Positions 1-64,000 of a stretch of DNA of 64,000 nt are shown one piece after another. Each line of letters begins with the position of its first letter. The first letter of the stretch is position 1. This DNA is from Algoriphagus sp. (GTDB taxonomy: Bacteria > Bacteroidota > Bacteroidia > Cytophagales > Cyclobacteriaceae): the NCBI RefSeq assembly GCF_029254265.1, contig NZ_JAQWXX010000025.1:1-64000 (forward strand). The letters run 5' to 3'. The notes beneath the pieces are model-generated. The model saw nothing but the letters and a program-made list of their open reading frames with translations. It ran no database searches and was not told where the DNA came from. Made by a program: the position numbers and the translations under genes.

Positions 1-246
1 CGAATTAATCGCTCCCAGAACAAAGACACCATCTTCAATAATCTAATCATCAGAATGGTAAAAGCAGATAAAATGTATATCTCAAATATGATATGATGTT
101 AAGCGGACACCTCTATCAACAGAATTACTTTTCGGCTGAAGGTTTAGAAGTGTCATTGGGTTTCTGAGAAACTACGTTATGCACCAAATCAATTGCAAAA
201 GGTCTTTTATACTTATCTATTCTTAAAATTAAATTATGTTTGAATA
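1..246. other. left-edge region, no gene called
   Basis: No gene can be called with confidence. Frame +1 is open from the window edge to a TGA at 94-96, and frame +3 is open from 72 to a TGA at 165-167. The latter ends in EGLEVSLGF, alternating hydrophobic residues closing on Phe, as at the C-terminus of an outer-membrane beta barrel. Either could be the tail of a gene that begins outside the window, but neither is long enough to identify. Confidence 0.25.
235..242 (+). promoter_or_regulatory. candidate Bacteroidota -7 promoter box
   Basis: TATGTTTG matches the Bacteroidota -7 consensus TAnnTTTG. It ends only four bases before the ATG of the histidine kinase gene, so the transcript would be nearly leaderless. 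No clear -33 TTG lies at the expected distance, which lowers confidence. Confidence 0.35.
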
Positions 247-2244
247 ATGGAGAATAGCAACCCAATTGACCTGAAATTAGCTTTTCCAAAAGCGCTTTAT
301 TTCACCTTTTCTATTTTCATATTTTTCTTTTTTGGAACGCTAGATTCTTTTGCTCAAAAGCCACAGCTAGACGCTAGTCTATTTAAAGAAGGCTTGCTCA
401 AATTAAAATTCAAAGAGAGTTGGAAATATCAACCTGGTGATAGCTTAGAGTGGGCAAATCCCAATTTTGATGATTCGGGATGGTACAATATTGACCCTAT
501 AGGGCTAAAAGCATACCAGATGCCAGATACCTTGTGGAAGGGATATGGATGGTGGAGAATTTCTTTTACTGCTGACCCAAACACTATTGAAAATATAGAA
601 AGACTATACTTTTATTCTTGGGGGGCAGCGGAAATCTACCTTGATGGAAATCTGGTCACTACTTACGGAAATTTTTCACCGGATAACCAACTCGAAAAAA
701 CATATAGTCCGGGCTATGAAGGTGATAGGCCCCTGAATATCATGCCAAAAGAAGAACACACTTTGGCCATTCGATTTTCGAATCATCAAGCAAAAAAAAA
801 CCATCAAACATTCCGGTATTTTTCTGAAAATCTTGGATTTGACATTGGTTTTTCTTCAAAAATCCGTGCTAAATTTTCTGATCAGCGAAATGCAAATAGC
901 TTTGCTACGCTGTCAGTAATAGTGGTAGTGCTTTCTATATTATTGGTATTACATGCTCTCCTTTATTTCAAAATCAGGAAAGAGGATAGTAACCTTATCA
1001 TTACGCTGATCACCTTTCTGTTTTTATGCGCCGCTATTTGTGCCCATATACTTTTGTTTGTGGAACTCAACGGCTTTTCTAATCCAATTATAAGTGGGAT
1101 TTTAAATTCCACAGCTTATGGTTTGGGTTATGGTCTTTTACCCTATTCTCTAAGTTCTTTATTTAAAATAAAAAAATTCTACTGGACCAAACATCTGGTC
1201 TGGTTGGCGATTTTTAGAACTGGCAATTATTTTATCAATGTTTTTAATTTTATTGTTTTTGATGCGACCATAATACTTGGGGTCATTATTCTTATGGTAG
1301 TTATCATGAAAATAGCCATCAAGGAAAAAAATATTGGGGCGCGTTATGTTGCATTTGGAGCCATAGGCACTTCGGTTTTTCTATTAGTTAATAGGATGAT
1401 TAATGCCGAAATCTTTTCCTTAAGTACTACCTTATATTATTTAGACCTCATTTTACTATATATCAGTTATCCATTAGGTATTTATATATATATCACCAAT
1501 CAATATGGTAGGCTTTTTATTGCCATGGAGCAAGAGGTTGAGGAACGTACTCAGGAACTCAATGTCACGATCAACGATCTGACTAAAACCAAAAATGAGC
1601 TTTCATCAAAAAATAACGAGAATGTATTACTGCTTAAGGAAATACATCACCGTGTTAAAAATAATCTGGAAGTAGTATCGAGCTTGCTCGCCCTGCAGTT
1701 TGCCAAAATAGATGATCCCAACATGCAGGAGATCATGCTAGCTAGCCAAAACAGAGTCCAATCTATGGGTATTTTGCATCAAAAGCTTTATCAGAGCGAA
1801 CGCTTGGCGTTTATCGAAATGAAAAATTATTTTGAGAATCTCTGCATTAATCTATTGGACTCCTATAATGAAACAGAAAGAATAGAAGTAATTATTGAAA
1901 TGAAAGAATTTGAATTAGATGTTGACACAGCCTTGCCTCTAGGTTTGATTGTAAATGAGCTGGTTACAAATTCATTGAAATACGCTTTTGCAAAAGGTGA
2001 AAAAGGGAGTATTGAGTTAAGTTTAAGAGAATTGAATGACAATAATTTTCAACTTAAAATATCTGATAACGGAGTCGGCAAATCTTTAGACGCAAAAACT
2101 AAAAGCACTGGCTTCGGAACTCAGCTGGTAGATTTACTTACTCGTCAAATTGATGGAAAATTAGTACAGGATGTAAGTAATGGGACAATGATTTTAATAG
2201 ATTTTAAAAAACAGCGGGTTGGCATCGCCCATATTCCTGCCTGA
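247..2244 (+). CDS. 7TM sensor histidine kinase (HisKA_2 type)
   Basis: This membrane sensor kinase should autophosphorylate on histidine and pass phosphate to a response regulator; no such partner is in the window. Residues about 13-37 form a leader ending in FAQ. Residues 40-215 are an exported beta-rich region (WKYQPGD, DDSGWYNI) that looks like the jelly-roll module in front of 7TM receptors. About seven hydrophobic segments (220-420) follow, then a short coiled coil. The phosphoacceptor motif EIHHRVKNNL puts the histidine at 468. The ATP-binding domain shows an N box (NELVTNSLKYAF), a G1 motif (SDNGVGK) and a G2 motif (GFGTQL). The ATG is forced because an in-frame TGA lies six bases upstream. 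The gene stands alone. The family call is firm; the ligand is unknown. Confidence 0.9.
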   Translation: MENSNPIDLKLAFPKALYFTFSIFIFFFFGTLDSFAQKPQLDASLFKEGLLKLKFKESWKYQPGDSLEWANPNFDDSGWYNIDPIGLKAYQMPDTLWKGYGWWRISFTADPNTIENIERLYFYSWGAAEIYLDGNLVTTYGNFSPDNQLEKTYSPGYEGDRPLNIMPKEEHTLAIRFSNHQAKKNHQTFRYFSENLGFDIGFSSKIRAKFSDQRNANSFATLSVIVVVLSILLVLHALLYFKIRKEDSNLIITLITFLFLCAAICAHILLFVELNGFSNPIISGILNSTAYGLGYGLLPYSLSSLFKIKKFYWTKHLVWLAIFRTGNYFINVFNFIVFDATIILGVIILMVVIMKIAIKEKNIGARYVAFGAIGTSVFLLVNRMINAEIFSLSTTLYYLDLILLYISYPLGIYIYITNQYGRLFIAMEQEVEERTQELNVTINDLTKTKNELSSKNNENVLLLKEIHHRVKNNLEVVSSLLALQFAKIDDPNMQEIMLASQNRVQSMGILHQKLYQSERLAFIEMKNYFENLCINLLDSYNETERIEVIIEMKEFELDVDTALPLGLIVNELVTNSLKYAFAKGEKGSIELSLRELNDNNFQLKISDNGVGKSLDAKTKSTGFGTQLVDLLTRQIDGKLVQDVSNGTMILIDFKKQRVGIAHIPA

Positions 2245-2548
2245 AGTCTTTCTCTCAATCGGTATTTGAGCAATTCACTATCTGGCTCATTCCAACCTTA
2301 AATCTAAAAGAAATGGAAGAGATCGAGTACGTCCTTTTTAATTGAGCGAGCAAAAAGACATTGACGAATAAAGTTTAACAATCTCATCATAGGTCTTTAT
2401 TCAATTAGAAAGCATTCAAAATTCCGATCACAACCAGAAAAATTGTTCCAAGTTTCCCACCTTGTTTTTATCAAGGAGGTTTTAGCGAATTTTTCAAAAC
2501 AAAGAAATCATCTTCCCCTATCTATTAAGTCTTGCCAGAAAACCTGAT
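2245..2548. other. intergenic region, 304 bp
   Basis: No coding signal on either strand. The one structure seen is an imperfect stem-loop at 2457-2479 (CCACCTTG and CAAGGAGG around a T-rich loop) followed by TTTTA. It could end plus-strand transcripts from the kinase gene, but it sits over 200 bases past the stop codon and has a mismatch, so this is weak. Confidence 0.3.
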
Positions 2549-2740
2549 TCATCCCACTATTCCATCTCCATCAATATCCTTACCACTTCGCTCCTCCAGA
2601 ATGTGTAAGGTCTTTAACAGGAGGGTCTTGGTATTTTCAAGTTCTTCTTCTAGATAAAGGACGCGCTGTTCCAGCGAAACAGCTTTTTCTTTTTGCTCCT
2701 CGATTTCACTTTGCTGAATTAAATCCCAAAACATTCCCAT
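2549..2740 (-). CDS. small coiled-coil protein with Asp-rich tail
   Basis: A 63-residue cytoplasmic protein with no signal peptide. Residues 11-52 are rich in Glu, Lys and Leu with heptad spacing (EEQKEKAVSLEQRVLYLEEE) and should form one coiled coil. The last residues, DIDGDGIVG, resemble the start of a calcium-binding EF-hand or dockerin loop, but the chain stops before a full loop is made. It lies 55 bases downstream of the molybdenum-hydroxylase large subunit on the same strand and may share its transcript. I do not recognise a named family. Codon use and a clean ATG make it likely real rather than a chance frame. Confidence 0.6.
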   Translation of the reverse strand: MGMFWDLIQQSEIEEQKEKAVSLEQRVLYLEEELENTKTLLLKTLHILEERSGKDIDGDGIVG

Positions 2741-2795
2741 GATTTTCTAATTTAAGGTTTCAATTAAACTCCTCCTGAGACTTTCAGGAAGCATA

Positions 2796-5021
2796 TTAGG
2801 TTGTTTGACGCATCGATTCTCTCAAATCATTTTTAGAAATTGGTAATTGACGAATCCGAATTCCTGTCGCATTGAAAATGGCGTTAGTCACAGCCGGTGC
2901 AATCACTGGTGTACTAGGTTCGCCTCCTCCTCCAGGAGAATTTCCAGAATTGATGATATGTGTTTCGATCTTTGGCGCTTCATCCATTCGGGTCACTGGA
3001 TAGTTGTTGAAATTACCCTGCTGCACCGCACCGTTTTCGATCGTGATTTCTCCGGTCATGGCAGCCGCCAAACCGTAGATAATTCCACTCTCCATTTGCG
3101 CAATGAATCCATCCGGATGAATTGCAAAGCCGGCATCTACAGCACAGACTACGCGATGCACTTTTACTTTTCCTTCCACACTTACCTCCACTTCGGCAAC
3201 CTCAGCTACGATAGTTCCAAAGGATTGAGCGATGGCTATTCCTCTTCCCCAATTCGCAGGAAGGGCTGATCCCCATCCTGATTTTTCCTTTACCAAATCC
3301 AGAACCGCCTGGAATCGGGGATTATTTTCGGACAGGTTTTTTCTGTAAGTAAAAGGGTCTTTTTTCGCTGCAAAAGCCATCTCATCTATAAATGACTCCG
3401 TCAAAAATCCATGCGTGGAATGATCCACACTTCTCCAATTCCCCCAAGGCACATAGGTGGTCGGATTAGAATACTGAATCAACTGATTAGGAATATCGTA
3501 AGGGACATCTGCAGCTTCCGGTGGATGATGCTTGAAGATAAACTGATGCGTGTAGGCAACCGGATTCCCAGATTTATCCAAACCAGCCTTCATCCGACTT
3601 AGGGTCGCTTCGCGATAGACATCATGCTGGGTGTCTTCCTCTCTGGACCAGATTAATTTTACTGGAAAGTCTACTTCCTTAGCGATCAATACCGCCTGCT
3701 CTATGACATCTGTTTCGGATCTTCTACCAAATCCACCTCCTAAAAGTTGATTGTGAACCGTGATCTGATCAAAGTCTATGTCCAATAATTTTGAGGCTGC
3801 AGCTTTTACCCCAAGCGGGTTTTGACTTCCACACCAAATTTCACATTTCCCTTCATGCACCCAAGCGGTACAGTTCATCGGCTCCATGGTGGCGTGAGCC
3901 AGAAAAGGAAGCTCGTATTCTGCTTCTACCAAGGTATCTGCACTTTCTAATTCTGCCAAAGCATCCCCTTTTTTGAAATGCAAGTCTAGCTCGTCCTCTG
4001 CCAAGGCGGTATCCATGGCTTTCTTATATCCATTGATGATATCCACTTGGCTGAGTTCCTTATTTTCTGTGGATTCAAATTCTATGGGAAGACCATCCAG
4101 TGTTGTTTTTGCCTGCCAAAATCCATCTGCAATTACTGCCACAGCATTTCCCAAATTCAAAATCTTATTTACTCCTTTCTGACTTGAGGAAATCGTAGTA
4201 TCTACAGATTTAACTTTCGCCCCGAAAACCGGGGAAGCTTTAATCGTTGCATATTTCATCCCTGGAACTTGTACATCCATTCCAAACTTGGCTGTCCCAT
4301 CAACTTTTGCGGGAATATCAAATCTAGGTTTGGAGGTACCCATGATGGTGAATTCTTCCTGAGTCTTGAGTCTCGGTTGTGACGGTGTTTTAACTTGGGC
4401 TGCTGCGGGAGCGAGTTCTGCAAAAGTTGCCGTTTGATTACTTGCAGCATGAGTGATAGTACTATTTTGAGCTTTGAGCTCCTCGACGGGAACCTTCCAA
4501 GTCTCAGCGGCAGCCTGAAGCAACATGGATTTGGCAGCTGCGCCGGCGATTCGCATTCCTTGCTGACCTGTAAATCTCACTGAGGCAGATCCTCCGGTAA
4601 TTTGAAAATTCATTGATTTCACCGCAGTGAGGAATATTCCATCGATGGTTCCCTCAAGAAATTTCGGAAAGTGTTTATCTCCTGCAATAAAGCCCTTGGC
4701 CAAAATATAGTTTGCGTATTCTTTATCAGCAGGGGCTTCTAAAAATTTAACTTTTGACCAGTCTGCATCCATTTCATCGGCAAGCATCATCGCCAAGGTG
4801 GTATGCACGCCCTGCCCCATTTCTGCATGAGGAATGATTGCGGTAACCGTATTATCCGGAGAGATTTTCAACCAAATATTCATGACTGTTTCTCCCTTGT
4901 CAGCAATCAGGCCTGCCACTTTTGAGGATCGATTTCCTGGCCGAATAGCTATTCCGATCACGACAGCACCACTTGCTAAAACTCCTGCGCCAATAAATGC
5001 GCGTCTAGTCCATTTTTTCAT
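2796..5021 (-). CDS. molybdopterin-binding oxidoreductase large subunit (IorB-like)
   Basis: Large, molybdenum-cofactor subunit of a xanthine-dehydrogenase-family hydroxylase, closest in layout to the beta subunit of isoquinoline 1-oxidoreductase. It should hydroxylate an aldehyde or N-heterocycle using water. The N-terminus carries a twin-arginine leader (TRRAFIGAG, then a hydrophobic run), so it is probably folded in the cytoplasm and exported or membrane-tethered. Motifs visible are HAEMGQGVHTT (about 65-75), GGGFGRR near 428, and GGGGEPSTP near 699, whose Glu aligns with the catalytic base of the family. The 741-residue length is normal for IorB. The Fe-S subunit lies just upstream on the same strand (91-base gap). 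No FAD subunit is present, as expected for the IorAB type. Substrate unknown. Confidence 0.9.
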   Translation of the reverse strand: MKKWTRRAFIGAGVLASGAVVIGIAIRPGNRSSKVAGLIADKGETVMNIWLKISPDNTVTAIIPHAEMGQGVHTTLAMMLADEMDADWSKVKFLEAPADKEYANYILAKGFIAGDKHFPKFLEGTIDGIFLTAVKSMNFQITGGSASVRFTGQQGMRIAGAAAKSMLLQAAAETWKVPVEELKAQNSTITHAASNQTATFAELAPAAAQVKTPSQPRLKTQEEFTIMGTSKPRFDIPAKVDGTAKFGMDVQVPGMKYATIKASPVFGAKVKSVDTTISSSQKGVNKILNLGNAVAVIADGFWQAKTTLDGLPIEFESTENKELSQVDIINGYKKAMDTALAEDELDLHFKKGDALAELESADTLVEAEYELPFLAHATMEPMNCTAWVHEGKCEIWCGSQNPLGVKAAASKLLDIDFDQITVHNQLLGGGFGRRSETDVIEQAVLIAKEVDFPVKLIWSREEDTQHDVYREATLSRMKAGLDKSGNPVAYTHQFIFKHHPPEAADVPYDIPNQLIQYSNPTTYVPWGNWRSVDHSTHGFLTESFIDEMAFAAKKDPFTYRKNLSENNPRFQAVLDLVKEKSGWGSALPANWGRGIAIAQSFGTIVAEVAEVEVSVEGKVKVHRVVCAVDAGFAIHPDGFIAQMESGIIYGLAAAMTGEITIENGAVQQGNFNNYPVTRMDEAPKIETHIINSGNSPGGGGEPSTPVIAPAVTNAIFNATGIRIRQLPISKNDLRESMRQTT

Positions 5022-5112
5022 GTGTTTATAATTTGTCTTTTATGGTCACATGGAATCTCGCAGCACTTAATCTTTCCAGTGTGTGTCGTTGTCGTCATGC
5101 TCGATTTCATCG

Positions 5113-5598
5113 CTAAATAATTTCAGGAGTGGAAGAAGATTGAAGTGATTCAGAAGCACGTTTGATAGCAGACTTGATTCGCCCATACATACCGCAGCGG
5201 CAAATATTCCCGGACATAGCTGCATCAATTTCTTCATCACTTGGAGCGGGATTAGTATTGAGAAGTGCCACAGCTGACATGATTTGACCGGATTGGCAAT
5301 AGCCACATTGTGGGGTTTGCTCGGCTATCCATGCTTGCTGTACCACATGAAGTGTGTTTTTATCTTTTGATATTCCTTCTATGGTAGTGATGTTTTTCCC
5401 TTCCACAGAAGTCGCAGGAGTAATGCAAGACCGAATAGGCTGTCCATCCACATGAACCGTGCAGGCACCACATTGGGCAATTCCGCATCCGAATTTAGTT
5501 CCGGTCAATCCGCACTGTTCGCGAATCGCCCAAAGAAGTGGCATCCCGGCAGGCGCATCTACCTCAAATTCCTTTTCGTTTATCGTTAGCTTAATCAT
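5113..5598 (-). CDS. 2Fe-2S subunit of molybdenum hydroxylase (IorA-like)
   Basis: Small electron-transfer subunit partnering the molybdopterin subunit encoded next on the strand. It carries two 2Fe-2S centres. The plant-type ferredoxin cluster is [10 protein letters not shown] plus the Cys in PIRSC. The second, helical cluster is CGYCQSG with CRCGMYG. Its 161 residues match IorA/CoxS proteins. There is no leader of its own, which fits co-export bound to the twin-arginine-tagged large subunit; this is inference from the family. The ATG at 5596-5598 is followed by a normal N-terminus ([11 protein letters not shown]). Electrons would leave to a cytochrome or other acceptor not encoded here. Confidence 0.92.
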
Positions 5599-5645
5599 GA
5601 TTCAGGCATTAGCTTATATTTTCAATATCGGTATTTTGTTCGAAA

Positions 5646-6371
5646 TCATCTAGTTTGTAGTTCTCCAATCAGATTCTCCGCCAAGGCAAGTTGCGACTTA
5701 TACTCCTGCAGCGAGCGTCCCATCATGGTTCGGACGACAGCTACTTTATTGATGAGAATATCCAAGGTGTTTTTGTCTGGAATCTTGAGGTACATTTCCG
5801 TGGTAATAGGCTTATTAAAACGCAGTTCTCCAGTTACCTCAAAATTGATCAGTGTGGCAGCAAGGGGGACAAGCTCCCATTCAGCCTTTTCGACTATTTC
5901 ATCTCGAAAAACTGTTTTCTTGAGCTGATTGTCATAGGCATTCATTTTATTCACCAGCATCTGATTGAAAAATCGGAGTGTCCCTGATGATTTCATTTGC
6001 AAATAGGTCCCATCTGTTGGGGAAAAAGGGAAAGTGGTAAAAACCTTCGTCATGCTTTTGTAGATGGCTAGGGTATCCCAAGAGACTCTTGGCGTGTGAA
6101 GCATCTGAAGGAAATTTTGAATCTGATCGTCTTTTTCTTGAGCGAATCGTATGGCTTCCTGTAATGCGACCCGGTCTTGTTTTAAATCCTCCAACATGGA
6201 TTGAGCCAGGACATCAGCACTTTTATTCTCTACATAGGATTCACGTTGGTTTTCGACAAAAAACCCGAGAACGATCGCTAAAAAGAGCATAAAGAATTCC
6301 TTGAAATAGGATTTCCAATTTCTTGAGTGTTGGGTTATTGCGGTTGCTTTGGGATCCTCTTTTTCTTCCAT
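5646..6371 (-). CDS. single-pass membrane protein, DUF6090-like
   Basis: A 241-residue protein of unknown function with one membrane segment near residues 24-40 (FFMLFLAIVLGFFVENQRE) and a long soluble helical part rich in charged residues. The pattern of membrane segment, ENQRE, then a helical domain resembles the DUF6090 family of Bacteroidota. I chose the ATG at 6369-6371 because it sits one base after the upstream stop (TAGAATG), typical of coupled genes. An ATG 24 bases further up (6395) would overlap that gene. It is third in the run S9 peptidase, DUF4440, this gene, followed 47 bases later by the iorA-like gene. Function cannot be inferred. Confidence 0.75.
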   Translation of the reverse strand: MEEKEDPKATAITQHSRNWKSYFKEFFMLFLAIVLGFFVENQRESYVENKSADVLAQSMLEDLKQDRVALQEAIRFAQEKDDQIQNFLQMLHTPRVSWDTLAIYKSMTKVFTTFPFSPTDGTYLQMKSSGTLRFFNQMLVNKMNAYDNQLKKTVFRDEIVEKAEWELVPLAATLINFEVTGELRFNKPITTEMYLKIPDKNTLDILINKVAVVRTMMGRSLQEYKSQLALAENLIGELQTR

Positions 6372-6372
6372 T

Positions 6373-6810
6373 CTATTCAATTGGTAATGTGACAAACAAC
6401 TGAGACTTGATTAGCCAAACTCCAGATGCTTTGGTCCACATGGCAGAATAGTTTCCTCCCACAACCGGCTCTTTTGAATCTTCATAGAATCCTTCCCAAG
6501 TTCCTGTTTCCCAAGCTAATTTAGTTTCTGGATTAACCTTGATTTCACTTGGAGTTCGGATCCAGTACATATTCGGGCCGCTTGCATTTTGGATATAGTC
6601 TTGAAGGGCTTTTTTACCGGCAAGCAGTGTTCCTGCCCCTGTAGTGATGAAGGCATCCTCCGTTGAAAAAGTAGCATTCAAGTCCTCGTCGAATTGGCGA
6701 AGAGCGGCATTTGAAGCTTTGCGCTGGGCAAGAATCTGAGTGGAATCAGAATCTTGCGCCATGGCAAAACCAACTACAAAATAGAAAAAGCAGCAGAAGG
6801 CTAATTTCAC
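6373..6810 (-). CDS. exported NTF2-like (DUF4440/SnoaL-like) protein
   Basis: A 145-residue protein with a signal peptide (KLAFCCFFYFVVGFAMAQ) followed by a small NTF2-like cone fold of the DUF4440/SnoaL-like kind (AALRQFDEDLNATFSTEDAF near 36-55; TWEGFY and VWLIKSQLFV near the end). These domains usually bind small ligands or form dimers; no catalytic residues can be assigned. The start codon is GTG, not ATG, and overlaps the stop of the upstream S9 peptidase gene as GTGA. The two are therefore translationally coupled. It is likely periplasmic. Confidence 0.8.
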   Translation of the reverse strand: MKLAFCCFFYFVVGFAMAQDSDSTQILAQRKASNAALRQFDEDLNATFSTEDAFITTGAGTLLAGKKALQDYIQNASGPNMYWIRTPSEIKVNPETKLAWETGTWEGFYEDSKEPVVGGNYSAMWTKASGVWLIKSQLFVTLPIE

Positions 6811-8840
6811 TTTTTGTCTCGGTAATAATTAAACCAACTCAAAATCGCTGCTGACTTGCTCATCAGCATGCTTGGTCGATTGACCAATCCATGAGAAGCA
6901 TTTGGAATACGGACCATGGCAGATTCCACTCCGTTTAGTTTCAGTGCAGCATAATACTGCTCAGATTCAGAAATCGGTGTTCGGAAATCCTGCTCTCCGG
7001 TCAAAAGCATGGTTGGGGTTTTTACATTTCCAACCAGTGAAAGCGGAGATCTTCTCCAGTAATTTTCCTGATCTTCCCAAGGCATCGCACCAAACCAATA
7101 CTTCGCAAAGAAGGCTGGAGCATCAGCATGTAGCACAAAACTCGTCCAGTTGATCACTGGCTTTGCCACCACAGCGGCTCGGAATCGATTTGTTTTTCCT
7201 ACGATCCAAGCGGTGAGTACTCCACCACCAGAACCTCCTGTGACAAATAGCTGATTTGAATCCACATAGCCTTTGGCAATCACTGCATCTACGCCAGACA
7301 TCAAATCTTCGTAGTCATGGTTGGGATAGTCATGATGGATTGAGTTTCCAAATTCCTGTCCGTAACCTGTACTTCCACGGGGATTGGTGTAAAGCACTAC
7401 ATAGCCAGCTGCTGCATATTGCTGTACCTCATAGGAAAATGAATTGCCATACATGGCAAAAGGTCCGCCGTGGATCTCTAGGATGAAAGGGTATTTTTTG
7501 CTTGGGTCAAAGTTGGGAGGTGTTACAATCCAGCCTTGGATATCCATTTGGTCAAAACTGGATTTCCACCAGAGTTCCTCCACTTTACCAACTTCTCGGT
7601 AGGAAAACACATCGTCATTTACCGAAGTAATGCGCTTGCTTGTTCCATCTACCCAAACGGCAAGATCAGCTGGATGATCTCCTCCGCCTAGGGTATAGGC
7701 AAAACGATTATTGGAAGAAGCAGAATAGGAACCTGCATTGTAAGGTCTTCCCAGATCCAACCCTCCTAGTCCTTCGACCACGGTTCGGATCTTTCCGGTC
7801 AAGGCGACGTGGCCGATTTTGGTGTCTCCTTTTTCGTCGTATTGAAAATAAATTCCCTTTCCATTGCCTTCCCATTGTGGGTTTGCTGCATCGCGGTCAA
7901 GTGCTTCAGTCATATTTTTCACACCAGAACCATCAGCATTCATCACATAAAGATTGCGGACTTGATAGCCTTGGAAGGAATCGTCATTTCCAATATATGC
8001 GATTAGTTTCCCATCTGGGGAAATGGCGGGATTTCCATCAGGCCCAAAACGGGAAGTCAAAGCCGTGATTTTTCCGTCTGCTAAGCTCATCTGGTAGATT
8101 TCTGAATTGTTCGGAACCAGCTCGTTGTCTTCGTGCAGATTAGCTGAGAAAATCAGGCTTTTTCCATCTTTGGACCATACTGGCGAACCGTAGTCCTGAT
8201 CGTCGGAAGTCCACTGTCGGGCGGTTCCTCCAGCTAATCCGATCGTGAAAATCTGCTGATTGCCCGGCTTCAAATACCCTGCTCCATCTCCGCGATAGTT
8301 GAGCTCGTCAATGAATATGGGCGCATCATTCCATTTTGCTCCTGCAGGAGCAGCAGGAATAGAAAGCATTGACTTTTTTGTTACCGGAACAAAGGATGAA
8401 AATGCCAAAGTATTTCCATCCGGAGACCAGGAAACTGAACCTGGGGCATTAGCAGAATTAGTCAAGGCAACAGACTCCTTAGTATCCAAATAAAAGACGA
8501 AAAGCTTCATTTTTTCATCTTGCTGATTAGATCGATAGGCTACTTTGGTTCCATCAGGAGACCAGACCGGTCCAAAATCCCGCTGATTCCCTTGGGTCAT
8601 TGGTCGGTTCTGCGATCCGTCCACATTAGACATCCAAAGATTGGAATAGTCCCGATCGGTCATCACATCCTTAAAGTTTCGGACATAGACTACTTTACTT
8701 CCATCCGGAGAAATCTGTGGATCAGAAATATACTCCAGATCAAAAAGATCGAGTGGTTGTAGATTAGTTTTCTGCTGAGCATTCAGCTGCAGATTTGTGA
8801 ATATCGCAAGGACAACAATTAGATAAATTTTGATTTTCAT
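6807..8840 (-). CDS. S9 family prolyl oligopeptidase-like peptidase
   Basis: Exported serine peptidase of the prolyl-oligopeptidase/acylaminoacyl-peptidase family. A signal peptide (IYLIVVLAIFTNLQLNAQ) is followed by a beta-propeller of WD40-like PD40 repeats (SPDGSKVVYVRN, SPDGTKVAYRSN, SPDGNTLAFSS and others, about 40-370). The alpha/beta-hydrolase domain comes last. The catalytic triad reads Ser537 in GGSGGG, Asp618 in GEQDFRTP and His650 in NASHGL, all in the expected order. The 677-residue length is normal. It should release short peptides or dipeptides in the periplasm, which suits the permease and gamma-glutamyltransferase genes nearby. First gene of a coupled run with the DUF4440 and DUF6090-like genes. 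Confidence 0.93.
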   Translation of the reverse strand: MKIKIYLIVVLAIFTNLQLNAQQKTNLQPLDLFDLEYISDPQISPDGSKVVYVRNFKDVMTDRDYSNLWMSNVDGSQNRPMTQGNQRDFGPVWSPDGTKVAYRSNQQDEKMKLFVFYLDTKESVALTNSANAPGSVSWSPDGNTLAFSSFVPVTKKSMLSIPAAPAGAKWNDAPIFIDELNYRGDGAGYLKPGNQQIFTIGLAGGTARQWTSDDQDYGSPVWSKDGKSLIFSANLHEDNELVPNNSEIYQMSLADGKITALTSRFGPDGNPAISPDGKLIAYIGNDDSFQGYQVRNLYVMNADGSGVKNMTEALDRDAANPQWEGNGKGIYFQYDEKGDTKIGHVALTGKIRTVVEGLGGLDLGRPYNAGSYSASSNNRFAYTLGGGDHPADLAVWVDGTSKRITSVNDDVFSYREVGKVEELWWKSSFDQMDIQGWIVTPPNFDPSKKYPFILEIHGGPFAMYGNSFSYEVQQYAAAGYVVLYTNPRGSTGYGQEFGNSIHHDYPNHDYEDLMSGVDAVIAKGYVDSNQLFVTGGSGGGVLTAWIVGKTNRFRAAVVAKPVINWTSFVLHADAPAFFAKYWFGAMPWEDQENYWRRSPLSLVGNVKTPTMLLTGEQDFRTPISESEQYYAALKLNGVESAMVRIPNASHGLVNRPSMLMSKSAAILSWFNYYRDKK

Positions 8841-8962
8841 TGATTTATGCTTTTATGATAAATGTGCTGGGTTAGCGGTTTGATTGATTTCTTAAGAAAA
8901 TAGATACTGGGTTTCTATAAATGATTTTCTCATAGTTAGATGTGTTTTGGTAGAACAAAAAA

Positions 8963-10282
8963 TTAAACTATTTCTTTTTTAATTGTGGTTTTGAAATAGT
9001 TAAGAATATAGTAAAGTATGATCAAAATGCCGAGAGAAATAAAGACTCCCTGAATCTCTGTCCATTGCAATCGCGAAAAAACCCATATTAGGGCAATCAA
9101 GACAAAAATGCCAATGATTGATCCCCCCTTTACTTTAAAAACTTCAGGACCAGGATTTTTCTCCCCTATTCTAAATTTGAAAAAGGCCAAAATCACCCCG
9201 ATATAAATCAGAATGGAGGCAGCTGTGACCAAAATCAATAAATACTTGAAGCTCCCCGTACTCGCTATCACCAATTCCAAAATTGCTAAAAAAAGAATCG
9301 CTAGCGCCGGGGTGCCATATTTGGGATGAAGTTTTGCAAATACTTTAGGCAAAATTCCATCAACCGCTCCGGCATAAAGAATCCGGTTTTTAAGTAAAAA
9401 AATGGAGCTGAATGTACTCCATACTGCAATAAAAGAAACGATAAGGATTAGAAGAAACCCGGTATTTCCTGCCAATTTTTTGGCTAATTCCGCAAGTGGA
9501 GCTTCTTGATTTTCGATCAAAGCCTGACCAAGGACTCCCTGAACAGACAAATGGATCAGACAGAAGATCAACACAACTCCGAAAATTCCTATCACAAATC
9601 CTATGGGAGCTGTCCGCTTGGGGTTTTTCATTTCACCACCAATGCTTAACGCTAATTCACCGCCAAGAAATGCAAAGATCAAGAGAAGTGTAGCTTCACC
9701 AATCTTGGAAAACTCGGGAAAACCTTTCCATGAAATATTATCCATGTTTATGGCAGAAAGTCCAAAGATCACAAGGGCCAGAATTGCCAAAACCTTGGTA
9801 AAGGTCAGTAGTTTCACGAAGATCATACTGTCTTTGATTCCCCGAATACTGAGCAAAGAGATAACTCCTAAAATCACAGAGAAAAACAGAACTCTAGCCC
9901 AACTTTCCTGAAAAATCGGGAAAGAAGTGGAAGCGATATCGGCCATGGCATTAAGGAGTGCCGCACAGGCTAAAACACCTACTCCGAATAAATATAGAAT
10001 GTTAGAAAGAAAACCAGCCAGAGGACCAAATGCCCGCTCTACATAAACATACATCCCTCCAGTATCGGAGATTCTACTACTCACTTCTGCAAAGCATAGT
10101 CCGAGAGCTATAAAGATCAGTCCGCAAAAAATATAAGCTAGGATACTTCCATTGCCCAAAATCACAAATACCAAGGCTGGTAAGAGGAATATTCCACTTC
10201 CGATAGATATACTGAGCACATTCGTAACTACACTTAGAATGCCGATCTCTCTTTTAAGATTTCCCTCAGTTTTTTCTCCCAT
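8963..10282 (-). CDS. APC-superfamily amino acid permease
   Basis: Inner-membrane transporter with about twelve hydrophobic segments in 439 residues. The first helix has the unwound motif typical of amino acid-polyamine-organocation carriers (SIGSGIFLLPA, about 26-36). A Glu-rich short segment follows helix 2 (AEVSSRISDTGGMYVYVERAFGP), another family hallmark. It should import an amino acid by proton symport or exchange; the substrate cannot be told from sequence. It follows gamma-glutamyltransferase on the same strand after only 14 bases, so free amino acids released outside may be taken up by this carrier (inference). Confidence 0.9.
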   Translation of the reverse strand: MGEKTEGNLKREIGILSVVTNVLSISIGSGIFLLPALVFVILGNGSILAYIFCGLIFIALGLCFAEVSSRISDTGGMYVYVERAFGPLAGFLSNILYLFGVGVLACAALLNAMADIASTSFPIFQESWARVLFFSVILGVISLLSIRGIKDSMIFVKLLTFTKVLAILALVIFGLSAINMDNISWKGFPEFSKIGEATLLLIFAFLGGELALSIGGEMKNPKRTAPIGFVIGIFGVVLIFCLIHLSVQGVLGQALIENQEAPLAELAKKLAGNTGFLLILIVSFIAVWSTFSSIFLLKNRILYAGAVDGILPKVFAKLHPKYGTPALAILFLAILELVIASTGSFKYLLILVTAASILIYIGVILAFFKFRIGEKNPGPEVFKVKGGSIIGIFVLIALIWVFSRLQWTEIQGVFISLGILIILYYILNYFKTTIKKEIV

Positions 10283-10296
10283 TAGTCAAGTTAAAT

Positions 10297-11988
10297 TTAG
10301 TATCCTCTGGCCGCTCCATCCTCACTAGCGGAATCAGCTGCACCAACAAATACCCCAAGCTTTGCATCGTAAGTAATTCCCATCAACACCCCAATATTAG
10401 TCGTAGGTCTTAAGGTATGTCCCATCTTTTCAAGGGCATCCCGAGTGTCGGGAGAAAGCAAATTGCGCTCGTATAAAATCTGATCGGGAAGCCATTGGTG
10501 GTGTATTTTCATCGCTTCAATCGCACGGTCTATTCGCATGTCGTATGCGAGGACATTCAGAACAGTCTGAAAAACAGTATTGATAATTGTCCGTCCGCCT
10601 GGACTTCCAATCACGAGATAAGGCTTTCCGCCTTTTGCTACAATCGTAGGAGTCATACTAGAAAGCATTCGTTTTTCAGGAGCTACTAAGTTTGGATTTG
10701 TACCGATTTGGCCGGTACTAGTGGTGATTCCTGGTACAGGGTTGAAGTCACCCATTTCGTTGTTGAAAATGAAACCCAACTTCTCTGAACCCATTCCAGC
10801 TCCATAGCTATTTTCTAAAGTGTAGGTAAGCGAGATCGCATTACCTTCCTTATCGATCACCGAAAAATGAGTGGTATTATCGCCTCCATACTCTTGGCCA
10901 AATTTCGAGGAATCACTCTTTGAAGCGTTGGTCAAGTCAAGATTCTCAAATCTTGCTTTTGCAAAATCTTTGGATATCAACCGGTCAATAGGCATTTCCG
11001 AATTAAAATCAGGATCTCCCAAATATTCTGCTCGATCTGCAAAAGCTCTTCGCATAGCCTCAGCTACTAAATGCACATAAGCTGTAGAGTTGAACTCAAC
11101 ATTCGAAATATCCGCAGCTTCCATCAGATTCATCATCTCGATCAGAGCTACTCCTCCCGAACTTGGAGGAGGCATAGAATAAACCTCATAGCCTTTAAAT
11201 GTAGTCTTCAGCGGAGCACGCTCCACTGCTTCATATTTTGCCAAGTCTTCTTGGGTGATGATCCCACCATTGGCTTTCATGTAGTTTTCAATTTCGGCAG
11301 CAACTGCACCTTTGTAGAAGCCATCCCGACCTTGATCACGAATTGCCTCCAAAGTTTTGGCAAGTGCAGGCTGCTTCCAAAGTTCACCCGGAGCTACAAC
11401 TTCTCCATTGGCTCCGCGAAAGAAGTTTTGCATGATGTCATAGGAAGCATCCATCTTAGAGACGCGAACTGCCGCATTATACAATCCCCAAGACATGGTA
11501 AAGCCATTTTTTGCCAGATCCACAGCTGGTTGCACCAAGTCTTTCCAAGGCAATTTCCCATATTTTTGATGGGCCTGAAATAATCCGGCTACTGTACCTG
11601 GAACTCCAACAGAAAGCAAACCCTTGTGATTTGAATTGTCTCGGATCTTCCCATTTTCATCTAGAAATATGGTAGGACTTGCTGCCAAAGGTGCTTTCTC
11701 CCGAAAATCAAAAGTAGTCACCCCACCATCTGATTTCATTAAGACGATAAATCCTCCACCTCCTATATTGCCAGCTTCCGGATGAGTAACTGCCAGAGCA
11801 AAGGCAGTAGCTACCGTAGCATCGATGGCATTTCCTCCCTTTTTCATTATGGCAACTCCTACTTCAGAAGCCAAATAATGATCAGATACCACCATTCCAT
11901 TTTGTCCGTAGGTTTGTGCTGGTGAAGTCTCAACTGATAAGATGAGAACTGCAAAAAGGGATAGGATAAACTTAATTCTATGATTCAT
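10297..11988 (-). CDS. ggt: gamma-glutamyltransferase
   Basis: Periplasmic gamma-glutamyltransferase, which removes or transfers the gamma-glutamyl group of glutathione and related peptides. A signal peptide (FILSLFAVLILSVETSPAQT) precedes the mature enzyme. The precursor cleaves itself before the nucleophilic threonine in NTTHFSVID, giving a large and a small subunit. The small-subunit region also holds PGGRTIINTVFQT, and the large subunit has PPPSSGG. The 563-residue length is usual. It probably works with the downstream APC permease in salvaging glutamate and cysteinyl peptides. No truncation or missing key residue was seen. Confidence 0.95.
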   Translation of the reverse strand: MNHRIKFILSLFAVLILSVETSPAQTYGQNGMVVSDHYLASEVGVAIMKKGGNAIDATVATAFALAVTHPEAGNIGGGGFIVLMKSDGGVTTFDFREKAPLAASPTIFLDENGKIRDNSNHKGLLSVGVPGTVAGLFQAHQKYGKLPWKDLVQPAVDLAKNGFTMSWGLYNAAVRVSKMDASYDIMQNFFRGANGEVVAPGELWKQPALAKTLEAIRDQGRDGFYKGAVAAEIENYMKANGGIITQEDLAKYEAVERAPLKTTFKGYEVYSMPPPSSGGVALIEMMNLMEAADISNVEFNSTAYVHLVAEAMRRAFADRAEYLGDPDFNSEMPIDRLISKDFAKARFENLDLTNASKSDSSKFGQEYGGDNTTHFSVIDKEGNAISLTYTLENSYGAGMGSEKLGFIFNNEMGDFNPVPGITTSTGQIGTNPNLVAPEKRMLSSMTPTIVAKGGKPYLVIGSPGGRTIINTVFQTVLNVLAYDMRIDRAIEAMKIHHQWLPDQILYERNLLSPDTRDALEKMGHTLRPTTNIGVLMGITYDAKLGVFVGAADSASEDGAARGY

Positions 11989-12080
11989 AAATTCTCAGGT
12001 GGATAATATTTTTGAAATGATAATGAGGTTACTGATTTCAAGGGAAGAGCCTCTTCTTATTTTTGAAACTTTTCTGAAAA

Positions 12081-14540
12081 TCATTTGTCTGTCATTCCTT
12101 TTAATTTTTTGCGGGCATCTTCAAATCGGCTCATCATTCGGTTCATCTCAATTTTGCCATAAGCTTCCCTCGCAATTTTTTCTGAAGCATCAATAGCCCG
12201 AATGAGATCGGCGGCAGCGGCCTTTTGAGCCATCGGATCGGTACTTCCAATCGCATTGATCCAAATGGGTGAACTATGGGCAAAAGGTCTTGCATGCATG
12301 GTAGGCCAAGTATCTTCCTTGAGTTCGCTGGCAAAGGCACGAATCGCTACCCATCCTCCCGACGGAAGGACCACTTGACCTTGGTATTGTCGGGTTTCTC
12401 CTGCTTTAATTCCAGGTAAAGTCTCCACGACTTGACCATTGACGATGATCTCCACTACGTCGATATCATTGGTTCCTACGAGGGTAGCCTTCCAGTCTTG
12501 ATTTCCACTACTAATTATATCACCAGGTTGAGCATTTTCACCAACTTGAAAAAGTAATGCAGGGCCGGTGGTGACAAATCCTTTTCCAGCCATTGCTGCC
12601 TCAAGAACTGACTTGGAAGACATCTCTGCTCCATCCAAGCGCACATAGTTTCTCCCAGTTCCTGCGGCCATGGTTCGGTGAAAATCCACCCACATATCCG
12701 TCCCTGACATGGCTGCAACCGGCTGTCCGATATTAAGAAGTCGATACCAAACCTCACTGTTGCCAAGCGGACTGGTCCATGCACACACCATTTCCAAACC
12801 GATACGGTCGGCAAGGACTGCATCAGAAATTAATTCGATCGGGATAGGACCATTTTCAAGCTGGTCGAAAGGGTTCGAATCAATTGATACTGGGTGAACA
12901 TAGGTCGTAAATCCGCCTATGCGATCCGCAAAATCTATCACCTCGCCGTTGCTGCGATCCGGATCTCCGAGTTTTGGATTAGTCGGTCCCCAAAACCAAG
13001 GGTAATATGCTTGGTCAAGGCCAATTAAGCTTACATGCCCATGGAAATGTGAGCGTACTTCTTGGCCTTGGTCTACGATTCGTCCATCTTGGATGGTTTC
13101 TTTTCCAAGAATGGATGCATCAATTCGCCTTTCCCATCGATTCCAGGACATAGGGGCAAGTAAGTTCAGGTCTTCTCCCGCCATAGCACGAAGCGCATCT
13201 TTATGGGTTGCACGATGATGTCCGTCGCCATTCAAATGCACGTGATGATCTGCCGAGACATACCCTGCCGCCGCTGCATCCCAAATAGGCGAAAGGCTCA
13301 TGCTTACTTCCTTTGCTTTATTGCCCTCAACTGAAACCGTAGATTTTACCACCGGTGTCATCGGACCGCGTGCAGCGGATATCTCATATTTTCCAGTTGG
13401 CAGATCGAATTGAGCTTTGCCTTCTACATAAAAATAATGACGTCCCGTTTGTGGGTCAGCATAAGTAGCATCCTCATGGAATGCTACAGGTGATCCATCC
13501 TCCCGGACAATAGAAACTCGAGCCGTGACGGGCTTGCCAGCTGCATCATTGACTTGCACATTCAATTTGCCACTCGCTTCACCTAGATCCCAATCTGAAA
13601 TCATGACCTGTTGAGGCAAACCACCGTAGGTTGAAATTCGCATGAGTCGAAACTGTCGAATTTCGTCCAACTCGACGAAGTATACTTGGTTTCCATCAGC
13701 GCTGAAAGCAGGGGTCAGTGCGAAAGGGGCACCATCAGTCAGTCGGTACTTCACCCGTGGATCATCGAGATCCATGGTCCAAAGGTGATAGTCATTGTCG
13801 ATCGGAGCACTGAAGACGATCAGTCGCTGATCAGGGTGTGCATCAGCAGTGAAATGATAGGTCAAGGTCTGTTCAAGGGCAATCGTGTCGGTTCCAGAAT
13901 CCATGTCTTTGATGCGAAGTACGCGATTCGCACCGAGGCCATGAAGGTACATGAGACTTTTCCCGTCTGCCAGAATCCGCGAATTGCGCTCCACTTGTCT
14001 TAGATCAGTAAGCTGTTCGTCGGCTCCAGTTTCCAGGTTTCTTCGTCTCAGATTGATCGAACCGCTTATCCCTGAAGAGTAATAGATCCACTCGCCATTC
14101 GCTGAAAACTCCGGATCAAGCTCGATGGCTTCGGTATCTATCCGGGTTTCTGCTCCACTTTTCAAATCCAAAACAATTACTGCCGTATTTCGCCCTTCAT
14201 CCCGGACGAATGTCAGTTTATTCCCATCAGGAGACCATCTCGGGCGTGAATCCATTCCTGGGCCTTTGGTCAGTCTGACCGCTTTACCCGTCTCCAAGTT
14301 CAAGTTCCAAAGCCATCCTCTGGCTGCAATCGCCAAGTGCTTCCCGTCTGGAGCCGGTGCCGGGTCGGTGGGTCCGTAGGCAAGAATCGGAAGCTCGTGC
14401 TGCTCTAAATACACATGATGCCCAAAGTCATTGAGCTTGCTGTATCGATTAGTCCACTGTGCATTAGCTATACTTGAGGACAAGAAGAAGGCTAAAACCG
14501 AGATGGAAAATAAGGTGAGCTTTTGGGTAAAATATCTCAT
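12081..14540 (-). CDS. beta-propeller plus CehA/McbA-type PHP metallohydrolase
   Basis: An exported 819-residue two-part protein. After a signal peptide (about 1-27) come PD40 beta-propeller repeats (PDGKHLAIAARG, SPDGNKLTFVRDEG, SADGNQVYFVEL; 40-320). A small Ig-like module (LNVQVNDAAGKPVTARVS; about 325-420) follows. The C-terminal half is a PHP-type metal-dependent hydrolase of the CehA/McbA group, with the metal site starting ADHHVHLNGDGHH near residue 427. Named members cleave carbaryl and similar esters, but most exported relatives have unknown substrates, so no substrate is claimed. It lies between ggt and a sulfatase on the same strand. Confidence 0.85.
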   Translation of the reverse strand: MRYFTQKLTLFSISVLAFFLSSSIANAQWTNRYSKLNDFGHHVYLEQHELPILAYGPTDPAPAPDGKHLAIAARGWLWNLNLETGKAVRLTKGPGMDSRPRWSPDGNKLTFVRDEGRNTAVIVLDLKSGAETRIDTEAIELDPEFSANGEWIYYSSGISGSINLRRRNLETGADEQLTDLRQVERNSRILADGKSLMYLHGLGANRVLRIKDMDSGTDTIALEQTLTYHFTADAHPDQRLIVFSAPIDNDYHLWTMDLDDPRVKYRLTDGAPFALTPAFSADGNQVYFVELDEIRQFRLMRISTYGGLPQQVMISDWDLGEASGKLNVQVNDAAGKPVTARVSIVREDGSPVAFHEDATYADPQTGRHYFYVEGKAQFDLPTGKYEISAARGPMTPVVKSTVSVEGNKAKEVSMSLSPIWDAAAAGYVSADHHVHLNGDGHHRATHKDALRAMAGEDLNLLAPMSWNRWERRIDASILGKETIQDGRIVDQGQEVRSHFHGHVSLIGLDQAYYPWFWGPTNPKLGDPDRSNGEVIDFADRIGGFTTYVHPVSIDSNPFDQLENGPIPIELISDAVLADRIGLEMVCAWTSPLGNSEVWYRLLNIGQPVAAMSGTDMWVDFHRTMAAGTGRNYVRLDGAEMSSKSVLEAAMAGKGFVTTGPALLFQVGENAQPGDIISSGNQDWKATLVGTNDIDVVEIIVNGQVVETLPGIKAGETRQYQGQVVLPSGGWVAIRAFASELKEDTWPTMHARPFAHSSPIWINAIGSTDPMAQKAAAADLIRAIDASEKIAREAYGKIEMNRMMSRFEDARKKLKGMTDK

Positions 14541-14637
14541 TAGGTATTGGTCTATGGTTTAAATTGAAGTGCCTACAGGCAATCCGAGCGGTGCAAAACG
14601 GGAAAAGAGAAATATTCTTAGATTCATAAATTTAGAT

Positions 14638-16281
14638 TTAATCATTTTCTTTTTTGGGAGTGGGAATAACTACTCCAACTTCTTTGGAAAAACTTGCCCA
14701 CTCAGCCAGCATTTCCTGATATTTTTCTGGATAGGAATCCTTTAAGTCAACTTGCTCCGCGAGATCTGTTTTTAGATTCAACAACTGAAAATTCTCCACT
14801 AGAAATGGTCGCTCAATACTCAGAATTTTCCAATCCCCTTTTCGGATCATCGCATAGCCTCGATGCTCCAATCCAAAGACATAAGTAGAATCGTGAATTG
14901 AATTTGATTTTCCAGTAAGTAAAGGGATGAGCGAATTGCCTAGCAAAGGTTTTACATCTTTTCCATTCCATTGATTAGGGTATTCGACTCCAGCCAATTC
15001 AAAGAAAGTAGGGGCAAGATCTAACAAGGTTAAGAATGAATCATTGATATCTCCTTTATTTTCTACCCCTGGACCAGAGATGATCATTGGTGTGTTGATG
15101 CCGCCTTCTGTGGTAAAGCCTTTGTAATATTTGAAAGGTGAGGATCCAGCTTCAGCCCATTGCGGACCATAAGAAATAAATGAATTTACTTTTCCCATTT
15201 CAGCATATTCCTCGGAATAATTCGCTTGGATGTAAGGGCCATAAAACTCACTGTAATAAAAATCCTCTGCTGCAGCGCCGTTGTCAGACATAAAAACAAT
15301 CAAGGTATTCTCGTATTGCCCAGTTTCTTTTAAATAACTGATCAATCTCCCAATGTTGAAATCCAGATTATCGACCATCCCGGCATAGAGTTCCATCTTT
15401 CGGGCTTCCTTTTTTTGCTCCTCCGGGGAAAGTGAATCCCAAGGTTTGACACCTGGATGAGAAGGAGGCAAAACCGCATTTTCAGGAATCATTCCAGCCT
15501 TTTTCAAACTTTCAAAACGTTTTGCTTTCAAAACCTCATAGCCTTCATCGTAGCGACCTTCGTATTTTTTCCAGTATTTCTCGTCTACCTGCAAAGGCCA
15601 ATGGGGAGAAGTATAAGCTGCAAAAGTGAAGAATGGCTTCCCATCTTCACGGTGGCTGTATATATAAGAGATCAGTTTGTCAGTATAGAAATCCGTGGAA
15701 TAGTCTCCTTCCTCCCAAGTCGTTTCTTTTCCATCTTCGGTGTAAGGCGAAGTGGGCATTTCTGACCATATTCCCTTTGAACTATAATGATTTGCACTGC
15801 TTTCTATTAATGCAAATGACCGTTCAAATCCTTTTGCCTGAGGACCATCTTCTAGCCTATCACCTAAATGCCATTTACCTGCCATGTAGGTATGATATCC
15901 TGCAGAACGAAGTAAATCGGGAAGGGGTATGATTCGATCGGTCAAATGTCCTTCATAACCGGTGACTTTGGTTTGGAGTTGTTGTGAGCCCATGCCTGCG
16001 ATATGGTTATTATTGCCAGACAAAAGCATCGCACGGGTAACAGCACATACCGGAGCAGTATGAAATCGGCTGAATCGGACCCCTTGTCTAGCCAGTTCGT
16101 CTAGGTTTGGCGTGTCTATATCACCACCAAAACTCCCTAGATCCGCATAGCCTAGGTCATCGGCTACGATTAGTAAGATATTGGGTGAAACAGTTTTTTG
16201 AGACTCTTCTATTTGTCTCTTTGAACAGCTAGAGATACAAAAAAGAATAAAAATTATTAGCCCAAAATTTTTTCTATTCAT
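14638..16281 (-). CDS. lipoprotein sulfatase with atypical CAVTR motif
   Basis: Arylsulfatase-family enzyme on a lipoprotein anchor (leader FGLIIFILFCISSC, lipid on Cys19). The metal site ILLIVADDLGYADLG and substrate motif GYHTYMAGKWHLGD are intact. The active-site motif is CAVTR (Cys79), followed by AMLLSG. The family normally has Cys-x-Pro/Ala/Ser-x-Arg so that the cysteine can be oxidised to formylglycine; here the third position is Val. Either maturation tolerates it or activity is altered. The ORF can be read back to a TTG at 16284, but the ATG at 16281 is preferred. It overlaps the stop of the upstream cyclase gene by 8 bases. Substrate unknown. Confidence 0.87.
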   Translation of the reverse strand: MNRKNFGLIIFILFCISSCSKRQIEESQKTVSPNILLIVADDLGYADLGSFGGDIDTPNLDELARQGVRFSRFHTAPVCAVTRAMLLSGNNNHIAGMGSQQLQTKVTGYEGHLTDRIIPLPDLLRSAGYHTYMAGKWHLGDRLEDGPQAKGFERSFALIESSANHYSSKGIWSEMPTSPYTEDGKETTWEEGDYSTDFYTDKLISYIYSHREDGKPFFTFAAYTSPHWPLQVDEKYWKKYEGRYDEGYEVLKAKRFESLKKAGMIPENAVLPPSHPGVKPWDSLSPEEQKKEARKMELYAGMVDNLDFNIGRLISYLKETGQYENTLIVFMSDNGAAAEDFYYSEFYGPYIQANYSEEYAEMGKVNSFISYGPQWAEAGSSPFKYYKGFTTEGGINTPMIISGPGVENKGDINDSFLTLLDLAPTFFELAGVEYPNQWNGKDVKPLLGNSLIPLLTGKSNSIHDSTYVFGLEHRGYAMIRKGDWKILSIERPFLVENFQLLNLKTDLAEQVDLKDSYPEKYQEMLAEWASFSKEVGVVIPTPKKEND

Positions 16282-18193
16282 CAATTTCCATTTTGTATGA
16301 ATCTATATACCACATTTTCATTTCTCCTTTTCCTTTTACAGGTAAGATTCCTCTTTCAGTAAAGGTAAAGTCCGGGTCATCTTTTAGTAGCGAATAGGTC
16401 TTTTCAGAAATATTGATCTGGTTTAATTCGCAATTTGCCTCCATTCGTTGTGCAGTATTTACCGTATCACCCCAGATATCATATTGAAACTTCTTTATAC
16501 CTACAATTCCAGCCACAACTGGCCCAGTGTTGATTCCACAGCGCATATCGAATTTTATTTTCCTTGATATATTAGGATCTGAGTTTCGTTTATCTATAAA
16601 TTTTTTCATCTGAATCGCTGCCAAGGCAACTTCTTTTACTCCAGTTTTGGAGTTAAGTCCTCCTGCAGCCATATAGGCATCCCCGATCGTTTTGATCTTT
16701 TCTAAACCCAGATTGCCGATGATCTCATCAAAGGCTTTGAAGCAAGTATTCAATTCTTTGACAAGTTCCTTTGCGCTGAGCTGTTCTGCTTTCTTGGTGA
16801 AATCTGCAAAATCTGTAAAAATAACGGTCACCTGATCAAAGTCTCTGGCATCTGAACTTCCTTTTGCTTTGAGCTCTTCTGCAACTTCAGCAGGGAGAAT
16901 ATTCAGCAAGAGTTTGTCTGATCTATCCTTTTCTTTGGATAGGGTCTCTTTTGATTTTTTTATAAACTGATATCGAAGGAAAAGTCCAATAGCTAGTACG
17001 AAAAGGAATAAACCAGAAATCATGAAGATGATCTTGCGGCTTCTCTCTACTTCAAGACGTTCGTTGAAAACCAGATCCCGCTCTCTTTTTTCCTGCTCAT
17101 TTTTGATGCTGTCCAGGATCTGTTTTTTCTCGAATTCATAGTTAAGCATCATTTGGGTGATACTTTTTGTATTCGATTCATTCAAGATACTATCCTTGAG
17201 TGAAGTGGCCTTTTTTAAATAAACTAACTCAGCTCGATAATCACCCGTTTTTTCAGCAACCTCCTGAAGTCTTTCATAGGCCATTCGAAGTACTTTTACT
17301 TCGCCTGCTTTTTCAGCATTTTCAAGTGATTTCTCTCCATGATATTTTGCTTTGGAAAGCTGATTGTTCTTTTGATAAAGATTGGCAAGTCGGTTGTGCG
17401 TATAGGCCAGACCACGAGAATAGCCCAGAGAATCGCGAATTCGAAGGGCTTCAAGTAGGGTTTCTTCGGCGAGTTTCAGGTCACCTTTGTTTGCATAGTT
17501 ATTACCCAAATTACTTAAAGCTAAACCTACTGAATACGGGTTTTCAGCCCTTTTGGCATAGTCCAGAGAAAATTTATGGTAGTAAATCGCGGAATCAAGT
17601 GGGCCTGTATGTTCAAAAATAATGGCTAGATTATTATAGCTACTTTGAATATTATCAGGGATTTCCATAGCGAGATCCATTTCAAGAGCTTTCCTTGAAT
17701 GATAAAAGGCCTCTTCATAATCGTGCTGATCGTAGTAAAGCAAACTGAGATTCGAATGGGAAGAAGAAACCCCTGTCAAATTACCTAGGGATTCATAAAT
17801 ATCCATGGCGGCTTGATGGTTTTTTACAGCTTTTTCAACATCTCCAAAACGCGCATATGTGCTAGCCAGAAAGTTATTAGCCCTTGCTTGCTCCACTTTT
17901 AAACCTAGCTTTTCCATTTGAATAATCATCTTCTCGATCAATTCAGTGTCGGATTGGGTAGGGTCTCGTTCTTGAACACTCAAGGCTTTATAAAACTCTG
18001 CTTGGAGTAAAGCAGATTCATCATTGCTTTTGGTTGCTTGTTCGATCGCTTCATCAGCTAATCGAATAGCCTCCTCATAGTTATAATCAGAATAGGCAGA
18101 ATAGGCATTTGAGATTAAGCTATCCAAATTCTGTCCTTTCAAAGAAAAGGAAACACTAAAAAGTAAAATAAATGCAAGTCGGAATTTTGTCAT
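16274..18193 (-). CDS. TPR-adenylate cyclase, copy B
   Basis: A membrane-bound class III nucleotide cyclase (639 residues). A signal peptide (FRLAFILLFSVSFSLKGQ) exports a TPR array (about 25-330). One membrane helix (IIFMISGLFLFVLAIGLFL, about 381-400) leads to the cytoplasmic signalling helix (LLLNILPAEVAEELK) and cyclase domain. Metal-binding aspartates are in FTDFADF and GDAY. The purine-specificity pair is Lys in EKIKTIGD and Asp in YDIWGDTVN, the adenylate rather than guanylate pattern. So an external signal read by the TPRs probably sets cAMP level. I moved the start from TTG at 18199 to ATG at 18193. Highly similar to the gene at 19524-21473; the two are duplicates. Confidence 0.9.
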   Translation of the reverse strand: MTKFRLAFILLFSVSFSLKGQNLDSLISNAYSAYSDYNYEEAIRLADEAIEQATKSNDESALLQAEFYKALSVQERDPTQSDTELIEKMIIQMEKLGLKVEQARANNFLASTYARFGDVEKAVKNHQAAMDIYESLGNLTGVSSSHSNLSLLYYDQHDYEEAFYHSRKALEMDLAMEIPDNIQSSYNNLAIIFEHTGPLDSAIYYHKFSLDYAKRAENPYSVGLALSNLGNNYANKGDLKLAEETLLEALRIRDSLGYSRGLAYTHNRLANLYQKNNQLSKAKYHGEKSLENAEKAGEVKVLRMAYERLQEVAEKTGDYRAELVYLKKATSLKDSILNESNTKSITQMMLNYEFEKKQILDSIKNEQEKRERDLVFNERLEVERSRKIIFMISGLFLFVLAIGLFLRYQFIKKSKETLSKEKDRSDKLLLNILPAEVAEELKAKGSSDARDFDQVTVIFTDFADFTKKAEQLSAKELVKELNTCFKAFDEIIGNLGLEKIKTIGDAYMAAGGLNSKTGVKEVALAAIQMKKFIDKRNSDPNISRKIKFDMRCGINTGPVVAGIVGIKKFQYDIWGDTVNTAQRMEANCELNQINISEKTYSLLKDDPDFTFTERGILPVKGKGEMKMWYIDSYKMEIDE

Positions 18194-18278
18194 AGCCAAA
18201 AAAAACTCATTCTCAGACTTTAAGATAGGAGTTTACATGCATAAAATACAATAAATTGTATTTACTCATGTTCATTGA

Positions 18279-18689
18279 CTAAGTTGATTTATGCAAAGTG
18301 TGATAGACTTCATCAGTTACCTTCTCCATCCAGTCCACCACTTTTCCGTTCAGCTCCTCCTGCGTGGCGATATGAGTCATTGCTAGTGTTGCTGATGCTC
18401 CATGCCAATGCTTTTCTCCCGGAGCAAACCAGACAATATCACCTGGTCGGATTTCCTCAATAACACCGCCCTCACGTTGGACTAAGCCAACTCCGGACAA
18501 TACAATTAAAGTTTGACCAAGAGGATGTGTGTGCCAGGCAGTTCTTGCACCAGGTTCAAATGTTACCTCCGCTGCACCAGCGCGTCGGTTTCCATTTGGT
18601 TGATATAAATAGTTGATGCGAACAGGCCCTGTGAACCAATCTTCTGGGCCTTTAACTGATGGTTGAGACCCTAATCTGATAATTTCCAT
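18279..18689 (-). CDS. cupin protein, (R)-mandelonitrile lyase-like
   Basis: A 136-residue single-domain cupin without a signal peptide. The first cupin motif is visible as [16 protein letters not shown], with metal-ligand histidines in HTH, and the second as [16 protein letters not shown]. This pattern ([26 protein letters not shown]) is that of the carboxymuconolactone-decarboxylase-linked and (R)-mandelonitrile-lyase-like cupins, but most relatives have no tested reaction. It lies 5 bases downstream of the lipoprotein cupin and pairs with it. Both have the same HWHGA motif and DE-Y C-terminus (VTDEVY, VTDEQY), so they are likely related genes, one cytoplasmic and one exported. Confidence 0.88.
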
Positions 18690-18694
18690 TTCTA

Positions 18695-19189
18695 TTACTT
18701 GTTAGATTTATACTGCTCATCCGTCACTGGCTCAAGCCAGGTAACGAATCCATTTTCTGTTTTTGGCAAAATATACATTTGTGTAAGCGTGTTATTTTCA
18801 GTTGCGCCATGCCAATGCCTTGTATTTGCAGGAACCTTGATAACTTCACCCTTTTTCATCGTTTGTCTGGGTTGTCCCTCCAGTTGATGATATCCCTCAC
18901 CATCGAGTACAATTAGAATTTGCCCGCTTGGATGAAAGTGCCAATTGGATCTTGCGCTTTTTTCGAAATAGACATTTCCCACAAGTGTGTTGTAGATAGA
19001 ATCATTTTCGACTAAGCCAAAATTGTAAGCATTGCCTGTGAAATTTGTAGCAGGCCCCAATTCGCCCATAGGAAAAATTGCTTCTTCAGAAGGAGCCGAT
19101 TCCATATTTTCTTGTTTTTCAACTTTTGTGTTGCAGGCCTGACCTATCCCTAAAAAGATGGCTACCGCGATTATAGTTCTTATTCTCAT
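18695..19189 (-). CDS. lipoprotein cupin
   Basis: A 164-residue exported cupin. The leader [16 protein letters not shown] ends in a lipobox-like cysteine (residue 19), so it is probably a lipoprotein. The cupin core shows [21 protein letters not shown] and the second motif [16 protein letters not shown], with histidines suited to bind a divalent metal. It is first in a two-gene unit with the cupin at 18279-18689. The pair sits where the duplicated cyclase/DUF3500 block has been broken, next to an acetyltransferase relic, which suggests it came in with other DNA (inference). Substrate unknown. Confidence 0.87.
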
Positions 19190-19199
19190 TTTATCTAGT

Positions 19200-19430
19200 T
19201 TAAATTTCCTTGATGATTTTTGCCGGGGTACCTCCCACGACTACATTGTCAGGGACATCATTTGAAACAACTGAGCCAGCGGCAACAACCGAGTTTTCGC
19301 CAATGGTGACTCCCTGTAAAATGGTGGCATTGGCACCAATCCATACATTCTTTTTAATATGAATAGGTTTTGGAACAAGCGAATGTCTTAATTTTTGAAA
19401 AATCAGGTCGCCCCTCCCTACTAGTTATTT
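19200..19430 (-). pseudogene. acetyltransferase C-terminal relic (hexapeptide repeat)
   Basis: Read on the minus strand, this piece encodes about 70 residues including [34 protein letters not shown] and [15 protein letters not shown] before a TAA at 19200-19202. This is the left-handed beta-helix end of a maltose/galactoside-type O-acetyltransferase, very well conserved. The N-terminal half is missing: upstream the frame meets stops at about 19424-19432 where the DUF3500 relic begins. It is therefore a decapitated gene, not a frameshift. A start inside the piece cannot give an active trimeric enzyme. Confidence 0.8.
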
Positions 19431-19489
19431 TCATGATCTAAGCTATGCTTTTTCAAAATATCTTCACCAAAGTCATTTCTCCCTGAATC
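19421..19489 (-). pseudogene. C-terminal relic of a second DUF3500 gene
   Basis: The minus strand reads [18 protein letters not shown] and a stop at 19421-19423. The intact DUF3500 protein encoded at 21671-22741 ends NNDFGVDILKKHRLDHEHN. The match covers only about the last 19 residues; further upstream the similarity stops. This is the tail of a lost tandem copy, in the position expected if the DUF3500-cyclase block was duplicated. Confidence 0.72.
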
Positions 19490-19523
19490 GATTGAAAGTC
19501 GAAATTTTAACCTCCTCCATCCA

Positions 19524-21473
19524 TCAGGTCAAAACTCTTGTTTTGGTAGTATCTTGAAATTTTTGCAGCTGGTATTTACTCGATTCCACATACCACATAT
19601 TTAGTAAGCCTTTGCCTTTTACCGGAATAGGACCTCTGGACTCGAATCTAAAATCAGGGTAATTCTTAATCAAATTATAGGTGTTTTCGGAGATGTTGAT
19701 CTTATTCAGCCCGCAGGAGGCTTCCATTCGTTGGGCAGTATTTACAGTATCGCCCCAAATGTCATATTGGAATTTTTTGGAGCCTACAATTCCAGCCACT
19801 AATGGGCCATTATTGATCCCGATTCGCATATCGAATTTGACTTTGGAAGGGATACGTGGATCAAAATTCCGCTTAGTAATGAAATCTTTGATTTTAATGG
19901 CAGCAGAGATTACCTCTATGACTCCAGATTCGTTATGAAGACCGCCTGCAGCTAAATAGGCGTCTCCGATCGTTTTGATTTTTTCCAATCTAAACTCGCC
20001 AATAATCTGATCAAAAGCTTTGAAGCAGATATTCAGCTCAAAGACCAACTCTGTCGCACTGAGGTGCTGGGCCTTTTTTGTAAAATCCGCAAAATCAGTA
20101 AATATGACCGTGACTTCTTCGAAATTTCTAGCCTCGGAGTAACCCTTTTTTTTGAGCTCCTCCGCGACATTTGGAGGAAGAATATTGAGTAATAATTCAT
20201 CGGATCGCTCCTTTTCCTTTTCAATGATTTGACTCGATTTTTTGATAAATCTTGATCTGTGGTATAGGCCGATCGCTATGATCAGAAAAAATATCCCCGA
20301 GATTAAGTACAGCGTTTTCCGGTTTCGCTCGATCCCAAGTAAATCATTGAAGAAAATTTCACGATCATTTTTTTCTTGAAGATTCTTTAAACTATCGATT
20401 AGTTTCTTTTTTTTAAACTCATAATTCAATATTTGTTGCGTCAGCTCCCTTGCTTTGGATTCATTTGTGATACTATCCATCAAAAAAGCCCCTTTTTTCA
20501 TGTAGCCTAGCCCTGCCCGGTAATCGCCCCGAAGCTCTGCTACTTCAGCCAGACGCTCGTAAGCCATTCTCAAGATCTTCACTTCAGCGCTTTTTTCAGC
20601 ATTCTCCAAAGACTTTTTTGCGTGATAGTTTGCCTTATTCAGCTTATGAGCTTTTTGATAGAGGGTAGATAGGCAATTATGTGTGTATGCCAGTCCAAGC
20701 GTATAGCCTAGGGAATCCCGGATGTTCAAAGACTTAATTAATAACTCTTCAGCCAATCCTAAATCCCCTTTATGGGAATGATTATTACCCAGATTATTCA
20801 ACGAAAGACCTATAGCGTAGGGATTATTTAATTCTACTGCTTTTTCCAAGGCTAAGCTATGGTAATAAATTGCCGAATCGATGGGCCCAGTTTGCTCAAA
20901 AATAGTTGCCAAGTTATTGTAGCTAATCTGTATTTGACGGGAGTCTTCGCTGAGCAAATCCATTTCTAAGGATTTTCGCGCATGATAAAATGCATTTGTA
21001 AAATCATACTGATCGTAATACAACATGCTCAGATTAGTATGAATCATTGAAATCCCGCCACGATTATTCATGTCTTGAAAAATATCCCTCGCTTTCAAAT
21101 GGTTTTCGATGGCTTTTTCCACATCTCCAAAGCGACCATACAAGCTGGCTAAAAAATTATAGGCTCGAGCTTCCAATAGATTCAGCTTATTTGATTCCAT
21201 CTCGGGAATCATACTTTCGATTCGCTTCGGATCAAGGCTACTTGGGTTTAACTGCTGGCTTGAAATTTCACGGTAGAATAACGCTTGAATTTCTCCGATT
21301 TTATTACCTGAATTTTTACTTAAAACCAGAGCTTCTTCGGCTAATGAGATACTTTTTTCAAGTTTAAAATTAGAGTACGCTTCGTAGGATGAAGAAAGTA
21401 AACTATCCAAATCCTGACACCAACTAAAAAAAGGGTGGAAAATTAGAAAAACAAGCAGCAGTCTAGGTTTCAT
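19524..21473 (-). CDS. TPR-adenylate cyclase, copy A
   Basis: A 649-residue paralogue of the cyclase at 16274-18193 with the same plan: signal peptide (LLLVFLIFHPFFSWCQ), exported TPR array (about 25-330), one membrane helix (LYLISGIFFLIIAIGLY), signalling helix (LLLNILPPNVAEELKKKG) and class III cyclase domain. The metal aspartates (FTDFADF, GDAY) and adenine-specificity residues (Lys in EKIKTIGD, Asp in YDIWGDTVN) are kept, so it should make cAMP. TPR stretches such as SLENAEK, LRMAYERL and LGLAYTHN are near-identical in the two copies. The C-terminus is about ten residues longer. It follows DUF3500 (197-base gap) and is probably the parental copy because its upstream neighbour is intact. 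Confidence 0.9.
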   Translation of the reverse strand: MKPRLLLVFLIFHPFFSWCQDLDSLLSSSYEAYSNFKLEKSISLAEEALVLSKNSGNKIGEIQALFYREISSQQLNPSSLDPKRIESMIPEMESNKLNLLEARAYNFLASLYGRFGDVEKAIENHLKARDIFQDMNNRGGISMIHTNLSMLYYDQYDFTNAFYHARKSLEMDLLSEDSRQIQISYNNLATIFEQTGPIDSAIYYHSLALEKAVELNNPYAIGLSLNNLGNNHSHKGDLGLAEELLIKSLNIRDSLGYTLGLAYTHNCLSTLYQKAHKLNKANYHAKKSLENAEKSAEVKILRMAYERLAEVAELRGDYRAGLGYMKKGAFLMDSITNESKARELTQQILNYEFKKKKLIDSLKNLQEKNDREIFFNDLLGIERNRKTLYLISGIFFLIIAIGLYHRSRFIKKSSQIIEKEKERSDELLLNILPPNVAEELKKKGYSEARNFEEVTVIFTDFADFTKKAQHLSATELVFELNICFKAFDQIIGEFRLEKIKTIGDAYLAAGGLHNESGVIEVISAAIKIKDFITKRNFDPRIPSKVKFDMRIGINNGPLVAGIVGSKKFQYDIWGDTVNTAQRMEASCGLNKINISENTYNLIKNYPDFRFESRGPIPVKGKGLLNMWYVESSKYQLQKFQDTTKTRVLT

Positions 21474-21670
21474 GATAAAAAAAAAATTCCACTATAAGAT
21501 AATCAATTATCCTCTGGAAATCATGTTTTTAAGCTGAAAATGAGCCGATTTTTTCCAGATAATTGAAGTGCTTATAACTTATAATTACAGGTTCAAAAAC
21601 TAGTTACTCAAATTTAGCCGGCAGGTATTTTTTGAATTTTGTCTAATAAATGGAGGTATGTGTACTAATA

Positions 21671-22741
21671 TTAGTTATGCTCATGATCCAATCGATGCTT
21701 TTTCAAGATATCGACTCCAAAATCATTGTTCTTTTCTCGCCAGATCGCATGGATGTGATTTCCATTATTCATGAAACCAACATTGTCATACTCGATGATG
21801 AAATCTGGAGTATGGATCAAATAGTAATGTGACTTTCTCGGTTCAAGGGCTCCTATCCAGGCAAAATAGATTTGTTCCTTTGGGGTCTCATGTAGCATTG
21901 CTAGATAGACATCCGCCTTCTCATGCTCCAAATTACCGATATACTCCTCGATGATATGATGGAGTATTTTTTCTTGACTTTTATCCAATTCAGAGGCCTT
22001 GATTCCCCAATATTCAGTCAATCGCTGTTCTGTACCAGGCGCAGTCAAAATATCTCCCGGGACTTTTTGACTGAGAACGGCTTTACTTTTCTGTTCATCC
22101 GAAAGTAAATTGACAAGCCAAAATCCATAATCCTCTTCCTTGCTCAATGGTCTGAGTCCAGAATATTGAGTAACCTCCACTTCTGCTGGGTCTGTCCCCA
22201 TAAATAAGGGTGTCATCGAAAACTCATCTCCAGCTACAGAAAGATTAATCGACAAGTGGTGGCCTTCGAATTTCAAACCCCAAATCGCATCCATGGCAGG
22301 ATCTCCCCAAACTGCAAAAAAGTAATTGCCATAATCCCAATCCAGTCCTCGGACCATTTTGATTGTATTTTCATTTACCTCGCCTCGTTGAAAACCGATC
22401 TCAAAAATTTCATGTAGGATATCGTCGAGCTGCATGATCGCAAAGGTCTTCAGGTATCCCTGAGAGCTAAACATGGTGGTAAGTAATCGGTGAAATTTCA
22501 ACTTGCTCTCTTCAGAAAAATCTCCAAATCGTGCTCCTGTCCTTGGAGCCAATCCGATCGGTAGATTAGTCCATTTGGTCCGCATGGAATCCTGCATAGA
22601 AAGCATTGCTTCCTTCTTAAGGTCTTCATCAAACGTCGCAACAAGTTCCAAGGTGGATTTCTGTAGCTCTTTTACTGACTGCGAGTACCCGTTAGAAACA
22701 GACAAAAGCAATAGAACGAAAAGGGTTAATATATTTTTCAT
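21671..22741 (-). CDS. exported DUF3500 protein
   Basis: A 356-residue protein with a signal peptide (ILTLFVLLLLSVSNGYSQ) and a DUF3500 domain over most of its length. Typical family features are the central FAVWGDPAMDAIWGLKFEGHHLSINLSV segment (only the pattern matters: W-G-x-x-F-x-G-H-H-L-S), a Pro-Leu-F-x-G-T-D-P motif, and a histidine-rich end (RKSHYYLIHTP, GNHIHAIW). The conserved histidines suggest a metal-binding enzyme, but no activity is established for the family. It precedes cyclase copy A on the same strand, and a tail of a second copy precedes cyclase B, so the DUF3500-cyclase pairing was once a two-gene unit. Confidence 0.88.
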   Translation of the reverse strand: MKNILTLFVLLLLSVSNGYSQSVKELQKSTLELVATFDEDLKKEAMLSMQDSMRTKWTNLPIGLAPRTGARFGDFSEESKLKFHRLLTTMFSSQGYLKTFAIMQLDDILHEIFEIGFQRGEVNENTIKMVRGLDWDYGNYFFAVWGDPAMDAIWGLKFEGHHLSINLSVAGDEFSMTPLFMGTDPAEVEVTQYSGLRPLSKEEDYGFWLVNLLSDEQKSKAVLSQKVPGDILTAPGTEQRLTEYWGIKASELDKSQEKILHHIIEEYIGNLEHEKADVYLAMLHETPKEQIYFAWIGALEPRKSHYYLIHTPDFIIEYDNVGFMNNGNHIHAIWREKNNDFGVDILKKHRLDHEHN

Positions 22742-22854
22742 ATTGAGGTAGTTTTAGGCTAGGCGAAAAGAAATAAGAATTGAATTATTCTTTAGGCTTT
22801 TTAAATTACTAAAATAACTCGTGGCTTCTTGAAATAATCTCAATTCTGTTATTA

Positions 22855-22871
22855 GAAGAATTCAATTCTTC
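22855..22871. promoter_or_regulatory. 17-bp palindrome in divergent intergenic region
   Basis: GAAGAATTCAATTCTTC is a perfect palindrome around a central C. It lies between the divergent DUF3500 (minus) and MBL-hydrolase (plus) genes. A related partial copy at 22775-22792 shares the 12-mer AATTCAATTCTT on the opposite strand. Spacing about 80 bases. This could be a paired operator; the AT-rich composition means chance is not excluded. Confidence 0.35.
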
Positions 22872-22916
22872 AAACAAGTTTGCCCAATGAAGGTTAGCTA
22901 ACAAACTATTCTAAAA

Positions 22917-23660
22917 ATGAAAAAACTACTCATACTTCTAATTTTATTGTCCCCGATCGCAACTTTCGGACAAGATTTGATTCCCACATCTTCTGGAGAT
23001 ATCAAAGTAACTCCGATTTTGCACGGAACTGTTGTGCTGGAATATCAGGGTAAAACCATTTATGTCGATCCTTATGGAGGAGCATCAGTTTTTGAAGGCC
23101 AAAAGAAACCTGATATGGTATTGATTACAGATATCCATGGGGATCATCATAATCAGGAAACCCTTGATGGATTGGATTTGAGCAATGCGATCATAGTCGC
23201 TCCAAAGGCAGTAGCTGAAAAACTACCTGCAGGATCAGGAAAGTCAATTCAAATCATGAATAATGGACAGACAGAATCTATTTCTGGAATTAACATTTCA
23301 GCAATTCCGATGTACAATTTACCTGAAACCGATGATAGCAGACATCCAAAAGGAAGAGGAAATGGGTACATCCTTGAGCTTGGGGGAAAGAAAGTTTACC
23401 TCTCAGGTGATACTGAAGACATTCCAGAAATGCGTGCATTGAAAGGAATAGATGTGGCTTTTGTTTGTATGAATCTTCCTTACACCATGGATGTGGATCA
23501 GGCTGCAGATGCAGTTTCGGAGTTCAAACCTACCATTGTTTATCCTTACCATTTTAGAGGTGGGGATGGTCTTGCTGATGTAGAAAAATTCAAATCAACT
23601 GTCAATTCAAATGCCCCGCAAGTAGAAGTTAGACTTAGGAACTGGTATCCTGAGAATTAA
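22917..23660 (+). CDS. exported MBL-fold metallohydrolase
   Basis: A 247-residue metallo-beta-lactamase-fold protein with a signal peptide (KLLILLILLSPIATFGQ). The metal motif is TDIHGDHHN (about 76-84), matching the HxxDHH part of the family. Further metal ligands fit SGDTED (Asp, about 162-167) and YPYHFRGG (His, about 210-217). The short domain without extra modules resembles UlaG-like lactonases and other small MBL proteins, which often act on phosphoesters or lactones. The substrate cannot be told. It is transcribed alone and ends at a strong terminator shared with the convergent sulfatase gene. Confidence 0.87.
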   Translation: MKKLLILLILLSPIATFGQDLIPTSSGDIKVTPILHGTVVLEYQGKTIYVDPYGGASVFEGQKKPDMVLITDIHGDHHNQETLDGLDLSNAIIVAPKAVAEKLPAGSGKSIQIMNNGQTESISGINISAIPMYNLPETDDSRHPKGRGNGYILELGGKKVYLSGDTEDIPEMRALKGIDVAFVCMNLPYTMDVDQAADAVSEFKPTIVYPYHFRGGDGLADVEKFKSTVNSNAPQVEVRLRNWYPEN

Positions 23661-23692
23661 GAGGAGGAATTTAAAAAAGGCAGTTAATGATG

Positions 23693-23730
23693 TGCCCCCA
23701 AAAAGTTAGACACTTATTGGGGGCATTTTT
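23693..23730 (+). terminator. terminator, possibly built from an IS end
   Basis: TGCCCCCAA and TTGGGGGCA form a 9-bp stem with a 15-base loop followed by TTTTT. It lies 32 bases after the MBL gene stop and would also stop the convergent sulfatase transcript less well. The left arm and loop (CCCAAAAAGTTAGACAC) resemble the terminal repeat of IS150-group elements; no transposase is nearby. Confidence 0.7.
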
Positions 23731-23761
23731 ATACCTCATTTTGTGGAAAGAAAATTGGAAA

Positions 23762-25153
23762 TTATTTATTTCCCTGTCCTTTATGCTTCTTGTCTAAGTA
23801 CTCATAATGGCTGTTATCCTGAGCCGTCCCGACTACCTTACTTGGAGGAAGAGGCCCCAGCTGTTTTACTGCCAAATCCATCGCTCGCATCATTTGAGCA
23901 AGTTTTTCAGGATTTTCTTTCGCCAGATTAATGGTTTCTCCAGGATCATTTTTAAGGTTAAAAAGTAAGGTGTCATGTGCTTCAACGGCTTTCATTCCTC
24001 TACTGCCTGCAAACCCTTTATAGGGGCGTTTGATCTTCCAGTCTCCCTCTCGGTAACCTCGCTGATCAGAGAGCATATAGTAGAGAAAAGTATCTTCTTC
24101 CCGATTTCCATTTTCAAAGAGGACTGCGGAAAGGTCTTTTCCATCAATTTCACGATCGGATGGAATTTCTGCCCCAACAAGCTTGCAAAAAGTGGGAAAC
24201 CAGTCCATTTGAGTAGCCATTTCTTCATAGACTTGACCAGCAGGGATTTTTCCTTTCCACATAGCGACAGTCGGTACACGCACACCACCTTCAAAAGTGA
24301 ATTGCTTTCCTTCCCGAAGATCACCAGCTGAGCCTCCATGATCTTCCATCACTAACCATGGCCCATTATCAGAAGAAAATACAATGAGGGTATTTTCAAG
24401 AATCCCCTTTTCCTCCAATTTTTTTAAGATCTGCCCCACACTCCAATCGATCTCTTGGATCACATCTCCATAGAGCCCCCGATTGGATTTTCCCTGAAAA
24501 TCAGGCGAAGCGTAGATCGGAACATGTGGTTGATTATGCGCGACATAAAGCAAAAAAGGAGAATCCGATGCTTGATCAATAAATGAGAGCGCCTCCTCGG
24601 TGTATTTCTGTGTGGTGTAGGTTTGATCGACTTCAAACTCTTCGACCTTATTATCTCTCATATAGACAACAGATCTCATATCGTTGGAATATGGAATTCC
24701 AAAATACTGATCAAAGCCTTGGTTGAGGGGAAGGTATTTTTCCATATGACCGAGATGCCATTTACCAACTGCTGCTGTTTGATAGCCTTTCTCTTTGAGG
24801 ATTTCCGCAAAAGTGATTTCCTCAGGATCCATTCCTGTTAAACTCTCGGGAAAAAACACTGCATTAATTCCCATCCGCTGAGGCATTCGGCCTGTCAAAA
24901 GTCCTGCTCTAGAGGGGCTACAAACAGGCGAGGCGGAAAGAAAAGAAGTGAATTTGATGCCTTCATCAGCGATCCGATCAATATTAGGAGTAGCAATATC
25001 AGTAGCTCCGAAACTGCTGATATCTCCATAACCTAAATCGTCTGCAAAGATGAAAACGATATTTGGATAAGCTTCTGGACTGGAATTTGGTGCTTTTTCT
25101 TGGCAAGAAAAAACCAACAAAATGAATGCGAAGTAAAAAGGGATTTGTCTCAT
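23762..25153 (-). CDS. lipoprotein sulfatase (CSPSR type)
   Basis: Arylsulfatase-family enzyme of 463 residues on a lipoprotein anchor (IPFYFAFILLVFSC, lipid on Cys17). The formylglycine motif is canonical: CSPSRAGLLTG with Cys78. Metal-site Asp residues are in FIFADDLGYGD and FSSDNGP. AAVGKWHLGH holds the Lys-His pair of the active site. A formylglycine-generating enzyme must act on it before export; none is encoded in this window. I placed the start at the ATG at 25153, not at the TTG at 25165, because it gives a proper lipoprotein leader. It lies 165 bases from the convergent MBL gene. Substrate probably a sulfated polysaccharide or steroid-like ester, not determinable. Confidence 0.92.
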   Translation of the reverse strand: MRQIPFYFAFILLVFSCQEKAPNSSPEAYPNIVFIFADDLGYGDISSFGATDIATPNIDRIADEGIKFTSFLSASPVCSPSRAGLLTGRMPQRMGINAVFFPESLTGMDPEEITFAEILKEKGYQTAAVGKWHLGHMEKYLPLNQGFDQYFGIPYSNDMRSVVYMRDNKVEEFEVDQTYTTQKYTEEALSFIDQASDSPFLLYVAHNQPHVPIYASPDFQGKSNRGLYGDVIQEIDWSVGQILKKLEEKGILENTLIVFSSDNGPWLVMEDHGGSAGDLREGKQFTFEGGVRVPTVAMWKGKIPAGQVYEEMATQMDWFPTFCKLVGAEIPSDREIDGKDLSAVLFENGNREEDTFLYYMLSDQRGYREGDWKIKRPYKGFAGSRGMKAVEAHDTLLFNLKNDPGETINLAKENPEKLAQMMRAMDLAVKQLGPLPPSKVVGTAQDNSHYEYLDKKHKGQGNK

Positions 25154-25185
25154 AGTTAAAGGCAATTCCCAATAATTTAGAAAAA

Positions 25186-25992
25186 TTATCTGGAAACCAC
25201 TCGCATACTCAAGATCCGAACCTCGGCAATTGGTCGATCCGGGACTTTCGTTTGAACCGAAGCGATAGAATCCACCACAGCCAAGCCCGAGATCACTTCT
25301 CCAAAAATGGAATAGTTCTGATCCAAATGGGGTGTGCCTCCAATTTGCTTGTAGACTTCCCTATGAGCCTCAGGGATTTGATAAGTCTCAAACTTATCGT
25401 AGGTCTCATAAATCATTTGTAAGCTATCATTCAATACCTTGGTTTGTATGCTGTCCTTCTTAGTTCGCGCACTGGCCAAAGAATCTATCAGCGGCTTCAA
25501 TTCCGGATCATTCACTGCATAATGTCTTGCAAGCATTTTATTGATTCGGCCCTGATTATGATCCAGCGAACTATCGGTGTGGATGATCCCTTGCACAATA
25601 TAAAATTGAGTACTGCTCGATGCTCGGGCCGGATTACCGGTTCGGGCGGCGGCTAAAACTCCTTTTTTATGAAAGAGATCGGGATGAAACTCTGCCGGAA
25701 TTTGATAATTCAAATCTGAACCTCCGAGCTGAACCGTGTCACTTGCATGCTTGCTTTTGGTATCTCCACCTTGAATCATAAATCCTTTGATCACCCGATG
25801 AAACAACAGCGAATCATATACACCTTCGTCCACTAATTTGATGAAATTATCACGGTGAAGGGGAGTCTCATCATAAAGTCGAAGCACAATGGTTCCGTAA
25901 TTAGTAATCATTTCTACTTCAACTGGACTTTTGGAATTGGCTCCAAAAAACAGCAATGTGGCAAGTGAAATTAATGTGCTTAATTTTTTCAT
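25186..25992 (-). CDS. exported cyclophilin-type peptidyl-prolyl isomerase
   Basis: A 268-residue periplasmic cyclophilin that should speed cis-trans isomerisation of proline bonds during folding of exported proteins. After a signal peptide (STLISLATLLFFGANS) the cyclophilin core is clear: FHRVIKGFMIQGGD holds the active-site Arg and Gln, and NSSTQFYIV-like residues appear as SSSTQFYIVQG. An insertion of about 65 residues (HNQGRINKMLARHYAVND through EVYKQIGG), rich in charged and helical residues, splits the domain before the final FGEVISGLAVVDSIA. The same insertion occurs in other Bacteroidota enzymes. It lies 32 bases upstream of the sulfatase gene on the same strand. Confidence 0.92.
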   Translation of the reverse strand: MKKLSTLISLATLLFFGANSKSPVEVEMITNYGTIVLRLYDETPLHRDNFIKLVDEGVYDSLLFHRVIKGFMIQGGDTKSKHASDTVQLGGSDLNYQIPAEFHPDLFHKKGVLAAARTGNPARASSSTQFYIVQGIIHTDSSLDHNQGRINKMLARHYAVNDPELKPLIDSLASARTKKDSIQTKVLNDSLQMIYETYDKFETYQIPEAHREVYKQIGGTPHLDQNYSIFGEVISGLAVVDSIASVQTKVPDRPIAEVRILSMRVVSR

Positions 25993-26067
25993 TAGGTCAA
26001 TTTATAAATCTCCTCGAAATCTTCGATCATCTCCATTCAATCATTCTTAGATTAAGTCATCAAATAA

Positions 26068-26084
26068 TAGGTCATTTGACGTAT
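26068..26084. promoter_or_regulatory. 17-bp motif shared with 28354-28370, copy 1
   Basis: TAGGTCATTTGACGTAT lies between the divergent cyclophilin and zinc-ribbon genes. The copy at 28354-28370 differs at one base (A to T at position 12). Both lie in divergent intergenic regions 45-75 bases from the start codons. A common regulator site is likely. Confidence 0.5.
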
Positions 26085-26138
26085 GGGTTAGCTAGGAATA
26101 GAATCACTTATTTGGGTTGAATTAATTCTATTTTCATA

Positions 26139-26807
26139 ATGAATTGTCCGATTTGCAAGTCACCCCTTCAAACTGAAAACCTGAACATCGCCACCGATAC
26201 AGGCCTATGTACCGAATGCAAGAATATTTTCAAAGTATCAGAGCTTCTAAGTCCCGTAGTGGACCCAAAATTTGATATCAATCAAGGTCCAAAAGGCACT
26301 TGGCTTAGAGCAGAGATTAATGAGCTGATTGTAGGAGGAAGCACTCGCTCGCTTATGGCCTTTTTTTTGGTGCCGTTTATGATTATTTGGACTTCCTTTA
26401 GTGTTGGAGGTACACTTATCGTTGCATTTTCAGAAGAAGAAGTGAATTGGTTTCTTGTTCTTTTTTCTATTCCCTTTTTGGCAGGAGCGGTGCTTTTCTG
26501 GAGTATAGCTATGATGTTCATCTGGGGAAAGGTGGAAGTTCGACTCCACAAAACCGGGGGTACTATTTTTACCGGCTTGGGCAACATTGGTAAGCGCAAA
26601 CACTTCACTTGGCAAGAAGTCGATCGGGTAGGAATTACACCTACCCTCAAAACTTCAAAAGGCTATTCAGGAGGAGGGCTGTATCTTGAGGGCCCAAATC
26701 GCAAAATAGATTTTGGTTCTTTTCTCAATGAAGAGAGGAAAGCCTATTTCCAACAAGCATTGACTTTTAGTCTTCAAAAAATCAAAAAAGACAATCGGTT
26801 ATTCTAA
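26139..26807 (+). CDS. zinc-ribbon membrane protein of unknown function
   Basis: A 222-residue protein. Residues 3-27 form a zinc ribbon (CPIC at 3-6, CTEC at 24-27). Two membrane helices follow (about 70-95 SLMAFFLVPFMIIWTSFSVGG and 103-130 WFLVLFSIPFLAGAVLFW), and a C-terminal stretch of about 85 residues is beta-rich (VEVRLHKTGGTIFTGLG, RVGITPT, GLYLEGPNRKIDFG) and could be a PH-like domain on the inner face. No leader is present. I do not know a named family. It shares a divergent intergenic region and a 17-bp motif with the cyclophilin gene and is convergent with the secreted protein gene at 26842. Confidence 0.78.
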   Translation: MNCPICKSPLQTENLNIATDTGLCTECKNIFKVSELLSPVVDPKFDINQGPKGTWLRAEINELIVGGSTRSLMAFFLVPFMIIWTSFSVGGTLIVAFSEEEVNWFLVLFSIPFLAGAVLFWSIAMMFIWGKVEVRLHKTGGTIFTGLGNIGKRKHFTWQEVDRVGITPTLKTSKGYSGGGLYLEGPNRKIDFGSFLNEERKAYFQQALTFSLQKIKKDNRLF

Positions 26808-26834
26808 AAAAACAGAAGCGAGAAATCGCTCCTG
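26805..26834 (-). terminator. minus-strand terminator of the 488-residue gene
   Basis: On the minus strand CAGGAGCGA, a TTTC loop and TCGCTTCTG form a 9-bp stem with one G-U pair, followed by a run of seven T. It begins 7 bases past the stop of the gene at 26842 and lies between convergent genes. Confidence 0.75.
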
Positions 26835-26841
26835 TCTGAGA

Positions 26842-28308
26842 TTAGAATCCACAGTAATGTGAAAAGGTCTCTTTGTATTCCCCATCCTGAGTACGTTGGA
26901 TTGTCTCCACAGTGGCATTACCAAAACCCGAGTCTGTGATAGTAAACACATCCATTTGGGTAAATCCAGAACCGTTATTTTCAGATTTTCCTATTTCTCG
27001 ATAACCCATCCGATTACCATATTTATCAAGTTTTAGGATCCCGTATGTAGAGTAGCTTATTCCTCCACTTGATGCTCGCTTCATGATCAGGTAGCTCTTC
27101 GCTTTATCACATTCTCCTACTAATCCCAAAGCATAAACATTTGCCCCTCGGCCTAGAATTAATCGATTGGTCAGGGCAAGATTGGTCACCTCATTCCCTT
27201 TGATTGAGTTGTAATCCAGTTTATAGACTTTGGGAAGTGGAGTAAAATTCACATCCCATTCCTGCTGTTCTTTGATCTGAGAAGCAAAGCGTTCCTGAAG
27301 CTGCGACTCATTTGCATATTGTCGTTTTTCTCTGATTTCCTTCTGCATCGCTATTAAATCCAGATTCTCATTCTTTGTGGCTGGACTTATTCTAGTCGCT
27401 GTTTGTAGGTTGGTTTTCTTATCTAAAACAATCAAATCAATGTCGTATAAATCTTCTGCCACGTTATTTCTGGAGTCCAATCGCACCATATAATTCCACA
27501 TGGGCGTCCATTCATACCTCACATTTGCATCTACCGAGGTAAAATTTCCCACTGCTAAGGTTTCTGAATTGATCTCGGCTATTTTGTCCAGACTCCCACT
27601 TTTTGTTCGCGTGGCTGCATAAACTTTTCCATCCGAAAGCGAAGTGACTAGGGTATACAAGTCTTCCTTGACTGTTTGAACAGGCTTGAGCGACATCAGA
27701 TCCACTATATTTCCTTCCTTTCCACCCTTTAGAGCAATTACATTTTTGGCGGAAATCACGCTAGTCATTCCTTGGTCAAATTTATGCGAGCGCCATTCAC
27801 GGGTCATCCAATTGTAATACTGAACCACGGAGCCGGTTATTTTATCGAAATTATATTCACCCTTCTTATTTTTGGCGAATTGGTTGAAAGAAAAAATCAC
27901 CCAATCTCCGATCACATCTCGAACAGGACCATGATCTTGAGCTAAAAATTGGTCATGAAGCCTGAAAATATCCCTAGCCTCATCTAGAATAAAATAGTGT
28001 CCGGGGTAAATTCCTCCCTCAAGGCCCACCAGAATCACTTTTCCATTTTTAAAATCAAATTGGTCTGGTGTCAATTTGAAAACATCTTTTGGAACCAACC
28101 CGTCTAGATTCACCGTGTGTACAAGTTGCTGGGTGGCTAAGTCATATACTAAACCCAGCTTTTTATACCTATCGAAAACAATGCAGTGGGTCTCATTTTG
28201 ATCCAATAGAACACTAACATCATCTAAGGAGACTTTACCAAATAATTTATCGATCTGGGCATGTGCAAAGAAGGGCAGCAGCAGAAATAGTAGTATTAAT
28301 TTTTTCAT
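26842..28308 (-). CDS. exported protein of unknown function, propeller-like
   Basis: A 488-residue protein with a signal peptide (KKLILLFLLLPFFAHAQ) and no named domain that I recognise. The mature part is dominated by short beta-strand pairs with repeated Gly/Asp turns (CIVFDRYKKLGLVYDLATQQ, KVILVGLEGG, KVYAATRTK, NRLILGRGANVYALGLVG), compatible with a beta-propeller; this is inference. A short helical stretch near 320-350 (MQKEIREKRQYANESQLQERF) interrupts it. Cysteines near 408 and 485 (GECDKA, HYCGF) might pair. It is divergent from the CHAT-TPR gene with 134 bases between them, which suggests shared control and perhaps a common process. Confidence 0.78.
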   Translation of the reverse strand: MKKLILLFLLLPFFAHAQIDKLFGKVSLDDVSVLLDQNETHCIVFDRYKKLGLVYDLATQQLVHTVNLDGLVPKDVFKLTPDQFDFKNGKVILVGLEGGIYPGHYFILDEARDIFRLHDQFLAQDHGPVRDVIGDWVIFSFNQFAKNKKGEYNFDKITGSVVQYYNWMTREWRSHKFDQGMTSVISAKNVIALKGGKEGNIVDLMSLKPVQTVKEDLYTLVTSLSDGKVYAATRTKSGSLDKIAEINSETLAVGNFTSVDANVRYEWTPMWNYMVRLDSRNNVAEDLYDIDLIVLDKKTNLQTATRISPATKNENLDLIAMQKEIREKRQYANESQLQERFASQIKEQQEWDVNFTPLPKVYKLDYNSIKGNEVTNLALTNRLILGRGANVYALGLVGECDKAKSYLIMKRASSGGISYSTYGILKLDKYGNRMGYREIGKSENNGSGFTQMDVFTITDSGFGNATVETIQRTQDGEYKETFSHYCGF

Positions 28309-28322
28309 CAGAGGCTTTTTTA

Positions 28323-28330
28323 CAAACCTA
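28323..28330 (-). promoter_or_regulatory. candidate -7 box for the 488-residue gene
   Basis: On the minus strand TAGGTTTG fits TAnnTTTG and ends about 14 bases before the start codon at 28308. The shared 17-bp motif at 28354-28370 would lie just upstream of its -33 region, the usual place for an activator. Confidence 0.45.
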
Positions 28331-28353
28331 GAAAAGCGCTCATTTCATTCATA

Positions 28354-28370
28354 TAGGTCATTTGTCGTAT
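28354..28370. promoter_or_regulatory. 17-bp motif shared with 26068-26084, copy 2
   Basis: TAGGTCATTTGTCGTAT, one mismatch from copy 1. It lies between the divergent genes for the 488-residue exported protein and the CHAT-TPR protein, 45 bases from one start codon and 72 from the other. Confidence 0.5.
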
Positions 28371-28442
28371 TTCTATTCCCCTTATTAGAAACGACTTTCG
28401 CATCAACTCATCCTGTATTCCTTAGATTTTGATTGATCGCTT

Positions 28443-31331
28443 ATGAATTCTTTTTTTTCCAAAACTTCCTCATTTTCAAATTCCCTCAGCATAGCAATAC
28501 TGACTTTTTTCATTTCATTTTCCGCTTTTGCACAGGTGGACTATGCCGCATTGTACCAAAAAGATATGGATGCAAGTGTGGCAGCACTCACGGCGAAGGA
28601 TATGCCGGCCTTAGCAAAAGCTGCGGCTGATTTTAAGAGGGATTTTCCCCAAGAATATGAAGGCTATGCCTTTATGACTTTTTATCATTTAAGTCAAAAT
28701 GAGCTCGATAAAGCAGAGGCAGAATCCAGATTAATGCAAGTCATGCGCCCGGTGGATCAGGCGACTTACTCCATTTTGGCAATGCTTCGATACATGCAGG
28801 GCAACTCTGCCGAGGCAGAAAAACTACTTTACTATTATTACCAGACTATTTATGAAGCAAATATTTCTGCGACTCTTGAAGATATAGCGATTGTCGAGCA
28901 AAACTCAGGACGGGATCTAAGTGGCTTTGCAGACTTGATTAAAAAGACCTTTGATCCGGCGGCCTATGATTATACGCTTGCAAATAACTACTTCGGCTGC
29001 AAGTATGCCATGCTTGGCGGTGATGACTGTCCCGATTTCAAAAAATACGTGGCACAATACAACCAATACCGCCCATTCAATCCTGACATTAGCCTCGATG
29101 CGGCTTATGCAGAGGGTTCGCTCGCTTACGCAAGAGGGGACTTGGAAGGTTCTCGGAAAATCTTTCGTGAATTTATAAAAGATGCTGAATCCCAAAACCT
29201 CATGCCTTTTCGCCAAGGCACAGCACTCTACTACCTCAGTGATATCGACCAGCGAAACTTGGACCAGGAATCCGCTTGGCTCAATTCAAAATTAGCACTG
29301 CAAAAACTTCGCCCGCTGAATATCCCTTTGGAAACCGAGGCTCGAATACTTGAGTCAAAAGTCATCTTGGAAGGGAAATTAGAAAAGCAGTTGGATCAAA
29401 GACAAACTGCTAATGAATTGCTGCTAGTGGGCAAAAAACTTAATAATTTCTACTATCAAGCTGTAGCACTCAATAGTCTTGGGACTTCCTACTTTGGGCA
29501 AGACCTGACAGCAGATCGAGCTAAAATGGCAAATTACTTTACCGAGGCATTGGCGGCTGCTAAGGCTAGTGGAAACAAGGATATGGAAATGACCATCCGG
29601 ACAAATAATCAGGTGGTTTTATTCCAACAGGGAAAACGGAGTGAAGCGATTGCCTCCGGAGAGGAAATCTATCGCTACGAACTAAGTAGAAACAACATCG
29701 CCCAAGCAGCAAATGTGATTAACAATACGGGCTTTATGCAGTATTATGCGAAAGACTACGCTGGCGCAAATGCATCGTTTAAGAAATCCATTGACCTGGT
29801 AGAACAACGAAAAGCCGGACTAAAACCAGAACAGCAGTTATTGCTGATGAATCAAGCAAGCTCTGCTTACAGTGGTCTTATCATGTCATTAAGTTATCAG
29901 AATAACTCAACTGAACTCTTCGAAATCCAAGAGCGAAATCGAAGCGGCTACCTACGGGAGCAATTGAATTCAGGTGCCAAAATCCCTAACTTGGAAGAAA
30001 CCAAAGCTTTGATCAAGTCGGATGAGGTATTGGTGATGTATTCGTTGGCATCTCCCGGGGAGGTCATCATCAATGTGATCACAAACAATCAGGCAACGGT
30101 GAGGAGAAACTATCCCATCGATGCTTTTATCACGATGAAAAAAACATTCACGGACCGGGCAAAACAAATTCCGGCAAATCTGATCCCTTCACTCAAAAAT
30201 GCCAATATCGATTACCTAGATGGAAACCTCGTTACCTATCAATCCAAGGAGCAATCCTATAAATCGGAAGATTTTTCTCAATTGGTCCAATGGACCAGAG
30301 AGTTACTTGAAAGCATGGACCCAGAGTTGGCTGACATGCGAACGACTTTTCTTAAGCATTGGTACAATTTCACATTGGCTCCAATTTCGGACTTATTGAA
30401 TGGTAAAAAGACAGTGCTGATCAGCGCTTCCAATGAACTCCATTTTCTCCCATTTGAAACTTTTCTAGATCAAAACGGGAGGTATTTTATCGAAAAATTC
30501 GATGTTCGATACATTCCCTCTGTCAGTGTTTGGCGCGAAGTATCTCAGCGAAATTATGATGCTAGCAGAAAACCTATCATTGCTTTTGGAGGAGCAACTT
30601 ATCAACCTTCCCCTGATCCCAATTCTCCAAGGAGGCAAATGAGTACAGAAGATGTATTGATGGTAGGTCAAGAAATTCGTGAAAAAATCAAAGCAGGAAA
30701 CTATTTCCTAAAGCCTGAACTGGATCAAATGGGATTCGGCGGAGCAAACTATCTGGAAGGTACATTGCGAGAGGTGAATTATTTTGCCGGCCTAAGTCCC
30801 GAAAATAAAATCTACACAGGAGATGGTATGAAGGAAAGTAATATCAAAGCGCTTAATGCTTCGGGAGAGCTTGCAAATTATCGATTTGTACATATCGCTA
30901 CGCATGGTTTCACCACGGAGGTGATTCCCGAACTCAGTGGAATCATGTGCACCCAACCCAATAATGGAGATGGCAAAGAAGACATGTTTTTGCTCGCTCC
31001 GGAGATCGCCAAACTCAAGTTGAAATCAGACATGGCTATCCTCAGTGCATGCAGCACAGGAATTGGAAAACTCTACAAAGGAGAAGGATTCAGCGGCTTG
31101 AATACTGCATTTATGCTTACCGGAGCGAATAGTACGCTACTTTCCCTATGGCCGGTGAATGATTTTGGTACCATGCTGCTCATGCAGGAAATGTACAAAG
31201 ACATCCTGTTGGAGGACAGCAATACGACTGCGGCGCTAAATCAAATCAAACGAGATATGGCAACTGGAAAATATGGCCCCGATGCGCAAATTCCTTCGAT
31301 TTGGGCTCCTTTTGTGCTAAATGGCAACTAA
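28443..31331 (+). CDS. exported TPR-CHAT caspase-like protein
   Basis: A 962-residue protein: signal peptide (SLSIAILTFFISFSAFAQ), a TPR-rich helical region (about 35-500), then a C-terminal CHAT domain (about 640-962), a caspase-like cysteine peptidase fold. The catalytic dyad is complete: His821 in VHIATHGF and Cys870 in LSACSTGIG. The flanking GEGFSGLNTAFMLTGANS and SLWPVND are typical of CHAT. It should therefore be an active protease or peptide-activated switch outside the inner membrane; the target is unknown. It is divergent from an exported unknown protein and convergent, six bases apart, with an amidase gene. TPR-CHAT proteins elsewhere act in programmed responses, but exported ones are not characterised. 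Confidence 0.88.
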   Translation: MNSFFSKTSSFSNSLSIAILTFFISFSAFAQVDYAALYQKDMDASVAALTAKDMPALAKAAADFKRDFPQEYEGYAFMTFYHLSQNELDKAEAESRLMQVMRPVDQATYSILAMLRYMQGNSAEAEKLLYYYYQTIYEANISATLEDIAIVEQNSGRDLSGFADLIKKTFDPAAYDYTLANNYFGCKYAMLGGDDCPDFKKYVAQYNQYRPFNPDISLDAAYAEGSLAYARGDLEGSRKIFREFIKDAESQNLMPFRQGTALYYLSDIDQRNLDQESAWLNSKLALQKLRPLNIPLETEARILESKVILEGKLEKQLDQRQTANELLLVGKKLNNFYYQAVALNSLGTSYFGQDLTADRAKMANYFTEALAAAKASGNKDMEMTIRTNNQVVLFQQGKRSEAIASGEEIYRYELSRNNIAQAANVINNTGFMQYYAKDYAGANASFKKSIDLVEQRKAGLKPEQQLLLMNQASSAYSGLIMSLSYQNNSTELFEIQERNRSGYLREQLNSGAKIPNLEETKALIKSDEVLVMYSLASPGEVIINVITNNQATVRRNYPIDAFITMKKTFTDRAKQIPANLIPSLKNANIDYLDGNLVTYQSKEQSYKSEDFSQLVQWTRELLESMDPELADMRTTFLKHWYNFTLAPISDLLNGKKTVLISASNELHFLPFETFLDQNGRYFIEKFDVRYIPSVSVWREVSQRNYDASRKPIIAFGGATYQPSPDPNSPRRQMSTEDVLMVGQEIREKIKAGNYFLKPELDQMGFGGANYLEGTLREVNYFAGLSPENKIYTGDGMKESNIKALNASGELANYRFVHIATHGFTTEVIPELSGIMCTQPNNGDGKEDMFLLAPEIAKLKLKSDMAILSACSTGIGKLYKGEGFSGLNTAFMLTGANSTLLSLWPVNDFGTMLLMQEMYKDILLEDSNTTAALNQIKRDMATGKYGPDAQIPSIWAPFVLNGN

Positions 31332-31337
31332 TTCAGC

Positions 31338-32870
31338 TCAAAGCTTCGGAGCGACTCTATGCTTAGTCCCCTGCTCGTAGCTATAAGTGAGCTTAATCAA
31401 AGTGGGCTCAGTATACATTCTTCCCAGAAACTGTAAGCCTGCTGGTAGATTTCCAGAGCTGAAACCCATAGGAACAGTAAAGGCAGGCTGACCGGTAGCT
31501 GGTGCGATGATCTGCGAATTATCTCCTCGATATTCCTCTTCAAATCGCTCAATCAGCGCTGGTCGATTATTCCAAGATGGATAAACCAAAACATCCACCT
31601 GAAGTGAATCCATGGTTTTCTCGATGGCTTCGCGAAAAGCTACTCTGCGTTCATCCTCGTAAGCATTCCCACAGGGGATTTCAGGATTACCCCTTCTTTG
31701 GGTATTTCCGCCTAAGGAGGCTATACGATTGCGCGTATATTCTGACTTGGTACCAACTCGAAGTACATCTTCAAATGTGCTCATCGTATCGCGTTTCACA
31801 TAGGTTTGAAGGAAGTCTTCTAAATCAGTGCGGAAAGTAGGACACCATTGATCTTGTCTCAATTCATCAAAATTTGGGACTGAAACCGAATCCACGATTG
31901 TGGCACCTAAGCGCTCCATATCTTTCAAGGCTTGATTAAAAAGCGCAGAAATCTCCGGATCGGGATTGTTTTCACTCAAGGTTCGAAATACTCCAATTCG
32001 AGCTCCTTTCAGGCCATCTTTATCGAGGTATTGGACATAATTACTTTCTGCTTTTCCTTCTGAATAGGCAGTAAGCAGATCTTTTGGATCGATTCCAGCC
32101 ATGACTTGCAGGACTCTAGTGGCATCTTCTACAGATTTGACCATTGGTCCAACTACGTCATTTCGAAGGTAAAGCGGTACAATTCCTTCACGACTTACTA
32201 AACCCAACGTACTGCGGAAACCCACCAGCGAATTATGCGAAGATGGGCCGCGGATGGAATTTCCCGTATCTGTTCCTAGTCCAATCGTTCCCAGATTTGC
32301 TGCGACTGCAGCTCCAGTTCCTCCACTAGAACCTGCAGGAACATAGTCTAAATTATAAGGATTCCGAGTGATGCCTGCAGTAGAACTCTCCGAATGCATG
32401 GGTGAAAATGCCCATTCGGCCATATTGGATTTGGCAAGGATGATAGCTCCGGCCTCTTCTAATTTTGTAATGATAAATGCATCCGTCTCTGGATAAAAAT
32501 CTGCCAAAGCCAGCGATCCAGCGGTGGTCGGCATGCCAATCGTATTGATATTGTCTTTGACGATCATGGGGATTCCATGTAGCGGTCGGAGCACTCCCGT
32601 TTTTTGATATTCATCATCCATCGCTTTTGCAATTTCCAGAGCTTTGGGATTGATGATGGTCAATGCGTTGATTTTTGGATTGACCGAATCGATTCGGGCA
32701 AGGTAAGCTTCCACTAATTCGACAGCGGTCAATTCGCCAGAAGCATATTTCTCATGAATAGTTGAAATGGAAAGTGACTCCAAATCAAGAATGGTTTCTT
32801 TCTTCTCAGGCAAACAGGCTGAAAAAAGTAAAAGAATAAAGAAAATTAAAAGCGGGGTTGACTTTTTCAT
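31338..32870 (-). CDS. lipoprotein amidase (amidase-signature family)
   Basis: A 510-residue enzyme of the amidase-signature family, hydrolysing a carboxylic amide. The leader TPLLIFFILLLFSAC gives a lipoprotein cysteine at residue 19. The Ser-cisSer-Lys triad is visible: Lys in GIPMIVKDNINT, the cis-Ser in AGSSGGTGAAVAAN, and the nucleophile in GTDTGNSIRGPS. The same GNSIR variant of GGSIR is common in bacterial members. The C-terminal region (PASFT-like: PATGQPAFTVPMGF) also fits. The cupin gene follows upstream on the same strand after 14 bases. Substrate unknown; a peptide or nitrogen-scavenging role fits the neighbours. Confidence 0.92.
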   Translation of the reverse strand: MKKSTPLLIFFILLLFSACLPEKKETILDLESLSISTIHEKYASGELTAVELVEAYLARIDSVNPKINALTIINPKALEIAKAMDDEYQKTGVLRPLHGIPMIVKDNINTIGMPTTAGSLALADFYPETDAFIITKLEEAGAIILAKSNMAEWAFSPMHSESSTAGITRNPYNLDYVPAGSSGGTGAAVAANLGTIGLGTDTGNSIRGPSSHNSLVGFRSTLGLVSREGIVPLYLRNDVVGPMVKSVEDATRVLQVMAGIDPKDLLTAYSEGKAESNYVQYLDKDGLKGARIGVFRTLSENNPDPEISALFNQALKDMERLGATIVDSVSVPNFDELRQDQWCPTFRTDLEDFLQTYVKRDTMSTFEDVLRVGTKSEYTRNRIASLGGNTQRRGNPEIPCGNAYEDERRVAFREAIEKTMDSLQVDVLVYPSWNNRPALIERFEEEYRGDNSQIIAPATGQPAFTVPMGFSSGNLPAGLQFLGRMYTEPTLIKLTYSYEQGTKHRVAPKL

Positions 32871-32884
32871 ATCAGTTTGGAAAA

Positions 32885-33244
32885 TTAAATCTTTTCAAAT
32901 TTTCCTACCGTTCGCTCAGTCATCACATCTCCAGTATGCTTGGTACTTTGTGGTTCGAAAAGCAAAAGCCAAACTTCCTCATCTGCTATCGGGTAATGCT
33001 CAACTCCTCTGGGGATGATTAGCATTTCTCCTTCATTCAAGGTTACGCTTCGATCCCGAAACTCAATTCGAAGTGTCCCTTTAAAAATCAGGAACAGCTC
33101 ATCTTCCCCTTTATGATCATGCCAAACGAATTCCCCCTTGACTTTGGCAAGCTTTACATCCTGACCGTTGAGTTCGCCGATGATCTTTGGGCTCCAGTGC
33201 TCCTTGATCAGATCAAATTTTTCGTTGAGGTTGACTTTGTTCAT
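32885..33244 (-). CDS. small cupin domain protein
   Basis: A 119-residue single-domain cupin without leader. The first cupin motif FVWHDHKGEDELFLIFKGTLRIEF carries the metal-ligand histidines and glutamate; the second is GEMLIIPRGVEHYPIADEEV. It begins KVNLNEKFDLIKEHWSPKIIGELNGQDVKLAKV, the usual start of this group of small, probably cytoplasmic, cupins that are common in Bacteroidota and are mostly uncharacterised. It precedes the amidase gene by 14 bases and is likely co-transcribed with it. No reaction is assigned. Confidence 0.88.
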   Translation of the reverse strand: MNKVNLNEKFDLIKEHWSPKIIGELNGQDVKLAKVKGEFVWHDHKGEDELFLIFKGTLRIEFRDRSVTLNEGEMLIIPRGVEHYPIADEEVWLLLFEPQSTKHTGDVMTERTVGKFEKI

Positions 33245-33582
33245 GGGTAGGTTTCAAAATTTAGAATTCAATTTAAAAGGAATATTAGAATAAGGATACT
33301 AAACATTCAAAATGCTTAATCTAAAACTTCCAGATTCCAGAGCCAAAGCTTACTACTACCTATTTTACATATCGATTTGAAGTTTCGGGTGTTTGCAGTA
33401 TTTCAAAATTATCAAAGGCAAATTCGTTAGATATCGCATTGGGCTACTCCAACTTCTAAAAAAAATTCTCGAACTTATAGCAAGTAAGCGATTAGTCGGG
33501 GCTAGTCCATTTGCGAATCTGCTTACATATCTCCAGCTGTAGGTGAATCATCAAAAGAACAATTGTACTTAACTCCTATTGA
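33245..33582. other. intergenic region between divergent genes, 338 bp
   Basis: No gene on either strand. One stem-loop is visible at 33484-33526: GTAAGCGATT and AATCTGCTTAC pair with one bulge around a GC-richer loop (AGTCGGGGCTAGTCC). It lies 57-100 bases before the 3D-domain lipoprotein start, so it would be in its leader or upstream DNA. No homology to a known riboswitch is claimed. Confidence 0.4.
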
Positions 33583-34008
33583 ATGGACGTGTGTCGATCC
33601 ACAAAAACCTTACTTATTCAAATGATGGTGCTATCTGGCTTGTTTAGCGCATGTCGCAGCCCAGAAACTAAAGCCATGGAAGTTCGAGCCAGCGCCTACA
33701 ATTCTGTGAGGGCGCAAACTGACAAGCATTCAAACATAGCTGCCTGGGGCGACACCTTGAAACCCGATATGAAGGTAATTGCTATTTCCAGAGATTTACT
33801 TGACTCGGGGCTCTATTATGGAATGGAAGTGACCATAGATGGCCTAGAGGGAAAGTACATCGTCCTCGATAAAATGCAAGGACGCTGGACTAAAAAAATC
33901 GATATCTACATGGGGAAAGATGTGGCCAAAGCCCGAGAATGGGGCAGCCAAAAAGTAACCATTCGATGGACTCCAGTTGATTCGACAAAGATTACTTCCA
34001 AGAAATAG
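33583..34008 (+). CDS. 3D-domain lipoprotein
   Basis: A 141-residue lipoprotein (leader LLIQMMVLSGLFSAC, lipid on Cys24) with a 3D domain, named for its three conserved aspartates. Visible family residues are VRASAYNS, IAAWGDTLKPDMKVIAISRDLL, VLDKMQGRW and KKIDIYMG. The 3D fold occurs in MltA and in resuscitation-promoting-factor-like cell-wall enzymes, where it belongs to a double-psi beta barrel that cuts or binds peptidoglycan. The small stand-alone form is common in Bacteroidota with no assigned substrate. It is transcribed alone from a 338-base intergenic region. Confidence 0.88.
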   Translation: MDVCRSTKTLLIQMMVLSGLFSACRSPETKAMEVRASAYNSVRAQTDKHSNIAAWGDTLKPDMKVIAISRDLLDSGLYYGMEVTIDGLEGKYIVLDKMQGRWTKKIDIYMGKDVAKAREWGSQKVTIRWTPVDSTKITSKK

Positions 34009-34068
34009 TGTCAACTTATAGCACTACAACCAACCCTTCCTGCTTATTTTTCAAAAAAACAGATTACA

Positions 34069-34095
34069 ATATTCTTCGGTTTTTTTAAAGAATAT
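34069..34095. other. imperfect stem-loop after the 3D lipoprotein gene
   Basis: ATATTCTT and AAGAATAT pair around a T-rich loop (CGGTTTTTTTA). It lies 60 bases past the stop of the 3D lipoprotein gene and 118 bases past the convergent P1 peptidase stop. There is no T-tract after it, so termination is doubtful. Confidence 0.25.
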
Positions 34096-34212
34096 GAAGT
34101 AGTCAATCCACAAGCGCAGAGTGCTTGCTGGTTCTTAGCCACAGATTAAACATTGGATATACCCTAAGAGGTAGATTGGCAATCTTAAAACCTAAAACCC
34201 TTGAAAAGGAAA

Positions 34213-35337
34213 TTAGTCCTTAGAGGCTTTAATCCATTCCAAAACCTTCTCCTTTGGCAGAGCCTCTACCTTATTCCCATCTCTTCCAGTCATTGTTTCC
34301 GCCGCAAAAAGCGAGTTGATGATCGCCTCTTCTGTCGCTTCTATTACTCCTAGAAATAAGGAAGTCATATCATCATTTGGTAAAAATTCACCATTCAGCA
34401 ATTCTTGGGGGGCTATTGTATAGGGTATTCTCAATCCTTCAGCCGTGCTAAAAGCAACCACATAATCGCCCGAACCATTTGAGGCAATTCCACCTGTTTT
34501 AGCCAAGCCCATCATAGCACGTTGAGCCATTCGCTCGAGATTGCGCTCTAATACCGGAGCATCTGTAGCAATGACTATCATGCAGCTCCCATCTGATTTT
34601 TCAAGCGCATCTTTGAAAGGATACTTACCCAGCTTTTCCCCTACTGGTACTCCAGCGATTTGAAGATTTCCTCCAAAATTGGTTTGAACTAATACCCCTA
34701 CTGTATAGCCTCCAAGACTTTCAGGAAGTTTTCGCGAAGAAGTCCCAATCCCACCTTTCCAGCCAAAACATACCGTCCCAGTTCCTGCACCTACATTTCC
34801 TTCTTCTACCATTCCGGATTTTGCAGCTTCAATAGCTTCGATCACCTCTTGGGGAGAAATATGCATACCTCTGATATCATTCAAGTAGCCGTCGTTGGTT
34901 TCTCCCACCACAGCGTTAACAGATTGCACTCGCTCATTTCCAGGCTGTGCCAAAGAATAGCGAACCACTCCTTCGATTCCAGCTGCTACGCTGAGCGTAT
35001 TTGTTAGGATGATTGGGCTTTCCAGATTCCCTAATTCCTGTACTTGAGTCACACCAGCCAATTTCCCAAAGCCATTTCCCACAAAGATCGCTGCTGGTAC
35101 TTTGTCCTGAAATAAATTCCCTGGATGAGGAATGATTGCAGTTACCCCTGTTCGAATAGCATCACCTTCAATTTTGGTAAAATGCCCAACCTGAACACCG
35201 GAAACGTCGGTAATCGTATTCAATTTTCCCGTTGGAAGAATACCAATAGAGATTCCTAAATCTCTTGGGCGGGACTGTGAAAAAGAAATCGAACTAAGAC
35301 TCAAAATTAAAATCGATAGTAAAAGTGGAGCTTTCAT
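34213..35337 (-). CDS. P1 (DmpA/BapA) family aminopeptidase
   Basis: A 374-residue exported peptidase of the P1 family (DmpA, BapA, D-aminopeptidase B). The signal peptide LLLSILILSLSSISFSQS is followed by the family opening RPRDLGISIG-LPTGKLN. Members are made as one chain that cleaves itself just before the nucleophilic Ser; here the site is in GGIGTSSRKL. They release N-terminal L-, D- or beta-amino acids from small peptides. Other conserved pieces are GNGFGKLAGVTQV, GEVVGETNDG-like (AVVGETNDGYLNDI) and GNVGAGTGTVCFG. Not in an operon; it is convergent with the 3D lipoprotein gene. Confidence 0.93.
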   Translation of the reverse strand: MKAPLLLSILILSLSSISFSQSRPRDLGISIGILPTGKLNTITDVSGVQVGHFTKIEGDAIRTGVTAIIPHPGNLFQDKVPAAIFVGNGFGKLAGVTQVQELGNLESPIILTNTLSVAAGIEGVVRYSLAQPGNERVQSVNAVVGETNDGYLNDIRGMHISPQEVIEAIEAAKSGMVEEGNVGAGTGTVCFGWKGGIGTSSRKLPESLGGYTVGVLVQTNFGGNLQIAGVPVGEKLGKYPFKDALEKSDGSCMIVIATDAPVLERNLERMAQRAMMGLAKTGGIASNGSGDYVVAFSTAEGLRIPYTIAPQELLNGEFLPNDDMTSLFLGVIEATEEAIINSLFAAETMTGRDGNKVEALPKEKVLEWIKASKD

Positions 35338-35469
35338 TTTGGAGATTTAAATTCAAGGTAAGTAAAAAGAGGCTTGATGATAATAATTGGGACATTCAAT
35401 TTTTCCGAATCCTCACCTAATTTTTAAATTTTTTTTAACTTCCCGACTCAAAAGTCAATAAACTACCCA

Positions 35470-36132
35470 ATGCTTAAAAAAGAACGGTACGAGGCATTTA
35501 TCAAACATTTTTCTGAAAATCAGCCTATCGCAGAAACGGAGCTACAATATGAGAATCCATTTCAGCTTTTGGTAGCTGTAGTACTTTCAGCTCAATGTAC
35601 CGATAAGCGCATCAATCTGGTGACACCGGCTTTATTTCGGGATTTTCCAACTCCGGCACATCTTGCAGCTTCCAATTTTGATGAATTGTTTCCTTATATA
35701 CGCTCTGTATCCTATCCAAACAATAAAACCAAGCATCTCATCGGATTAGGCAAAATGCTGGTAGAAGATTTTGGAGGTGAAGTCCCCTCTACCGTAGCTG
35801 AGCTGGTAAAGCTTCCGGGAGTTGGCAGGAAAACAGCTAATGTGATAACCTCAGTCGTTTGGAATCAACCCAATATGGCCGTGGATACACATGTTTTTAG
35901 AGTTTCAAAAAGGCTTGGCCTTGTTTCTCAAACTGCCAAAACCCCGCTGGAAGTGGAAAAACAACTCATCCGACATATCCCAAAACAATATGTACATATT
36001 GCGCATCATTGGTTAATCCTACATGGGAGATATGTATGCTTGGCCAGAACGCCAAAATGCGAATCATGCACAATTAGCTACTTTTGTAAGTACTACGAAA
36101 AGAAACAACAATCAAGTAATAAAGAAGCCTAA
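35470..36132 (+). CDS. nth: endonuclease III
   Basis: Bifunctional DNA glycosylase/AP lyase that removes oxidised pyrimidines in base-excision repair. The helix-hairpin-helix LVKLPGVGRKTANV holds the Schiff-base Lys121, and Asp139 in MAVDTHVFRV is the second catalytic residue, at the same 18-residue spacing as Escherichia coli Nth (Lys120/Asp138). The 4Fe-4S cluster motif C-x6-C-x2-C-x5-C is at the end (CLARTPKCESCTISYFC). The 220-residue length is normal. It leads a plus-strand unit with an asparagine-synthase-like gene 6 bases later and a glycosyltransferase overlapping that by 4; the functional link to repair is not apparent. Confidence 0.97.
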   Translation: MLKKERYEAFIKHFSENQPIAETELQYENPFQLLVAVVLSAQCTDKRINLVTPALFRDFPTPAHLAASNFDELFPYIRSVSYPNNKTKHLIGLGKMLVEDFGGEVPSTVAELVKLPGVGRKTANVITSVVWNQPNMAVDTHVFRVSKRLGLVSQTAKTPLEVEKQLIRHIPKQYVHIAHHWLILHGRYVCLARTPKCESCTISYFCKYYEKKQQSSNKEA

Positions 36133-36138
36133 GATCCA

Positions 36139-37914
36139 ATGTGTGGAATTCATTTAATCTGGGGTAAAGGAGCTAACAAGGAATCTATTGACGTTCTTTT
36201 GGAAGCCGGAAGGCATCGTGGTCCGGATCAGGAAGCTTCTTTAAGTCCTTGGCCGGGATTATGGGTGGGAGTGAATCGATTAAAAATCAAACATCCGGGA
36301 CCCGAGGCAGATCAGCCATTTTGGTCGCCTGATGGGAATTATTTTTTGATCTGGAATGGAGAGATTTACAACTTCCAATCACTTGGTAAGCAACTCGAAA
36401 TGATGGGTGTAACCCTTATTACCAGATCAGATACAGAAGTTTTGATGCATTGGCTAAGGATTTTTGGAAACAAAGGCTTAGAGACTATTGAGGGAATGTA
36501 TTCCTTGATTTTGGTAAATTTGATCGAAAAATCCATTTTAGTAGCAAGAGATAAAAATGGAGAAAAACCACTTTATTTTTCCCAAGATCCTGATCGTTTG
36601 ATTATTTCTTCAGATGCGAGAGGGATTCACAAAATCAAAAAAACCACTATCGATTCTGATCAATTCGGGTATTATTTTTATCTGAGGACTCCACTTCCTG
36701 GAAAAACGCTTTTCAAAGGAGTCAGAGAATGGAAAGCAAACCGTAATAGTTGGATTCATCAGCATTCGACATTCCGTTGGGACACCATTGCGCCAAAGGT
36801 CAGCAGTGAGCTTAATCCATCAATTTCCACATTCAGAGAAGAATTGCAAATTGTTGTCGATAGACAATTTCAGGCAGACGTTCCTGTTGGGATTCAACTG
36901 AGCGGTGGTGCAGATAGTGCATTACTTTATACTCTTTGGTATCAGCAAACAGGAATAAAACTTCCAGCCTATACGATTCAACCCGAGGAAAAATACAGAA
37001 AGAAATATAATGACGGAATTGCGGCTACTCGATTCCTTTCTCAAATTCCTGCCGATCATCAGCTTTTGGAAGTAAACCAACAATCTCTTCTTTCGAATTG
37101 GGAAGATTACCTACAAAGCATAGACGTACCGGTGGGAGACTCAGCAGGTTTTCTCACTTGGATGATCGGAAAAGAGGCAAAAAAAAACGTAAAAGTAATG
37201 ATCTCTGGGGCTGGGGCAGATGAACTTTGGGGAGGTTACCGAAGACATCAAGCTTTTGACTTTTATCTAAAGAATAAAAAAATATTGCTTTCCCTGAGAC
37301 AAGTGCTTCAAAAACTTCCTCTGGGGAGAGAAGGCCATAAATTCTTCTCTTCAATAAGGTCCGATTCTCGCCGTACTTTTCTGAATTTTGAAGCACTTCG
37401 ACCGGTTCCACATGAACTGGCAGAAGACTTTGAGCGCTTATTTCAAGCTAAAGAAATAACTTATTTAGATGCACTGGATTTCGATAGGCAAAATTATCTA
37501 GTTCAGGATATTCTTCGAATTCAAGACAGCGCATTGATGGCTCACGGTATCGAAGGCAGAGCTCCTTACTTGGATGAAAGAATGATCAGGCTACAAAAAA
37601 GCGTGCAGGACCCTGAAGTACTTAAAGGAAAGCCTTGGATCAAATCAAGTTTAAGAGACTTGGACCTGGCGTGGATAGCAAACCGGAAAAAAACTGGTTT
37701 TGGACTTCCTTTGCAGGAATGGTTCCGAGAGGATGGCCCCTTTTCCCAACACGCATTTCAAAGCATAAAGGCTTTTGAAAAAACTCATGGTCAGGATTTT
37801 CCAAAGGAAATGAGAGAGCTAGCAAGAAACCCTGAATCGGGAGTAAAGAATCACTTTTTGATTTTATATAATCTATTTTTAATTGCAGACTGGTTGAACC
37901 TACAAGAATCATGA
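36139..37914 (+). CDS. asparagine synthase (glutamine-hydrolysing) family protein
   Basis: A 591-residue class II amidotransferase. The N-terminal nucleophile Cys2 (MCGIHLIWG) starts a glutaminase domain (about 1-200), where ammonia is released from glutamine. The synthase domain follows, with the ATP-pyrophosphatase motif LSGGADSALL (about 254-263). The order matches AsnB, and the size is near normal. Classic AsnB residues of the aspartate site are harder to see, and the downstream glycosyltransferase suggests a sugar- or glycopeptide-modifying amidation instead, as for WbpS/LpsX-type family members in polysaccharide loci. Both readings are possible. Start is the only ATG that keeps Cys2. 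Confidence 0.88.
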   Translation: MCGIHLIWGKGANKESIDVLLEAGRHRGPDQEASLSPWPGLWVGVNRLKIKHPGPEADQPFWSPDGNYFLIWNGEIYNFQSLGKQLEMMGVTLITRSDTEVLMHWLRIFGNKGLETIEGMYSLILVNLIEKSILVARDKNGEKPLYFSQDPDRLIISSDARGIHKIKKTTIDSDQFGYYFYLRTPLPGKTLFKGVREWKANRNSWIHQHSTFRWDTIAPKVSSELNPSISTFREELQIVVDRQFQADVPVGIQLSGGADSALLYTLWYQQTGIKLPAYTIQPEEKYRKKYNDGIAATRFLSQIPADHQLLEVNQQSLLSNWEDYLQSIDVPVGDSAGFLTWMIGKEAKKNVKVMISGAGADELWGGYRRHQAFDFYLKNKKILLSLRQVLQKLPLGREGHKFFSSIRSDSRRTFLNFEALRPVPHELAEDFERLFQAKEITYLDALDFDRQNYLVQDILRIQDSALMAHGIEGRAPYLDERMIRLQKSVQDPEVLKGKPWIKSSLRDLDLAWIANRKKTGFGLPLQEWFREDGPFSQHAFQSIKAFEKTHGQDFPKEMRELARNPESGVKNHFLILYNLFLIADWLNLQES

Positions 37915-39134
37915 AGCTTATCTATGTCCACCAATATTTCAAAACCCCGGAGGAAGGTGGAGCTGTTCGCTCATTTCATCTTGCTAAGGGATTGGTAGAA
38001 GCAGGTATCCAAGTAGAATTAATCACTTCTGGAAATCAAAAATCTTACGATCAGCGCTGGATCTCTGGGATCAAAGTTCACTACCTACCAGTAGCATATG
38101 ATCAGAAATTTGGGTTTTTCAAAAGAATCAAGGCTTTTTTGAGCTTTGTGAATCAAGCTAAAAAACTGATTCCGAAGCTAGAACGACCAGATTTACTATA
38201 TATCACTTCGACCCCACTTACTACTGGATTGCTTGGACTTTGGGCAAAAAAGAAGCTTGCAATTCCATATATTTTTGAAGTAAGAGATCTTTGGCCAAAA
38301 GCTCCGATCGAAGTAGGAGCAATCAAAAATCCTCTTTTGATTCAATGGTTGAAAAAATTGGAAAAGCGAATCTACGATCAAGCAATGAGTTTGGTCGCGC
38401 TTTCCCCAGGAATTGGAAGTCACCTAAGGGAGATTTCTCCGGGTCAGAAAATCGCCTTAATCCCCAATTTTTCTGATTTGGATCGTTTTTTCCCCCAGAG
38501 GAAAAGAGATTCCATTCTTCAAAAATATAACCTGCAAAATAAGTTGACAATAGCTTACACGGGGGCTTTGGGAAAGGTGAATGCAGTGGATGAATTGTTG
38601 GATTTGGCAATGCAAGCTCAAACTCGCAATAAACCTTGGCAGTTTCTCATCATGGGAGAAGGCAGTCACCGCGAGATGCTGCTTAAAAAAGCAGAACAAT
38701 TGAAACTTTCAAATGTCATTTTTATCCCTTTTGGAAATAAGGAGAAGGTAAATGAGGTTCTTTCCATCTCCGATTTTGCCTGGATCTCTTTTGCACATTT
38801 ACCCGTATTGAAGACGAATAGTCCCAATAAATTTTTCGATGCGATTGCCGCAGGCAAAGCAATCTTGGTGAACCACAAAGGCTGGGTTTATGATTTGGTC
38901 AAAGAAAATAAATTGGGGATTTCATGCCTTCCTCATAAACTTAACTCCGCTTTTATGGAACTAGAAAATCTCGAAAATCATCCAGAAAAAATTGTCCAAA
39001 TGAGCAGAAATAGCAGGCAATTGGCAGAAAAATACTTTTCTAAAGAGATTGCAGTAGCCAGATTAAACCTAGTGATCCAACCTTCTGACAGTCCTACTCA
39101 GCTGGGGGACGAGGTCTATATCCTGACTGCCTGA
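37911..39134 (+). CDS. glycosyltransferase family 4 protein
   Basis: A cytoplasmic, membrane-associated glycosyltransferase of the GT4 fold (407 residues), transferring a sugar from a nucleotide-sugar donor to a lipid or saccharide. N-terminal HQYFKTPEEGGAVRSFHLAKGL is typical of the WbuB/WcaI-like group. The donor-binding half has AYTGALGKVNAVDELLDLA and a glutamate-rich motif NSPNKFFDAIAAGKAILVN (about 303-321), with the conserved E-x7-E site replaced by a D/A pattern in this subgroup. It overlaps the asparagine-synthase-like gene as ATGA, so the two are coupled. Its last 41 bases overlap the 3' end of gldB on the other strand. Confidence 0.92.
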   Translation: MKLIYVHQYFKTPEEGGAVRSFHLAKGLVEAGIQVELITSGNQKSYDQRWISGIKVHYLPVAYDQKFGFFKRIKAFLSFVNQAKKLIPKLERPDLLYITSTPLTTGLLGLWAKKKLAIPYIFEVRDLWPKAPIEVGAIKNPLLIQWLKKLEKRIYDQAMSLVALSPGIGSHLREISPGQKIALIPNFSDLDRFFPQRKRDSILQKYNLQNKLTIAYTGALGKVNAVDELLDLAMQAQTRNKPWQFLIMGEGSHREMLLKKAEQLKLSNVIFIPFGNKEKVNEVLSISDFAWISFAHLPVLKTNSPNKFFDAIAAGKAILVNHKGWVYDLVKENKLGISCLPHKLNSAFMELENLENHPEKIVQMSRNSRQLAEKYFSKEIAVARLNLVIQPSDSPTQLGDEVYILTA

Positions 39135-40101
39135 AGATCTTTTCAGCATCGGCCTCTTCCATTAATTGCGCCAAACTAACATTATTATTAATCACGTAAT
39201 CATCTACAATATTCCAACCTAACCAGCGTCCCAGCCTTCCAGGTGCTTTGGTGCTGATAGCGTCCGTAAAAGGAGCCTCACCTACATACTTTCGAAGCTC
39301 AAAAGGGTTGGTCTCATAAAGCAATTCATTTTCCACAAAATGAGCCCAAATGTATTCCTCGTTGTCAAAAGATTCAGCGATCTGCTCAGGAGTGTAACCG
39401 ATAATGTATTGATCTGAGGTGCAGGGCAAAATCGCCTTAGTGAAATGATAGGATTTCCCATAATAAATCATCTCAGCAAGTAAAGTATTATCCGAAGGAT
39501 CAGTTTTGTTGAATCGAGAAGAAATAACGGTGACCAGCATAGGTACGATGTAAGGAGCTTCATATCGATCAGCCAAATAGCGTGGTTGATCTGGCTGGAA
39601 GGTATGAGTAGCCGGTAAAAAGTAATCTAAACCAATCACAATTAGATCTTCCGTGACAATCAAATCCGAGTTGAAACCAGAAACAAAGGTATAAACTTTT
39701 GGAATCTGGAATTCAGGAAAATTGTATTTGATAGCTTTAAAGGCATTTTCAAGATCTTTTTCAATTTGAGAAAAGTCTTGAAATTCAACTCGCACTGAAT
39801 CGTACAAGACCCGCATCGCAGAATCCTGATGAATCGTCAAAAGCTCGGCGGCCAAACTATCTGCGCTAGGATAACTTTCTAATTGTAAGTATTCCTTTAC
39901 GAATTCCGGATGCTTCTCCATCAAAAACTTAAAGTCATCAGCTGTCTTTGCACCAAAGAATTCATCCTCCAATCGGGTGACTTGGAGATTGATGTCTTGG
40001 TTTAATATAGCTTCGTCCAATTTACATTCCTCCTCTTTTTTGCCACATGCAAAAGCCAGTAGCGAAATCAGGAAAAAAAATAGCGGCTTGGAAATTCTCA
40101 T
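39094..40101 (-). CDS. gldB: gliding motility lipoprotein GldB
   Basis: Lipoprotein needed for the Bacteroidota gliding apparatus (with GldC, GldD and others linked to the type IX secretion system). Leader SKPLFFFLISLLAFAC places the lipid on Cys17. The mature domain is all-helical, with the family pieces RLEDEFF, FPEFQIPKVYTFVSGFN, DLIVIGLDYFLP, GRWLGWNIVDDYV and QSGYRPRPP near the end. The length of 335 residues is as expected. I used the ATG at 40101 rather than a TTG at 40128, which would add a non-leader extension. No gldC lies beside it. It overlaps the convergent glycosyltransferase gene by 41 bases at the 3' ends. Confidence 0.93.
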   Translation of the reverse strand: MRISKPLFFFLISLLAFACGKKEEECKLDEAILNQDINLQVTRLEDEFFGAKTADDFKFLMEKHPEFVKEYLQLESYPSADSLAAELLTIHQDSAMRVLYDSVRVEFQDFSQIEKDLENAFKAIKYNFPEFQIPKVYTFVSGFNSDLIVTEDLIVIGLDYFLPATHTFQPDQPRYLADRYEAPYIVPMLVTVISSRFNKTDPSDNTLLAEMIYYGKSYHFTKAILPCTSDQYIIGYTPEQIAESFDNEEYIWAHFVENELLYETNPFELRKYVGEAPFTDAISTKAPGRLGRWLGWNIVDDYVINNNVSLAQLMEEADAEKIFRQSGYRPRPPAE

Positions 40102-40141
40102 GGAATGTTTTTTTGTAAAAATAAGCAAAGCCTTTAATCTC

Positions 40142-40275
40142 TCGCAACGGCGCGGCGACGCAGCGTAAAAGGCAATTCGAAATGTGTTTTAAGTGCTTTG
40201 GCTCTAAAGATTATCTCAATCTCATTTTTCTCGTTAATTAAATCGCTGCGCCGTTGCGCCGTTGCGAGCAATACA
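40142..40275. repeat. REP-like inverted-repeat element, about 134 bp
   Basis: Two 25-base arms lie in inverted orientation at about 40142-40166 (starts CTCGCAACGGCGC) and 40244-40268 (ends GCGCCGTTGCGAG). They match at 22 of 25 positions and enclose about 77 bases of AT-rich DNA. The arms are very GC-rich against the local background. They resemble the widespread CTCGCAAAGGCGCAAAGACGC-type repeats of Bacteroidota and cyanobacteria. The element lies between the gldB start and the eboF stop and may also act as a transcription barrier. Confidence 0.7.
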
Positions 40276-40277
40276 AT

Positions 40278-41639
40278 TTACCGAATCACTTTCAGTATTT
40301 CCTCAAAAACGGCTGTTGGAGCGAGATTCTTTCCTTCTGACTTCGAGCTTACAAAAATGGGTTTGTCCAAGTCACTTTCCGGAATTCTACCATGGGCGCC
40401 TTTGACTAGTTTGGAATCAAGCGGGATCACATCCATCAGATAGCGGAACCCGAGCTTTTTCTTCAGCACTTTCGCTCCGACTGTCAGCAATGGGATCTTG
40501 ATCGCAGGGTCTAGGATTAATTCCACAGGATCGTAGCCTGGCTTCCGATGGATATCCACACATCGGGCATAGTCAGGCGCTTTCGCATCATCCAACCAGA
40601 AATAGTAGGTAAACCAAGAATCCGCATCCGCCACAGCTACCAACTCCCCAGCTCGCTCATGAGCTAGACCATGATCAATTTTCCCCTGTTCATCCAAAAC
40701 CAATTGAATGCCTGGAGTTGATTCCAAAAGTGCCTTCACTTCGGCAAGTAAAGTCGAATCATTTACATGAATATGTGCTACCTGATGATCTGCGATAGCA
40801 AAGACCTTGGAAGTGCCGGCATCCAGAGTTTCTTTTCCTAATTCATCTTTTACCTGAATCCAGCCCTTTTCTCTAAAAATCCGATTGAGATGGATAGGGT
40901 GATTTACATTGGTAATTCCATATTCAGAAAGCAAAATCACTTCCGTTCCCTGTTTCTCAAAATAGCTGATTAAATCCTCACAAACTGAGTCAATCTCTTT
41001 AAGAAGTGGTGCGATCTTTTCAAAATCTATCCCATATTTCTGCAATCCGTAGTCGAGATGAGGAAGGTAAATCAAGTTCAGCGTTGGATTATGCCACTCA
41101 TCGACTTTCTTTGAAGCATTCGCAATCCATCGAGTAGATTCAATATTTGCATTCGGTCCCCAAAAGGAAAAGAGTGGAAAAGTGCCAAGTTCCTTTTGAA
41201 GACGATCACGAAGTTCCATAGGCTGGGAATGACAATCAGGCATTTTTCGTCCATCCTGAAGATAAAGCGGCCTAGGAGTCACAGCAAAATCAACAGTGGA
41301 ATACATATTATACCACCAAAACATGTTGGCAACAGTAAAACTCGAATCTTCTTTGCGAAGCAGCTCCCATATCTTTTCTGATTCTACCAAGTGATTGGAT
41401 TGCCGCCAAAACTTAATTTCACATTCGTCCCGGAAATACCATCCATTTCCTACGATACCTGTTTCAGAAGGCATTTTCCCTGTCAAATAAGTGGATTGTG
41501 CAGAACAGGTTACTGCAGGAAGTACTGGTTCGATAATGGACTTTTCACGCTTTTCGACCCAATTTTTCAAAAATGGGGTATACTCCCCAATCACTCGGGA
41601 TGAAAGTGCAACCACGTTTATTACCACCGTTTTCTTCAT
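40278..41639 (-). CDS. eboF: EboF, alkaline-phosphatase-like hydrolase of the ebo cluster
   Basis: Alkaline-phosphatase-superfamily enzyme of the nucleotide pyrophosphatase/phosphodiesterase group, 453 residues, cytoplasmic (no signal peptide). The nucleophilic Thr sits in PAVTCSAQSTYLTGKMPSE (about 42-60), with further metal ligands in LLSEYGITNVNHPIHL and HGLAHERAGE-like (GKIDHGLAHERAGELV). It is last in a six-gene operon, one base after eboE. In cyanobacteria and Pseudomonas the ebo (EDB) cluster is needed for export or making of an unknown metabolite. The role of EboF is inferred as removal of a phosphate or nucleotide from an intermediate. Confidence 0.85.
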   Translation of the reverse strand: MKKTVVINVVALSSRVIGEYTPFLKNWVEKREKSIIEPVLPAVTCSAQSTYLTGKMPSETGIVGNGWYFRDECEIKFWRQSNHLVESEKIWELLRKEDSSFTVANMFWWYNMYSTVDFAVTPRPLYLQDGRKMPDCHSQPMELRDRLQKELGTFPLFSFWGPNANIESTRWIANASKKVDEWHNPTLNLIYLPHLDYGLQKYGIDFEKIAPLLKEIDSVCEDLISYFEKQGTEVILLSEYGITNVNHPIHLNRIFREKGWIQVKDELGKETLDAGTSKVFAIADHQVAHIHVNDSTLLAEVKALLESTPGIQLVLDEQGKIDHGLAHERAGELVAVADADSWFTYYFWLDDAKAPDYARCVDIHRKPGYDPVELILDPAIKIPLLTVGAKVLKKKLGFRYLMDVIPLDSKLVKGAHGRIPESDLDKPIFVSSKSEGKNLAPTAVFEEILKVIR

Positions 41640-41640
41640 G

Positions 41641-42852
41641 CTAGGACATATTTTCGATCACCCAAGCCAATTCTCTACTAATGGATTCACCCAAGGTCAG
41701 TTTCGTATCTTCTGGTAAAACTTCCCAGGTGTAGGTTTCAACCTCTAAGTGATTGGTGATATGTGGATTTTTTAAAATTTGATTGAGTACAACCTTAATT
41801 GCAGATTGAGTAGAAGCTAACGCTCCATAATCTTCAAGAAAAATTGGTACATGAAAATGAATTCGCCATTCTTCATCTTTCGTTTCCGATAGCTTTTCAA
41901 TTGCTTCTGGCAAATCTGAATAGGATGTCAGATCTCCATTTTGATCTTTTCCAACCACTTGATGCAAGTAAGTAGATTCCGCAAAAGGTTGGAGTTTTTG
42001 AATGATTTCCAGCTTAGCTTTCTGGCTTTCTAGTATCAAAACTTTCAATGCGGCAGAAATCTGGATCTTTCCAACTTGGATTTCCTCTGCCTCAAACTTC
42101 GCAAAAGTATCTGCCGGATCTTCATATACAATCGCAAAATGGCAGACATCGTAGCAGACCTGAATATGACGCTTGATCATTTCCTCAGCTGCCATCATAG
42201 AGATTCCAAATCGATCACAAAGAAAAGGAATACCTCTAGGAATCAGCCAGTCGGTAAAAAGCCAGATCATTTCATCTGAATTTTCAAGAATCCCATCTGG
42301 CTCTGGCTCAATATCTAAATGCAATAGTTTTCCCGTTTCTTTTTCAAGCGTGGCAAGTTCAACAACTACGTCCAACAAATTTTGGGTAGCCGTTTTCATA
42401 GCCTGCTCTAACTCCTCTTGAGTTTTGAACCAATGTCTGTATGAAATTGGGGATGTGGAAATGCCACCATCCATATCTTCAGGGAGCAACTCAGCAAGAA
42501 TCCGAAAAGATCGGATGGTATAATCTCTTCGATCGGTTGTCGTCCAATCTGGAAAATGGACTTTCTCTTTGACTACTTGTCTGTGGAAATCTCCATAGGG
42601 AAATCCATTCAATGTGAAGACGTAAGCATTTTCATAAGTCAGCCAAGCCTTAAACTCTTTCAGTTTCTCTGGCTCCTTCAAAATTAAACTAGCTTCATTT
42701 GAAAGTCTTAGTCCGATTCCAAAAGCTTCAGTGACCTTAAGTCGTTTGCGAACTTCGGGAATATAGGTTTTGAGATTTTTGAAGGTAGCGTCCCAACTTT
42801 CACCTGGGTGGATATTACTGCAATAGCTTAAATGGAAGTTATTTAACTTCAT
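41641..42852 (-). CDS. eboE: EboE, TIM-barrel metabolite-traffic protein
   Basis: A 403-residue protein with a xylose-isomerase-like TIM barrel. N-terminal MKLNNFHLSYCSNIHPGESW is the usual EboE opening. Acidic residues and histidines suited to bind two metals appear in LHLDIEPEPDG (about 222-232) and CYDVCHFAIVYEDP (about 260-275), and in HFHVPIFLED near 350. No reaction is established. It is the fifth gene of the ebo operon: 11 bases after eboD and 1 base before eboF. I used ATG at 42852, not TTG at 42858. Confidence 0.87.
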   Translation of the reverse strand: MKLNNFHLSYCSNIHPGESWDATFKNLKTYIPEVRKRLKVTEAFGIGLRLSNEASLILKEPEKLKEFKAWLTYENAYVFTLNGFPYGDFHRQVVKEKVHFPDWTTTDRRDYTIRSFRILAELLPEDMDGGISTSPISYRHWFKTQEELEQAMKTATQNLLDVVVELATLEKETGKLLHLDIEPEPDGILENSDEMIWLFTDWLIPRGIPFLCDRFGISMMAAEEMIKRHIQVCYDVCHFAIVYEDPADTFAKFEAEEIQVGKIQISAALKVLILESQKAKLEIIQKLQPFAESTYLHQVVGKDQNGDLTSYSDLPEAIEKLSETKDEEWRIHFHVPIFLEDYGALASTQSAIKVVLNQILKNPHITNHLEVETYTWEVLPEDTKLTLGESISRELAWVIENMS

Positions 42853-42863
42853 TTTCAATTCTT

Positions 42864-44015
42864 TTAGATACCAGACTGTTGCTGATGGTGAAATTCTGAA
42901 AGCTTGTCAACAGCTTGATGAATGAGTGATTCGTCCATTTCATGAACTTCAATTCCTTTTCCCAGAGCCTCCAAAAGCATTATGGTTAATTGACCTCCAA
43001 GATGTTCTTGAAATTCCTTCAATCCTTTCACCAAATTGTCCCCTTCTAGTTCCGGAGCAAAAAGCTGGAAGCCTAAGGTATGCATCAATCGGAAAATACG
43101 GTCTAAATCACTCCTTGAAATTCTTCCTTGAAGAAAGGAATATGCTGAGTCCAATGCGATTCCAATCGCCACAGCCTCCCCATGGCGAATTCTAAAATCA
43201 CTTAAATGCTCCAATTTATGAGCCGCCCAATGGCCAAAATCAAGTGGTCTGGAGGAACCAAATTCAAATGGATCTTTTCCGGCAATATGATCTAAATGCA
43301 TCTGAGCTGATCGGATGATTTGGGTTTTCATTGGCTCTATCTCCCGTCTGGCCATCGCTTCCGCATTTTCTTCTAGCCAAGTGAAAAAACTTAAATCTTT
43401 GATCAAAGCCACTTTTATAGCCTCTGCAACCCCTGCTCTCCAATCACGGTCATCCAGGGTTTTGAGAAAATTGAAATCATTTAATACAGCCACCGGAGGA
43501 GTAAATGTTCCCAGGTAATTCTTTTTCCCAAACGCATTAATACTGTTTTTTACCCCAACTGCTGAATCATTTTGAGAAAGTACTGTAGTAGGAATTCGAA
43601 TAAGGCGAATCCCACGATGGGATATTGCAGCTGCAAAACCTGCCATATCCAAAACTGCTCCGCCACCGATCACAGCAATATAGGAATGTCGATCTATGCC
43701 AAATAAGTGGGTCGCTTCAACAACTTTTTGATAGATCGAAAGGTCGTTTTTACATTCCTCTCCACCTGGCACAATCAATGGCTCAGCCGCTATAATAAAG
43801 TTGCCAGAATAGTTACTCGAATAGTTCTTGATGGCAGTCACCAAATCAGGATGACTATCCGAAACTCCAGAATCGATTACAAAGAACACTTTGGGTTTTT
43901 TGCCTTTTTCAAGAGCCTCTAGGAAAAGGTGGTTTTCAATACTGAACAGATTCTCTGTAAAGCAAACCTGGTAGCGATAGGGTACTGAAAAATTCTGTTC
44001 AATGATGGTATTCAT
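42864..44015 (-). CDS. eboD: EboD, 3-dehydroquinate-synthase-like enzyme
   Basis: A 383-residue sugar-phosphate cyclase-like protein. The NAD-binding motif GGGAVLDMAGFAAA (about 117-130) and PTTVLSQNDSAVGVKNSIN (about 141-160) match dehydroquinate synthase, including the Lys before N-S-x-N. Zinc-site residues are in DFGHWAAHKLEH and RHGEAVAIGIALD. This branch is closer to EEVS-type cyclases and EboD than to housekeeping AroB. It should cyclise a sugar phosphate into a cyclitol, supporting the idea that the ebo product contains a ring of this sort (inference). It follows eboC by 69 bases. Confidence 0.9.
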   Translation of the reverse strand: MNTIIEQNFSVPYRYQVCFTENLFSIENHLFLEALEKGKKPKVFFVIDSGVSDSHPDLVTAIKNYSSNYSGNFIIAAEPLIVPGGEECKNDLSIYQKVVEATHLFGIDRHSYIAVIGGGAVLDMAGFAAAISHRGIRLIRIPTTVLSQNDSAVGVKNSINAFGKKNYLGTFTPPVAVLNDFNFLKTLDDRDWRAGVAEAIKVALIKDLSFFTWLEENAEAMARREIEPMKTQIIRSAQMHLDHIAGKDPFEFGSSRPLDFGHWAAHKLEHLSDFRIRHGEAVAIGIALDSAYSFLQGRISRSDLDRIFRLMHTLGFQLFAPELEGDNLVKGLKEFQEHLGGQLTIMLLEALGKGIEVHEMDESLIHQAVDKLSEFHHQQQSGI

Positions 44016-44084
44016 TACTGCAATCCGGTCTAATGGGCTTAATAAGTCTAAGACAATTTATTCACACTTTGGTTTGAAATCAGG

Positions 44085-45002
44085 CTATGTCACTGCAAAC
44101 TTCTTTGCCAACCAAAGCGAAACGGGCAGCAACAATAACACAATTAAGCCAATCTTCCATCCTGAAAATGCAGCAGCAAGAGAAGCATTCAGAATAATCA
44201 AGGAAATAACGGCAGCTTTTACCGATTTCCCAATCAATTTAGGGTCCTGCGTTCGAATTGCTTTGATCAAAGGAGGAAAGATCATGAAAGCTAAGCCAAT
44301 GAGGAAAGGAATGGTCTGCCAATAATCTGGACTCCATAAATAACTAGCTGATAAAATCAAAAGAATAATTAAAGAGTACATCAGACCTCCCAAATAAAGC
44401 GCTTTCCGATTCTCACCATGCACTTCCCCTCGGCTGATCATGGTGATCGCTGCTACATAAACCAAAGGTATAATCCCAATCAAACTCATGGGAGAATGGA
44501 TCAACTCTGGAGCTACACTGATTCCAAGGAGTAAATTTCCAGCCCGACACATACCCATGTTGATCGGGCCAAAATAAAACTGATGCTTTCCCCAATTGTC
44601 ATAAGTGACTGCAAGAATGGCTACAATCAAAGCAAGACCTGCTGCTACAATATTCACTTGACTTGCCGCTAATACTCCTAATATCAGGAGACTTGTGGAC
44701 ATCCAGGCAGCAGCCATTTTACTGACTCTCCCACTTGGAATAGGGCGCTCTGGGCGCTCTATGGCATCTAATTCAGCATCAAAGACATCATTAAAGGCAA
44801 CACCGCCAGCATACAATCCAATTGTACTCAATGAAAGCCAGGCTAATTTTTGCCAAAAAACTCCCGGTCCAAGCGTCCAGTCACTTACCATAAACCACCA
44901 TCCTCCAGCAACAGCAAATCCTGCCCAAACGTCTGCAATCGCAGTCACTACGTTTGCTGGACGCGTGAGCTGTAAGAAGGCAAAAAGCTTAGAATCCTTC
45001 AT
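44085..45002 (-). CDS. eboC: EboC, UbiA-family prenyltransferase
   Basis: Integral-membrane aromatic/isoprenoid transferase of the UbiA family, 305 residues and about eight to nine membrane helices. The first Asp-rich motif is NDVFDAELDAIERPERPIPSG (N-D-x-x-D-x-x-x-D, about 71-91), which binds the prenyl diphosphate through magnesium. A second loop contains TYDNWGKH and GMCRAGN. It should attach a prenyl group to a small acceptor made by the other Ebo enzymes, and may anchor the product in the membrane. It overlaps nothing: 3 bases separate it from eboB, so coupling is likely. Confidence 0.92.
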   Translation of the reverse strand: MKDSKLFAFLQLTRPANVVTAIADVWAGFAVAGGWWFMVSDWTLGPGVFWQKLAWLSLSTIGLYAGGVAFNDVFDAELDAIERPERPIPSGRVSKMAAAWMSTSLLILGVLAASQVNIVAAGLALIVAILAVTYDNWGKHQFYFGPINMGMCRAGNLLLGISVAPELIHSPMSLIGIIPLVYVAAITMISRGEVHGENRKALYLGGLMYSLIILLILSASYLWSPDYWQTIPFLIGLAFMIFPPLIKAIRTQDPKLIGKSVKAAVISLIILNASLAAAFSGWKIGLIVLLLLPVSLWLAKKFAVT

Positions 45003-45005
45003 GGA

Positions 45006-45917
45006 TCAATTTTCCACGAAATCTGAACTTCCTTCCACTCGTGGGGTTTGGCCACCACGTAGCACTGAGTTTCCGCTCATTTTTTTTGTTTGATCCAAAG
45101 GTGGTGCATTTAGCCAATCTTGCTCATCCATCTGCCCACTTTGACCGAAGGCAGTTAAGGCATTCTGGTAGGTAGTAAGACGGACGTGCTCCTCAGGAAT
45201 CCCTGATTTTCGCATTAGATCGGCAGTTTTTGGTACGGCTAAAGGATCTGAAATTCCCCAATCCGCGGCGGAATTGACAATAATTCGCTCAGGACCATAT
45301 TGCTTAACGATTTCAACCATTCGCTCGGAACCCATTTTGGTATGTGGATAAATGGTAAATCCTGCGTAGTATCCCCGATACAAAACTTCTTTTACAGTCT
45401 CTTCATTATTGTGATCTACGATGACCATTTTAGGGTCTAAGCCATGCTCTTCGGCCACATCCATACTTCTGATAGTTCCCTTTCGCTTGTCCCGATGTGG
45501 TGTATGAATCAAAACAGGAAGATTGACTTCCTTTGCTAATTCCAACTGAAGTCTATAAAATCGATCTTCAGCTTCCGTCTGATCATCATATCCAATTTCT
45601 CCGATCGCGACTACTCCCTCTTTCCCAACATAAAGAGGCAAAAGTTCCATCACCTGCTCAGCTAAAGGAATATTGTTCGCTTCCTTGGAATTCAACCCCA
45701 TGGTGCAATAATGTACAATTCCAAACTGGCTTGCCCGAAACCGCTCCCATCCAACCAAAGTGCTGAAGTAATCTTTGAAACTTCCGACTTCTGTCCGGGG
45801 CTGACCCAGCCAAAAAGCAGGTTCGATGATAGCGACGATGCCTGCTTTTCGCATCGCTTCGTAGTCATCAGTAGTACGGGAGACTACGTGAATATGTGGA
45901 TCAATATACATGGACAT
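45006..45917 (-). CDS. eboB: EboB, TatD-like metal hydrolase
   Basis: A 303-residue TatD/amidohydrolase-like TIM barrel without leader. The metal-binding start DPHIHVVSR (about 6-14), the middle PVLIHTPHRDKRKGT and VIVDHNNEETV, and the late NSAADWGISDP (Asp) are the four usual ligand positions. TatD members act as DNases or small amidohydrolases; in the ebo setting a metabolite substrate is more likely (inference). It follows eboA by 36 bases and ends 3 bases before eboC. Confidence 0.88.
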   Translation of the reverse strand: MSMYIDPHIHVVSRTTDDYEAMRKAGIVAIIEPAFWLGQPRTEVGSFKDYFSTLVGWERFRASQFGIVHYCTMGLNSKEANNIPLAEQVMELLPLYVGKEGVVAIGEIGYDDQTEAEDRFYRLQLELAKEVNLPVLIHTPHRDKRKGTIRSMDVAEEHGLDPKMVIVDHNNEETVKEVLYRGYYAGFTIYPHTKMGSERMVEIVKQYGPERIIVNSAADWGISDPLAVPKTADLMRKSGIPEEHVRLTTYQNALTAFGQSGQMDEQDWLNAPPLDQTKKMSGNSVLRGGQTPRVEGSSDFVEN

Positions 45918-45953
45918 ATTTTTAAATTTGAGAATTTGAAATTAGCTTTTTTT

Positions 45954-46841
45954 TTAAACTCGAGTACGTTGAAATTCCGAACCGATCGATTCCCAAGTGA
46001 CCTCCCCTTTTTGAATTCCTTTGACGATTTCCGGATATTTTTCAATGAGTGTTTTTGCAGGGAGAAAGTCTGACTCTTGAATCGCTAAAACCGCTGCCTT
46101 CACTTGAAGCAGGTCATCGGTGGCAAGTACTTTTTCCAGGTCTTTTTGAAAGGATTCATTGACAAAAGGAACAATCAATCTCCAAAGTTCCGGCATCACA
46201 TCTCTACCTGCCGCCCAGCGCTCATGAGCAAAGTCTCTCGCTATATCCGCCAAAGCCAGATTTCTTCGAGATTCAAGTTTTTGAATCCGATAAAGGGGAC
46301 GCTGCATAAAAATTGCTTTCAAGACCATCTGATTCCAGTTGGCCTCAGGAAAATAGGTGGCTGGAAAAGGATTATTCAAAGCGATTGCGTCAAAGACCAA
46401 TGAGATATTTGTCCGCAAACCATCGATTGCTCTAGGGATTAATTCTTTCTGAAAAGGCAATACAGGTAAAGCTGCAAAGAGTGCTTGCTGTTCGTACAGA
46501 TCACCTGTTTCAAAAAGTTGGTTGATCGTTTTAAACCATTTTTCTTTTTCAAAAGGAAGCTTCAAAACCAAATAAGTCCGAGCAATTTGAAGAAGGGTCC
46601 AATAACTCACTTCAAGATTAGCGTATTGGGTCTGCAGTTTTGCTTCAAAAGTAGAAGAAGGTGAGCAGGTTTCTTTTTTGAAATAACGGGAAGCTTGGCT
46701 AAAAGCCAAAAACAAAGCGTTTGGTTCGGTGGAGTTCTCAATTTTCTCAGCTTGAATTTGAATCCATTTGAGTGACTTTTCCTCACATGATTCAGCAAGT
46801 AGTTGATAGAACATATTTGAATTTTCTATTCCTTTATCCAT
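45954..46841 (-). CDS. eboA: EboA domain protein
   Basis: First gene of the ebo operon, a 295-residue, all-helical cytoplasmic protein of the EboA family. Family pieces are FYQLLAESCEEKSLKWIQ at the N-terminus, FYQ-LALADIARDFAHERWAAGRDVMPELWRL in the middle, and KTLIEKYP near the end. No enzyme motif is visible, so it may be a scaffold or adaptor. It lies 36 bases upstream of eboB. I start at ATG 46841; a TTG six bases upstream is also open. It is divergent from the YitT gene with 289 bases between the start codons. Confidence 0.85.
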   Translation of the reverse strand: MDKGIENSNMFYQLLAESCEEKSLKWIQIQAEKIENSTEPNALFLAFSQASRYFKKETCSPSSTFEAKLQTQYANLEVSYWTLLQIARTYLVLKLPFEKEKWFKTINQLFETGDLYEQQALFAALPVLPFQKELIPRAIDGLRTNISLVFDAIALNNPFPATYFPEANWNQMVLKAIFMQRPLYRIQKLESRRNLALADIARDFAHERWAAGRDVMPELWRLIVPFVNESFQKDLEKVLATDDLLQVKAAVLAIQESDFLPAKTLIEKYPEIVKGIQKGEVTWESIGSEFQRTRV

Positions 46842-47092
46842 GATCAATTCTTGATGTGGCGCACCTTATTTATTGTAATTAAGCCCAAAATGTGGAAAAA
46901 CTCAATTGAAAAGTATGTTTTCCTAAAAATAGAATGTGAAATGGCGAACAGGGATTTTAGGAGGTAATTTCATTTTTCATCCCAAGGTAAAAAAATCGAG
47001 TTCTTAGGGACAATGAATTCTATTTCAGAATAAAATATCTATTTTAACCACTCAAATAATTAGGCTTAAAGCTAATAAGATTTTTATCACGC

Positions 47093-47113
47093 TTAAATGG
47101 CGATGCCATTTAA
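47093..47113. promoter_or_regulatory. perfect 9+3+9 palindrome between eboA and yitT
   Basis: The arm TTAAATGGC is followed by GAT and then its exact complement GCCATTTAA. It lies 17 bases before the YitT gene start and 251 bases from the eboA start, in a 289-base divergent region. A dimeric repressor site or a leader hairpin of YitT is possible. No -7 box could be placed with confidence. Confidence 0.45.
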
Positions 47114-47130
47114 TTTAAATACTACTCTGA

Positions 47131-48024
47131 ATGAATATTTCTGATGAAAAAATTGACTGGAAACAGATTTTTTCACCTACTCCAATTGTCTATAACCTCA
47201 TTGGAGTTGCGCTAGCAGCAATCGCTTTGGAGGCTTTCATGCTTCCAAACAAGTTTCTGGATGGAGGAGTAACTGGCATTGCAATCTTGATTAACCTACA
47301 ATTTGGCATCAATCTTAATCTCCTCCTTATCGTTTTAAACATTCCTTTTTTATATATCGGGTACAAAAAAATAGGAAAGACATTTGCTGTTCAAGCAACC
47401 ATTTCGGTCTTCTTATTGATCGGTATTTTGGAGGTGATGCAAATGGAGCCTGTCACAAATGATAAAGTTCTGATTGCAGTTTTTGGAGGAATGCTAATGG
47501 GAACTGGCATCGGATTCATCATCCGTGGCGGTGGATTGATCGATGGTTTTGAAGTAATTACCGATTTCACGCAAAAAAATTCTGCTTTTTCGGGAAGTGA
47601 AATCACTCTTTTTCTCAATTCATTGATAATGCTTGCAGCAGCTTTTTTCTTTGGAATCGAGCCGGCAATGTATTCCTTGCTCACCTATTTTACTGCCATC
47701 AAAGTGACTGATTATGTGGTTGAAGGATTTGAGGAGTATACTGCACTTACAGTAATTTCGAAAGAACACGAGTTGGTGAAAGAGCTAATTGTTAAAAAAT
47801 TTAACAAAGCCATTTCAGTCTATAAAGGTGAGCGAGGATATCTGCCAGAGACTTTCCATATTCATCACGATTGCGATATTATCATGGCAGTAGTCACCCG
47901 ACTTGAAGTGCACCGGATTAAAAAGGCAATCACAGAGATTGATCCAAAGGCCTTTTTCTACGTGCAGACCATCAAAGAAGTAAAAGGTGGAATAGTAAAA
48001 CAAGTAGGAAAAAAACACCTTTAA
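47131..48024 (+). CDS. YitT family membrane protein
   Basis: A 297-residue inner-membrane protein: five to six hydrophobic segments in the first 200 residues (YitT_membrane domain, for example IVYNLIGVALAAIALEAFMLP and VFGGMLMGTGIGFIIRGGG), then a DUF2179 cytoplasmic domain (about 215-297) with YLPETFHIHHDCDIIMAVVTRLEVHRIKK. The glycine-rich GGLIDGFEVI is typical. The family has been proposed as small-molecule or ion transporters, without a settled substrate. It is divergent from the ebo operon and is transcribed alone. Confidence 0.93.
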   Translation: MNISDEKIDWKQIFSPTPIVYNLIGVALAAIALEAFMLPNKFLDGGVTGIAILINLQFGINLNLLLIVLNIPFLYIGYKKIGKTFAVQATISVFLLIGILEVMQMEPVTNDKVLIAVFGGMLMGTGIGFIIRGGGLIDGFEVITDFTQKNSAFSGSEITLFLNSLIMLAAAFFFGIEPAMYSLLTYFTAIKVTDYVVEGFEEYTALTVISKEHELVKELIVKKFNKAISVYKGERGYLPETFHIHHDCDIIMAVVTRLEVHRIKKAITEIDPKAFFYVQTIKEVKGGIVKQVGKKHL

Positions 48025-48127
48025 AATTTAATTCAATCACTTAACCTCAATCATTCCTTATCAAATCCACCAACGGTTGAAAAAAGCTGTGGTGAAATCC
48101 TATTTTTAAATTCTAAATGAAAATCTT

Positions 48128-49669
48128 ATGCAAAAACGTTACCTCTTAGGCTTGGGCCTGTTGCTACTTTTCAATGTAAAAGTGCAGGCACAGGATCAAG
48201 TCATCAATGACATCATCAAAGAAGCCCGTGAAAATTCACAGTTGAAGGTTCTTGGACACGAATTAATGGATGGAATCGGCCCACGATTAGTTGGTTCTCC
48301 ACAAATGCAAAAAGCGCACGACTGGGCAGTCGAAAAGTATAAAGGCTGGGGAATAGAAGCCCGAAACGAACAATGGGGAGAATGGAGAGGATGGGAGCGT
48401 GGAATTACTCATATCGATATGACTGCTCCTTGGACTAAATCACTTGCAGGAACCCAACTCGCGTGGAGTCCAGCTTCTCCAAAAGGCGGGGCTGCTGGTG
48501 AGGTAGTAATTCTTCCAATGGTTGAGGATGCTGCTGCTTTTGAAAAATGGCTTCCTTCTGTCAAAGGAAAGTATGTGATGATCTCTGCACCTCAAATCAC
48601 AGGTCGCCCAGATTACAATTGGGAAGAATTCGCAACAGAAGAATCCTTTGCAAAAATGAAAGAAGATCGCTCTGCAATGAATGATGCTTGGAACGAGCGA
48701 CTTCGAAATACAGGTCAAGGCAGAAGAGAGCTTCCTACGGCTTTGGAAGATGCCGGAGCTTTAGGAATCATTACCTCTTATTGGTCTCAAGGTTTCGGAG
48801 CAAACAAAATCTTCTCTGCTTCTACCAAAAAAGTCCCTACGGTAGATTTATCATTGGAAGATTATGGCCTATTATTCAGACTAGCTGAAAGCGGCCAAAA
48901 ACCAATGATCAACCTTAATGCTCAATCAAAAGAAACTGGTGTAACCCCAACTTTCAACACCATTGCTGAGATCAAGGGTACGGAAAAGCCTGACGAGTAT
49001 GTCATGCTATCAGCGCACTTTGATTCTTGGGACGGTGGAACCGGTGCGACAGACAACGGTACTGGAACCATCATGATGATGGAAGTGATGCGTGTTTTGA
49101 AGGAAATTTACCCTAATCCGAAGCGAACAATCTTGGTAGGACATTGGGGTTCAGAAGAGCAAGGTCTTAATGGATCAAGAGCTTTCGTAGAAGATCACCC
49201 AGAAATGATGAGCAAAATCCAGGCGCTTTTCAATCAGGATAATGGTACTGGCCGAGTAGCAAATGTATCTGGTCAGGGCTTTGTAGATAGCTATGAATAC
49301 CTTGGTCGATGGATGAGTAAAGTGCCTCGCAGCATCACCAGAGATGTGGAAACTACCTTCCCGGGAAACCCAGGCGGTGGCGGATCTGACTATGCTTCTT
49401 TTGTGGCAGCGGGCGTTCCGGCGTTTTCGCTTAGCTCATTGAACTGGTCTTATTTCAATTATACTTGGCATACCAATTTGGACACTTATGATAAGATTGT
49501 TTTTGACGATGTTCAGAACAATGTGATTATGGCAGCAATTATGGTCTATATGGCTAGTGAAGAGCCGGAGATGGTTTCTAAAGAAATTCGAATCCCACTT
49601 GACAGAAACGGCAACCCTACGGCTTGGCCGGCAGTTCGATCTCCTACCAGAAAAGGTGGAATGGATTAA
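48128..49669 (+). CDS. exported M28 family zinc peptidase
   Basis: A 513-residue zinc aminopeptidase of the M28 family. Signal peptide LLGLGLLLLFNVKVQAQ is followed by a PA-like domain (about 130-270) and the peptidase core. Zinc and catalytic residues are visible in order: His and Asp of LSAHFDSWDGG and GATDNGTG (about 296-311), Glu-Glu in HWGSEEQGLNGS (about 338-349), Asp in NQDNGTG, and the last His in YTWHTNLDTYD. It should release N-terminal amino acids from peptides in the periplasm or outside. It lies between YitT and a terminator and is not in an operon. Confidence 0.93.
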   Translation: MQKRYLLGLGLLLLFNVKVQAQDQVINDIIKEARENSQLKVLGHELMDGIGPRLVGSPQMQKAHDWAVEKYKGWGIEARNEQWGEWRGWERGITHIDMTAPWTKSLAGTQLAWSPASPKGGAAGEVVILPMVEDAAAFEKWLPSVKGKYVMISAPQITGRPDYNWEEFATEESFAKMKEDRSAMNDAWNERLRNTGQGRRELPTALEDAGALGIITSYWSQGFGANKIFSASTKKVPTVDLSLEDYGLLFRLAESGQKPMINLNAQSKETGVTPTFNTIAEIKGTEKPDEYVMLSAHFDSWDGGTGATDNGTGTIMMMEVMRVLKEIYPNPKRTILVGHWGSEEQGLNGSRAFVEDHPEMMSKIQALFNQDNGTGRVANVSGQGFVDSYEYLGRWMSKVPRSITRDVETTFPGNPGGGGSDYASFVAAGVPAFSLSSLNWSYFNYTWHTNLDTYDKIVFDDVQNNVIMAAIMVYMASEEPEMVSKEIRIPLDRNGNPTAWPAVRSPTRKGGMD

Positions 49670-49692
49670 TTTTACTTAACCACTACTATTTT

Positions 49693-49719
49693 AAAAAGCC
49701 GGCGAAAGTCGGCTTTTTT
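49693..49719 (+). terminator. intrinsic terminator of the M28 peptidase gene
   Basis: AAAAAGCCG, a loop GCGAAAGT and CGGCTTTTTT form a 9-bp stem with a T-tract, 23 bases past the M28 stop. Because the A/T arms are symmetric it may also stop the convergent phosphodiesterase gene. Confidence 0.85.
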
Positions 49720-49735
49720 GTGCTTAGATATTTAG

Positions 49736-51025
49736 CTAAAATATCCAAAGATTTCTTTTGGTGATACTTTTGGCAAAATTCAATCTTAATCTAATCAACC
49801 AAACCCCAACCCCATTATTCTCCCCCTGAATCCAAAACTTTAATTTTCCGGAAGGCAATTCAGCAACTGGAATTCGAAATTCAGCAGCAGAAAGGTCTAT
49901 ATCAGCAATTTTAGTATAGTTATCCACATTGCCCGTTTGTCCAAAATTATCAGTCGAAGCATAGCTAACTGTCACCTTTCCAGTTTTTTGAATTGGAACC
50001 CAAGTCAACTTAACCGAACCGCTTTGGATTTCAGCGTTTGCATTTATTAAAGAAATATCCCCAATCAGCGGTACGCCATCTAGCTCTTTGATGGCCTTTT
50101 CCGGTAAATCGATTTTCAAAAAACTAGCTATAGTGGGCAAAATATCCACCATCGCAGGAGTATAATTTTTAAAATAGGAATTAAGCTCTTTTGCATTTGT
50201 GATCATCCAGATTTCACGCTCCCGGTCAGATTGGCCCCCATGATCTTTTCCATCTTCAGCTTTTCGGCCATGATCGGTAGTAATAAGAATTAGCCATTCC
50301 TCTCCGAATTTTTCTTCTCGGTAGCGAATGGACTCATAGATTCGACCCACCTGCCGATCTGCCAATGCTACAGCTTCTGCTAATTCTGGACTGTCTCCAT
50401 AGCGATGCCCCATATCGTCGGTATATTCCAAATAGACCCAAGAAAGGTCTGGGGCGATGGTTTTAAGTTGAAAAGCTGCTTCGTAGGATACCAGATTATC
50501 AATTTTTTGAATGTATTTCTTCTGCGAATCATGTGGATAAGTCAAGGTGTCTTTTTCAAATCCATCAAATGAATAGTCCATTTTTAAAAAATCTGTTTCT
50601 TGAAGCCCTTCTCCAATCAGCTTGGTTCGATTATCCTCCCAGGTGGAATAAATCCCAAGTTTAGCATTGGAATTAGCATCTCTGAAAAATCGGAAAATCG
50701 TCCAATAATTATAGTTAGGAGCCTTTATCTCATTTCCCCAAACGTTGTGTTTATTCGCCCAGGTGCCAGTTAACAAGGAATTATATCCTACCGCAGAAAT
50801 GGTTGGTGTCTCGGAATAGCTTCCTGCTTTCCCTCCCGTGTATGCTTTCGTGTAGCCTCCTAATTTGGCAATTTCATCGAGGTTTGGAGTCGGAGTATTT
50901 TCCAAAACATCCGCAGGAATCCCATCCAAAATAATGAAAACCACTTTCTTTTGAGAATAAACTGGATTTGAAAAACCCATCAAACTTGCCATTAAGCAAA
51001 GAATCAAAATCGATTTAGATGACAT
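49736..51025 (-). CDS. exported type I phosphodiesterase/nucleotide pyrophosphatase
   Basis: A 429-residue alkaline-phosphatase-superfamily enzyme with a signal peptide (SILILCLMASLMGFSNPVYSQ). Metal-site pieces are FIILDGIPADVL (Asp, about 27-38), the nucleophile in SETPTISAVGYNSLLTG (about 76-92), YTDDMGHRYGDS (Asp/His) and ITTDHGRKAEDGKDHGGQ (Asp/His). The last 90 residues form a fibronectin-III-like module (GSVKLTWVPIQKTGKVTVSYA) ending with GVWLI. I used ATG at 51025; a TTG at 51052 is the longer reading. It should split phosphodiesters or pyrophosphates outside the cell; substrate unknown. It is divergent from a serine hydrolase gene. Confidence 0.87.
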   Translation of the reverse strand: MSSKSILILCLMASLMGFSNPVYSQKKVVFIILDGIPADVLENTPTPNLDEIAKLGGYTKAYTGGKAGSYSETPTISAVGYNSLLTGTWANKHNVWGNEIKAPNYNYWTIFRFFRDANSNAKLGIYSTWEDNRTKLIGEGLQETDFLKMDYSFDGFEKDTLTYPHDSQKKYIQKIDNLVSYEAAFQLKTIAPDLSWVYLEYTDDMGHRYGDSPELAEAVALADRQVGRIYESIRYREEKFGEEWLILITTDHGRKAEDGKDHGGQSDREREIWMITNAKELNSYFKNYTPAMVDILPTIASFLKIDLPEKAIKELDGVPLIGDISLINANAEIQSGSVKLTWVPIQKTGKVTVSYASTDNFGQTGNVDNYTKIADIDLSAAEFRIPVAELPSGKLKFWIQGENNGVGVWLIRLRLNFAKSITKRNLWIF

Positions 51026-51094
51026 ATTTACAATTAGAGATCTAAGCTTCAATTAGCTGTTTTTTTGTATCTTTTTCAACCTAATACCACTACT

Positions 51095-52186
51095 ATGAAA
51101 AATCAATCACGCTATGCGACTTTCATTATCGGATTATTACTTTGGAGTATACCTCTTTTTGCTCAGGAGAAAATCTTGGATGATGCCTTTTTACGCGCTA
51201 GTCAGGAAGGCTTTTCAGGAGTGGTTTTGGTAGCTGAAGATGGGAAAATCCTATTCGAAAAAGCGGTGGGATATCGAAGTTTTGAGGATAAAATCCCCCT
51301 AAAAACTGATGATATTTTTGAGCTTGCCTCAGTCTCCAAACAATTTACCGCCATGCTCGTGATGATGTGCGAAGAAAAGGGCTTACTTGGCTTTGATGAT
51401 CCTGCGGATAAGTATTTGGAGATACCTTATCGGGAAATCACCATCCGAAATCTCCTGACGCATACAAGTGGCTTGCCAGACTACCAAGACATCATGGATA
51501 AGCACTGGGATAAAAGCAAAGTTGCAGGCAACCCTGAAATCCTGACTTACTTGAGAAAGTATGAGCCGCCAATGCTGTTTTCGCCAGGGGAAAAATATGA
51601 GTACAGTAATACGGGCTATGTATTGCTGGCAAGTATTGTGGAAAAAGCGACAGGAAAAGATTTTGTAGCACTGGCCAAAGAATGGATTTTCCAACCGCTG
51701 GGAATGAAAAGCACAGCGATCCGCTCCCCTGAAGAAAAATCCAAAGTAAATAACTTTGCCGCTGGGCATCTTCTGGATGAAGCCGGCAACTATGTCAATG
51801 CAAACAAATTTCACTCCTCGGATTATACCGTTTGGCTAGGAAATAGAAAAGGACCTGGAAGAGTCAGCAGCACGGCGGTAGATTTATTAAAATGGGATCA
51901 AGCTCTCTACACCGAGAAACTTGTAAGTCAAAAAACAATCGAAGAAGCTTTTACAGCTTTTCGACTTAATGATGGTATCAGAAGTTACTATGGTTTTGGT
52001 TGGGAATTGGAACCTAAAAGCCCATTCGGAAAGATGGTTTCACACACTGGCGACAATCCCGGCTATAAGACAATCATTGTACGCTACATTGAAGAAAATA
52101 AAACCATTATCATCCTGAATAACAATGCTCACAAGGATATTATCAAGCTGGTAGAGGCAGCAACTCTTTCTTTATACAAATGGTAA
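51095..52186 (+). CDS. exported serine hydrolase (beta-lactamase class C fold)
   Basis: A 363-residue penicillin-binding-protein/class-C-beta-lactamase-like hydrolase. The signal peptide is YATFIIGLLLWSIPLFAQ. The nucleophile and Lys pair is SVSK in LASVSKQFTAM (about 67-77), the YxN triad is YEYSNTGYVL, and the His-Thr-Gly (KTG equivalent) is HTGDNPG near the end. Such proteins act on D-peptides, esters or beta-lactams; the exact substrate is unknown. A TTG at 51065 gives a longer frame, but the ATG at 51095 starts a proper leader. It is convergent with the sulfatase gene. Confidence 0.92.
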   Translation: MKNQSRYATFIIGLLLWSIPLFAQEKILDDAFLRASQEGFSGVVLVAEDGKILFEKAVGYRSFEDKIPLKTDDIFELASVSKQFTAMLVMMCEEKGLLGFDDPADKYLEIPYREITIRNLLTHTSGLPDYQDIMDKHWDKSKVAGNPEILTYLRKYEPPMLFSPGEKYEYSNTGYVLLASIVEKATGKDFVALAKEWIFQPLGMKSTAIRSPEEKSKVNNFAAGHLLDEAGNYVNANKFHSSDYTVWLGNRKGPGRVSSTAVDLLKWDQALYTEKLVSQKTIEEAFTAFRLNDGIRSYYGFGWELEPKSPFGKMVSHTGDNPGYKTIIVRYIEENKTIIILNNNAHKDIIKLVEAATLSLYKW

Positions 52187-52210
52187 TCAATTCAATTGTA
52201 TAAAATATTT

Positions 52211-53740
52211 TTAATCGCCTAATGCAGGCATATGAAAGCGTTCTAATGCGGATTTTGAATGTTCCTTTTTGAAAATGGCTTCCATTTTTGAAATAAGATC
52301 TGGATTGGTAGCAGCCAGATTTAGTTGTTCTTGGGGATCATTTTCTAAATCATACAACTCGATTTCAAGCGAATTCTCAGCTATAATATTTTGTCGAATA
52401 GCTTTCCACTTTCCCATTCGGATCGCTTGCTGTCCCCCATATTCCGGATACTCCCAGAAAATATATTCATGTGGCTTCTGAGCCTTTCCATAAATCGCTG
52501 CCATGAAACTTTCCCCATCCGTATCCGCTGGAATAGGAATCCCAACTAAGTCACATATCGTAGGTAGCCAATCGTAAAAGATGGAGATATGATTGCTTGA
52601 CGAGCCTGCCTCTACTTTGCCTGGCCAATTCACCAACATTGGAACCCGAATTCCACCTTCATAGACAAAGCCTTTGGTTCGGCCGTATCCATTTGTAAAG
52701 GGTTTTGAACTTTCAAAAAAATCAAAATCCACCCCGCCGGTATAGGTAGATCCATTATCTGAAGTGATTATAATGATCGTGTTTTCTGCAAGATCCAAAT
52801 CATCTAATTTCTGCTTGATCTCACCAACTTGTTGATCAAGCTTTGCGATCATTGCAGCATATGCAGCTCTTGGTTTTTGATTGGGAAAATATCCTTGAGA
52901 ACCATCATAAGGAGTTTCATCGCCCAAAGCTTTCACATATTCAGCGCGGTCTTTAGCAGGAATTTGCAATGGAACATGCGGCAGCGGGGAAGCATAATAC
53001 AGAAAGAATGGTTTGTCCTGATTTGACTCTATAAATGCTAGGGCTTTTTCGTGCATCAGATCAGGGGCATAATCCTGCTGCTCATAACGAGAATAACTCT
53101 TTGCATCATTTGGATCGGCAAGCGAATCAAGTAAAGTTCGAGGAACCACTATTTCATTATTCAGCATAATTTTCGCCTCATTTTCCCAAAGATGTGGGGG
53201 ATAAAGATTATGGGCTTGTCGCTGGCAGTTGTATCCATAAAAATAATCAAAGCCAAGATTTGTAGGAATACCTTCACTTAAAGGCGCACCCAATCCCCAT
53301 TTACCCACAATTCCGGTTTTGTAACCTGCACCCTGAAGCAATTTTGCCAAAGTTTGAGTATCCGCAGGAAGTGGTCGCTGGCCTTCCAGATTTGGATCTT
53401 CAGCTGCTTTTGCATAATCCCAAACTTCACCCCGCTCGCGCCATTCGTCATTGCCTCGGATGTAAGCATGACCGCCATGCTTTCCCGTCAAAAGCATACA
53501 ACGAGCAGGTGCGCAAACTGGAGCAGCAGTATAATGATTGGTGAAGATTTTTCCAGAGGCCGCTAGCGCATCAATATTTGGAGTTTTAATCTTTTCTTGT
53601 CCTTGATAACCAACTTCTCCGTAGCCTAAATCATCAGCGAGGATAAACACGATATTTGGCTTGATTGCCTGATTTACTTCTTTTTCACTACAAGAAATCA
53701 AAGTTATCCACAGGATTGAAAAAAGAAGGACTGATCTCAT
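52211..53740 (-). CDS. lipoprotein sulfatase (CAPAR type)
   Basis: Third sulfatase in the window, 509 residues, lipoprotein (leader SVLLFSILWITLISC, lipid on Cys17). The formylglycine motif is CAPARCMLLTG (Cys76), canonical C-x-P-x-R. Metal site VFILADDLGYGEVGY and IITSDNGS, plus KTGIVGKWGLGAP with Gly where the other two sulfatases have His. The longer reading frame (to 53821) overlaps the upstream gene and has no leader, so the ATG at 53740 is chosen; it lies 4 bases after that gene's stop, coupling sulfatase expression to the kinase gene. The linkage may be chance. Confidence 0.92.
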   Translation of the reverse strand: MRSVLLFSILWITLISCSEKEVNQAIKPNIVFILADDLGYGEVGYQGQEKIKTPNIDALAASGKIFTNHYTAAPVCAPARCMLLTGKHGGHAYIRGNDEWRERGEVWDYAKAAEDPNLEGQRPLPADTQTLAKLLQGAGYKTGIVGKWGLGAPLSEGIPTNLGFDYFYGYNCQRQAHNLYPPHLWENEAKIMLNNEIVVPRTLLDSLADPNDAKSYSRYEQQDYAPDLMHEKALAFIESNQDKPFFLYYASPLPHVPLQIPAKDRAEYVKALGDETPYDGSQGYFPNQKPRAAYAAMIAKLDQQVGEIKQKLDDLDLAENTIIIITSDNGSTYTGGVDFDFFESSKPFTNGYGRTKGFVYEGGIRVPMLVNWPGKVEAGSSSNHISIFYDWLPTICDLVGIPIPADTDGESFMAAIYGKAQKPHEYIFWEYPEYGGQQAIRMGKWKAIRQNIIAENSLEIELYDLENDPQEQLNLAATNPDLISKMEAIFKKEHSKSALERFHMPALGD

Positions 53741-53744
53741 CCGA

Positions 53745-54272
53745 TTAAATTTTAGTGTGAATCTTAACTGCCGAAATTGCTTTTTGTAGCCGCTCTTCAC
53801 GAGAACCAGAAATAATTTCAAAAGGAAACCCGCTTGATTTGGCTAATTCAAGATACTTTTTGAAAAAGTAAAGTCGCATTTCAGGTTCGGGATGCTCACG
53901 CAAAGGGTCCGGCTCCCAATCCAAATCAATATCGGTCAACAAGATCAAATCATAGACACGAGTTTCGATCTCCTCCAAAATCCAGGAATCAGTTTTTCCG
54001 AAGCGATGAGCTGACCAAATGTGGATAACTCTTAGATCGGTATCGCAAAAGAGAATGTCTTTAGCTAGCTTTTCTCCTTTTTCCTCCACTTGCAATTGGC
54101 CTTTAGCCATTGTGGATAAGTCATCAAAGTCATAGTCTCGAGTCAAATTTTCAAGATATTCACGAGAATATTCCGGAACCCAAGGTTCTTCAAAATGATT
54201 GGCCAAGTCTTTAGCGAGTGTACTTTTACCAGTTGACTCGGGGCCTAAGATTAAGACTTTTTTAAGATTCAT
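53745..54272 (-). CDS. nicotinamide riboside kinase (NadR C-terminal type)
   Basis: A 175-residue P-loop kinase corresponding to the C-terminal domain of NadR, which phosphorylates nicotinamide riboside to the mononucleotide. Walker A is GPESTGKSTLA (about 10-20). Ribosyl- and lid-site pieces are VPEYSREYLE, FCDTDLRVIHIWS and YDLILLTDIDLDWEPDPLREHP. It lacks the helix-turn-helix and adenylyltransferase domains of enterobacterial NadR. It overlaps the pnuC gene by 11 bases, so uptake and trapping are encoded together. This is strong support for the role. Confidence 0.92.
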   Translation of the reverse strand: MNLKKVLILGPESTGKSTLAKDLANHFEEPWVPEYSREYLENLTRDYDFDDLSTMAKGQLQVEEKGEKLAKDILFCDTDLRVIHIWSAHRFGKTDSWILEEIETRVYDLILLTDIDLDWEPDPLREHPEPEMRLYFFKKYLELAKSSGFPFEIISGSREERLQKAISAVKIHTKI

Positions 54273-54876
54273 AGTTTTTGGCGGATTTGATCCAAGCTAT
54301 CAAACCTAAGGTAGCCAGAATGGTGAAAAACAGAAATTGAAATGAAGTGAGAATTAATCCTTTATGAAAATACAACGGAACAGAAACCAAATCAGTAATG
54401 ATCCAAGCTATCCAGTTTTCTACCTTCTTTTTGGCCATAAGCCACATCCCTACGAAAGCAGATGCAGTAGTAAAAGAATCCCAATAGGGAAGATCTGAAT
54501 CTGTAAACTGAGAAAGCACGAGATATAAAACCAAATAAGACACTAAAAATATTCCAATAGAAATTGCCCATCCTGAGGGTTTCAGCCAAGTTACCGGCAA
54601 TACTTTTTCTCCTTCTTTAGGGTGGGTCCAAACATACCAACCAAAAATCGACATGCTGAAATAATAGGCATTGATCCCCATATCGGCATACAACTTATAC
54701 TGAAGGCAAATCCAAACGTAAATCAAGGTGGAGACTATCCCTGTAGGGTAAACCCAAATATGCTCCCGCATAGAATAAAAAACTGAAGCAATCCCAAAAA
54801 CCACAGCCACAGCCTCAAGCCAAGTCATTTGCTGGAGTCCTTCTGTAAAACCATCTATCAAAAACTGGAAATCCAT
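54262..54876 (-). CDS. pnuC: nicotinamide riboside transporter PnuC
   Basis: Integral-membrane facilitator for nicotinamide riboside, about seven helices in 204 residues. Family pieces are WLEAVAVVFGIASVFYSMRE (about 20-40), WVYPTGIVSTLIYVWI and LYADMGINAYYFSMSIFGWYVW, which contain the substrate-pocket aromatic residues. Uptake is driven by the kinase encoded by the overlapping downstream gene (NAD salvage). The longer frame starts at TTG 54912; the ATG at 54876 gives the expected N-terminus. A terminator at 54917-54943 separates it from the upstream gene, so it must have its own promoter. Confidence 0.94.
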   Translation of the reverse strand: MDFQFLIDGFTEGLQQMTWLEAVAVVFGIASVFYSMREHIWVYPTGIVSTLIYVWICLQYKLYADMGINAYYFSMSIFGWYVWTHPKEGEKVLPVTWLKPSGWAISIGIFLVSYLVLYLVLSQFTDSDLPYWDSFTTASAFVGMWLMAKKKVENWIAWIITDLVSVPLYFHKGLILTSFQFLFFTILATLGLIAWIKSAKNYES

Positions 54877-54916
54877 TTCCGAAATAAAGAAATAATACTT
54901 GAATAGCCTCAAATAA

Positions 54917-54943
54917 AAAAAGCGAGATCAAATCTCGCTTTTT
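54917..54943 (-). terminator. terminator of the kelch-like lipoprotein gene
   Basis: On the minus strand AAAAAGCGAGAT, a three-base loop TTG and ATCTCGCTTTTT form a 12-bp stem ending in a T-run. It follows the lipoprotein stop (54969) by 25 bases and precedes pnuC. A strong intrinsic terminator. Confidence 0.88.
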
Positions 54944-54968
54944 CAAATCACTTAAAATACTTATTGGG

Positions 54969-56516
54969 TCACTGTGTATTAGAATCCGCTTTGATCGCAA
55001 AACTGGAAGGAATTGCCCCAGAAGGTGTCTTCGTTACATACACAGCAAATAAGGAATTACTGGCACATGTCCCTTTATTTGGAATCTCTGGAAGTGGAGC
55101 AGCAGCTTCAATTCCACCAAGAATATATCCAGCCAGAACTTTTTCTCCTGCCGCCAAACCACTCAACTTTAAAACACCATTTGCGGTAGCTTTTCCATTG
55201 CTGATTAAAGCTCTATTTCCTATAAATGTGATGCTCGTACCTAATAATCTATTGCCTTGGATAGGCTTGGCATTAATGTATTCAGAATATACCCCATCTG
55301 CCCCCTCTATAAAAGTACTAATATCCGCTACAAATGGAATCCCATCATTTCTTCCTTGAGCTGTTGCCATATTATAAATTGACTTTTGCACGGAATCTTG
55401 AGAGTAATAATAAAGACCAATTCCACCGAACATAGTGCTGTAAATCGATTTATTAGAAGATTCATCATCGTAGATGGAGATTACAGGACACTCGTATTGG
55501 CTAAATTTCTGGTGAACATCTTTCTTGACAACCGGATTTTGTGGTCCTGTGATGTAAATAGGATAATCATATCCACCAATAATTCCCGGAGGAAAAACTC
55601 CTCCTAGTGCAGTAATTCGCTCCATTCCAGTCGTAGGATCAACATCTTCGATAATGTTCCCATCTCTACGATGGAAAGGTCGATCCGGATCTGAGCTCGT
55701 GGTGGCACCATAGCTCAAGATATCCAAAGAACCAGGTTTTAATGTAAACACTCTGATTTCCTCGGTATATTCCTGAGTAAAATCCGTACCTCCAAACGCT
55801 CGATATTGCCCATCAAATCGCTGCCCAAAGACAAGGTAAAATCTGCCATTTAGCTTAGCCAACTCTCCTCCGGTCACTGCAAATCGGTCATCCTTCCCAT
55901 ACTCCATCAACGCTTCAATCTCACTTGCGGAGGCACCATTCTTGATCGCTTGAGTCAAGGGCTCAACTTTGAATCGGATGATGCTCCCGAAGGTTTTCAT
56001 ATCCGAACCATCCGCCTTCCAGCCATAACCACCCACTACATACATTTCATCTGTTTCCAGATCATGATAACCTTGCAAATTATTGGATTGTAACTGCTCA
56101 GAAAGCTCATCCTTCAATCCATTCACGTCAAAACTCCAAAAATCCCCAGAAGCTGGGTCCAAAATATAAAGGAAGTTATTTGCGCTGTCGGGGATGAAAT
56201 TTTTCTCTGGTGCAGGCATAAATGTATGTAAACCTTGCCTTCTTCCTCCGACTACAAGGATTTCTCCAGCTTTATTGACTGCGCTTGTGTAAGACTGTAA
56301 GCCAGGTAATGCAGGCTTATTGATAAAACTCTGCTCTTCGAACTCAATGGTGTAAGGCAATACATTCGGCTGAATATTTGGATCAGTTACAGGCTCTTGC
56401 ATAAACATTTGTACTGAATCATCAGCAGATTCGGAACTTCCAGATCCATCACATGATGCTAGTGCAAGACAAGCTCCTCCAAATAATAGAAAGTACTTTA
56501 ATAATGGATTTTTCAT
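54969..56516 (-). CDS. kelch-like lipoprotein of unknown function
   Basis: A 515-residue lipoprotein (leader LLKYFLLFGGACLALASC, lipid on Cys22) with a Ser/Asp-rich linker. The mature part has kelch-like beta-propeller blades: AGEILVVGGRRQGLHTF, YHDLETDEMYVVGGYGW, LNGRFYLVFGQRFDG and RITALGGVFPPGIIGG. Each has the diglycine-aromatic pattern of kelch motifs. No catalytic site is visible. It overlaps the upstream VioB-N-like gene by 4 bases (ATGA), so the two proteins are made together and likely work together, one in the cytoplasm and one in the membrane or outside; the function is unknown. It ends at a strong terminator. Confidence 0.82.
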   Translation of the reverse strand: MKNPLLKYFLLFGGACLALASCDGSGSSESADDSVQMFMQEPVTDPNIQPNVLPYTIEFEEQSFINKPALPGLQSYTSAVNKAGEILVVGGRRQGLHTFMPAPEKNFIPDSANNFLYILDPASGDFWSFDVNGLKDELSEQLQSNNLQGYHDLETDEMYVVGGYGWKADGSDMKTFGSIIRFKVEPLTQAIKNGASASEIEALMEYGKDDRFAVTGGELAKLNGRFYLVFGQRFDGQYRAFGGTDFTQEYTEEIRVFTLKPGSLDILSYGATTSSDPDRPFHRRDGNIIEDVDPTTGMERITALGGVFPPGIIGGYDYPIYITGPQNPVVKKDVHQKFSQYECPVISIYDDESSNKSIYSTMFGGIGLYYYSQDSVQKSIYNMATAQGRNDGIPFVADISTFIEGADGVYSEYINAKPIQGNRLLGTSITFIGNRALISNGKATANGVLKLSGLAAGEKVLAGYILGGIEAAAPLPEIPNKGTCASNSLFAVYVTKTPSGAIPSSFAIKADSNTQ

Positions 56517-58327
56517 GATGCTTGAGGGTTAGGTCCAGTGGCAGTACCGTCGTGAAGATTTTTAATGTAGTGCAAAACCGTCATGGTTTTTTCTGGAGAC
56601 ATATCCCTCGTAACAGGCATATACCGGGTATCATTGAAATCTCTGCTCAGAAAAAACCCAATCGCTCCATAATTAATCCCCAGTGGCCCTGCCTCACTCG
56701 TGCCGTACATATGATCCCAAGGCGGATTTTTTGCAAAAACTTCGAAGGACTTGAAATCAATTAAGTTGATCTTTTCCGTCATACCTGGAAACAACTTAAC
56801 ATATCCCGCAAAAATCTCCTGAATCTCTGGCCAACTTGGATTCTCGTTTATGGTATAATTTGACCAAACTAAGCAAGAAATCATCGCGCTTTGAGAGACA
56901 CTCACAGGGGCTGTTCCATCTGAATCATAAAGATTAATGAAATATAGCTGACCGTCCAACTGTGGTGTACGATACCCAGGATCCTTTAACACCACAATTG
57001 TGACTGTGGCAAAACCATTTGAATCAGTTGCTGAAACAGAAGCTTCTATGGCTCCAAAAGCTTGAGGAGTATTTCCAGGGTTAGAGGGGGGAACTGTCGC
57101 CCCCGGGGTATTTCCATGGACGCTTACAATATCTACTTTGAGTTGCTTACCAACTAAGGGTTTAGACATTTTGCTGACATATACCTTGGTAGTTGCAATA
57201 TTTCCCGGCTTTCCTGTAAGTCGAATCGGTCTAACTTCTACTTCAATATTCGTTTGTGAAATGTCTTCTTTGAATATTTCAACCGGTCCGATATCAGTCC
57301 TTGACATTTCCAGGCTTAGTGCTGATGAGCCAAGGATATTAATCTGGTCATCGGTCAGAGGAATCTGCACAATATGTGAGTAGGAATTAAAACAGAACTC
57401 TGAATAATCCACATTCCCCAGAGAGATTGGAGCGTCACTGGCTGGCTTAATCCAAGCTGTCAAATCTCCAAGTTGTACGGGAGGACCACCGGCTGTCTGT
57501 CTACAAATCCCGTTAGCCAAGTCAATAATTAGGAGCTTTCTTTCCTGATCCACAGTAAAAGGACAGGTATTAAACATTGGCCAATTCCAAGGGTCGCTTT
57601 TATCCTGAGCTCTTCCGCTAAGCATTCTTACCCCAGGACTATAAAGCGGTTCATTGGCATAAACTGGTCCTAATGAACCTGTGATTCTACCAGTTTGATA
57701 ATTTTTATCCTCAGGTACATTTCTATATCCATCCACTACAAATCTGATGGAAATTAGAAAATTCCCATTTTCTTCTAAGGTTTTGCTTTTCAATTCTGCT
57801 AAAACCGAAGAAACATCATCGCTTGGCCAAGTGGCAACTGGTACCCTAATAATGGATTGATAAACTCCTGAGGCATTCATGTCTCCACCAAAACTATCCA
57901 TTTGATAGTCGGAATCTTCCCAACTTCTTGTAGCCAAAACAGCTACCCACCACAATTGATTGAGCACAGCGGGGTCAATCAATCCGGTCAAGCTTACTCC
58001 TTCAGAAATAGGAATGCTTACTTGCATACCATAAATAGTAGGCACTCCCTGTTGATAAACGTCTATATCTGCAATTTTTGCAGCTGAAGGCTTATCGGTG
58101 GTGATAAAAGGCTGTCCTACAATAGGATCTTGCACCTCTCCATCTTTTCCAATAGCAGAAACCACACTGCATTCCTGAAGCTGAAATCGATGTAGACCTT
58201 TGGGGTTCTGCCAAGGTGAAGGAATGGTATTACTTACTTCGTAATGGGTAGGATCATTGTTTACTGTAGATGGATCGGTAAAAAAACGTCCGTAAAAATT
58301 AATCCTCGGATAGGATAAATAACTCAT
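56513..58327 (-). CDS. protein resembling the N-terminal half of VioB/RebD/StaD
   Basis: A 604-residue protein with no leader. From memory of the family, its start (YLSYPRINFYGRFFTDPSTVNNDP) and its end (YMPVTRDMSPEKTMTVLHYI) match the N-terminal domain of VioB, RebD and StaD, the enzymes that join two indole-pyruvate imines in violacein and indolocarbazole formation. In those proteins a ferritin-like catalytic half follows; here the chain stops after the motif, so the haem/iron half is absent. Middle pieces PIVGQPF, AKIADIDVYQQGVPTIYGMQV and NFLISIRFVVDGYRN are also typical of stand-alone relatives. The role of the half alone is unknown. It is coupled with the kelch-like lipoprotein. Confidence 0.7.
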   Translation of the reverse strand: MSYLSYPRINFYGRFFTDPSTVNNDPTHYEVSNTIPSPWQNPKGLHRFQLQECSVVSAIGKDGEVQDPIVGQPFITTDKPSAAKIADIDVYQQGVPTIYGMQVSIPISEGVSLTGLIDPAVLNQLWWVAVLATRSWEDSDYQMDSFGGDMNASGVYQSIIRVPVATWPSDDVSSVLAELKSKTLEENGNFLISIRFVVDGYRNVPEDKNYQTGRITGSLGPVYANEPLYSPGVRMLSGRAQDKSDPWNWPMFNTCPFTVDQERKLLIIDLANGICRQTAGGPPVQLGDLTAWIKPASDAPISLGNVDYSEFCFNSYSHIVQIPLTDDQINILGSSALSLEMSRTDIGPVEIFKEDISQTNIEVEVRPIRLTGKPGNIATTKVYVSKMSKPLVGKQLKVDIVSVHGNTPGATVPPSNPGNTPQAFGAIEASVSATDSNGFATVTIVVLKDPGYRTPQLDGQLYFINLYDSDGTAPVSVSQSAMISCLVWSNYTINENPSWPEIQEIFAGYVKLFPGMTEKINLIDFKSFEVFAKNPPWDHMYGTSEAGPLGINYGAIGFFLSRDFNDTRYMPVTRDMSPEKTMTVLHYIKNLHDGTATGPNPQAS

Positions 58328-58364
58328 TTTAAATAGGTTTAAAGTGAATAAAATAATTATAAAT

Positions 58365-58388
58365 AAAAACCACTATTTTAGGTAGTGG
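58365..58388 (-). terminator. terminator after the 1703-residue gene
   Basis: On the minus strand CCACTA, a seven-base loop and TAGTGG make a 6-bp stem followed by TTTTTATTT, starting immediately after the stop codon. It separates the large kinase-like gene from the VioB-N-like gene. Confidence 0.65.
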
Positions 58389-58389
58389 A

Positions 58390-61300
58390 TTAAATTTCTG
58401 AATCTATAAAGTACATCTCTACAAAACCTTTATTCTTGACTTTAATCTTGCCTCGTGAGGTGCACATAAACCTATCTTTGATTAACTCATAGGTTTGTCC
58501 ACTAATATTGATTTTGCCTGGTTCGCCGGCTGTCTCCATTCTGGATGCAACATTGACAGTATCTCCCCAGATGTCATATGCAAACTTTTTAATACCTACA
58601 ATTCCCGCTATGACTGGTCCTGTATGAATTCCTATCCGCATACTGATAGCAGGTTTTCCCTCGGAAGTTGTTGATTTCATGTGTTCTCGTATGAACTCAT
58701 TGATCTCAAAGGCTGCTAAAACCATATTTGCAGCATCAAATTCTTTAGTCAAATTCAAGCCTCCCGCACACAAATAGCTATCGCCCACTGTTTTTATTTT
58801 TTCGATTCCATATTTCTCAACGATACGATCAAACTCACAGTAGAAATAATTCAATTCGGAAACCAGCTCCTCTGCGGACAGAATCTCACATAATCCTGAA
58901 AAATTTACAATGTCAGTAAACATTACACTGACATCTTTAAAATGACGGGCTTTTGAAATCCCGTTATTTTTAAGTTCACTGGCTATCTCAGGAGGCAGAA
59001 TATTTAAGATTAATTGCTCGGACTTTTCTTTTTCCTCATTCAACTGCCTCGTCCTAAGCCTAATCTTTTCCTCCATATTTTGATACAAAAGCGCATTTTC
59101 TAAGGAAATCGCCATTTGGCTTGAAAGTATATTTATCAAGTTTAAACGCTCAATCGTGAATGCTCCTTCAATCAAATTATTTTCCAGATAAATGATCCCG
59201 GTTACCTCGCTTTGTTTCATCAAAGGCACAACCATAATGGATTTCATTTTCTGACTGAGGATATATGGATCTTTTCCAAATCCGGCATCTTGGAAAGCAT
59301 TTTCCAAAATCACACTTTCCTTGTTTTTTGCTGAAAAGAGGATTACCTCTTTTGCAATGGCATCAAAGCTCTTGAGTGGCAGGTTTTCAAATAGATTTGG
59401 TTCAAGATTTTTGGTACATGATTCTGACTGAACCAAAAATTCATTATCGCTTTTCAACAAGAGAACCATTCGCTGAGCCCCGGCATTTTCGATGATTATT
59501 TTCATCAAAGTTGTGAGCAGGTCCTTTAGCTTGATCTCCTTGGAAATTGCTTCGGATGATTTCATTACTGATTTCAAATCCAAATCTTGATTTGAGAACT
59601 TTTGAGATCCTTTCTTATCCTCCGCTCTTTCTACAAACCTGAATTCCATTTGAGAAAAATTGCTAGAACTACTCTTCGATACCAATAGCTCCACAATACC
59701 CTTAGCCCCTAACAAATCATAGAGATAAACTGCATCACTCAAATGAATTGCAGCAATTTTCTTTTTGCCATCATTCAAGTGCAACTCGAATAGCCGTCGA
59801 TTGACAAGTGCTTGTACTTGGAGATATTCATATTTCTCCGCCGCGTCCAAAGCTGAATAATATTCTGATTGTGCCTTTTCAAAATCGCCTGAAACCAAGG
59901 CTAACTCCGCAGAAAGAAGACGGTATTTATGCTCGAAATTAGATGGACTGTTTTGGCTGTATTTTTTAAATTTCTTAGCAATACTTGAAAGTTCTCTTTT
60001 CCATTTCAATTTCTCTATCCGGCCGGAATTTGGAATCAAAGCGGCCAAAATCATTCCCTTGTAGAAATAATGCTCCGCAGTATGAAGCATCCCCGGAGAA
60101 TCTTTTAGATAAATATCCGAGGTAATAGAAACCTCATAAGCTTGATCAAATTCTTCCCAGAGATAGAGGGACTGCATTTTATTGATGTAATAGAAATGAG
60201 CAAAATGCCTTGAATTAAAACTATCCAGCTTTTTTACATACTCATTTTCATCAAATCCTTCGTCAGAAAAGGAATCTGATGAATTGGTTTTACCCTGAAG
60301 GTTTTTAATAGATTGAGTTACTGCACTCATAGTCAGCACTGCTTCTTCAATATGGAACCTTCGCAAAAAGTCTAAATGGGAATTGCTGGATTCTAGAATC
60401 TCTTCAAACTGAACGCCCCTCATGAAATAACTCTGAACTATCGCGCAGCTGGCACAACTTGCATGAAAAAGATCACCAACTTCCAATCCTGACTCATAAG
60501 CATTCAACCAATATTCTTCCATCTCCTTAGCTGGCTGTTTCCAAGGAATAGCAAAATATCCGGTCACAAAATTTGCTTCAGCCCTAGCACCGTGATTTTG
60601 GTACTTTTCAAGCAAGCCTAAAGTGAGTTGTCCAATTTTGTAACCTGTCGTTCGAAAACCAAGAATTCCACTGTGAAAAACAGGTCCAAAACCGAGAAAT
60701 CCGATAAATCCACCGTCTGTATTCCCATGCTTAAGGCATAAGTTAACCATGATGGCGCAAACCAAAACACAAAGCTCTGGCTTGATTTGAAAAGCCGATT
60801 GACCTGCCGCAGCCATTAAAAGAATCGCTGTTTTGAGCTTTTCATCTGTCATTTCGGGAAGATCAATCAATTCTCCAACATCCCTTTTGCCCATCATGGC
60901 TTTATATTTCAAAAACTCAAAAGCCAAACTTGGAGGAGAAAAACTTGCCGGAATATTAACTCCCAATTCCGAGGTTACTTCCCTACAAGCCTTATACGCT
61001 GCTTCAAAATCTCTAATGTTATTATAGTACTGTATTTTTCGGATGGTAACTTTTGCTTTATCAATTACATCTTCTGTGTTTTTTAGAGCCTCGTCAAAAA
61101 AGTGAACTACTTTGCTATTATTTCCAGCAAGGTGCTCCAGTTCAGCTCGTTGTAAATTCAAATTTCGATGGGTCTCTTTTGAGACAACCAACTTTTTTTC
61201 CTGTACCAATTCCATAGCATTCCTGATATAGATCAGTCCAGATTCATAGGCGTTTGCATGCTTAGCCCGAATACTCGCAGAGATGTTCAGCTCTATTAGT

Positions 61301-63501
61301 TTTTGCAGAAGGTTTTCATTATCAATTAACCTTTGAGCAAAATTTAAATGGTCTGTCAGAATATAGATTGAGTCAGAATGCTCAATATTGGAAAGCTTTG
61401 AGATAATACTTTTGCCAATTTCCAATCGAATCTTTTGCTTCTCAATTTCAGAAAGCAAACCCAAGGCTGCCTGTTGGATTTTATCATGTTGAAAGCCATA
61501 ATCGTCATCACCCGAGCGTTCTTTTGTATTAAGGTTCTCGATGATACAAAGCTTTTCAGAGAGCTTTAGCTGCATATCTAGCTCCCCCTCACTTATTTCC
61601 ACCAAGCCACTTAAAATTTCTATAGAAAATGTATTTCCAATACAGGAGGCGTATTTCAAAGTAGTCTGAACTTCTTCAGGAAGTCTGAAAAAAAGCTCCG
61701 ACATCAGGTCTATGACATTGTCACTGATACTGACACGATGGGCTTTCTCTGCACTATAAGTCCAATGAAGTGTGTTTTGGGAAAGATGTATTACCCCACT
61801 TTCATAAAGCGTAAGAAGACATTGCCTGATGAAAAATGGATTCCCCAGCGTTTTTCTAAAAACGATTTTTGCCAATTCTTCTCCACTTTTCTTGGGGATC
61901 GAAAGGGAGTCAGCAATGATTTCTTCTACAGAATCCTGATCCAAAGGGGCTAAAGCAAAAAGAGTACTTCCCACTCCCTGAGATTGTAACCTGTCCAACA
62001 TCATCATCAAAGGATGAGATGGGGAAACCTCATTTTCCCGATATGCACAAATGATCAGCAAATGCTTCAAACTTGAATCCAGAAGCGTATTCTCCAGCCA
62101 TCTTCTGGTCGTAGTATCTAACCATTGCAGATCATCCAAGAAAATACACAACGGATAATCTTCGCTTGCAAAAGATCGAATAAAACTGTTGAATACCTGA
62201 TCAAACCGGTTTTTAGACTCATTCATGGGAAGAGTCGGTACTTCAGGTTGAGGTCCGATCAGCAGTTCTAAATCGGGCATTATATCAATAATCAATTGCC
62301 CGGAATGCCCAACAGCTTTCAAAATGGAGTTTTTCCAATATTCCTTCTGCTCTTCACTTCGAATAAGAACCTGATTAATCAAATCATTCAACGCAAGCAA
62401 TAAAGAGCTTAAAGGAGGGTTCTTTTTATATTGTTCAAACTTCCCTGAAATGAAAAATCCTCCTCCTAAATCAATGTATTTCTGAAATTCCCGGACAAAA
62501 CTAGATTTACCAACTCCGGAATAACCGCTAACTAGCGCGAGTTCAGCTCGCTCATTTTTTATCCTTTGAAAAAGCTCATTCATCTGACCTATCTCCTCAT
62601 CTCTACCATAGATTTTTGAGGAAATCTGAAATTGATCTAAGCGATCCTGAGTACCTAAGGTAAAATCGTTGATCTCATTGATATCCAGAAGTCGATCCAA
62701 ACACTGCTGTAAGTCATTCAGCAATCCTGAACAACTTTGATATCTTTCAGAAGTGTTTTTCTTCAAAAGTTTTAAGACAATTTTGCTGACAATCTCTGGA
62801 ATTTGATCCCGGAACTTATTTGGTGAATCCGGGACTAATGCCAAGTGAGCATGCATTAACTCCATCGGATCAGAAAAATGAAACATAGTTCTACCCGTGA
62901 GCATTTCATACAAAACGGCCCCTATCGAATACAAGTCGGTTCGATGATCTATCGGCCTGTTCATCCGGCCCGTTTGCTCTGGAGAAATGTAATGAAGACC
63001 TAGTTCCAGTGCCTCACTTACATTTGAATAATTTAAATCCCTACCCCGCTCTATCGCATAATCAAAACCCCAAACCTTGACCCCTCCAGTCTTATCCACA
63101 ATAATATTTGAAGGGTTGATATTTTTATGAATGATGTTTTTACTGTGGAGATAGTTCACTGCTTTAGTGATCTCCATCGCAATCTTCAAGAAGATAATTA
63201 AGTCAAGCTTTCCCCTTTTTAAATAATCAGATAGAGGCTCCCCTGAAATATCCTCATTGACCAGAATGGGCAAGTTTTCAAGATTTTCTAACCCTATAGG
63301 TTGAACAATATTTGGATGGGAAAGCTTAGATAATATGGAATATTCCTGCTTTAAATGGTTTAAATCACGGAATGTAGGATATGCCGATCTAAAAGTCTGA
63401 ATAGTAACCGCTTTCGAATCTTCGATGCGATTAGCTTTATAGACTATATATCTTGAGTTCTCCCGAACTTTATCCAGTATGTTAAATCTTAAATCAGGCA
63501 T
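58390..63501 (-). CDS. pseudokinase - AAA ATPase - GAF - adenylate cyclase fusion
   Basis: A 1703-residue cytoplasmic sensor. Residues 8-270 have a Ser/Thr protein-kinase fold, but all three catalytic residues are lost: Gln35 for the ATP-site Lys, Asn127 in HKN for the catalytic Asp, Gly145 in GFD for the DFG Asp. It is thus a predicted pseudokinase. Next come an AAA-type ATPase (Walker A SGYSGVGKSS, Walker B CIFLDDLQWLD) and a long helical region (about 550-1290, TPR-like). A GAF domain (about 1340-1490) precedes a signalling helix (LILNILPPEIASELK) and a class III cyclase (FTDIVNF, GDSY; adenine-type Lys in EKIKTVGD and Asp in YDIWGDTVN). It should make cAMP in response to ligands or partners. 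The gene stands alone. Confidence 0.9.
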   Translation of the reverse strand: MPDLRFNILDKVRENSRYIVYKANRIEDSKAVTIQTFRSAYPTFRDLNHLKQEYSILSKLSHPNIVQPIGLENLENLPILVNEDISGEPLSDYLKRGKLDLIIFLKIAMEITKAVNYLHSKNIIHKNINPSNIIVDKTGGVKVWGFDYAIERGRDLNYSNVSEALELGLHYISPEQTGRMNRPIDHRTDLYSIGAVLYEMLTGRTMFHFSDPMELMHAHLALVPDSPNKFRDQIPEIVSKIVLKLLKKNTSERYQSCSGLLNDLQQCLDRLLDINEINDFTLGTQDRLDQFQISSKIYGRDEEIGQMNELFQRIKNERAELALVSGYSGVGKSSFVREFQKYIDLGGGFFISGKFEQYKKNPPLSSLLLALNDLINQVLIRSEEQKEYWKNSILKAVGHSGQLIIDIMPDLELLIGPQPEVPTLPMNESKNRFDQVFNSFIRSFASEDYPLCIFLDDLQWLDTTTRRWLENTLLDSSLKHLLIICAYRENEVSPSHPLMMMLDRLQSQGVGSTLFALAPLDQDSVEEIIADSLSIPKKSGEELAKIVFRKTLGNPFFIRQCLLTLYESGVIHLSQNTLHWTYSAEKAHRVSISDNVIDLMSELFFRLPEEVQTTLKYASCIGNTFSIEILSGLVEISEGELDMQLKLSEKLCIIENLNTKERSGDDDYGFQHDKIQQAALGLLSEIEKQKIRLEIGKSIISKLSNIEHSDSIYILTDHLNFAQRLIDNENLLQKLIELNISASIRAKHANAYESGLIYIRNAMELVQEKKLVVSKETHRNLNLQRAELEHLAGNNSKVVHFFDEALKNTEDVIDKAKVTIRKIQYYNNIRDFEAAYKACREVTSELGVNIPASFSPPSLAFEFLKYKAMMGKRDVGELIDLPEMTDEKLKTAILLMAAAGQSAFQIKPELCVLVCAIMVNLCLKHGNTDGGFIGFLGFGPVFHSGILGFRTTGYKIGQLTLGLLEKYQNHGARAEANFVTGYFAIPWKQPAKEMEEYWLNAYESGLEVGDLFHASCASCAIVQSYFMRGVQFEEILESSNSHLDFLRRFHIEEAVLTMSAVTQSIKNLQGKTNSSDSFSDEGFDENEYVKKLDSFNSRHFAHFYYINKMQSLYLWEEFDQAYEVSITSDIYLKDSPGMLHTAEHYFYKGMILAALIPNSGRIEKLKWKRELSSIAKKFKKYSQNSPSNFEHKYRLLSAELALVSGDFEKAQSEYYSALDAAEKYEYLQVQALVNRRLFELHLNDGKKKIAAIHLSDAVYLYDLLGAKGIVELLVSKSSSSNFSQMEFRFVERAEDKKGSQKFSNQDLDLKSVMKSSEAISKEIKLKDLLTTLMKIIIENAGAQRMVLLLKSDNEFLVQSESCTKNLEPNLFENLPLKSFDAIAKEVILFSAKNKESVILENAFQDAGFGKDPYILSQKMKSIMVVPLMKQSEVTGIIYLENNLIEGAFTIERLNLINILSSQMAISLENALLYQNMEEKIRLRTRQLNEEKEKSEQLILNILPPEIASELKNNGISKARHFKDVSVMFTDIVNFSGLCEILSAEELVSELNYFYCEFDRIVEKYGIEKIKTVGDSYLCAGGLNLTKEFDAANMVLAAFEINEFIREHMKSTTSEGKPAISMRIGIHTGPVIAGIVGIKKFAYDIWGDTVNVASRMETAGEPGKINISGQTYELIKDRFMCTSRGKIKVKNKGFVEMYFIDSEI

Positions 63502-63734
63502 TTAAAAAAGTTGAAAGTCAACCAATTGAAATTAAGTTTAAAGCTAAACAATATTTGCGATGAGTTTTTGTGAGAGAATCAACTTTTCAAAGTACAAAGA
63601 AAATTAATTTTAATTAAATCAATTACTCAAATAATCATGCAGATTAAGGAATAATGATGTTTAACATATAAGTTGATTTCTCCTATCTCACCAGAAACTC
63701 ACCAATTCCCAAGACAGAATCTACTTTGCCTTTG

Positions 63735-63742
63735 TATCTTTG
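63735..63742 (+). promoter_or_regulatory. candidate -7 promoter box of uvrA
   Basis: TATCTTTG fits TAnnTTTG and ends six bases before the uvrA ATG, so transcription would begin close to the start codon. No matching -33 TTG was seen at the usual distance. Confidence 0.45.
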
Positions 63743-63748
63743 CCAGCT

Positions 63749-64000
63749 ATGACCTTGAGTACCAAATCCGAAAAAATCGACATCGATTCCCTCGATCCCA
63801 AAAAATTCATTATCATCAAAAATGCTCGGGTGAACAACCTCAAAAGTTTGAGTGTTGCCATTCCCCGAAACAAATTTGTAGTGGTCACGGGTCTATCGGG
63901 TTCGGGTAAATCGTCCTTGGCATTCGATACACTTTTTGCCGAAGGCCAGCGGATGTATGTGGAAAGCTTAAGCTCCTATGCCCGCCAATTCCTCGGAAGA
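63749..64000 (+). CDS. uvrA: UvrA, excinuclease ABC subunit A (partial, 5' end)
   Basis: The first 84 codons of uvrA, cut by the window edge and still open. The protein is the damage-recognition ATPase of nucleotide-excision repair. After a short acidic tail comes [19 protein letters not shown] and the first Walker [22 protein letters not shown] (about 52-72), followed by [14 protein letters not shown], the usual order of UvrA's first ABC half. The ATG at 63749 lies just after a -7 box. The repair gene nth lies far away in this window. Confidence 0.93.

Follow-up and report, generated by a model that had tools for sequence, protein, structure and literature searches.

Organisation of the PKAC locus

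The window, the whole stretch of 64,000 nucleotides of Algoriphagus DNA analysed here, carries on its minus strand a complete open reading frame (positions 58390 to 63501), with an ATG start and no internal stops, for a protein of 1703 amino acids that we name PKAC. Its parts follow one another in the order pseudokinase, STAND-like ATPase, TPR-like stretch, GAF domain and class III cyclase, and all their coordinates below refer to this strand. The kinase-fold domain (residues 20-255, positions 62737 to 63444) is matched by Pfam Pkinase with 109.4 bits, against a cutoff of 31.7. It is followed by the ATPase core (residues 297-484, positions 62050 to 62613; Pfam AAA_16), with a Walker A motif GYSGVGKS and a Walker B motif CIFLDDL, by a CHK1-type TPR stretch at residues 1086-1227 that falls below the Pfam cutoff, and by a Pfam GAF domain (residues 1325-1467, positions 59101 to 59529). 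The class III cyclase domain (residues 1518-1700, positions 58402 to 58950; Pfam Guanylate_cyc) completes the protein, and alignment locates in it the motifs FTDIVNF, EKIKTVGDSY and AYDIWGDTVNVASRM. In a Kyte-Doolittle scan with a 19-residue window there is one borderline peak, of 1.68 at residue 905, which is barely above the usual transmembrane threshold of 1.6. The linker between the GAF and cyclase domains (residues 1476-1517, positions 58951 to 59076), identified by eye, is likely helical and resembles the S-helix, an element known from the junction of sensor and output domains (PMC1592074). Orthologs of PKAC in named Algoriphagus records share 60-96% identity with it, that of A. marinus being the closest, and one more shares 48%.

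Directly after the PKAC stop codon a weak terminator-like hairpin and T run can be made out by eye (positions 58361 to 58388, minus strand). Two linked genes lie downstream on the same strand: ORF604 (positions 56513 to 58327) and ORF515 (positions 54969 to 56516), which overlaps ORF604 by 4 bases and has, by eye, a lipoprotein-like start. ORF604 has no match in Pfam or NCBIfam and a single, meaningless match in the PDB (E 0.53), and neither it nor ORF515 is matched by PADLOC. Elsewhere in the window there are two further class III cyclases with TPR repeats, at positions 16274-18199 and 19524-21473, both also on the minus strand.

Altered residues of the kinase domain

Alignment with relatives places Gln35 (codon at positions 63397 to 63399) at the position of the β3 lysine of the VAIK motif, Asn127 (63121 to 63123) at that of the HRD/HKD catalytic aspartate, and Gly145 at that of the DFG aspartate, within the run Trp144-Gly145-Phe146-Asp147 (63061 to 63072) that spans the DFG-1 and DFG positions. 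The αC glutamate is retained as Glu53 (63343 to 63345), a position occupied by Glu in 131 of 135 relatives, and Asn132 aligns with the metal-binding asparagine. The preliminary description had reported just these three replacements together with a kept Glu53, and both points stand; its retained Asn132 is true of PKAC but is not fixed across the type (11 Asn, 1 His and 1 Ser among the 13 proteins). The triple loss is common to all 13 distinct window-type proteins of more than 1500 amino acids, PKAC included, and to one fragment of 367 amino acids, and is therefore not a sequencing error.

The alignment at the DFG position requires some care. When a profile of 18 relatives is compared with Staphylococcus aureus PknB (4eqm), the HRD and DFG motifs align without gaps, and the nearest canonical relatives are likewise gap-free here, with IIDFNI against VWGFDY in PKAC. 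A single-sequence phmmer alignment of PKAC with 4eqm, in contrast, introduces a gap in the DFG region and would set Asp147 on the DFG aspartate. We do not follow this placement, because the canonical relatives align gap-free and because Glu occupies position 147 in 5 of the 16 clade rows. An intact Lys, Asp or DFG elsewhere in the domain, a possibility that the preliminary description had raised against its own reading, is rejected on the strength of the family and PknB profile alignments. Nor does inspection of the family alignment by eye offer a convincing candidate in the N-lobe for a displaced, WNK-like lysine.

An AF2 model of residues 1-300 has the kinase fold (pLDDT 88.8, pTM 0.89), and its top Foldseek match is Mycobacterium tuberculosis PknB (5u94, TMt 0.89). 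PKAC is thus a pseudokinase by the sequence definition, under which a kinase fold has lost at least one of the VAIK Lys, HRD Asp and DFG Asp. The clade-specific residues that are fixed in 13 of 13 proteins include Tyr18, Gln35, Phe37, Trp144 and Gly145. Trp144, at the DFG-1 position, recurs in only 1 of 75 canonical family members, and Tyr18, at the third position of the Gly-loop, in 3 of 75. These two bulky residues would fit a filled nucleotide pocket and, together with Gln35, they make ATP binding by PKAC appear less likely. A normal Gly-rich loop is also missing in canonical members of the family. To speak of lost activity may overstate the case for PKAC, given that activity of the canonical relatives is itself an assumption.

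The ATPase and cyclase regions

Both Walker motifs are identical in all 13 window-type proteins, and the P-loop that marks a STAND ATPase is present. A model of residues 285-899 (pLDDT 84.0, pTM 0.77) has as its best match in the PDB the STAND-TPR protein 6mfv (E 1.1e-10), followed by Apaf-1; the match to 6mfv is a loose one, with TM scores of 0.47 and 0.45 and an rmsd of 9.4. For the cyclase domain the top-scoring PDB match is adenylate cyclase 9 (AC9). Asp1530, Lys1570, Asp1574, Asp1643, Asn1650 and Arg1654, which we take from the mammalian cyclases to be the two metal-binding aspartates, the adenine-selecting Lys and Asp, and the Asn and Arg, are all present in PKAC, giving it six of the six residues of a class III adenylate cyclase, and they are all present in 12 of the 13 proteins of the type. 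In L046, from a metagenome-derived genome (G157:C26), residue 1643 is Asn and an in-frame stop cuts the cyclase short just ahead of its end. With the catalytic residues of both enzymes intact, the sequence upholds the original description of PKAC as a pseudokinase fused to an ATPase and an adenylate cyclase.

Distribution and history of the losses

Overlapping samples of 118, 72, 395 and 245 genomes, together with named records, yielded 139 distinct kinase-ATPase open reading frames in a census centred on one family of Bacteroidota; as four, three and six candidates per genome were scored in the samples of 118, 395 and 245, respectively, the family has at least this many members. The tail counts cover 120 of the 139, with 16 truncated and 3 gapped rows set aside. 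Tails were labelled by motifs and by BLAST against three seeds, and Pfam confirmed all five labels that were checked. One row labelled as histidine kinase (L216, 1186 amino acids) lacks the Walker motifs, sits on a very long branch and may not belong to the family.

Among these 120 relatives the full Lys/Asp/Asp triad is present in 75 and the catalytic Asp is missing in 45. The earlier expectation that relatives normally carry HKD and DFG is therefore right for the former and wrong for the latter, whose share is close to the figure of about 40% pseudokinases given in the main text of a review of the CP1 kinases (PMC12599244). By type of tail, the catalytic Asp is missing in 38 of 71 cyclase-tailed, 5 of 37 histidine-kinase-tailed, 2 of 10 phosphatase-tailed and 0 of 2 GGDEF-tailed proteins. 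The raw contrast between cyclase-tailed and other-tailed proteins (38 of 71 against 7 of 49) might be taken to tie the pseudokinase to a cyclase tail, but the rows are related to one another, and a controlled comparison on well supported branches gives 4 independent pairs and a median p of 0.5 in a sign test, which cannot reach 0.05 with fewer than six pairs. We therefore do not claim such a link.

Two trees were built from the stretch that joins kinase to tail: a quick one of all 120 proteins, and a careful one under a mixture model, limited to 44 of the proteins, a subset chosen to hold two degenerate groups. In both, the clade of PKAC (Q/N/G at the three positions) lies beside a pair with K/N/G, comprising L053, with a cyclase tail, and L051, with a histidine-kinase ATPase tail (Pfam was run on both), and these two groups lie beside a canonical K/D/D clade of L012, L201 and L202; support for these neighbouring groups is 100/100 in the careful tree. 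Since the sister pair keeps the Lys without either Asp and the next relatives are canonical, the loss looks stepwise. By parsimony, the changes to Asn127 and Gly145 would have preceded that to Gln35, and the tail would have changed separately. L051 shares Asn127 and Gly145 while carrying a histidine-kinase ATPase tail, so that loss of the kinase residues is not tied to a cyclase output.

The canonical L012, L201 and L202 have a SpoIIE-type phosphatase tail (by Pfam on L012), and kinase and phosphatase thus occur within one protein. Over the family as a whole, the state of the catalytic Asp changes 10 times on the quick tree and 2 times in the careful subset. A second, separate dead-kinase group is also cyclase-tailed (L031, L033, L034, L174-L178, L183, L186, L200 and L208-L212); it has HLNLNP, SLG at the DFG position and His at the metal Asn, and keeps the β3 Lys.

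Selection on the kinase domain

Among the window-type proteins the kinase domain has a dN/dS of 0.030 (4 usable pairs of 78), compared with 0.035 for the ATPase core, 0.046 for the ATPase-C/TPR region, 0.060 for the GAF domain and 0.051 for the cyclase (3-5 pairs each); these values are to be compared within the protein only, two canonical control clades having yielded 0 and 1 usable pairs. Amino-acid divergence of the kinase domain is 0.257, and that of the other regions spans 0.212-0.306. Purifying selection acts on the kinase domain to a degree comparable with that on the remaining regions, which suggests constraint without catalysis. Of the regions in the second dead-kinase clade, it is the kinase domain that shows the highest dN/dS, at 0.076 (2 pairs).

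Purifying selection, taken with the shared triple loss, argues that the domain of PKAC is not decaying. Drift and assembly error are ruled out as causes of the triple loss by the concordance of 13 of 13 distinct proteins, and the preliminary judgement that losing all three residues is unlike drift is confirmed.

A variable site between uvrA and pnuC

Across 72 genomes of the genus, PKAC and the close orthologs of ORF604 (identity at least 64%) and ORF515 (at least 59%) share one and the same set of 12 genomes and occur in no other; in one (G164) the PKAC-type gene is split across two contigs. More distant homologs occur in the genus at 8 places for ORF604 (31-32% identity) and 10 for ORF515 (28-34%). 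In a sample of 240 genomes of the family, close ORF604 orthologs are confined to 3 genomes, all of them among the genus's 12. UvrA was found in 67 of the 72 genomes, and in 12 of 60 uvrA neighbourhoods the cyclase gene adjoins uvrA. In 47 of the other 48, pnuC and a nadR-like gene lie no more than 4 kb upstream of uvrA and matches to the cyclase or ORF604 are absent; the remaining one is cut off by the edge of its contig. Where the site is occupied, its pnuC side is present in the window and in all 11 named Q/N/G loci that have flanking sequence, and ORF604 and ORF515 are absent from the DNA examined at the three K/N/G loci.

On a UvrA tree the presence of PKAC changes 9 times, a count that depends on a neighbour gene which may itself have moved. 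The genome that carries L046 is 94.3% identical to the window in UvrA and 88.7% in ORF604, but only 62.5% in the cyclase protein, in which no domain exceeds 71%. A cassette of PKAC, ORF604 and ORF515 that was acquired, lost and in part exchanged at a single site would fit this pattern. A shared function of the three genes can only be inferred, because physical linkage alone could explain their joint loss. Tentatively, and with considerable doubt, one may go further and picture them as a single exchangeable signalling cassette, in which a STAND receptor-like cAMP switch uses the dead kinase as its recognition domain and has its own output genes, the whole being gained, lost or swapped between strains at the fixed uvrA-pnuC site.

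Distant relatives of ORF604 occur on 8 plasmid records; in the 4 that were opened, the next gene is annotated as a ferritin-like protein in each case, and ebo genes then follow in 2 of the 4. One such plasmid relative has a tryptophan halogenase and a LodA-type oxidase in its vicinity. A VioB-like role is one candidate for ORF604. A defence system was considered and rejected: 41 PADLOC families match PKAC, and among the best 25 of these 41 the best-matching stretch is the kinase domain, a few extending slightly beyond it.

Discussion

On the most likely reading, PKAC is a STAND-like signalling ATPase, probably cytosolic, that makes cAMP, and its kinase domain, which would no longer phosphorylate, has been retained in folded form for a regulatory or docking role. 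A partner or ligand would be received by the pseudokinase together with the TPR-like stretch and the GAF domain; the core of the ATPase would change its nucleotide state and self-associate; and the helical linker could then bring two cyclase domains together into an active dimer. The preliminary proposal of an allosteric sensor for cAMP output is borne out in part, in the lost kinase residues, the intact catalytic residues of ATPase and cyclase and the lasting conservation; the sensing itself and its effect on cAMP are predictions. A direct action of the pseudokinase on the cyclase would not be specific, because the histidine-kinase-tailed sister L051 shares the dead kinase.

Could the kinase domain nevertheless be an atypical catalyst, with an unusual mode of nucleotide binding, that moves phosphate, AMP or some other group by means of the acidic residue at 147 and others? 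An Asp or Glu is found there in 16 of 16 clade rows, and the phmmer alignment to 4eqm sets Asp147 on the DFG aspartate. There are precedents, in that CASK and WNK have lost motifs and still are active (PMC4718504) and SelO and SidJ have other activities (PMC12599244). PKAC, however, has none of the three residues Lys, HRD Asp and DFG Asp, Asn132 is variable, and Trp144 and Tyr18 are bulky. Asp or Glu at 147 is also present in 22 of 75 canonical members and is therefore not specific, and CASK and WNK, unlike PKAC, retain the HRD Asp. We consider such catalysis distinctly unlikely.

A domain surviving as a mere structural remnant, which stabilises the ATPase core and takes no part in sensing or regulation, would agree with the frequency of degenerate kinases in the family, on several types of tail. 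Against such a role stand purifying selection comparable to that on the catalytic domains and residues fixed specifically in this clade, some of them at pocket positions, and we regard it as rather improbable. Action in trans, with an active paralog as partner, is very unlikely. The window genome does have a canonical K/D/D, cyclase-tailed paralog (L002, G000:C82:629-5578), but a canonical member accompanies PKAC in only 6 of the 12 genomes; 1 has only another degenerate member and 5 have no other profile match. A retained regulatory or docking domain is thus the reading that we prefer.

Bacterial pseudokinases have been little studied (PMC12599244), and PKAC offers one with a measurable output, cAMP. 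Its nearest relatives display the steps from a full triad, through the loss of two Asp, to the loss of all three residues, and the genus includes genomes with and without PKAC, ORF604 and ORF515.

How does PKAC compare with known systems? Eukaryotic receptor guanylyl cyclases likewise carry a dead kinase domain ahead of their class III cyclase, and ATP binds to and regulates the kinase homology domains of GC-A, GC-B, GC-C and GC-E (PMC9672810). In PKAC, in contrast, more than 1000 residues (the STAND-like ATPase, TPR-like helices and GAF domain) separate kinase from cyclase, and the Lys/Asp pair of the cyclase is of the adenylate type, not that of a receptor guanylyl cyclase. The likeness is one of working and not of shared architecture. 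Dead kinases of eukaryotic guanylyl cyclases and bacterial kinase-like sequences without the Asp both appear in PMC1262709. The TOMM system of NCBIfam TIGR03903 is a kinase/cyclase fusion by name; its best stretch on PKAC covers the ATPase part (residues 295-769) and reaches 154.5 bits against a cutoff of 705.75, which places PKAC outside it. The cyanobacterial cbSTKIII or HstK dual kinases resemble PKAC in their N-terminal kinase and GAF domain and have a histidine-kinase output (PMC2176072); all cbSTKIII are termed 'KD' kinases in that survey, whereas PKAC has a cyclase output and has lost the VAIK, HKD and DFG residues.

Closest are the CP1 bacterial Ser/Thr kinases, in which, as in PKAC, a predicted ATPase is joined to the kinase domain; GAF-type or PAS domains are frequent additions, and the motifs have degraded in various ways (PMC12599244). 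All of their pseudokinases are linked to a COG3899 ATPase, and the Leptospira examples have the motifs KILR/HNQ/WLG and VLIK/HKS/DFS (PMC12599244). Their hosts are mainly cyanobacteria and proteobacteria, whereas PKAC belongs to Bacteroidota; the words 'cyclase' and 'Bacteroid' do not occur in the main text of the CP1 review, figures and supplements aside. PKAC differs further in having a class III cyclase as output and three losses that are fixed in one clade. Its ATPase is matched by Pfam AAA_16 and has a STAND-like model, and its hydropathy shows the one borderline peak where CP1 kinases have no transmembrane region; we treat PKAC as a candidate member of CP1. The titles and opening lines of abstracts among the matches listed in the open-licence literature hold no description of a pseudokinase-ATPase-cyclase protein. 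Fusions of a dead kinase with such an ATPase are thus of a kind already known, and what PKAC adds is a version with a cyclase, accompanied by two neighbour genes that travel with it.
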